In this document: positions 1 through 27,170 of the stretch, piece by piece | Position numbering within the stretch: position 1 is the first letter of the stretch | How the letters are laid out: each line of letters starts with the position of its first letter | Source: a virus | IMG/VR virus record: IMGVR_UViG_3300035698_001912 | Coordinates: 1-27,170 of that record | Strand: one strand, 5' to 3' | Length of the DNA: 27,170 nt | The notes under the pieces: model-generated | Seen by the model: only the letters and a program-made list of their open reading frames with translations | Database searches by the model: none | What the model was told of the DNA's origin: nothing | Position numbers and translations under genes: made by a program

Positions 1-2
1 AT

Positions 3-41
3 AGTACGCATGAGACATTCATAGAGAGTAGGGGGGAATAA
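3..41 (+). CDS. 3' end of an upstream gene (partial)
   Basis: The reading frame from base 3 stays open to a TAA at 39-41. That stop overlaps the ATG at 41 as TAATG, a junction used repeatedly in this genome (693, 2733, 14200, 17109). Only 12 codons are visible, so nothing can be said about function. An alternative is frame 1, which closes earlier at a TAG at 22-24 without an overlap. The choice rests only on the junction style. Confidence 0.3.
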   Translation, partial: STHETFIESRGE

Positions 42-247
42 TGAGATTCAAGGATATAAAGGTAGGATGGTTTTTCAGTATGGGGGGGAGTTATTTCATA
101 AGGGTGTGTAAGAGTGGTAATGTGGGGGCGGTTTGTGTTGAGGGAAATAGTGATTACCATACTGCGGGAGATGCGTGGAATGTGGATAACAACATGGAAG
201 TAGAGCGTGTTGTGTTCACGGGTGTACATCAAATGGAGGGTGTATGA
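41..247 (+). CDS. Small hypothetical phage protein, 68 aa
   Basis: I do not recognise this protein. The ATG at 41 is preceded by a very G-rich SD, AGGGGGG at 30-36, with a 4-nt spacer. The product is a small protein rich in Gly, Val and aromatic residues in its N-terminal half (KVGWFFSMGGSYFIRV), which looks like short beta strands, with two cysteines (C23, C32) and no signal peptide. It ends in an ATGA overlap with the next gene, so the two are probably translationally coupled. It belongs to the left-hand cluster of small accessory genes. Confidence 0.6.
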   Translation: MRFKDIKVGWFFSMGGSYFIRVCKSGNVGAVCVEGNSDYHTAGDAWNVDNNMEVERVVFTGVHQMEGV

Positions 248-693
248 GAGAGATAACCGTTGATGATTTACGTTTCGTGGGGAGTCCATGGGAGAATTAT
301 AAGAAATTGCTTTCCTGTGACAGTTTAAAGAGTATGGATAAGAGTCGGGAGTATACGTTGTTGGAGATTTTGAATATGAGGAGGTTCACCGATTTCGAGA
401 AGATATGGATTGCGAGGGATTTCTTATCATGCAATATTCGTGGTTTGTTTTATGTTTGGTGTGAGCGGAGAATGCCTTGTACCAAGAACGATTTATTTAT
501 ATTGGATTTGGACGAAAAATACCATTCTGGGAATATGAGTGTTGAGGAGTTTCGTTCCGGTATTACTGAATGGAAAGGTATTGCTGATGAAAAGGACAAT
601 ATAGGTTTTTTCACCCCCGACAGGACAACTGAAGACCCTAAGGAGATGAAAGCCCAGATAAAGTATTTAAAGTCACTTTTGAAGGAGGGGTAA
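244..693 (+). CDS. Hypothetical phage protein, 149 aa
   Basis: No function is recognised. The ATG at 244 overlaps the upstream TGA, and a GGAGGG SD lies just before it. The sequence is mostly predicted helix: residues about 38-80 (LLEILNMRRFTDFEKIWIAR and the following FYVWCERR) form a compact helical segment with aromatic and Cys residues. The C-terminal 25 residues are Lys-rich and helical. The segment LEILN..D..KIWIARDFL resembles a helical pattern I associate with uncharacterised phage proteins, but I cannot name a family. It ends with TAATG overlapping the next gene. Confidence 0.65.
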   Translation: MREITVDDLRFVGSPWENYKKLLSCDSLKSMDKSREYTLLEILNMRRFTDFEKIWIARDFLSCNIRGLFYVWCERRMPCTKNDLFILDLDEKYHSGNMSVEEFRSGITEWKGIADEKDNIGFFTPDRTTEDPKEMKAQIKYLKSLLKEG

Positions 694-1076
694 TGGAGTT
701 TAAACTGAAAACAGGTAGGGAGTGGCAGGAGATTGGCACTTTTGTATTTGAAAACATTGAGAATAAAACTCTTCGTGAGTGTGATTGTCCCTCCCGTGGG
801 GTGTATGTCTGGTTGAAGGAGCTAGAAGACAACCCTAAGGCTATTGAAGAATTTCGCAAGAATCACCAAATCAGGTTAATGCCTACACGTACTGAGACAG
901 ATGCGGGAGATGCGATAAGGAAAGGGAATAAGACTGCGGAGGATTTACTTGATACATTGATGAATGTAAAGAGTCGTGCCACTACCAAGGGTAAGATAGC
1001 GGGAGTTAAGAGGGTTGAGGAGGTTGTTGAGATGATAGGAGCAGAAGAGGGTGAATATGAAGGTAATGACATATAG
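693..1076 (+). CDS. Hypothetical phage protein, 127 aa
   Basis: Not recognised. The start ATG at 693 overlaps the previous stop (TAATG), with GGAGGGG a few bases upstream. The N-terminal half has alternating hydrophobic and charged residues and two close cysteines (CDC, residues 30-32). The C-terminal half (about residues 65-127) is strongly charged and predicted helical, ending in an acidic tail (EEGEYEGNDI). No membrane segment or known motif is visible. It probably shares an operon with its neighbours. Confidence 0.6.
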   Translation: MEFKLKTGREWQEIGTFVFENIENKTLRECDCPSRGVYVWLKELEDNPKAIEEFRKNHQIRLMPTRTETDAGDAIRKGNKTAEDLLDTLMNVKSRATTKGKIAGVKRVEEVVEMIGAEEGEYEGNDI

Positions 1077-1084
1077 GAGGGATT

Positions 1085-1324
1085 ATGCCTAGATATTCAA
1101 TGAGGTTTGCAATAGCGAATGAAACATGGATAGATGTTGAGTATATAGAGAAGATAGTCGAGGCGAGGGAGGTCTACGACAAATTGTGCCGTACCTTTAG
1201 CAAGCCCCCTAGAAGGAGAGTAAAGAATCTGGAATGTCCGGCTTGTGGGGGATTGATGGTTAAGAACCCCGATAGTGGAGTATTTATGTGTAAGGAAGAA
1301 TGTTGGATAAAGGAGAGTGAGTGA
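1085..1324 (+). CDS. Small zinc-ribbon protein, 79 aa
   Basis: The C-terminal third carries a zinc-ribbon pattern, C51-x2-C54, 14 residues, then C69-x3-C73 (CPACGG and MCKEECW). This should bind one zinc ion and fold as a small treble-clef or ribbon. The N-terminal 45 residues are helical and basic near the ribbon (KPPRRRVK), which would suit nucleic acid contact, though that is inference. The start ATG at 1085 has AGGAGGG directly upstream. It is one of several Cys-pair miniproteins in this region and its target is unknown. Confidence 0.65.
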   Translation: MPRYSMRFAIANETWIDVEYIEKIVEAREVYDKLCRTFSKPPRRRVKNLECPACGGLMVKNPDSGVFMCKEECWIKESE

Positions 1325-1325
1325 T

Positions 1326-1595
1326 ATGAAATGTCCAAAATGCAGACAAGATTGGCCTGAACCATGTGAACAAACTCAGGCAATTTATAAGCGAGGCAAA
1401 TGTATTACATGTCTAATAGAAGACGGAGAACATTGGCAAAAAGAACCATACGAATTTAAAGTTGATAAAGCACTAAAGGAGGAATCCCTCCCCCCTGCTT
1501 ACGAGGAAGAGGTGTGTAAATTAGATGTGAAGGTGTGTTCTGATTGCAATGATATGACTTGTGATGGTAAAAAGATAAAGGAGGTAGAGGAATGA
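1326..1595 (+). CDS. Cys-rich zinc-binding-like protein, 89 aa
   Basis: I place the start at ATG 1326. A GTG at 1317 also opens the frame but lies 1 nt from the AAGGAG SD (1310-1315), too close for initiation. Cysteine pairs appear at residues 3/6 (CPKC), 27/30 (CITC) and near residues 72-80 (CSDCNDMTC), a pattern that suggests two zinc sites. The middle carries the segment KALKEESLPP, which recurs in the 111-aa protein at 3511 (see findings). No catalytic motif is visible. It overlaps the next start as ATGA. Confidence 0.6.
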   Translation: MKCPKCRQDWPEPCEQTQAIYKRGKCITCLIEDGEHWQKEPYEFKVDKALKEESLPPAYEEEVCKLDVKVCSDCNDMTCDGKKIKEVEE

Positions 1596-1888
1596 ATACA
1601 TATTTAAAGAATATGGAAGATGGTACTCAGACAGTCTTTAAAAAGATGTTTGACATGGTGGGGGCTGACTATGAGATGGAACTGGTGTCTGATTGGTATT
1701 TCAACCATGAGTGGACTGAGGCTCAAGAGGAAGAATTTCACAAATGGTTCGTGGAGTACCATTGGAAAGGAGATGGCAAAAATGGAAAGGGGTGTTTAAA
1801 TAAATCGGCAAAGACAAAAAAAGTATGCGAGAGGGGTTGGGGATGGTTTAATTTAATGTACGGTTGGAAACTAAAGGAGATAAAATGA
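1592..1888 (+). CDS. Hypothetical aromatic-rich protein, 98 aa
   Basis: No family is recognised. The ATG at 1592 overlaps the previous TGA and follows AAGGAGGTAGAGG. The product is unusually rich in Trp and aromatic residues (about ten Trp in 98 residues, with WFNHEWTEAQ and WKGDGKNGKG as examples). It is helical and acidic in the middle and basic towards the C-terminus. It is cytosolic by appearance, with no signal peptide. It ends in an ATGA overlap with the metallophosphoesterase gene, so the two are probably translated together. Confidence 0.6.
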   Translation: MNTYLKNMEDGTQTVFKKMFDMVGADYEMELVSDWYFNHEWTEAQEEEFHKWFVEYHWKGDGKNGKGCLNKSAKTKKVCERGWGWFNLMYGWKLKEIK

Positions 1889-2733
1889 GTGAATTTATCA
1901 GAAAGGAAGTACAGGAATCGAGATTTACCATATATAACATAAGTGATATGCATGTAGGTAGTCTGCAATTCCATTCCAAGGCTTTTCATCGTCTGAAGGC
2001 TAAAATCTTAAAGGAGAAGAACACTTATGTAACATTCGGTGGAGATGCAGTAGAGGCAAAACTGATTAACTCTCCCCACTTCAACCCCGATGGACTGAAA
2101 CCCCGTCAGTTGAATGCCCATAACCAAGCGGATGCTTTTGTGGAGTTATGGAAACCATTGGCTGAGAAGACACTTCTTATGATGCCAGGAAACCATGACC
2201 AGTACCTTGCACCTAACTTCGACTTGATGAAGTATATCTGTAAGGAATTAGACCTCTTGGATGTTATGGGTAGTTATCAGAGTTGGTTAAGTGTCAATGA
2301 GATGACTTTTCATTTTTGGCATGGCAGAGCCGTATTACCGAGGGGAGCGAAAGACCCTATACAGAAAGCAGCCAATCAGAGAGCTTGGTTGAAGAATCGT
2401 TTATATCCGTTGGCGGGTAGTGCACATGCACAGTATATGGCACATACTCATGCCTTGATAATAGTCCCTCCGATAGAGCAGTACGCATTATTGGACTCAG
2501 GTGCTAATGTGAAGGCCAGAAGCTTTACAGAGTCCCCTACGGTGATTAACGGGGAAGTATGGGTACATCCCGATGCACGTTGGTATGTAAATACGGGTAC
2601 TTTGAGAAGAAGTGGGGGTTTTGGGGTACAAGACTACTCGGAAGTAGCCGGTTTTGCACCCGCTCCTATAGGATGTACTAAGACGATTATCCGTGATGGA
2701 AGAATTGTTAATATCGAAAAGGTCTTACTATAA
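1885..2733 (+). CDS. Calcineurin-like metallophosphoesterase, 282 aa
   Basis: The signature motifs of the calcineurin-like phosphoesterase superfamily appear in order: D21-M-H23 (motif I), G-G-D54 (motif II), G-N103-H104-D105 (motif III), H146 in FWHGR, and H187-T-H189 (the GHTH-type motif, here AHTH). Together these form the two-metal site that hydrolyses phosphoester bonds. Members act on nucleotides, nucleic acids (SbcD/Mre11) or phosphoproteins; the substrate here is not determined by sequence. The start is ATG 1885 with AAGGAG at 1874-1879. A TTG at 1864 would place the SD inside the gene. Its setting among small phage genes suggests DNA or RNA processing, or counter-defence, which is inference. 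Confidence 0.88.
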   Translation: MSEFIRKEVQESRFTIYNISDMHVGSLQFHSKAFHRLKAKILKEKNTYVTFGGDAVEAKLINSPHFNPDGLKPRQLNAHNQADAFVELWKPLAEKTLLMMPGNHDQYLAPNFDLMKYICKELDLLDVMGSYQSWLSVNEMTFHFWHGRAVLPRGAKDPIQKAANQRAWLKNRLYPLAGSAHAQYMAHTHALIIVPPIEQYALLDSGANVKARSFTESPTVINGEVWVHPDARWYVNTGTLRRSGGFGVQDYSEVAGFAPAPIGCTKTIIRDGRIVNIEKVLL

Positions 2734-2993
2734 TGCCTTGGAGTAAGGAAAAACACAGAGAGGTAAGGAGGGAGTTAAAGGGGAAGGGTATCTGTACCAG
2801 GTGCAGAAAAGCCCCCTCTTCTGAGGTAGCTAATCTCTGTTTAACATGTAGGGAGCAGATAAAAGCAAGACTGCATGGTAATCGTGATAAGGGATTGTGT
2901 GCGGGATGTAAATGCCCTACAGAAGGAACATGGTGGTGTGCAACATGTTATGAGAGTCAACACAGATGGAGACAACTTAAACTAAGTTTATAG
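2733..2993 (+). CDS. Double zinc-finger-like protein, 86 aa
   Basis: Two similar Cys4 units follow each other: GICTRCRKAP...CLTC (about residues 20-40) and GLCAGCKCP...CATC (about 55-74). Each has CxxC, a 10-14 residue spacer and CxxC, as in tandem zinc ribbons found in phage and HNH-associated proteins. Flanking basic segments could contact nucleic acid. The ATG at 2733 overlaps the upstream TAA, and the SD is weak (AAAAGG), so translation probably depends on coupling to the phosphoesterase gene. The internal similarity suggests an ancient duplication. Confidence 0.7.
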   Translation: MPWSKEKHREVRRELKGKGICTRCRKAPSSEVANLCLTCREQIKARLHGNRDKGLCAGCKCPTEGTWWCATCYESQHRWRQLKLSL

Positions 2994-3001
2994 GAGGAGA
3001 T

Positions 3002-3508
3002 ATGAGGAAGAATGAAATACTGAAACTAAAAGACAAATACCCTAAGATATTAGGCGATTGGGGTTGTAATCCTAGAGACTCATGCATGGCTTTTGGCATA
3101 GAGTGCGATGAAGGATGGGCAGAGTTGCTTGATGTACTGATGAGAAGCCTACAATGGAATACGGATAAAAACGGATATCCACAGGTGATAGCAGACCAAA
3201 TAAAGGAGAAGTACGGCACGTTGAGGTTTTACTCCCACACAATAGGCGGAGAGGTTGAACGACATGACTACATCTATAACCAATATAAATGGTGGCAGAA
3301 AGCTATTTTTAGTACCATTAAATGGATGTTCCCGTTTATTCGCAGAAGGTTAGAATTTCACTTTTCGGAACAAGTCGGACATATTGACGGGATGATTAGC
3401 TTTGCTGAGACTATGAGCGGACATATCTGCGAGACATGCGGTAAGTCTGGTGAGGTGGTTGGAAAAGGATGGCTTAAGTGTCTATGTAGTGAATGTGAGG
3501 AGGTGTAG
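3002..3508 (+). CDS. Conserved phage protein of unknown function, 168 aa
   Basis: This looks like a member of a widespread uncharacterised phage family recognised by three landmarks: KYPKI near the start with a later C-M-A-F-G-I-E-C-D-E-G-W block (about residues 29-40), then IADQIKEKYGTLRFY (about 63-77), and a C-terminal CxxCG...C..C zinc-binding-like end (CETCGKSG and CLCSEC). Between the second and third landmarks there is an extra segment of about 40 residues with a hydrophobic stretch (KAIFSTIKWMFPFI), longer than I expect for the family and possibly a membrane-associating helix. The start ATG at 3002 has TAGGAGGAG upstream. The role is unknown. Confidence 0.75.
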   Translation: MRKNEILKLKDKYPKILGDWGCNPRDSCMAFGIECDEGWAELLDVLMRSLQWNTDKNGYPQVIADQIKEKYGTLRFYSHTIGGEVERHDYIYNQYKWWQKAIFSTIKWMFPFIRRRLEFHFSEQVGHIDGMISFAETMSGHICETCGKSGEVVGKGWLKCLCSECEEV

Positions 3509-3510
3509 GG

Positions 3511-3846
3511 ATGATAACAGGCGAAGAATGGCTAGAAATAGATAGAGAGCGGTGTGAGAAAATATTTACCCTTGAGCAGAGGGTGGGGGAGTTGGAGGAA
3601 GATATGCTGGAATACCTTCAGACCAATATCTCACTAGAGCGGGACAACATAGAACTCCGCAAAACGTTGGAGGAGATAGTAAAACTTAACCGCTATAGTG
3701 GGGATGAAATGTGGATTATAGCAGACGAAGCACTAAATCAATCCCTCCCCCCTACCTCACTCAAAGAGAAGGTTCGTAATGCTTGGACTGCTGACAAGGT
3801 GTCAATTGAGCCAATGGAGGAGTTTGAAAACATGCCTAGAACGTAA
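3511..3846 (+). CDS. Coiled-coil phage protein, 111 aa
   Basis: The N-terminal half (about residues 12-62) has heptad-like Leu/Ile spacing with many Glu and Arg residues, predicting a parallel coiled coil. It is followed by the segment EMWIIADEALNQSLPP, a type of ending seen in many small uncharacterised phage proteins. The last 35 residues are polar. The ATG at 3511 is preceded by GAGGAGG. It is the last gene before the repeat-rich gap and its TAA lies inside the left arm of the palindrome at 3843-3859. No function is assigned. Confidence 0.65.
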   Translation: MITGEEWLEIDRERCEKIFTLEQRVGELEEDMLEYLQTNISLERDNIELRKTLEEIVKLNRYSGDEMWIIADEALNQSLPPTSLKEKVRNAWTADKVSIEPMEEFENMPRT

Positions 3847-4006
3847 ACTAATAGTTTACAATCGTAAGGTAAAATAAACCAGTAAAACGATTATATAGAA
3901 CGTTCATAATAGTTGAACTGTTCAGTAAAACGAACAAATAGGCCGATTAGGTCAACGAGGTTAGACATTAACGATGAAATATTCAGTAAAACGAATAGGA
4001 GGATAG
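3843..4006 (+). repeat. Gene-free region with palindrome and three repeats
   Basis: This stretch holds no ORF. It starts with a perfect inverted repeat, GTAAACTA-A-TAGTTTAC (3843-3859). CAGTAAAACGA then occurs three times (3880-3890, 3923-3933, 3984-3994). The second and third copies sit in inverted repeats with different but complementary arms: TGTTC-AGTAAAAC-GAACA (3919-3936) and TATTC-AGTAAAAC-GAATA (3980-3997). Further GAAC/GTTC half-sites occur at 3898-3905 and 3914-3924. The third copy abuts the SD (AGGAGG) of the next gene. An operator array or replication-initiation iterons are both possible. Confidence 0.75.
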
Positions 4007-4201
4007 ATGAAGCATTTAACAGTACCACCGGAAATAGCACTACCTGAGATGTTCCCCGTGAAGAAGAAGAAGAAAAAGCTTAAGCAGATGGCGATGTGTA
4101 TGAACTGTGTGAAGTTTTGGGATTGTATTCTTCTTGACACCAGATTGAAGTGCGACTTCCATATATGGGGTGAAGAGATTAAATGGTGGGGTGCAAAATG
4201 A
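4007..4201 (+). CDS. Small zinc-binding-like protein, 64 aa
   Basis: A lysine run (residues 19-27) is followed by C31-x2-C34-x5-C40-x8-C49-x-F, a four-cysteine spacing that I have seen in small phage zinc proteins. It would hold one zinc ion. The ATG at 4007 follows an AGGAGG SD and lies directly downstream of the third copy of the CAGTAAAACGA repeat, so it is the most likely gene to be controlled by that region. The basic stretch suggests RNA or DNA contact, which is inference. Confidence 0.65.
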   Translation: MKHLTVPPEIALPEMFPVKKKKKKLKQMAMCMNCVKFWDCILLDTRLKCDFHIWGEEIKWWGAK

Positions 4202-4371
4202 AGATATCAAGGATAGTGATACAGGTATGCCACGACAGAGGGATGACAACTAAAGTACTCTATTCAACGGAGGAGGCATTGAACGCTCTGAAGGATTTGG
4301 TAAATTTTGAGGGAACTGATTTGACGGAAATAGATGGAGTATGGCAAAAGGAGGAGACATGTTCACAGTAG
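4198..4371 (+). CDS. Hypothetical small protein, 57 aa
   Basis: I prefer ATG 4198 because it forms the ATGA overlap common in this genome. ATG 4183, 15 nt upstream in the same frame, cannot be excluded, since neither has a strong SD. The protein has an N-terminal strand (KISRIVIQV) followed by a helix (TEEALNALKDLVNF), as in small alpha/beta folds. No function is recognised. The end overlaps the next gene by 13 nt, and the SD for that gene lies within this coding sequence. Confidence 0.55.
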   Translation: MKISRIVIQVCHDRGMTTKVLYSTEEALNALKDLVNFEGTDLTEIDGVWQKEETCSQ

Positions 4372-4583
4372 AGATTAAGATTAACGGTAGCTTGATTCAG
4401 CACATTTACGGGCATAACGAGGGGGAAGATGCGGATGGGAGGACAAGGTATACGTTTGACTTGTATGACGTTCAGGGGCAGAAACTGATAAAAGGGGAAG
4501 TTAAACACCATAGACATGAGGGTATTCGCCCTCTGCTTACACAGATTTTCAAGGAGGTTGAGAATGAAGCGGATAATACTTAG
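4359..4583 (+). CDS. Hypothetical small protein, 74 aa
   Basis: The start is ATG 4359, preceded by AAGGAGG at 4348-4354; an in-frame ATG at 4341 lies upstream of this SD and is less likely. The protein begins with strands (FTVEIKINGSLIQHIYG and RYTFDLYDVQGQKLIKG), so it is probably a small beta-rich fold, and ends with a helix containing KEVENE. The DNA encoding that helix also carries the SD and start of the next gene. Function is unknown. Confidence 0.6.
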   Translation: MFTVEIKINGSLIQHIYGHNEGEDADGRTRYTFDLYDVQGQKLIKGEVKHHRHEGIRPLLTQIFKEVENEADNT

Positions 4584-4740
4584 TAGATGGACTGTCGAGG
4601 AAGTACCCATGGAGCATTGGAAAGAACTTATCTCAGCTTTGGTTATGGTTGGTTATAGTGTATACGGAGATGATGATAGAATAGTGTTTACATTAGGGGA
4701 TGATGATATCGCAAAGGAGGTTGAGAATGGGGAAGAGTAA
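4564..4740 (+). CDS. Hypothetical small protein, 58 aa
   Basis: The start is ATG 4564 with the SD AAGGAGG at 4551-4557, 6 nt away. A longer reading from 4516 lacks such a signal. The protein has an N-terminal strand, a helix (EHWKELISALVMVG) and a strand pair (YSVYGDDDRIVFTL), ending in an acidic tail with KEVENGEE. The tail is encoded by the same sequence that serves as SD and start for the following 46-residue ORF. No family is recognised. Confidence 0.6.
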   Translation: MKRIILSRWTVEEVPMEHWKELISALVMVGYSVYGDDDRIVFTLGDDDIAKEVENGEE

Positions 4741-4867
4741 CAGGTTTCAGAACGAGAAGAAGATAAAGATAGGGCATACCCCCGCAAGGAAGAGTGTAAG
4801 AAACGCATTAAACAAATTAAAGGGGAAAAATGTCAAATTACTACGACCAAGTTCCGAAGGGATTTAA
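4727..4867 (+). CDS. Very small basic protein, 46 aa
   Basis: This short ORF starts at ATG 4727 with AAGGAGG at 4714-4720. The 16 bases from SD to ATG (AAGGAGGTTGAGAATG) are identical to those of the gene at 4564, which argues that it is a real translated gene. The product is strongly basic, with about a dozen Lys/Arg in 46 residues (NEKKIKIGHTPARKSVRN and KLKGKNVK), as in nucleic-acid binding peptides. It overlaps the terminase start by 38 nt in another frame. It sits where small terminase subunits often are, but it is too short to call one. Confidence 0.55.
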   Translation: MGKSNRFQNEKKIKIGHTPARKSVRNALNKLKGKNVKLLRPSSEGI

Positions 4868-6620
4868 GGAAAATATCAGATGGAGAAAGGAAGTACTGTT
4901 AGCGTGTGAGAATGATGATACTGCTAGAACTGACTTTTGGCAGATGTGTAGTGAGGATATGCTATTTTATATAAACACCTTCCTGTACACGTTAGACCCC
5001 CGTGAGGGAGAGGAACCCGTTAGACCCTTTATCACCTATGACTACCAAGATGAATCGCTCATACAGATGCAGGCATGGTTCGGTAAGGAGGATATAGTCA
5101 TAGAGAAAGCCCGTGATATGGGTGCTAGTTGGTTGAATTTAATGTTATTTGAGTATAATTGGCACTTCAGAGAGTATCTTACTCTTCTCTTGGCTTCACG
5201 GAAACAGGATTTGGTGTATAAGAAGGGGAATGAAGCCGCACTCTTCAGTAAGATTGACTTCCTTCATAGGTTTCTCCCAGATTGGCTGATGCCTAACCAT
5301 GACAAGAAAGAACTCCATATGAGGAACTTGGATAACAACTCCACAATAGATGGAGAGTCGACTACTAAAAACTTAGCAACTGGTGACAGACGTACTGCAA
5401 TGCTATTGGACGAGTTTGCCAAAGTTGAGATTGCAGATGGATATAATATTCTTAAATCAACTCGTGCGGTTACAAAATGCCGTATATTCAACTCGACATA
5501 CTTCGGGATAAATAATGCCTTTTATGATACTGTCCACGGAGAAAAACCACTTAAAAATATCATATCAATGCATTGGTGGTTACGTCCTGAGTTCGGTGCG
5601 GGATTATACAAAGTAAAAGACGGTAGAGTAGAGATATTGGATAACGATTACGACTTCAAGGGATATGAGTTCATTTTAGAAGACCCACAAAACCCTCAGG
5701 GGTTCAGAAGTCCTTGGTATGACTATGAGGAGTCCCGTTGTATATCCAAACGTGAAATGGCAGAAGAAGTGGACATGAATCCTAAAGGTGGCGACCATGT
5801 ATACTTTGAAGACGTTGTTAAGAAAGTCATAGGCCGTTGCAGAGTTCCTACACATATTGGTAATCTAATCCATTCTGATAAGGGTGAAATCGAGCGATTT
5901 GAGGAGGTTGAAGAAGGAAACTTAAAACTATGGTGTGTTATTGACCCCTCTACGGAACGTCCTATTGTAAGTGACTACTGTATGGGAATTGATATAGCTA
6001 TGGGTACGGGTGCAACTCCTTCGGTTATAACGGTAGCAAATAAAATTACCGGTGAGAAAGTATGTGAATTTGCAGACTCTCATTTACTTCCACATGAATT
6101 TGCCAACCTTGCAGTAGCGGTAGCTGACTGGTTTGATGGAGCTAGGATGTGTTGGGAAGCCAATGGGCCAGGAAGAATATTCGGTATAAGAATTAAACAG
6201 TTGGAATATGGAAATTACTATACTAGAACTGATGTTGACACGGGTGCTGACTCAGAGAAGGCCGGTTGGTGGAGTGATGGAAAAACAAAACCCATACTAC
6301 TGAGTGAATATCGTAGATGCCTCCATGATGGTTCGTTTATAAACTATTCCAAGGTAAGTTTGGACGAGTGTTTGGAATACTCAGCGGATGCAAGTGGAGA
6401 TATTATTCATGTAGGTGCAAAGAACTCACAAGACCCCACGGGTGCGAGAGACAACCATGGTGATAGAGTTATAGCAGATGCGTGTTGTAACTGGATATGC
6501 ACTCGAACAGGTGGTGTAGAGGAATCTAGGGAAGAAGATGAAGTACCGATAAACACCCTTGCGTGGAGGATGGACTTAGAGAAAAAGAAAGAGAGAAGGG
6601 CTAACGAGTTAAATTGGTAG
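4830..6620 (+). CDS. terL: Terminase large subunit, 596 aa
   Basis: This is the ATPase-nuclease motor that packages phage DNA into the prohead. The N-terminal ATPase has a variant Walker A (ARDMGASW, residues 94-101) after VIEK, and a Walker B (MLLDEFA, 191-197) with the expected Asp-Glu pair. The C-terminal RNase H-like nuclease has acidic residues at D388 (MGIDIAMG), E443 (WEANGPG) and D545 (GDRVIADA). The length is normal for the family. The start is ATG 4830 with AGGGG a few bases upstream. No separate small subunit of normal size is visible in the window. It is followed by a 257-nt gap before the portal. Confidence 0.95.
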   Translation: MSNYYDQVPKGFKENIRWRKEVLLACENDDTARTDFWQMCSEDMLFYINTFLYTLDPREGEEPVRPFITYDYQDESLIQMQAWFGKEDIVIEKARDMGASWLNLMLFEYNWHFREYLTLLLASRKQDLVYKKGNEAALFSKIDFLHRFLPDWLMPNHDKKELHMRNLDNNSTIDGESTTKNLATGDRRTAMLLDEFAKVEIADGYNILKSTRAVTKCRIFNSTYFGINNAFYDTVHGEKPLKNIISMHWWLRPEFGAGLYKVKDGRVEILDNDYDFKGYEFILEDPQNPQGFRSPWYDYEESRCISKREMAEEVDMNPKGGDHVYFEDVVKKVIGRCRVPTHIGNLIHSDKGEIERFEEVEEGNLKLWCVIDPSTERPIVSDYCMGIDIAMGTGATPSVITVANKITGEKVCEFADSHLLPHEFANLAVAVADWFDGARMCWEANGPGRIFGIRIKQLEYGNYYTRTDVDTGADSEKAGWWSDGKTKPILLSEYRRCLHDGSFINYSKVSLDECLEYSADASGDIIHVGAKNSQDPTGARDNHGDRVIADACCNWICTRTGGVEESREEDEVPINTLAWRMDLEKKKERRANELNW

Positions 6621-6661
6621 GGTTGAGGCTATTCTGTAAGAAGTACAAGGGGTTATTTCTG

Positions 6662-6697
6662 AAAAAAGGAAAACCCGCCTAATTAATTTTAGACGGG
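6662..6697 (-). terminator. Rho-independent terminator, minus strand
   Basis: On the minus strand CCCGTCTA (6697-6690) pairs with TAGGCGGG (6681-6674) over 8 bp with one G-U pair, around an 8-nt AT loop. It is followed by TTTTCCTTTTTT (6673-6662). Read on the plus strand the stem has a C-A mismatch and no U-tract follows, so the orientation is minus. The stem can extend outward by up to five weaker pairs. Confidence 0.8.
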
Positions 6698-6718
6698 CTT
6701 CCTACAAGGGGGAGGGAA
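6662..6718 (-). ncRNA. Predicted small RNA, about 57 nt, with C-rich loop
   Basis: The unit is defined by a minus-strand promoter (6753-6725) and a Rho-independent terminator whose U-tract ends at 6662. The predicted transcript starts near 6718. Its 5' part can fold as CUUCC (6719-6715) / GGAAG (6702-6698) around a 12-nt loop, CUCCCCCUUGUA, which resembles the anti-Shine-Dalgarno end of 16S rRNA. Its 3' part is the terminator hairpin. No ORF is present. It lies between terL and the portal gene, antisense to read-through mRNA. Transcription is predicted, not observed. The exact start could differ by a few bases. Confidence 0.7.
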
Positions 6719-6724
6719 GAGTAC

Positions 6725-6753
6725 AGTATACCGCACGTAATGAGGCATGTCAA
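6725..6753 (-). promoter_or_regulatory. Strong sigma70-type promoter, minus strand
   Basis: Read on the minus strand, TTGACA (6753-6748) is a perfect -35 box, followed by a 17-bp spacer and TATACT (6730-6725), which matches five of six bases of the -10 consensus. This is the best match to a housekeeping promoter that I found by eye in the window. It points away from all protein genes and towards the adjacent terminator, so its product is the predicted small RNA. Confidence 0.8.
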
Positions 6754-6782
6754 GGACTGTTACTACAATAAATGCAGAATAT

Positions 6783-6820
6783 TACCAAATTTGCATAATA
6801 ATACCAAAAACCGTTTGCAT
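6783..6820 (+). repeat. Paired TACCAAA/TTTGCAT direct repeats
   Basis: TACCAAA occurs at 6783-6789 and 6802-6808, and TTTGCAT at 6790-6796 and 6814-6820, in the same order each time with 0 and 5 nt between the two halves. The second TTTGCAT contains the -35 box of the portal promoter, so the repeats could bind a transcription regulator. That is inference from position. Confidence 0.5.
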
Positions 6821-6842
6821 TTGTAATAACCTATGCTACAAT
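6815..6842 (+). promoter_or_regulatory. Extended -10 promoter for the head gene operon
   Basis: TTGCAT (6815-6820) is a weak -35 box, followed by a 16-bp spacer and TACAAT (6837-6842) preceded by TG at 6834-6835, i.e. an extended -10 element (TGC-TACAAT). Transcription would start near 6849-6850. This supports the portal start at ATG 6878, because the alternative GTG at 6851 would be at the very end of the mRNA. It would drive the portal-to-tail gene run. Confidence 0.65.
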
Positions 6843-6877
6843 AGACTTTAGTGGTTAGTCTTAAACAAGGAGCAGTC

Positions 6878-8644
6878 ATGGTAAAGATTCCTGAGGAACA
6901 GTTCAAAAAGATTCAAGATGCCGTATCCAAAAACATGGATAATCTCCAAACCACTAGAGAAAAACAAGTAGAATTTTTAAAATCATTCGTAGGAGCAAAT
7001 TACTCTGACAATGGTTCGGATGATAGAATACCTCTGAATATGTTGGAATTAATGGTATCAACGTACCAAGATAATATCGTAAGTCAGAATCCTTCAGTTA
7101 AAATCAAAGCGAAACAGGACAAATACCAACCGGCCGCCAAAACTCTGGAACTTGCAGTAGACCACTTGATAAATGAGATTAACCTAAGTGATACCATAGA
7201 GGAGTGTTTTCTTTCTTCTATGTTTACCCTCGGAATTGCAAAAGTCGGACTGAATAAGAACTCCAAAGTGGAATTGGGTGGAATCTTTCACGATGTAGGT
7301 CAACCTTTCTGTGATAATGTCCAGTTTGATGATTTCGTTTATGATACTTCTGCTTATACTTGGGAAAAATGCTCATTTATGGGTGACAGAGTTAAACTCC
7401 CCTTGGATGATGTAAAAGACTGTGGACTGTACGATAAGAAAGTTGTGGATAAATTAGTCCCGATGGAAAAGAGAGAACACGACCAGAAAGACGGGGAACG
7501 TTCTTCCAATCTAAGTCAGTCTGATATGTCTAAAACTGATGATGAAGATTTCCGTCCAATGGTTCAATTGTGGAATATCTGGATACCAAGTGAAAATCTA
7601 GTCGTAACAATGGCAGATGATGATTCTATAAAACAACCTTTGGCTACATTTGAGTGGGATGGTCCCGAACATGGCATGTACAGATTTCTATTTTACCGTA
7701 AAATACCCTGTAACACACTTCCGTTGTCCCCTGTGGCATTGACAGTCGACTTACACGAACTGACAAACAAACTATATGTTAAATGCTCAAACCAAGCAAT
7801 GAGACAGAAGAAAATAACTGGTTATAAAGCCGGAGCGGATAAAGATGCGGGTAGAGTAATGGATGCGGGTGATGGGGATGTATTCAGAATGGACGACCCT
7901 AAAGCGGTAACAGAGTTTGGAACGGGTGGACCTGACCAAGTAAACATGCTATTCACTCAGCAAGCTCGTCAACAGTTCAGTTATATAGCGGGTAATTTGG
8001 ATGCAATGGCGGGATTAGCCCCTCAAGCGGGAACTGCCAAACAGGAATCATTGATTAAGAACTCGACTAATGTACGTTTAAAGGCTATGGGAGGCACAAC
8101 TGAGAAGTTTGTCAAGGGTATAATGCAGGATTTGGCATGGTATTTGTGGACTGACCCGCTTATAGAATTGCCGTTGATTAAAAGAAGCGGAGACTTTGAA
8201 GTACCCGTAACTTTCTCTCCCGAAGAACGTGAAGGTGATTTTTTTGATTATAATATTGACATAGTGCCTTATTCAATGCAGAAGAAGACCCCTATGGAAA
8301 CGATGGAGGCAATAGACGGGCAGATAGCTAAGTTAGCCCCTTGGGTTCCTCTAATGCAACAACAGGGACAGAGCATTGATTTCCAAGAGTATATCAACAT
8401 GGCGGCAGACTTGAATGATTTGCCTGAGTTGAAAAAACTCATTACATCACAGACCCCTGATGAAGAAAGACAATTCGGAGCGTCTACGGGAGAGGCACCA
8501 GTTAAAATACAAGACCAGACAAAAGAATACATGCACTCATACGAAAGCAAGCCAAATATGGCGGGTGCAGAAAATATGATGAATCAACAGTTAATGTCGG
8601 GACTTCAAGGAAAACAGAACGATATGGCAATGGGCCAAGTATAA
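6878..8644 (+). CDS. Portal protein, 588 aa
   Basis: The portal forms the dodecameric ring at one capsid vertex through which DNA passes. The identification rests on position (after terL, before scaffold and capsid), on length, and on a recognisable pattern of podovirus-type portals: an early FVGANYSDNGSDDRIPLNML block (about residues 39-58), the FDDFVYDTSAYTWEKCSFM segment (about 149-167), and a helical C-terminal region ending in a Gln/Met-rich tail. The start is ATG 6878 with AAGGAG at 6867-6872. A GTG at 6851 opens the frame earlier but lies at the predicted transcription start. Confidence 0.85.
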   Translation: MVKIPEEQFKKIQDAVSKNMDNLQTTREKQVEFLKSFVGANYSDNGSDDRIPLNMLELMVSTYQDNIVSQNPSVKIKAKQDKYQPAAKTLELAVDHLINEINLSDTIEECFLSSMFTLGIAKVGLNKNSKVELGGIFHDVGQPFCDNVQFDDFVYDTSAYTWEKCSFMGDRVKLPLDDVKDCGLYDKKVVDKLVPMEKREHDQKDGERSSNLSQSDMSKTDDEDFRPMVQLWNIWIPSENLVVTMADDDSIKQPLATFEWDGPEHGMYRFLFYRKIPCNTLPLSPVALTVDLHELTNKLYVKCSNQAMRQKKITGYKAGADKDAGRVMDAGDGDVFRMDDPKAVTEFGTGGPDQVNMLFTQQARQQFSYIAGNLDAMAGLAPQAGTAKQESLIKNSTNVRLKAMGGTTEKFVKGIMQDLAWYLWTDPLIELPLIKRSGDFEVPVTFSPEEREGDFFDYNIDIVPYSMQKKTPMETMEAIDGQIAKLAPWVPLMQQQGQSIDFQEYINMAADLNDLPELKKLITSQTPDEERQFGASTGEAPVKIQDQTKEYMHSYESKPNMAGAENMMNQQLMSGLQGKQNDMAMGQV

Positions 8645-8654
8645 GGAGGTTTGA

Positions 8655-9011
8655 ATGAAGTGGAGAATGAAACCAAAAGACGGAGGAGGTTTTTTGTATT
8701 TCAAGGACGGAAACGAAATCAGCAAAGAGGAATGGAATAAGAACGGTAAGATTAAAGAAGTCCTAGAAGGAAGCAAGAGACAGAGAGGTGCGGGTGCGTG
8801 GCCCAAATCATCAGATGCTTTAGCGGTGGAACCTGGAGGAGCTAAAGAAGCCTATGAAGCAAGCGTAGAGATGGGAGTCCCTACACAATTTGATGAAAGG
8901 ACAGGTAAAGGAACATTTACCTCCCAAGGGCACATGAACAACTATATGAAAGCATTCGGTTATTGTGACAATGATGCCGGATACGGACAAGTAGCACCAA
9001 AAAACTATTGA
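8655..9011 (+). CDS. Conserved small phage protein next to portal, 118 aa
   Basis: Proteins of this type, with a middle block like WPKSSDALAVEPG followed by EMGVPTQFDERTGKGTFTS (about residues 50-92) and a glycine- and tyrosine-rich end, are common between portal and scaffold genes of podovirus-like phages, where they have no assigned role. The N-terminal part is basic and the C-terminal segment (HMNNYMKAFGYCDNDAGYG) is conserved-looking. It has a good SD (AAGGAGG) and starts 11 nt after the portal stop. It could be a small head component or an assembly factor. Confidence 0.75.
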   Translation: MKWRMKPKDGGGFLYFKDGNEISKEEWNKNGKIKEVLEGSKRQRGAGAWPKSSDALAVEPGGAKEAYEASVEMGVPTQFDERTGKGTFTSQGHMNNYMKAFGYCDNDAGYGQVAPKNY

Positions 9012-9030
9012 AGAAACAAGGAGACAAAGA

Positions 9031-9303
9031 ATGAAGTGTTTAAATTGTGGTAAAGAAGGTACGGGGTTGATGTCAACTCAATCGGGTGACCAGTTTTGTA
9101 ATCAGAATTGCGGAGAGTTGTTTAAAATTTGGAAGAAGGAATTTTGGGTAAAGCAGAGAGCATTAGCCCTTAAAGCGGAGAAAGAGAAAGAAGAGGCTGA
9201 AAAACTGAAGAAAGAAGAGGACGAAAAGAAAGCAGAGCAGAAAGAAGCTCAAGTTTCGTTTGTCGACAAAGCCAAATCTTATCTGCCAGGGGGTAAAAAA
9301 TGA
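9031..9303 (+). CDS. Zinc-finger plus coiled-coil protein, 90 aa
   Basis: Residues 3-27 hold a Cys4 pattern, C3-x2-C6 and then C23-x3-C27 (CLNCG and FCNQNC), as in short zinc fingers. The remainder (about residues 40-80) is almost entirely Lys, Glu and Ala, an obvious single charged helix or coiled coil. Its ATGA overlap with the scaffold-like gene suggests coupled production, so a role in head assembly is plausible but unproven. The SD is AAGGAG. Confidence 0.7.
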   Translation: MKCLNCGKEGTGLMSTQSGDQFCNQNCGELFKIWKKEFWVKQRALALKAEKEKEEAEKLKKEEDEKKAEQKEAQVSFVDKAKSYLPGGKK

Positions 9304-10244
9304 GTGACATTAAAGAAGAAGTAGAAGAGGAAGTTAACGAGGAAACCGAAGAAACAGAAGAAGTCAATCCAGATGGAGAGGCTTTAACTGACATGGAAAA
9401 GATTTTAAATCCTGACGAGGATGAAATAACAGGTGACGAAGATGATGATAACGTATCGTCTGAAGAAGAACCTGAGTCGGACACCGATGCAAATGCCGGT
9501 GAAGACACAGACTCACAAGAGTCGGCTGAGAGTGAAGACGAAGCGATGCATGATGCCGTTTCAGATGAACTTTTAGGGATTGCGGTAAAGCAGGGTATCT
9601 CCATTACGGAAGCCAACGCTTTAGGTGCAAAACGCTTAGTCAATATACTTGACCAAGTAATTGTTAAGGGTGAAGAACCCAAGACCGAGGAAGCTCCGAA
9701 GTTTTCTTTAGGTCTAAGTGAAGAGCAGATGGAGTCCATAGACGAAGATGTAGCACAAGGTCTTAAAACGGCCGAGTCGCAGATTCAGTCAGTATTGGAA
9801 GCCAATGCAGAGTTGAGAGGAGAATTGAACGATTTGAAAGGACAAGCCTCGCAAGAGAGTCAGTCCAATGTTTTCACAAAGTTCGATTCAATCGTAAACA
9901 AGTTTCCTGAGAAGGAGATTTTCGGTGAGAACGTACCGGCTAAAGAGACAACTGAATGGAGTAACCGTAATAAGTTATTCAAAGAAATGAGTGTTTTAGC
10001 GGCAGGGTACAAACAAATGGGTGAGCAAGTGCCTCCGATGGAGGATTTAGTTAAAAAGGCGAAGCTTATGGCTTTTCCAAACGATTTGGCTAAAATTGCT
10101 CGAAACGAACTAAACAAAAAAGTGGAGAAGCGTTCAACTCAGACATTGTTGAAACCTTCAGATACGGCTACCGAAACGGCAGATGATGTCGAAAAAGGAG
10201 TTATAGCCAAACTGAAGAGTATTTTAGCAAAGAAGAAGAAGTGA
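9300..10244 (+). CDS. Scaffold-like acidic protein, 314 aa
   Basis: The position just before the major capsid gene, the extremely acidic N-terminal 85 residues (Glu/Asp-rich, for example EEVEEEVNEETEETEEV), the helical middle (about residues 160-190) and the Lys-rich C-terminus (KLKSILAKKKK) are typical of phage scaffolding proteins, which guide capsid assembly and are then removed. No protease motif is visible. The ATG at 9300 has a G-rich SD, AGGGGG at 9288-9293, 6 nt away. That SD is a perfect partner for the C-rich loop of the predicted small RNA. Confidence 0.75.
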   Translation: MSDIKEEVEEEVNEETEETEEVNPDGEALTDMEKILNPDEDEITGDEDDDNVSSEEEPESDTDANAGEDTDSQESAESEDEAMHDAVSDELLGIAVKQGISITEANALGAKRLVNILDQVIVKGEEPKTEEAPKFSLGLSEEQMESIDEDVAQGLKTAESQIQSVLEANAELRGELNDLKGQASQESQSNVFTKFDSIVNKFPEKEIFGENVPAKETTEWSNRNKLFKEMSVLAAGYKQMGEQVPPMEDLVKKAKLMAFPNDLAKIARNELNKKVEKRSTQTLLKPSDTATETADDVEKGVIAKLKSILAKKKK

Positions 10245-10271
10245 CTTCGCTTAAAATAAGAGGAATATAAA

Positions 10272-11336
10272 ATGGCTACTTCATTACAAGTTGCGGATAT
10301 GGTTGGGCTGATTGAAGCCACATATGCGGCCACTAAGAAAGATAAAGTGACTGACATTGCTACTGACTTGACTGAACTCGTTGTTATGAGCAAATTGCTC
10401 AACGAACACAAAGCAGTTTATGCCGGTGGTGACCAGTACGAATTTCGTGTATCTGCTAAGAACGGTGTAAATGCTAAGAATATCGGCATGTACGAGCCAG
10501 ATGATTTTGGTATCCAAGATGCAGTTACTCATGGAACAGTTCCGTGGAAATTTGACCAATGGGCAGTTCTTTATGACATTAAAGAAAAAGCATTGAACTC
10601 AGGTGATGCGGTTCAGATTCTTGAACACGTTAAATTGCGTGAAGCACAGGAAGAAGCGGGTTATGCAGAGTTTTGTGAAAATCAGTTCTGGGTAAACGAA
10701 GCAACTACCACTAACAAAGCCCCTTTCGGCCTTGATTACTGGATAACTGCTCAGGCCTCAGGATATACCGATATTGACGACCAAGGATTTGTCGGAGGCG
10801 ACCCCTCTGGATTTACTGGTGGTTGTGCGGGACTTACTGTTGCTGATTATCCTAACTGGCAAAACTATGCCGGTAACTATACTTCAGTTACTAAGGAAGA
10901 CTTGATTAAAATGATGCGTAGAGCGTCTATGAAGACTAAATTTGTCTCTCCTTTGAAATTTGCTGATTATGACCAACGCAAGGCCGTTGAATCCCGTTTC
11001 GCAATTTATGTGAATCAGGAAACAATGGAATCCATGCAGGAAATCGGTGAAGCACAGAACGAAAACATCGGTAAAGACATTGCGCCCTGTCAGGGCGGGA
11101 TTGCTTTTAACGGAAATATGATTTCTTATATTCCTAAACTTGATGACGTTTCTACCAACCCTGTTTACATGTTGAACTGGGGTGTATTTGAAATTGGTAT
11201 CAATAAGGGTCTATTCATGAAGAAAGACACTCGTCAGGCTCCATGGTCTACAGATGTCATTCAGACTGTTGTAGAAATCGGTAAAAACACAATTTGTCAT
11301 GACCGCAGAAAATGTGCCGTCTTCACAACTGTGTAA
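10272..11336 (+). CDS. Major capsid protein, 354 aa
   Basis: This is the shell subunit of the head. It follows the scaffold and has features of podovirus-type HK97-fold capsid proteins that I recognise: the VPWKFDQWAVLYDIKEKALN segment (about residues 96-115) with its central W..DxKE..LN, the following helix with LREAQEEAG, and a C-terminal end with NTICHDRRKCAVF (about 338-350), comparable to the N-x-x-x-x-RR ending of this group. The SD is AGAGGAAT. Inside the gene a perfect hairpin, CGCCCT-GTC-AGGGCG (11083-11097), occurs, probably by chance. Confidence 0.87.
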   Translation: MATSLQVADMVGLIEATYAATKKDKVTDIATDLTELVVMSKLLNEHKAVYAGGDQYEFRVSAKNGVNAKNIGMYEPDDFGIQDAVTHGTVPWKFDQWAVLYDIKEKALNSGDAVQILEHVKLREAQEEAGYAEFCENQFWVNEATTTNKAPFGLDYWITAQASGYTDIDDQGFVGGDPSGFTGGCAGLTVADYPNWQNYAGNYTSVTKEDLIKMMRRASMKTKFVSPLKFADYDQRKAVESRFAIYVNQETMESMQEIGEAQNENIGKDIAPCQGGIAFNGNMISYIPKLDDVSTNPVYMLNWGVFEIGINKGLFMKKDTRQAPWSTDVIQTVVEIGKNTICHDRRKCAVFTTV

Positions 11337-11361
11337 CACAACTAATTAACAGGAGATAATT

Positions 11362-12174
11362 ATGAGTACTATTAAAGCGGATTATATGAACACCGCATCA
11401 AGCACCGGAAGAAGTCCTGCCCTGTGGCACGACTGTCCCCTTGATATGATTGAGATTGACAACAATGTTGGGTACACAATGAAAGACGATTTCACCAAGT
11501 ACGCATCAACTGCAACAACTGTATTGAATGCAAGCGGAAAGCCTACTTTTGAAGGCGACTGTGCGATTGACGGTACTGGTGTATTGGGTGGCGGAGCATA
11601 TTTGTTCTGTACTACTGACAATGAAGAAGCAGGTCTGGATTGTGGTGGAGGCGTTTCTGCCCCTTTCGCAATTAGTGACACTTCAGGGTCTGAAAAAGCA
11701 CTATGGTTTGAAGCAAGAGTTAAAAAGTCCTTGATTACAAATGATGGAAACATGTTTGTAGGACTTACTGCTCCTGGTTCAGCCGTTGCCAATTTCATCA
11801 ATGATGGTGGAACTGATTTTGCAGACGTAGCCCTTATGGGATTCGTTCAATGGGAAGCAGATGGTGATGCAATTAGTTTTGTATATCAGGCAAACGGACA
11901 AGCATTTGTAACTTTGATTGCAACTGCCCACATTCCTGTTGCTTTGACTTACGTAAACTTAGGCTTCAAGTATGACCCGACCGCAGAAGATGCAAAGAAA
12001 ATCCAAATCTTTGTAAACAATGAAGAGCAGAGTACTTATGTTACTGCTACTCAGATTGCTACTGCGACTTTCCCAGATGCGGAAGTTATGGTTCCATCTA
12101 TTTCGATTAAGGCATCAAGTGCAAATGACTTGACTGTTACCGAAGCTTGGTACCAATGTTCTCAGTTGCGATAG
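11362..12174 (+). CDS. Beta-sandwich virion protein, 270 aa
   Basis: The protein directly after the major capsid protein is rich in Gly, Thr, Ala and Val with alternating strand patterns. Residues about 112-265 look like a concanavalin/LamG-type jelly roll: LWFEARVKKS, MFVGLTAPG, ALMGFVQWEADGDAISFVYQ, then KKIQIFVNNEEQ and a closing strand ending in W. It is probably a capsid decoration or minor head protein; a role in binding surface sugars is possible. No signal peptide. The SD is AGGAGA. Confidence 0.7.
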   Translation: MSTIKADYMNTASSTGRSPALWHDCPLDMIEIDNNVGYTMKDDFTKYASTATTVLNASGKPTFEGDCAIDGTGVLGGGAYLFCTTDNEEAGLDCGGGVSAPFAISDTSGSEKALWFEARVKKSLITNDGNMFVGLTAPGSAVANFINDGGTDFADVALMGFVQWEADGDAISFVYQANGQAFVTLIATAHIPVALTYVNLGFKYDPTAEDAKKIQIFVNNEEQSTYVTATQIATATFPDAEVMVPSISIKASSANDLTVTEAWYQCSQLR

Positions 12175-12203
12175 ACCTCCTTGGTTTCTTCGATAAAGGT
12201 GAC

Positions 12204-12223
12204 GGGGGGTGTAAAAACCCTCC
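12204..12223 (+). terminator. G-rich hairpin between head genes (weak terminator candidate)
   Basis: GGGGGG (12204-12209) pairs with CCCTCC (12218-12223) through six pairs including one G-U, around an 8-nt A-rich loop. No U-tract follows, so this could be attenuation, mRNA protection or a poor terminator. The 75-nt gap from 12175 to 12249 contains nothing else that I recognise. Confidence 0.4.
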
Positions 12224-12249
12224 TGAACCCCTAAAATAGGTGATTGAAA

Positions 12250-13239
12250 ATGGCAGAATCTACATTAAGCGGAGCATATAGTGATTTCAGAAGTGAGATT
12301 GCTGATTTTCTTGGTTATGGACGTACCTCAACGAGTTGGAGTACGGAGCAAGTTGCATCCATAGCGAGTGTTTTGAAGAGTGGACTGCGCAAATTCTATC
12401 ATCCTCCACGTTTACCGTCTGAAAGTATTTCCCACGATTGGAGTTTTCTCCATCCCGTGAATACCTTGAGTGTCGGTTCCACATCAGGTACTGTTGTTGG
12501 TGTTCCCATTTATGCGGGTACTACAAGCACAGTTACGATAGACGATACGGATTTTGAAACTCGTATGGTCGGGACTGCTATTCAATTTGATACTTCTGAG
12601 GACAGTTATACGATTGCCTCTGTAACTTCGACTACTATAGTTGTGGTTACGGGTGATGCGAGTGGTGAGTTAACGGGTGATACAATCACTATCGGTGCTC
12701 AGTACATTTATGACTTACCTGACAATTACGGTGGAATAGAGGGTGGATTCACTTATGATGACAATAACATCTACGATACAATCCAAGTGGTAGCAGAAAG
12801 ACAGATAAGAGAACTTCAGCAAGGAACGCCTGCAAATGGTTATCCTAGGTATTGTGCAATTCGTCCTATAACCTCAGACGGTACTAATGGTCAGAGATTT
12901 GAAGTTTTGTTCTACCCTAAGCCAAGTTCAACTCATACACTAACGTACTCCTACGTGCCTTTAATGGACGTTCTAGACGATGATGCACCGTATCCATGGG
13001 GTGGTGAACCTCATACGGAAACAATGATAGAAAGTTGTTTAGCGGTAGCGGAATTGAGAAGGGATGATTCAGTAGGGGAACATCACAGTACGTTTTTGGA
13101 ATGTCTGCAAGCATCCGTTGATTATGACGGAAGAGCCAATACTCCTGAGTTTTTGGGGTATAATGGGGATAGTAGCGTATATGCGAAGTCAAACAAGCGG
13201 AGATACCGTGGCAACCAAACTCAAGGATATTTGAGTTAA
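12250..13239 (+). CDS. Head-tail connector / adaptor protein, 329 aa
   Basis: This type of protein, starting with a helix (ADFLGYGR) and followed by ASVLKSGLRKFYHPP, HDWSFLHP and a middle motif YDLPDNYGG (about residues 155-165), is found after the capsid genes in podovirus-like and related phages and is thought to be the connector or tail-adaptor ring. The insertion from about 75 to 150 is a Thr/Val/Ser-rich beta domain. I chose ATG 12250 because the SD AGGTGA (12238-12243) lies 6 nt upstream; TTG 12244 would have no spacer. Confidence 0.75.
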   Translation: MAESTLSGAYSDFRSEIADFLGYGRTSTSWSTEQVASIASVLKSGLRKFYHPPRLPSESISHDWSFLHPVNTLSVGSTSGTVVGVPIYAGTTSTVTIDDTDFETRMVGTAIQFDTSEDSYTIASVTSTTIVVVTGDASGELTGDTITIGAQYIYDLPDNYGGIEGGFTYDDNNIYDTIQVVAERQIRELQQGTPANGYPRYCAIRPITSDGTNGQRFEVLFYPKPSSTHTLTYSYVPLMDVLDDDAPYPWGGEPHTETMIESCLAVAELRRDDSVGEHHSTFLECLQASVDYDGRANTPEFLGYNGDSSVYAKSNKRRYRGNQTQGYLS

Positions 13240-13249
13240 AGGAGAAAAT

Positions 13250-13513
13250 ATGGCGACTTTACAAATAGTAAAATCAACAATGACGGGTAGTGAGGTAGCT
13301 TATACGATTCCGGCTAGAACGCTGAGTTGTGTAATCCATCCCATTACAAACGATTTAACGATTGCCACCACAACTGGAGGAGACACTTATACTGTTACCA
13401 AAAGTAGTGAACGTGGTTTTCAAAATAGAAGTGCGGCAGGACAAATTCTTTACTTAACCGGTACTAATGCCGATGTAGTAGAAATTTGGCTTGAAATCGG
13501 ACTAGGTTCATAA
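13250..13513 (+). CDS. Small beta-rich virion protein, 87 aa
   Basis: The start follows TAAAGGAGAAAATATG, the start context repeated among virion genes here. The 87-aa product is Thr- and Val-rich with short strand patterns (TLQIVKST, SCVIHPITNDLTIATTT, DVVEIWLEIGLGS) and no Cys pairs or membrane segment. It is probably a small structural protein, perhaps a decoration or adaptor subunit, judged from its position between connector and tail genes. The family is not recognised. Confidence 0.6.
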   Translation: MATLQIVKSTMTGSEVAYTIPARTLSCVIHPITNDLTIATTTGGDTYTVTKSSERGFQNRSAAGQILYLTGTNADVVEIWLEIGLGS

Positions 13514-13528
13514 ATAAAGGAGATTATT

Positions 13529-14200
13529 ATGAGTAAATCTATGGGTTCACATAATATATATGCTAAATTGGCGGGGTCTAAATCAGACATTTCGCCTATT
13601 GAGGGTACTGCTACTGCTCGTAAAGCAGTTGTACTCGATGCAAATTCGGCAATTGATGCGGTTAATACTGCTACATTGTCATTGGGAGCAAGTGGAAGTG
13701 AAGTGGCGGTTACGGCTACTGCGGCTGAAATTAATGCTGCGGCAGATAAATCAGCGGGTGCAGTTGTTTCATTGACTGCGGCTACTGCTTTGACTCAGGC
13801 ATTACACGCAGGTAAAATCTGTACGCTTGATAAAGTTGGTGGAATGATAACTACCCTTCCTGAAGCAACGGGAACTGGCGATGTTTATACATTGTTTGTA
13901 GGGACTGCTTTAACAGGTAGTACTTATGTTATTAAAACTGCTGATGCTGCAAATGCAGATTTGGTTGGTAATGCTTATGGTAAGGACTTAGACGGTTCTA
14001 CTGTAGCTCTACACTATGAGAGCATTCAGGCCACAGGCAATGACCTCTATACAATGAATATGACTAGTACTGGTGGTATTAATATCGGTACAGATAGAGT
14101 TACATTTACTGACATGAAGACAGACTTATGGCAAGTTGAAGGTGCGTATCTAGTTCCGACTGGAAGCAACCCTGCAACTCCATTCAGTTCTACTACCTAA
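13529..14200 (+). CDS. Virion structural protein with repeated-type beta domain, 223 aa
   Basis: A block ATAAEINAAADKSAG (residues about 63-77), followed by a strand-rich segment with GKICTLDK, TLPEATGTGDVYTLFVG and VIKTADAANADLVGNAYG, is a common module in phage head-fibre and tail proteins, where it folds as a beta-structure attached to the virion surface. The N-terminal 60 residues are a lead-in. Composition is low in charge and rich in Ala, Thr and Gly. The SD is AAAGGAGATTATTATG. It ends with TAATG overlapping the Rossmann-like gene. Confidence 0.65.
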   Translation: MSKSMGSHNIYAKLAGSKSDISPIEGTATARKAVVLDANSAIDAVNTATLSLGASGSEVAVTATAAEINAAADKSAGAVVSLTAATALTQALHAGKICTLDKVGGMITTLPEATGTGDVYTLFVGTALTGSTYVIKTADAANADLVGNAYGKDLDGSTVALHYESIQATGNDLYTMNMTSTGGINIGTDRVTFTDMKTDLWQVEGAYLVPTGSNPATPFSSTT

Positions 14201-14775
14201 TGAATGAGGTTACCATCTTAGGGTTGTATTCACAGATTGTGAGTGCAAAAAAAGCTAAAGATTTTAAAGGCGAGATTTGGTCTATAACAGATTGGTATCG
14301 TTGTTATCCTTGGCTCCCTGAGATTAACCGACTTTATGAGGTTCATTCATTGAAGGTTGTTGAAGAAATGGCTCAATTGGGTGGTCGTTACTCAAAGGAT
14401 TGGAAGGAAAAGTTTGAAAGTTGCGGTGGGATGATAGTTGTAGATGACAAGAGATGGGTTGACTATCTCGATGCGGATGTAAGAATATTGCAATATGACA
14501 AACTGAAGAAGAAGTATCCGTTGGATTTTGCTTGTACCGTTGATATAATGATAATTGATGCTATAGAAGACGGTTATGAGAAGATTCACTTGGAAGGAAT
14601 ACATATGATAGGTGGACACCACTCAATCTACGTTAAAAGCATTCTAAGGGCAATGGACTATGCCAGAGGATTAGAGATTGAGATTAATTCCGACTATGAG
14701 GATGAATGGAGAGAGCACGATATTGATTTTGACAACGAAGATTATATACTGTTGAATCGCAAATTAGAGGTATAA
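14200..14775 (+). CDS. Rossmann-like protein of phage unknown-function family, 191 aa
   Basis: Two landmarks match a family often found beside phage structural genes: EIWSITDWYRCYPWLPEINRL with YEVH (residues 25-49), and a second-half segment TVDIMIIDAIEDGYEKIHLEG with IHM (113-136). Together they resemble the nucleotide-sugar or pterin enzyme-like Rossmann fold of DUF115/MptE-type proteins. Polar residues H49, E132, H135 and H140/H141 are candidates for an active site. The glycine pattern at the N-terminus is weaker than usual (VTILGLYSQIVSAKKA). It might modify sugars or a virion component, or be a structural derivative. Start TAATG overlap at 14198-14202. Confidence 0.55.
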   Translation: MNEVTILGLYSQIVSAKKAKDFKGEIWSITDWYRCYPWLPEINRLYEVHSLKVVEEMAQLGGRYSKDWKEKFESCGGMIVVDDKRWVDYLDADVRILQYDKLKKKYPLDFACTVDIMIIDAIEDGYEKIHLEGIHMIGGHHSIYVKSILRAMDYARGLEIEINSDYEDEWREHDIDFDNEDYILLNRKLEV

Positions 14776-14776
14776 G

Positions 14777-16498
14777 ATGGCCCAACGAAAAATTCTGGAC
14801 ATCGCATTTCCGCTAAAAGGCATGATGCGTAAGTTTGCATATCAGAAGCAACCACCGTATTTTAGCCCTGACTGCTTAAATGTCAGACCCGATGGAACTT
14901 TGGAAGATAGAGAGAGAGGAGGAAGCAGACCTGGAATTGATTTGGCTTACCCTACTGAATTGGGAAGTGGAGCACCAGTACGTTTTCTAGACTCTGTGGC
15001 ATGGGTTGAAGACAGTACCGATAATATATGGACAGACCCCTTCAATGGAACCGCGATAGGAGCACTTTGGGATGCTATAGGGGCGAATGATCTACCTTCA
15101 GTTACCGACAACTTAGCGACAATCTCATATGGGACTAGTGGAAAATGTGCTTTAACCGCTTTGGATAATTTTGATGCTACCGAAAATTACACCTCTGAGA
15201 TATATGTAGTGCCTTATGATGGGCAACATTGGGGTACTTACGAAATTTATGGAATGATGGATGCAACTCCCGACTATACGGCTGAAGGCTTTGCCGTGAC
15301 AATGACAGATACGGGAAGTGATGGACTTGCGGCTTTTACTTTAACTAAATACACTTCCTCTTCCGCTACTGTAGTGGATACGGGTACTTCCACTCTAACC
15401 TATGCTTCAGCCGGTTGGTTGACAGTTCTTGTCTCAGGAACGACAGTAACGGCTTATTTCGGTGGAGAAGCGGTAGTAACGGGTACTGTTAGTGGATTAT
15501 CGGGAACTCGTCAGGGATTTGGGATAGAAGCGACTGTATCAGGAGGAATATGCTTAATTGACATGTTCAGAACTAAATATTATAAGACCACAGTAAACCA
15601 AGCTAGGAGAAACCTTCTTCTTGCATCTTCAGCGGGAATACTCTATAAGAACGACTTTACGGGTGGTATGACCGCAACTACGGGTTCTCTCTCTTTAGCC
15701 TCTGACAGGCAATTACAAGGTACTGAGCACCTACAGAAGATGTATATAGCGGATAACACGTTAAGAGTAACGGGAACGGATGGTACAATAAGTGGTAGCA
15801 CTCTTGATGATGTAGCGGGAATTGATTGGACTACTTACGGAATCACCGCAATAGATGATGTGGCAGTAATTACAAATGGAACGGGTGCCGTTGTTGATGG
15901 CACTTATTTAATAGCATCAGTCGCTTCAGGGGCACTAACATTATCCTCTGCTCCAGGTGACGGTACTTGTACCTTTTCTATTCAGAGAGCACCTAAAATC
16001 TTTGACCCCTCAACGGATACCCTCACAATTATGACTGCTGAAGATGCAACCGTACCTACTGGTTGTCCTTTGATTTGCACATACAGAGATAGAATCGTTT
16101 TGGCGGGAAGTGCAGACAACCCCTATTTATGGTACATGAGTCGACAGGGGGATGGATTGGATTGGGATTACGGTCAGTTGGACTCTAAAAGAGCAGTAAG
16201 TGGATTATTAGCGGAGGCGGGACAGATTGGTGAACATATAAACGCTTTGGTTCCATTTTCTGATGACTTTTTGATTTTCGGTTGTGATAATTCACTTTGG
16301 ATTCTAAGGGGCGACCCCGCCTACGGTGGACAGATAGACAACCTTTCATATCAGATTGGAATCGTGGATAAACAAGCATGGTGTAAAGGGCCGAATGGTG
16401 AGTTGGTATTCCTATCAAGGGATGGTATTTACATCTTAGCCCAGGTGCTACAAGTTATCCTCAACCACTTTCAAGAGAATTACTACCCGCTGAGTTGA
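14777..16498 (+). CDS. Tail protein, N-terminal part of a split gene (573 aa)
   Basis: The N-terminus (DIAFPLKGMMRKFAYQKQP with PYFSPDCLNVRPDG) is typical of large phage tail/stabilisation proteins of podovirus type. Residues about 80-270 look like a concanavalin-type sandwich (strands plus FNGTAIGALWDAIG). The C-terminal part (DNPYLWYMSRQGDGLDW, FGCDNSLWILRGDP) looks like a beta-propeller or tubular repeat unit. The frame reads homologous-looking protein through VFLSRDGIYILA (residues to about 555). After base 16441 it degenerates and stops at 16498, while the missing continuation PGATSYPQPLSRELLPAEL appears one frame back. This gene and the next therefore form one protein of about 777 aa. 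Confidence 0.75.
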   Translation: MAQRKILDIAFPLKGMMRKFAYQKQPPYFSPDCLNVRPDGTLEDRERGGSRPGIDLAYPTELGSGAPVRFLDSVAWVEDSTDNIWTDPFNGTAIGALWDAIGANDLPSVTDNLATISYGTSGKCALTALDNFDATENYTSEIYVVPYDGQHWGTYEIYGMMDATPDYTAEGFAVTMTDTGSDGLAAFTLTKYTSSSATVVDTGTSTLTYASAGWLTVLVSGTTVTAYFGGEAVVTGTVSGLSGTRQGFGIEATVSGGICLIDMFRTKYYKTTVNQARRNLLLASSAGILYKNDFTGGMTATTGSLSLASDRQLQGTEHLQKMYIADNTLRVTGTDGTISGSTLDDVAGIDWTTYGITAIDDVAVITNGTGAVVDGTYLIASVASGALTLSSAPGDGTCTFSIQRAPKIFDPSTDTLTIMTAEDATVPTGCPLICTYRDRIVLAGSADNPYLWYMSRQGDGLDWDYGQLDSKRAVSGLLAEAGQIGEHINALVPFSDDFLIFGCDNSLWILRGDPAYGGQIDNLSYQIGIVDKQAWCKGPNGELVFLSRDGIYILAQVLQVILNHFQENYYPLS

Positions 16499-17109
16499 TT
16501 GATGTGAGTAATTCAGTATACACAATTACAATGGCATACGATATAAAACACAGAGGTGTGCATATTTATCTGTCAAGTGAGAATAATCAGACAGTATTTC
16601 ATTATTGGATGGATTGGCAGGATAAAACATTCTGGCCGGTAAGTTTGGAAGGTGATTACGACCCGACTGCATTGGTTGAGTACTACTCCCATCAGAATGA
16701 AGAGACTGCGGTAATTTTAGGTGGTAGAGATGGGTACTTGAGAAGTTACTCACAGTATCACGACACAGATGGTGGAAATCAGATAAACTCATACGTAATG
16801 ATTGGGCCTTTTAATATGGGTGGTTCTTCCTACCATGATGGCAAATTAACTGAACTGAGTGGTACTTTAGCGGAGAATTCGGGTGATGTTGATTGGAGTT
16901 TGCATGTAGCGGATACTGCACAAGGGACTAAATCGGCAACTGCATTTGAATATGACGGTACTTGGGAAGAGGGATTGAATTACGCAGACCATCCTCGTGC
17001 AAGGGGAGGTTCATTGATATTGAAATTGACAGGTGGAGAGAGTGTAAAATGGGCATTGGAACGAATAACTGCGGTAGTTGCCCGTGGTGGTAAACTGAGG
17101 AAGTTATAA
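16495..17109 (+). CDS. Tail protein, C-terminal part of a split gene
   Basis: The reading frame is open from 16402 and contains a smooth continuation of the upstream protein starting at codon CCA 16441. The apparent start at TTG 16495 has no credible SD, so an independent initiation is unlikely. It encodes Asp/Gly/Tyr-rich strands (HRGVHIYLSSENNQTVFHYW, TAVILGGRDGYLRSY, GSLILKLTGG), typical of a propeller or sandwich C-terminal end. It ends with TAATG overlapping the next gene. Whether it reaches the virion depends on a -1 shift or on a sequence error. Confidence 0.65.
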   Translation: MIDVSNSVYTITMAYDIKHRGVHIYLSSENNQTVFHYWMDWQDKTFWPVSLEGDYDPTALVEYYSHQNEETAVILGGRDGYLRSYSQYHDTDGGNQINSYVMIGPFNMGGSSYHDGKLTELSGTLAENSGDVDWSLHVADTAQGTKSATAFEYDGTWEEGLNYADHPRARGGSLILKLTGGESVKWALERITAVVARGGKLRKL

Positions 17110-18293
17110 TGGGTGTTGTTTATTCAGCTATTGAAAAGGTTGGAATCATCATTGATACGGGTGGGAACCCCCTATGGCCGGAAAATTGGCCTTGGCCTTA
17201 TCCCGATACCCCATATCCCGACCCTAAAGACCCGCCTCCATCTTATCCACCTGGTTTTGAACCTGACTCAAACGGAGACACTTGGAGATTCAGTCATATA
17301 GCAAAAGCATTGAATCAGAGATTGGTTTTTCATGGTGCTTCTTTGGTTGGGCTTCCCACGGGCGACCCTGACAGATTGATTGAGTATACCGATATAAACC
17401 TAGCTAGAGGTGTTTGTGAAAATGCGGTACTTGTGTTAGGCGGTTATTATTTTATGCAAGATATTTCAGGTAAAAACAAAGACACAGTTTTAAATTGGCT
17501 GACTTATGGAGATATGCTAATTGATGCAGATGTAGGATACGGTAGTCGATTAGCTAGAGAATGGACAAATATTGATTCAACTGAAGCCCAAGTTTTTAGA
17601 AATGATATGCTTGATACTGATTTAATGCATCCTATTTTGTTTAACGAGTTGGAAAAAGCCATTGCTATTTTAACTTTGACTCCAGGGTTAACAGGGGAGG
17701 ACGGAACTAATATTGGAAATCAGAGTGGATTTATAACATCAGCGGGAGCGGGTGGTACTAAAAATGACACCCAGAGTGCTGCATGGGATGGTAGAGGTGC
17801 GGGAGGAAGTACTGAATCTATTAGATTTTCGGTTGGATTTGATTATACTGATTCGGATGCGGGGCCACCACCACTATGGAGAGCGGGGGTAAGAGGGCAG
17901 AATTTAGCCACTCAGACAATTCCTACTTATTCAGGAACTGTAGACATTTTGGAAGATACGACAAGAACAATTAAAATATATCGTGCGGGTAATAGAAATA
18001 GTTCTAATATGAATATATATTATGACCCGACAGGGAACGGCATCACATACACATGGAGTTTATTAGGTGCAAGTGAATCGGGTACAGAGACAAGTTATGA
18101 AGTTGATATGGTAAATGACTTCCCCGCTACTTATGCAACATGGACTACACCTCCTAATTTAGGTAGTTGGCCTAGGAATGACTTTTTGAGAGGTAGTTCT
18201 AGTTTCTCCGGTGGAATGGGAGATATAGACTGTATAGATGTATTGGATTGGTATTTCAGCGAAGATGATAAATTAAGTGAATGGGATAAATAA
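17109..18293 (+). CDS. Tail/virion protein with proline-rich N-terminus, 394 aa
   Basis: Not recognised as a named family. Residues about 22-52 are strikingly Pro-rich (WPENWPWPYPDTPYPDPKDP) and probably form an extended linker. Residues about 60-200 are helical and contain patterns such as NQRLVFHGASLVGLP and DLMHPILFNELEKAIAILT. The C-terminal half is Gly/Ser/Thr-rich with beta-like strands. Located after the large tail protein, it is likely a tail or tail-fibre-associated structural component. The start ATG 17109 overlaps the upstream TAA and has GAGGA upstream. Confidence 0.6.
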   Translation: MGVVYSAIEKVGIIIDTGGNPLWPENWPWPYPDTPYPDPKDPPPSYPPGFEPDSNGDTWRFSHIAKALNQRLVFHGASLVGLPTGDPDRLIEYTDINLARGVCENAVLVLGGYYFMQDISGKNKDTVLNWLTYGDMLIDADVGYGSRLAREWTNIDSTEAQVFRNDMLDTDLMHPILFNELEKAIAILTLTPGLTGEDGTNIGNQSGFITSAGAGGTKNDTQSAAWDGRGAGGSTESIRFSVGFDYTDSDAGPPPLWRAGVRGQNLATQTIPTYSGTVDILEDTTRTIKIYRAGNRNSSNMNIYYDPTGNGITYTWSLLGASESGTETSYEVDMVNDFPATYATWTTPPNLGSWPRNDFLRGSSSFSGGMGDIDCIDVLDWYFSEDDKLSEWDK

Positions 18294-18304
18294 AGGAGAA
18301 TATA

Positions 18305-19270
18305 ATGGCTTATCAACCCTACAGTATGAATGGTGGTTCAAGTGGGACAAGTGAAACAAAGACATGGGCAGAACGATTAAGAAGCCCTTATGCAGATGAT
18401 AGAACTTGGGCGGCCAAATTAACACCCCAAGACAAACAATCAATAGAGGACGGAACCTTTACTGGACGGTCTGGAGGCGGCTCACAGGGTGGTAACGGGA
18501 GTGGTTCACAAGACCCTTGGAAAGAATACCAAGATGCGTATGCCAAAGCAAATGAAGCCAATGAATCACGTTACCAAGATATTCTCGGACAGTATGGAGA
18601 AAGATACGACAGAGGAATGGACTACATCAACTCTATATCCGACCAACAGGAAATGGATGCACGTGAAGCGGGTGGAATGAGAACAAGTAACATGAATCAA
18701 GACTTGGTATCAAGAGGACTGACGGGAACTACTATTAAACCTACCCAAGAAGCCTTGATTAACCGAGAAACCGATGCAAACGTCCGTAGGATAGAAGACA
18801 CCAAGCTCCAACAGAAGTTAACTGCCGATGCGGGTCTTAGTAGGGATAAATTGGGATTTATGGAAAGAAGGAACGATATACTACCCGATATGAGCAGAAT
18901 GTCAGGGCTTTTCAATCAGTATGGCAGATACGGTGGAGCAACCACAACCAAAGGTGGGCCGAGTTTCAAGCGTTCAAGCAGGACTTATGGAAACGGACAA
19001 CCTAGACAACTAGGGCAAACTGCTCAAGGTAATATTAGAAGTGGATTAAATACTGGTACAGGTTGGTCTTCCACTAGCGGTTTAAGTTCATCTATGGATA
19101 GAATTCTTTCAGGTGTGGGGCAAGGTGCATCAAGTGTGCAGTCTGCCGACCAATGGGGTGCTCAAAATACTCCGCAACAAATGACTCCCTTCAGCGAGTG
19201 GCAGGATTGGGATAATCAACGGCAATGGTCTGATATAAATAATACAAACTGGTACGATAGCGGAGCATAA
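18305..19270 (+). CDS. Putative internal/ejected virion protein, 321 aa
   Basis: The start follows TAAATAAAGGAGAATATAATG, the virion-gene start signal. The first 75 residues are polar and Gly/Ser-rich (low complexity). Residues about 75-200 are helical and resemble a phage family with LVSRGLTGTTIKPTQEALI and RIEDTKLQQKLTADAGLSRD followed by MERRNDILPD. The rest is Ser/Gly/Gln-rich and disordered. Similar proteins precede the internal virion proteins of podovirus-like phages, so ejection or tail association is a fair inference. Confidence 0.6.
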   Translation: MAYQPYSMNGGSSGTSETKTWAERLRSPYADDRTWAAKLTPQDKQSIEDGTFTGRSGGGSQGGNGSGSQDPWKEYQDAYAKANEANESRYQDILGQYGERYDRGMDYINSISDQQEMDAREAGGMRTSNMNQDLVSRGLTGTTIKPTQEALINRETDANVRRIEDTKLQQKLTADAGLSRDKLGFMERRNDILPDMSRMSGLFNQYGRYGGATTTKGGPSFKRSSRTYGNGQPRQLGQTAQGNIRSGLNTGTGWSSTSGLSSSMDRILSGVGQGASSVQSADQWGAQNTPQQMTPFSEWQDWDNQRQWSDINNTNWYDSGA

Positions 19271-19281
19271 AGGAGAATATC

Positions 19282-19317
19282 ATGGGAATCAATGTAGGTT
19301 GTATTTCTATGGAATAA
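19282..19317 (+). pseudogene. Truncated gene start, 11 codons
   Basis: A strong start signal, TAAAGGAGAATATCATG, opens an ORF (MGINVGCISME) that stops after 11 codons. The same signal starts genes at 13250 and 18305. The first residues INVG parallel INIG in the protein starting at 19936 (MPPINIGYEPVP). I infer that this is the original start of that downstream gene, cut off by insertion of the HNH gene. It could alternatively be a short leader peptide. Confidence 0.5.
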
Positions 19318-19330
19318 TGATATATTGTAC

Positions 19331-19381
19331 TGTGGCTAGGGTAGCCCCCGAAAGCTGAGATATACTCGCTCAGTTGCCACA
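19331..19381 (+). ncRNA. Possible structured RNA ahead of HNH gene
   Basis: TGTGGC (19331-19336) pairs with GCCACA (19376-19381). Inside lie two hairpins: GGG (39-41) / CCC (45-47) and CTGAG (55-59) / CTCAG (69-73). An alternative hairpin, GGCTA-GGG-TAGCC (19334-19346), competes with the outer stem. This is more structure than expected for 50 bases, but I recognise no known RNA family and no intron core. It might be part of the mobile unit. Confidence 0.35.
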
Positions 19382-19411
19382 TTTAACTACGAGTAATAAC
19401 AGGAGTAGGTT

Positions 19412-19948
19412 ATGAAAAAGATAGATTTAACGGGACAGAGATTTAATCGGTGGACTGTAATTAGAGAGGCCCCATCTAGCAGAGAGGGTACTGGAAGGCT
19501 AAGAACAAGATGGCATTGTGTGTGCGATTGCGGAGTAGAAAAAAGCATACAGACAAACAGTTTGACAACGGGAAACACTAAGTCGTGTGGGTGCTTAAAA
19601 GCAAGAGATGAAAGAGATTTAACTCAAGAAATGTTAAAAGAACTTCTTGTTTACTATAGAGATAGAGGATTGTTTTATTGGAAAGTTAAAAGAGGAAGAC
19701 TAGTTGATGCGGGTGATTTAGCGGGTAGAATGAATCACGATGGGTACATTATAATAAAGATAAATAGGAGAAATTACATGGCACACCGATTAGCATGGTT
19801 ATATGAATATGGGAAATGGCCTACTCAACAAATAGACCACATAGATAGGGTTAGAGATAATAATGAAATTCATAACTTAAGAGATGTTTCCCACTTTGAA
19901 AACATGCAGAATTCTCTTTATAGAGGGGGTGTATTATGCCTCCGATAA
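19412..19948 (+). CDS. HNH homing-type endonuclease, 178 aa
   Basis: This is a free-standing mobile nuclease. Residues 2-63 form the small Cys-containing DNA-binding module often found before HNH domains in phages (DLTGQRFNRWTVI, CVCDCG and TKSCGCL). Residues about 120-168 carry the HNH_3-type motif: H125-RLAW, then D142-H143, N151/N155 and N164-x2-N167. These residues coordinate the metal and cut DNA near a specific site. The SD is AACAGGAG. It lies between an interrupted gene start and the next virion gene, and its last 13 nt overlap the latter's ATG. Loss of activity is not suggested by the sequence. Confidence 0.85.
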   Translation: MKKIDLTGQRFNRWTVIREAPSSREGTGRLRTRWHCVCDCGVEKSIQTNSLTTGNTKSCGCLKARDERDLTQEMLKELLVYYRDRGLFYWKVKRGRLVDAGDLAGRMNHDGYIIIKINRRNYMAHRLAWLYEYGKWPTQQIDHIDRVRDNNEIHNLRDVSHFENMQNSLYRGGVLCLR

Positions 19949-21234
19949 ATATTGGTTACGAACCCGTTCCGGCAATACAACACTTGTCATACCAAGCGGG
20001 TAGAGGAAAGAAAGCAGAATACGATGCTGATGTTATACGCAAACAAGCGGAGGCAGATGCCCAACGTGACATGCAGATGAAGTTGACTAATATCCGTACC
20101 AAGCTTGAGAGAGAGAAAATGAAGACTCAGAAGGATGTTCAAGGTCAGCAAGCAGAAAGGGACAAAACTAAGCATGGGTATGATATGGAACGTCTGAGGG
20201 CTCAACAGGAGCAACAGAACTCTATTCTACAAAAACAACAAGAGGCTAAAGTACAAGCACAGAAACAAGAAGATAAGCAGAAGTACTATGAGCCTACTCC
20301 CGATACGGTAAAGGAATTAAAGAAACTTGACGAGCAAATTGCTACTGTAAAGAATGACCCCGACTTGTCAGATGAACAAAAACAACAAGGTGTTATGAAG
20401 TTCTCTCAGCAGAAGAAAGCAATTATGGATGCACCCGCAACGAGTGAGTATTACCGTAGAAAAGCAAATACTATGACTCCTAAAGAGTCTGACGAGTTTA
20501 TTACACAGAATCAAGCCCAAGCAGATAAGAGCGGTGCTGAAATTACGGCTAAGACTAAAGATGGAAGGACTATGAAGTTCACTCCTAAATGGCAAAAGGA
20601 TTTAGACATAGCCAAAGCGGAGGGGGCTAATAAAACACAAGAAAAGGAAATTAAAACGGCTCAGTCTAATATAAAGTCCTCTTCCACGGCAATACAGAAA
20701 GCCCAAGAACAGGTAATTAAACTTGAGGGATTGAAAAAAGCAAGTGAAGCAAAACTTAAAAATGATAATATTCTACTTAACTATGACCCCTCAGTTGAAA
20801 AAGCGAATATTGAGACTTATGATAAGCAACTTCAGTTTCAAGAAGACATAATTAAACGTGAGACAGGTAAGCTTGAGTATAATTACAAGAAAGCATATCC
20901 TGAAACATTTGATAAAATTGACGAGATGAATAGATATCTCGATATTGGACAAGAGCACTCTGAAGCGGGAATGGAGTTGCAAGCGGGAGCACAATTGACT
21001 CCTGAACCACCGCAAGAGGCTCCGCAAGAGGCAGAACAACCTCCTATGTCAGTTGAGGATGAAATCGCACAGATTGAAGATGAACTTCTAGACCCTGACT
21101 TAACGGTTGGTGGAGAGTTAGCCCTTGAACAGAGATTGAGAGAGGCAAAGGCAAGGCAGAAAAAAGAGAATAAGTCTAATAAGAAGAGCAGTAAAAAGGA
21201 CGAATACAAAAAGAAATACTCAAAATTTCTCTAA
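19936..21234 (+). CDS. Putative internal virion protein, coiled coil, 432 aa
   Basis: The product is very rich in Lys, Gln, Glu and Ala, and most of residues 25-300 is predicted to form long helices or coiled coils (for example KLEREKMKTQKDVQGQQAE). A Pro/Glu-rich linker (about 355-375, EPPQEAPQEAEQP) precedes an acidic helix and a Lys/Ser-rich C-terminus. The N-terminus (INIGYEPVPAIQ) resembles the start of phage internal proteins. The SD GAGGGGG (19923-19929) is plausible but lies inside the HNH gene, so the original upstream start was probably displaced. Probably ejected or inside the tail. Confidence 0.6.
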   Translation: MPPINIGYEPVPAIQHLSYQAGRGKKAEYDADVIRKQAEADAQRDMQMKLTNIRTKLEREKMKTQKDVQGQQAERDKTKHGYDMERLRAQQEQQNSILQKQQEAKVQAQKQEDKQKYYEPTPDTVKELKKLDEQIATVKNDPDLSDEQKQQGVMKFSQQKKAIMDAPATSEYYRRKANTMTPKESDEFITQNQAQADKSGAEITAKTKDGRTMKFTPKWQKDLDIAKAEGANKTQEKEIKTAQSNIKSSSTAIQKAQEQVIKLEGLKKASEAKLKNDNILLNYDPSVEKANIETYDKQLQFQEDIIKRETGKLEYNYKKAYPETFDKIDEMNRYLDIGQEHSEAGMELQAGAQLTPEPPQEAPQEAEQPPMSVEDEIAQIEDELLDPDLTVGGELALEQRLREAKARQKKENKSNKKSSKKDEYKKKYSKFL

Positions 21235-21255
21235 ACACTAAATTAAGGATGTACA

Positions 21256-24200
21256 ATGCCCTTAAAAGAAAAATATGAAAACGACCTCTACACGATGATA
21301 GAGGAACTTGAAGGTGCTGACTTTTCCTATGAAGAAATCGGTGGCGCAATCAAGAAGTATAAATCCAAGTATGAACCTATTTCCTTTATAGAGGATAACC
21401 CCTCCGCAGTTCAGGCTATCAATAACATTAGCGGGACTCTGTCACGTAGACAACTCAAGGATATAGGATATACCGAACCTACCTCAAAAGCCCAACGTCA
21501 GAGCATGGCAGAACACTTTGCCTCCTTTGAGAATACTGCCCCTATTGAGCAGACTGAAGATGTTCAGCAGATTATGGAACAGGAAGCAAGCATTGACCCT
21601 AATTTACAGAAACGTCAGAATCAGATGAAAGCGTATGATGCCTTACGTGAGAAAGCAAACGATGCTACTGGTGGAGCGGCTGAGTTTATTTTTAAGCCGG
21701 TTGAGTCGATTAACTCCTTTATTTTAGGGAAGACCCGTGGAGTTGGGCAATTACTCACACGTAAAGATGCGGGATATAAACCCCTTGGTGAATATGTATT
21801 AGGGGACTATATGGACACCCTGAACAAGTTTTTCTCCAACCCTACACTCCAAGAGGAATCTATTCAATATTCCCGTCAGCAACACAAGAAGAGACTCTCA
21901 AGTGGTAAGGGGCAATCGGACTTGATTGATTGGGGAGTAAAGAAACTAACTGACACTCTCGGTGATAAGACAATGAAAGTCCTCTCCAATGATATGGGTG
22001 GGAAGAAAGGATATAAAGACAAATTACTTGCATGGGCGGCAGGTTTTTCCGATGATATGTCTAATCTAGCAAGTGATACTATTCCTCAACTTTTAGCACT
22101 CCAAGGTGTTACTCGTTCAGCTTATGGACAAGCCCCTTCTAGTGGTGGAATGGCGGGTGGACTAGGTTTGGCAAACACACCAAGACAGGCATACACCATT
22201 AATACTCTTTTACAGGGGGGACTCCATGGAGTACAGAACTTTGTTACGAGTCCTGGTGATATGAAAGAAAGAGGAAAAAGAGGACTACTGAGTTTCCTAT
22301 ATATCTCCACCCCCGCTCTATCTTCATGGTTGGGTGGAATGGCCCCTAAATTAGGAGCAAATGACACGGGAACTTTAGGAGCAGTAACATTTATTGATTT
22401 TTTAGCCAATGCCGCAGTTACAGAGTTTGCAAGTGAGTCCTATTATAAACGGATAAAGAAAGCATATACTGATAACAAAGGAAATTGGGTTCAGGGAACT
22501 TTAGCCGCTATTGATGCTATAAAGGGTGATGCGTTTACAGATATAGCCTTTTCCGCTTTTACCCGTCCTTTGGGTAGTGGGAAGGCAAATAAACCTTTTC
22601 AGGATACTCGTCAACCACAAGAGCCTGCTATTAAGATGGGAGAAGAGCCCCCGCGTATCGGTAGTGATATGGAAGGTAGAATGCCTCAAGGGGAGCCAAG
22701 GGTAGAAGAAAAAGTAGTGGCAGAAAAAACACAAGATAAAAGTGTAAATAAGTTAGCAGAAGAGTTTTTTGATAACCCTAAAGAGGCTTCTGACTATTTG
22801 AAGGGAGCTAAAGAGGATGGTGCTACACCTAAGGATATGAGAGAGGATTTAGTTGCACGTATTGAGAACAAAGAGAAAATGGTACAAGAGAAATTGGAAA
22901 CCAAAGATGAAATAAAGCAACTTGCAACCTTGGCAAGAAGTAATCCTAAACTGAAAGCAGAAATGGATGCAATTCAAAAAGGTGAAAGCGATGCTACCTA
23001 TAAGGATTTATTGGATAAATATTCTACTCCCGAAGCAAGGACAGAAGAACCCGCAATCAAGGCAGAGCCTAGTGACGAGTTCCGCATGGAGACACCTGAC
23101 GAGGGGAGTGCACGAGTGGAACCTAAGACAGAAGAACCTCCCCGTATAGACCAAGACGCCGAGAGGGTGGAGGATAAAGTTCCCAACCCCATACCTGATG
23201 GGCTAGACGCAAGGGCAGATATTCAACGAAGAATGGATGAAGGAATGTCACGGGATGAAGCAATAAAAGCAAGAAATCAAGAATTTGACGGAGTGAGAGA
23301 GGACGTTGATGCCTTGCCTGAAGGTACGCTAGTGAAGGATACGTCAGGTAGGACTTATTGGAAAGAAGATGGAGATTGGAAGGAAGTTAGAAATGGTGAA
23401 GTAAAAGAATCTTCAGTTGTGGGCGACAAGGTTAACTTAAGGGGTGGGGAGATACTAGGAAGAGGATTAAAATATGAAGACGTAACCAACACTAAAACCA
23501 CCGAACCTCCCCGTATAGACCAAGACGCCGAGAGGGAACTGCCTCCCTTGATTCAGAAACGTGTCAATCAACTTGAGAAACGCTTAGAGAATACCGAAAG
23601 TGAAAAAGACAGGAAGACTATCAGCGATGAAATTAAAAGACTTCAGAGTGGAGAGAAGACTAAACGAGAAGTGCAAATAGAAAAAAGTCAAGCACCTGAA
23701 AAACTACCCATTATAGATGAAGATAGGACTCAAGATGATTTAACCTCCCCTGAAGGTGGCAGAGGGTTCTCTGATGGTGAGCCAGGTATTGAAACACGCT
23801 TTGACCGTAATCCCGCCAATCCATTGCTAAAAGGAGAAGCAAGGGAATTTGTTGATACTCTTCGCAAGGACACTCCCGTTCCAGAAGCACAAAGTATGTC
23901 TCAATGGAACAAAGAGGCAAATGAACGTGTTTTAAAAGACTTTGACGGTGAAGCCACTCGTTTAGAGAATGGCGATATGAATACCGGCCCCGTTGACACA
24001 ATGGTTGCCCGTAAAGTTATTGAGAAGCTATTTTATGACGGTGACATTGATAGAGCAAGACGTATTCAAATGAATTATGATGACACGGGAACACTTGAAG
24101 CAAGAGCATTGAGGGCAAGACGGGACTTGGTTCTTACACCAGAAGAAAGACGTAGAGCCCAAGTAAGAGAGAATATTCTTAAACCTAGTGATAAAGCAAA

Positions 24201-26310
24201 AGCTAAGGCTAAAAGAAAAGCCTCTAAACAGAAGACTCCCGAAAAGGCAAGGGCGACAGAAGATAAAGTTCTGCGTAAGGAATCCGAAAAAGAATTTAAA
24301 CATGTTACCAAAGAGTTAAAACGTCTTGGTATTTTAGCTGAAGATGCCAAAGGTAATACCGTTTTAGCTGAAAGGGTTATGGGAGACGAAAAGACTCCCG
24401 AAGGCAGAAGGGAAGCAATAGATAAAATGACGGGTAAAATAGGGCAAGAGAAGGGAAAGGTAGACGAATGGACTGCATTGGGCAGAGCCTTAAGTAACCT
24501 CTCTGACAAGGCTTTAATGGACGATAAGGTGTGGTATGGTATCTCTCGCTCATTTTCTACTGCCAGAGCAACGGCAAAAGATAAAATTATTGAGTTTTGG
24601 AGAAATGGATTACTCTCAATGCCAAACACTCACATGGCCAATACAATAGGTAATGGTGGTTTTGCTTTATGGAATTATGCAATAGAACGCCCACTCCAAG
24701 CTATGTTGGGAAGCGTGGTAAGTAAAGCAACTGGCAAAAAAAATATTCAAACCGCAAAAGAACTAAAGACTATGTATCCCCACATGATGCAAGGAATGGC
24801 TATAGGGGCTAAGAACTTCTTAAAATCATGGGGGACTGAACATCAAGTACTAGAGGGTAGTAAACTTGACCACAATGGAGTCGCTATTTCAGGTGGGAAG
24901 GGTCGCTTTATAAGGGCACCTCAACGTTTTCTTTTAGCGGCTGATGAATTTGCCAAGGGAATTATTGCACAAGGTGAATTAGCTTCACAAGCCTATAGAA
25001 GCGGAGTGGAAGCGGGACTAAAACCCGATACACCAGAAATGAAGCAACATATAGATGAAGTTTTAAAAACACCCGAAGGAACACCAGAAATGGAACGGGC
25101 TATGGAGGCGGTTAAGGAATTAACATTCCAGACAGAACCAGGTGCTTTAGCTAAAGGTATCTTGGCATTCAGGCGGGGAACTGGCCCAATCGGATGGGGA
25201 GTAGAATTTCTTGCTCCATTTGTCACGACACCAACCAATATAATGAAAACAGGACTAAGTAAGTCTCCATTAGGCAGTATTGGAATGATTAAAAAGGCTA
25301 TTATGGGAGAATATAAGGGTAGAACAGATAAAGTTATAAAAAACTCTGTTGAGCAAATGGTTGCAATGGGGATAACTGCTTTGATGTGGAATTTTGTAGC
25401 GACAGAAGAAGATGAAGAACCTAGAATTACTGGTTCAACACCTAATTCAACAGGTAAACGTCAGATGGGATATCGTGGGACTTACCCCGCTCAGTCTATA
25501 AAAATTGGAGATAAATGGTATTCTTATTCAAGAGTTGAGCCTTTTGCTACGGCATTAACTCCTATCATTGATTCGCTTAATGCGGTAAAGCGTATTAAAA
25601 ACGGTGATGAAGTTACTAAGGTACTAAGTGAAACCTCTGTAGGAATGGTTAAAAACCTAAAAGATAAAACATTCCTCCAAGGGATAAGCAGTCTTATACG
25701 TGCGTTAGAGTCACCAGACAAAGGATTAGGGTTCGTTCAGAACTTTGCCTCCTCTTGGACACCAAATATTATTAAAGGTACAGGTCGTGCGTTAGACCCC
25801 AACTTCAGAGAAATGTCAACCAAGAAAAATGAACTTGGTAAAAAGTTGGGTACACGTACCCTACAGAAAGCATTACCCTTTGCCCAATTTCAGCCTATGC
25901 CAATGGTTGATATATGGGGTCAAGATGCAACTAGAGACACGGGCTTTGGCCCATCAAGTGACTTTCTTTGGAAGATGATGGCTCCTGTAAAAATACAAAC
26001 GGAGTACAATTCAAAGAATCTTGATAGAATGATTATGAACTATAACAGAAGTGTTGACGAAACTGAAAGATGGTTTCCACGGGGGATAGACAGTAGAAAG
26101 TTAACACATAAGAGAAAAAATTACGAGTTGGATGATGAACAGTTCTATGAGTATAAGAAGTTAGCCGGAACTATTGCATTTGATGCATTGAGAGATAAGA
26201 AACTTGACTACGACAATCCAAGCAAAAAAGATATGATGTACGTTAAGAAGGTTATTACAAGGGCTAGATGGATTGCCAAGGGTAAAATTTTAAATAAGCA
26301 TTTCAAATAA
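21256..26310 (+). CDS. Giant polyvalent-type ejected protein, 1684 aa
   Basis: Proteins of this size at the end of the tail module in podovirus-like phages are usually injected into the host with the DNA. Residues about 235-420 are hydrophobic and Gly-rich (possible membrane-interacting part). Residues about 440-800 form a charged, partly repetitive linker. Residues about 860-1100 are helical and basic. The motif GLLSMPNTHMANTIGN (1118-1133) and the segment YRGTYPAQSIKIGDKWYSYS (about 1406-1425) match patterns of polyvalent proteins, the latter resembling their LPD38-type domain. No catalytic domain could be seen with confidence. The start ATG 21256 has AAGGAT upstream. Confidence 0.75.
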   Translation: MPLKEKYENDLYTMIEELEGADFSYEEIGGAIKKYKSKYEPISFIEDNPSAVQAINNISGTLSRRQLKDIGYTEPTSKAQRQSMAEHFASFENTAPIEQTEDVQQIMEQEASIDPNLQKRQNQMKAYDALREKANDATGGAAEFIFKPVESINSFILGKTRGVGQLLTRKDAGYKPLGEYVLGDYMDTLNKFFSNPTLQEESIQYSRQQHKKRLSSGKGQSDLIDWGVKKLTDTLGDKTMKVLSNDMGGKKGYKDKLLAWAAGFSDDMSNLASDTIPQLLALQGVTRSAYGQAPSSGGMAGGLGLANTPRQAYTINTLLQGGLHGVQNFVTSPGDMKERGKRGLLSFLYISTPALSSWLGGMAPKLGANDTGTLGAVTFIDFLANAAVTEFASESYYKRIKKAYTDNKGNWVQGTLAAIDAIKGDAFTDIAFSAFTRPLGSGKANKPFQDTRQPQEPAIKMGEEPPRIGSDMEGRMPQGEPRVEEKVVAEKTQDKSVNKLAEEFFDNPKEASDYLKGAKEDGATPKDMREDLVARIENKEKMVQEKLETKDEIKQLATLARSNPKLKAEMDAIQKGESDATYKDLLDKYSTPEARTEEPAIKAEPSDEFRMETPDEGSARVEPKTEEPPRIDQDAERVEDKVPNPIPDGLDARADIQRRMDEGMSRDEAIKARNQEFDGVREDVDALPEGTLVKDTSGRTYWKEDGDWKEVRNGEVKESSVVGDKVNLRGGEILGRGLKYEDVTNTKTTEPPRIDQDAERELPPLIQKRVNQLEKRLENTESEKDRKTISDEIKRLQSGEKTKREVQIEKSQAPEKLPIIDEDRTQDDLTSPEGGRGFSDGEPGIETRFDRNPANPLLKGEAREFVDTLRKDTPVPEAQSMSQWNKEANERVLKDFDGEATRLENGDMNTGPVDTMVARKVIEKLFYDGDIDRARRIQMNYDDTGTLEARALRARRDLVLTPEERRRAQVRENILKPSDKAKAKAKRKASKQKTPEKARATEDKVLRKESEKEFKHVTKELKRLGILAEDAKGNTVLAERVMGDEKTPEGRREAIDKMTGKIGQEKGKVDEWTALGRALSNLSDKALMDDKVWYGISRSFSTARATAKDKIIEFWRNGLLSMPNTHMANTIGNGGFALWNYAIERPLQAMLGSVVSKATGKKNIQTAKELKTMYPHMMQGMAIGAKNFLKSWGTEHQVLEGSKLDHNGVAISGGKGRFIRAPQRFLLAADEFAKGIIAQGELASQAYRSGVEAGLKPDTPEMKQHIDEVLKTPEGTPEMERAMEAVKELTFQTEPGALAKGILAFRRGTGPIGWGVEFLAPFVTTPTNIMKTGLSKSPLGSIGMIKKAIMGEYKGRTDKVIKNSVEQMVAMGITALMWNFVATEEDEEPRITGSTPNSTGKRQMGYRGTYPAQSIKIGDKWYSYSRVEPFATALTPIIDSLNAVKRIKNGDEVTKVLSETSVGMVKNLKDKTFLQGISSLIRALESPDKGLGFVQNFASSWTPNIIKGTGRALDPNFREMSTKKNELGKKLGTRTLQKALPFAQFQPMPMVDIWGQDATRDTGFGPSSDFLWKMMAPVKIQTEYNSKNLDRMIMNYNRSVDETERWFPRGIDSRKLTHKRKNYELDDEQFYEYKKLAGTIAFDALRDKKLDYDNPSKKDMMYVKKVITRARWIAKGKILNKHFK
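23134..23536 (+). repeat. 34-nt exact direct repeat within giant gene
   Basis: Positions 23134-23167 and 23503-23536 are identical over 34 nt and in the same frame, 369 nt (123 codons) apart, both encoding EPPRIDQDAER. A weaker relative, EEPPRIGSDMEGR, is encoded near 22645-22680. The repeats lie in the charged linker and may reflect recombination or duplication of a short linear motif. Confidence 0.8.
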
Positions 26311-26322
26311 AAGGATAATATT

Positions 26323-26442
26323 ATGCAATTTTTTTGGAGTTCAGGTGGTGGTGGAAGCGGAATAGGTTGGACTGCGGTTGTTGATAACTTTGCCGCATTG
26401 CCCGCTTATGGTGCTCATGACGGAGACGGGGTACACACATGA
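26323..26442 (+). CDS. Short fibre-like ORF, probably truncated, 39 aa
   Basis: The signal AAAAGGATAATATTATG resembles the virion-gene start pattern and directly follows the giant gene. The peptide is Gly/Ser-rich and then reads WTAVVDNFAALPAYGAHDGDG before the stop, similar to the recurring 'DNFADLP...DGDV' unit that begins tail-fibre or spike modules in many phages. At 39 residues it looks like the surviving start of a longer fibre gene, although a small independent protein is possible. The stop overlaps the next ATG as ATGA. Confidence 0.5.
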   Translation: MQFFWSSGGGGSGIGWTAVVDNFAALPAYGAHDGDGVHT

Positions 26443-26540
26443 GAATAATATGTGCATGGTGTAAAAAGGTCTTGAAGGAAGGGAATAATGGTACATCTCA
26501 TGGGATATGTGCCAAATGCAAAAAGGAGTTCAAGAGATGA
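26439..26540 (+). CDS. Mini zinc-ribbon protein, 33 aa
   Basis: The ORF starts in an ATGA overlap with the preceding ORF and ends in an ATGA overlap with the lipoprotein gene. It encodes ICAWCKKVLKEG and SHGICAKCKKEF, i.e. C5-x2-C8, 15 residues, C24-x2-C27, a clear four-Cys zinc ribbon with an SHGIC context common in small phage proteins. At 33 residues it is barely more than the ribbon. Function is unknown. Confidence 0.65.
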   Translation: MRIICAWCKKVLKEGNNGTSHGICAKCKKEFKR

Positions 26541-26845
26541 AGTACTTAATAATTTTAATCGCAGTTTTAATGACAGGTTGTGCAACTAGAGACATGAGCA
26601 AAGTATATCCTCATTGCTTAAAGTTTGCGCCAAGCCCTACAGTCACTTACGACAAGTACGTTGCAGAAAATAACGTGTATGTTTATTCAGGCAGGTGGGA
26701 CACAATTGCATGGATGCAGTTTATTAATATTGACTATCCAAATAATGAGTGGACTTATCTAGAGGAACTCAATAAAAGAAAGCTGATTGCTAGTTACAAT
26801 TACGATTGGATAAAGAAGAACGGAAAGAGGTATATGCCAAGATGA
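26537..26845 (+). CDS. Small lipoprotein, 102 aa
   Basis: A hydrophobic signal segment (MKYLIILIAVLMTGC) ends with Cys15 in a lipobox (MTGC; Met at -3 is slightly unusual), so the mature protein would be lipid-anchored in the membrane envelope. The mature part is rich in Tyr, Asn and Trp, with no known motif. ATG 26537 overlaps the upstream stop and has AAGGAG at 26523-26528. A longer reading from 26507 would hide the signal peptide. Lysis accessory or superinfection exclusion are possibilities, not shown. Confidence 0.7.
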   Translation: MKYLIILIAVLMTGCATRDMSKVYPHCLKFAPSPTVTYDKYVAENNVYVYSGRWDTIAWMQFINIDYPNNEWTYLEELNKRKLIASYNYDWIKKNGKRYMPR

Positions 26846-27170
26846 AGTACTTACTATTATCATTACTATTTTTAACAGGTTGCATGAACGGAATTGTCGT
26901 ACATAAACACCAAGAAGTCATAGCACATCAACTAGCATTGGAGTCTGCTTATCCCGATGCTCAAGTGCAGATAGTAATGCTAAAAAACTTGCAATGGGAT
27001 AATATACCGCACCAAGGCACCAGAGAACATGGCGCTTTATATCATGTGCAAGCTAGAGTTAAGATTGAGGGAACGTGGTTTTATATCACAAATGTGTCAA
27101 GATATTACAATCTATGCAAAGGCGCAAAGACAGACTTTAAGGTCGATGAAATTTTATATGATAATAAACG
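26842..27170 (+). CDS. Second small lipoprotein, partial at window end
   Basis: The ATG at 26842 overlaps the previous TGA. The signal segment MKYLLLSLLFLTGC has a good lipobox (LTGC, Cys14) and nearly the same beginning as the preceding gene (MKYL), which suggests duplication of the signal part. The rest (from about residue 20) has no known motif; visible are His-rich stretches (VVHKHQEVIAHQ) and aromatic strands. The frame is still open after 109 codons, so its end lies outside the window. Confidence 0.65.
   Translation, partial: MKYLLLSLLFLTGCMNGIVVHKHQEVIAHQLALESAYPDAQVQIVMLKNLQWDNIPHQGTREHGALYHVQARVKIEGTWFYITNVSRYYNLCKGAKTDFKVDEILYDNK

Follow-up and report, generated by a model that had tools for sequence, protein, structure and literature searches.

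A predicted minus-strand small RNA gene between the terminase and portal genes of a virus, and a covarying plus-strand RNA in its distant relatives

The stretch of DNA analysed here (the window) is a virus contig of 27,170 bases, on which all clear genes are located on the plus strand, in agreement with the initial annotation, and which also encodes a T7-like internal virion protein. The genes for the large terminase subunit (terL) and the portal protein are separated by 257 nt (6621-6877), the largest intergenic gap of the contig. The portal start codon is preceded by AAGGAG at 6868-6873, and the portal reading frame is also open from a GTG at 6851. The following features are located in and around this gap:

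4830-6620, plus strand: terL, terminase large subunit (weak PHROG matches; relatives)
6662-6718, minus strand: predicted small RNA of about 57 nt, its start placed 7 nt past the -10 hexamer
6662-6667, minus strand: terminator U-run, TTTTTT (sequence)
6669-6702, minus strand: terminator hairpin GGAAGCCCGUCUAAAAUUAAUUAGGCGGGUUUUC (sequence and folding)
6703-6722, minus strand: C-rich leader ACUCUUCCCUCCCCCUUGUA, predicted to be single-stranded; its first bases may precede the start
6725-6730, minus strand: -10 hexamer TATACT (5/6), 17-bp spacer (sequence)
6748-6753, minus strand: -35 hexamer TTGACA (6/6) (sequence)
6783-6796, plus strand: operator-like repeat, copy 1, TACCAAATTTGCAT (motif count)
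6802-6820, plus strand: operator-like repeat, copy 2, TACCAAAAACCGTTTGCAT, overlapping the plus-strand -35
6814-6842, plus strand: promoter-like TTTGCA-17-TACAAT with TG before the -10, divergent from the minus-strand promoter
6878-8644, plus strand: portal protein, ATG at 6878 (homology to relatives)

Elsewhere in the window, a 45-nt direct repeat (89% identical; 23123-23167 and 23492-23536, plus strand) is located within the gene for the 1684-aa internal virion protein. In addition, CAGTAAAACGA occurs three times on the plus strand (3880-3890, 3923-3933 and 3984-3994) inside a 160-nt gap (3847-4006), with no copy elsewhere in the window and three copies in 0 of 100 shuffles; this triple is a candidate for an operator, a phage promoter or an iteron. 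Upstream of terL (1-4830), ribosome-binding sites are richer in G (GGAGGG, AGGGGGG), and those of the structural genes (6850-27170) are of the AAGGAGA type, with less G than in the upstream block. GC skew peaks in the first 2 kb.

The minus-strand promoter is of the sigma-70 type, and no other 11/12 site was found in the window; its TTGACA (6753-6748), 17-bp spacer and TATACT (6730-6725) are all placed as the initial annotation had reported. The bases 6-8 nt past the -10 are C, T and T, with no purine at the expected start, and the nearest purine, A6722, lies just three bases past the -10; the position at which transcription would begin is uncertain. Given a start near 6718, the originally proposed length of about 57 nt holds. 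Downstream of TATACT, the minus strand reads GTACTCTTCCCTCCCCCTTGTA, then the hairpin GGAAGCCCGTCTAAAATTAATTAGGCGGGTTTTCC, then TTTTTT to 6662. The terminator described earlier is present, with its U-tract ending at 6662, and its stem (6702-6669) comprises 14 pairs, not 8, the highest number among the terminator-like sites listed.

The predicted RNA has a folding energy of -20.2 kcal/mol (z -4.3). Its hairpin is more stable when read from the minus strand (-20.0 vs -14.5 kcal/mol on the plus strand) because two G-U pairs become A-C mismatches on the plus strand, and a U-run is present on the minus strand only. A first stem CUUCC/GGAAG had also been drawn, for which the pairing probability is about 0.01. 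The terminator stem has GGAAG at its base, and CUCCCCCUUGU, instead of forming a hairpin loop, therefore belongs to an open 5′ leader (ACUCUUCCCUCCCCCUUGU), each base of which is unpaired with a probability of at least 0.87. The RNA has no coding capacity, its sole start-like codon being a TTG followed at once by TAG, and it shows three features of a stand-alone small RNA: its own predicted promoter, an intrinsic terminator on the same strand and the lack of a coding sequence. A short repeat, TACAAGGGG, flanks the terminator hairpin on both sides (6648-6656 and 6703-6711, plus strand) and resembles a direct repeat around an insertion; this could be chance.

Since shuffled windows contain on average 0.69 promoter matches of at least 11/12, the promoter match alone means little. 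This frequency, together with the absence of a purine start, would suit a promoter-like site that merely happens to precede a hairpin. However, a promoter of at least 11/12 followed within 150 nt by a terminator of -16 kcal/mol or lower did not occur in any of 1000 shuffled windows; lowering the promoter threshold to at least 10/12 gave only 3 occurrences in 1000. Even the laxer pair (at least 10/12; -13 kcal/mol or lower) was detected only three times in 1.89 Mb of relatives' loci, some of them overlapping, and always on the plus strand, so that no minus-strand pair was found at all. A coincidence of this kind appears unlikely. The proposal that the elements form one gene is strengthened by this pairing, which lies far above chance, and by the tuning of the hairpin to the minus strand, and it loses the stem-loop originally drawn. 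Read most simply, these predicted elements would yield a discrete RNA from the minus strand that is controlled by its own promoter and terminator, and a real small RNA gene at 6718-6662 is predicted as the likely case.

The minus-strand promoter faces away from the promoter-like site at 6814-6842, which probably serves the portal operon. The motif TACCAAA-N(0-6)-TTTGCAT has two copies in the whole window, both between these divergent promoters, and is absent from shuffles; because the motif was read off these two sites, this count is not an independent test. The presence of two operator-like repeats between the promoters suggests that both are regulated together.

Comparison with other viruses was based on approximately 220 IMG/VR loci collected by alignment-based TerL and portal searches, among which 168 distinct loci carry both genes (the window included). 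These relatives are distant (33-49% identity over the best segment of TerL and 27-41% for portal), and single-protein searches with terL, portal and capsid yielded no near relatives. The terL-portal gap is at most 60 nt in 119 of the 168 loci, 61-200 nt in 17 and more than 200 nt in 32. No minus-strand promoter of at least 10/12 followed by a terminator was found in the other larger terL-portal gaps screened in these distant relatives; this screen covered all but the five gaps above about 1.4 kb, and a separate promoter-terminator scan covered all loci. The arrangement sought on the basis of the initial annotation was thus absent between terL and portal in all relatives found, whose TerL identity is 49% at most, a distance at which such an absence counts neither for nor against the proposal. 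The exact leader pattern was not found in viral contigs, and searches of GenBank phage DNA gave no match with the terL-portal stretch and only short chance pieces with the RNA region. As far as can be seen from these sequences, the arrangement is restricted to the lineage of the window.

A different plus-strand RNA, here called R1, was detected a short distance upstream of portal in eight relatives with terL and portal. It is a three-way-junction RNA of about 102 nt, and two weaker members bring the alignment to ten:

L092, 1147-1249, plus strand: clear R1 member
L093, 1315-1421, plus strand: clear R1 member
L095, 5887-5991, plus strand: clear R1 member
L107, 4088-4189, plus strand: clear R1 member
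L131, 3769-3871, plus strand: clear R1 member
L066, 4643-4743, plus strand: clear R1 member
L102, 2350-2454, plus strand: clear R1 member
L121, 4199-4304, plus strand: clear R1 member
L111, 2582-2679, plus strand: weaker R1 member
L115, 1233-1332, plus strand: weaker R1 member

R1 has an outer stem CGGG/CCCG, a variable stem mostly capped by CGGCCA, and a junction ending in GCAAGAA. The apex of its long stem reads X-UG-X'-CA-X'', in which X is complementary to both the loop X' and the 3′ arm X'' and so has two alternative partners. Among the ten members, whose alignment was fitted to the model, 29 of the 38 pairs change on both sides and 92.5% of cells pair; none of 500 shuffles reached these values, and slid structures dropped to approximately 40-50%. 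A pattern scan of viral contigs retrieved 70 stretches, with 57 model matches at E < 0.001. These matches lie in contigs L230-L298 (for example, L277:1227-1324 and L249:2029-1930), some of which carry two copies (L242:5290-5190 and 4106-4007; L294:6498-6398 and 2083-1979; L276:4492-4588 and 11998-12102). Double changes were observed in 28 of the 38 pairs over 50 distinct rows; since the scan pattern fixed GTGC, CAC and TTTTTRTTGCCCG, those columns are invariant by the way in which the matches were selected. The same pattern was found at 80 loci in bacterial genomes, 6 of which match the model.

R1 sits between co-directional genes, the downstream gene mostly encoding a major head protein, portal, scaffold or terminase, and a few of its neighbours encode HNH endonucleases. 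In L115 (1188-1332), a sigma-70-type TTGACA-17-TAAAGT is located directly upstream of R1, and therefore R1 there may be a discrete transcript and not only a leader. No match to R1 was obtained at the cut-off in Rfam 15, and no description was found in the literature, which is not proof of novelty. R1 looks like an undescribed RNA family, and a strongly covarying RNA that is absent from Rfam and precedes the head genes of many unrelated-looking phages is of wider interest.

With regard to the function of the window RNA, we tentatively favor, at somewhat less than even probability, a short antisense RNA gene acting in cis on terL-to-portal read-through mRNA, a mechanism that we infer by analogy. 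Host RNA polymerase would synthesise a stable transcript about 57 nt long. Because no terminator-like site was found on the plus strand within the terL-portal gap, terL transcripts could run on into portal. The small RNA would pair with perfect complementarity to the terL-portal spacer of this mRNA, RNase III would cut the duplex, and the read-through mRNA would be separated or destabilised, leaving the promoter at 6814-6842 to drive portal and the genes that follow it. The best plus-strand partner of the leader is its own complement (-40.6 kcal/mol; the next best is -23.7). The RNA (6718-6662) lies between the end of terL (6620) and the start of portal (6878) and overlaps no gene or ribosome-binding site; a cis effect on translation is therefore not obvious.

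Alternatively, the region may give rise to no functional RNA, in that a fortuitous minus-strand promoter is followed by an insulating terminator shielding terL, or transcription itself affects the portal promoter. We regard this as possible, at a lower probability than the cis-antisense reading: it accords with back-to-back promoters that have operator-like repeats between them, with a leader that lacks specific targets and with the absence of the arrangement from relatives, yet a minus-optimised terminator 23 nt past the -10 exceeds the needs of insulation, and a stable hairpin-ended RNA would still result. It is far less probable, to the point of being negligible, that the window RNA is a diverged member of R1. 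The two share their place between terL and portal, but the gap scores 3.3 bits on the plus strand and 0.2 bits on the minus strand with filters off, compared with 64-104 bits for clear relatives, and membership was rejected on this covariance model score.

A trans-acting role was also considered. RsaE/RoxS-type RNAs pair C-rich motifs with Shine-Dalgarno sites, lowering translation. Like these RNAs (RF01820), the window RNA carries a C-rich single-stranded stretch ahead of its terminator hairpin; unlike them, it is shorter and has one C-rich motif and no specific target found. Its open leader CCCUCCCCCUUGU, which is predicted to be single-stranded, could pair with G-rich Shine-Dalgarno sites, mainly those of upstream genes (AGGGGGG, GGAGGG), and reduce their translation, a role that we consider improbable. 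The mean pairing energy was -11.1 kcal/mol for sites upstream of terL vs -7.2 kcal/mol from portal on (p 0.007), and just 0.7% of the antisense 20-mers of the window match the pairing of the leader with the upstream sites; it was this stronger pairing with upstream ribosome-binding sites that made an anti-Shine-Dalgarno reading look attractive. However, composition suffices to explain it, since 19% of shuffled leaders reach the observed pairing, and the 16S tail gives the same upstream/downstream difference. Moreover, the 25 best sites in the window include 1 ribosome-binding site (0.8 expected), and the early status of the upstream genes is an assumption. In Rfam, the window RNA has no match at the cut-off, and its top resemblance, RsaE, is insignificant (E 0.5; 19.1 bits, where the gathering cut-off is 79). 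Specific trans targets of the leader were ruled out by the internal-window, shuffled-leader, 16S-tail and whole-window controls. A phage anti-Shine-Dalgarno RNA that lowers translation of the whole upstream block, whose genes are probably early and have G-rich sites, and spares the structural genes is very improbable; if true, it would amount to a translational early-to-late switch encoded in a divergent control region.

The lambda OOP RNA is small, and like OOP (as well as P22 sar and lambda aQ) the window RNA would have its own promoter and an intrinsic terminator and be read against its neighbouring genes, a comparison that rests on arrangement and claims no sequence relation. Unlike OOP, which overlaps the cII gene, the window RNA overlaps only the intergenic spacer and not, as an OOP-like cis-antisense RNA would, the coding sequence or translation start of its target; the parallel with OOP and RNase III is an analogy. 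OOP, sar and aQ are phage antisense RNAs with their own promoter and an intrinsic terminator (PMC12197685), and for lytic phages such as LUZ100 and phiR1-37, non-coding transcripts from the minus strand have been reported within or close to structural genes, which they have been proposed to regulate (PMC10134795, PMC12197685). The latter were seen by RNA-seq whereas the window RNA is predicted only, and its terL-portal position differs from theirs. The phi29 packaging RNA (RF00044) is likewise a phage RNA, and the window RNA adjoins packaging genes, but the window RNA has neither an Rfam match nor a multi-helix structure. On these comparisons, it would be a phage antisense RNA of a fairly ordinary type.

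Antisense RNAs recur in the transcriptomes of lytic phages, and few of their roles are known. If real, a compact and self-contained antisense RNA at the border between a packaging gene and the structural operon of an uncultured phage would provide an easily tested case.
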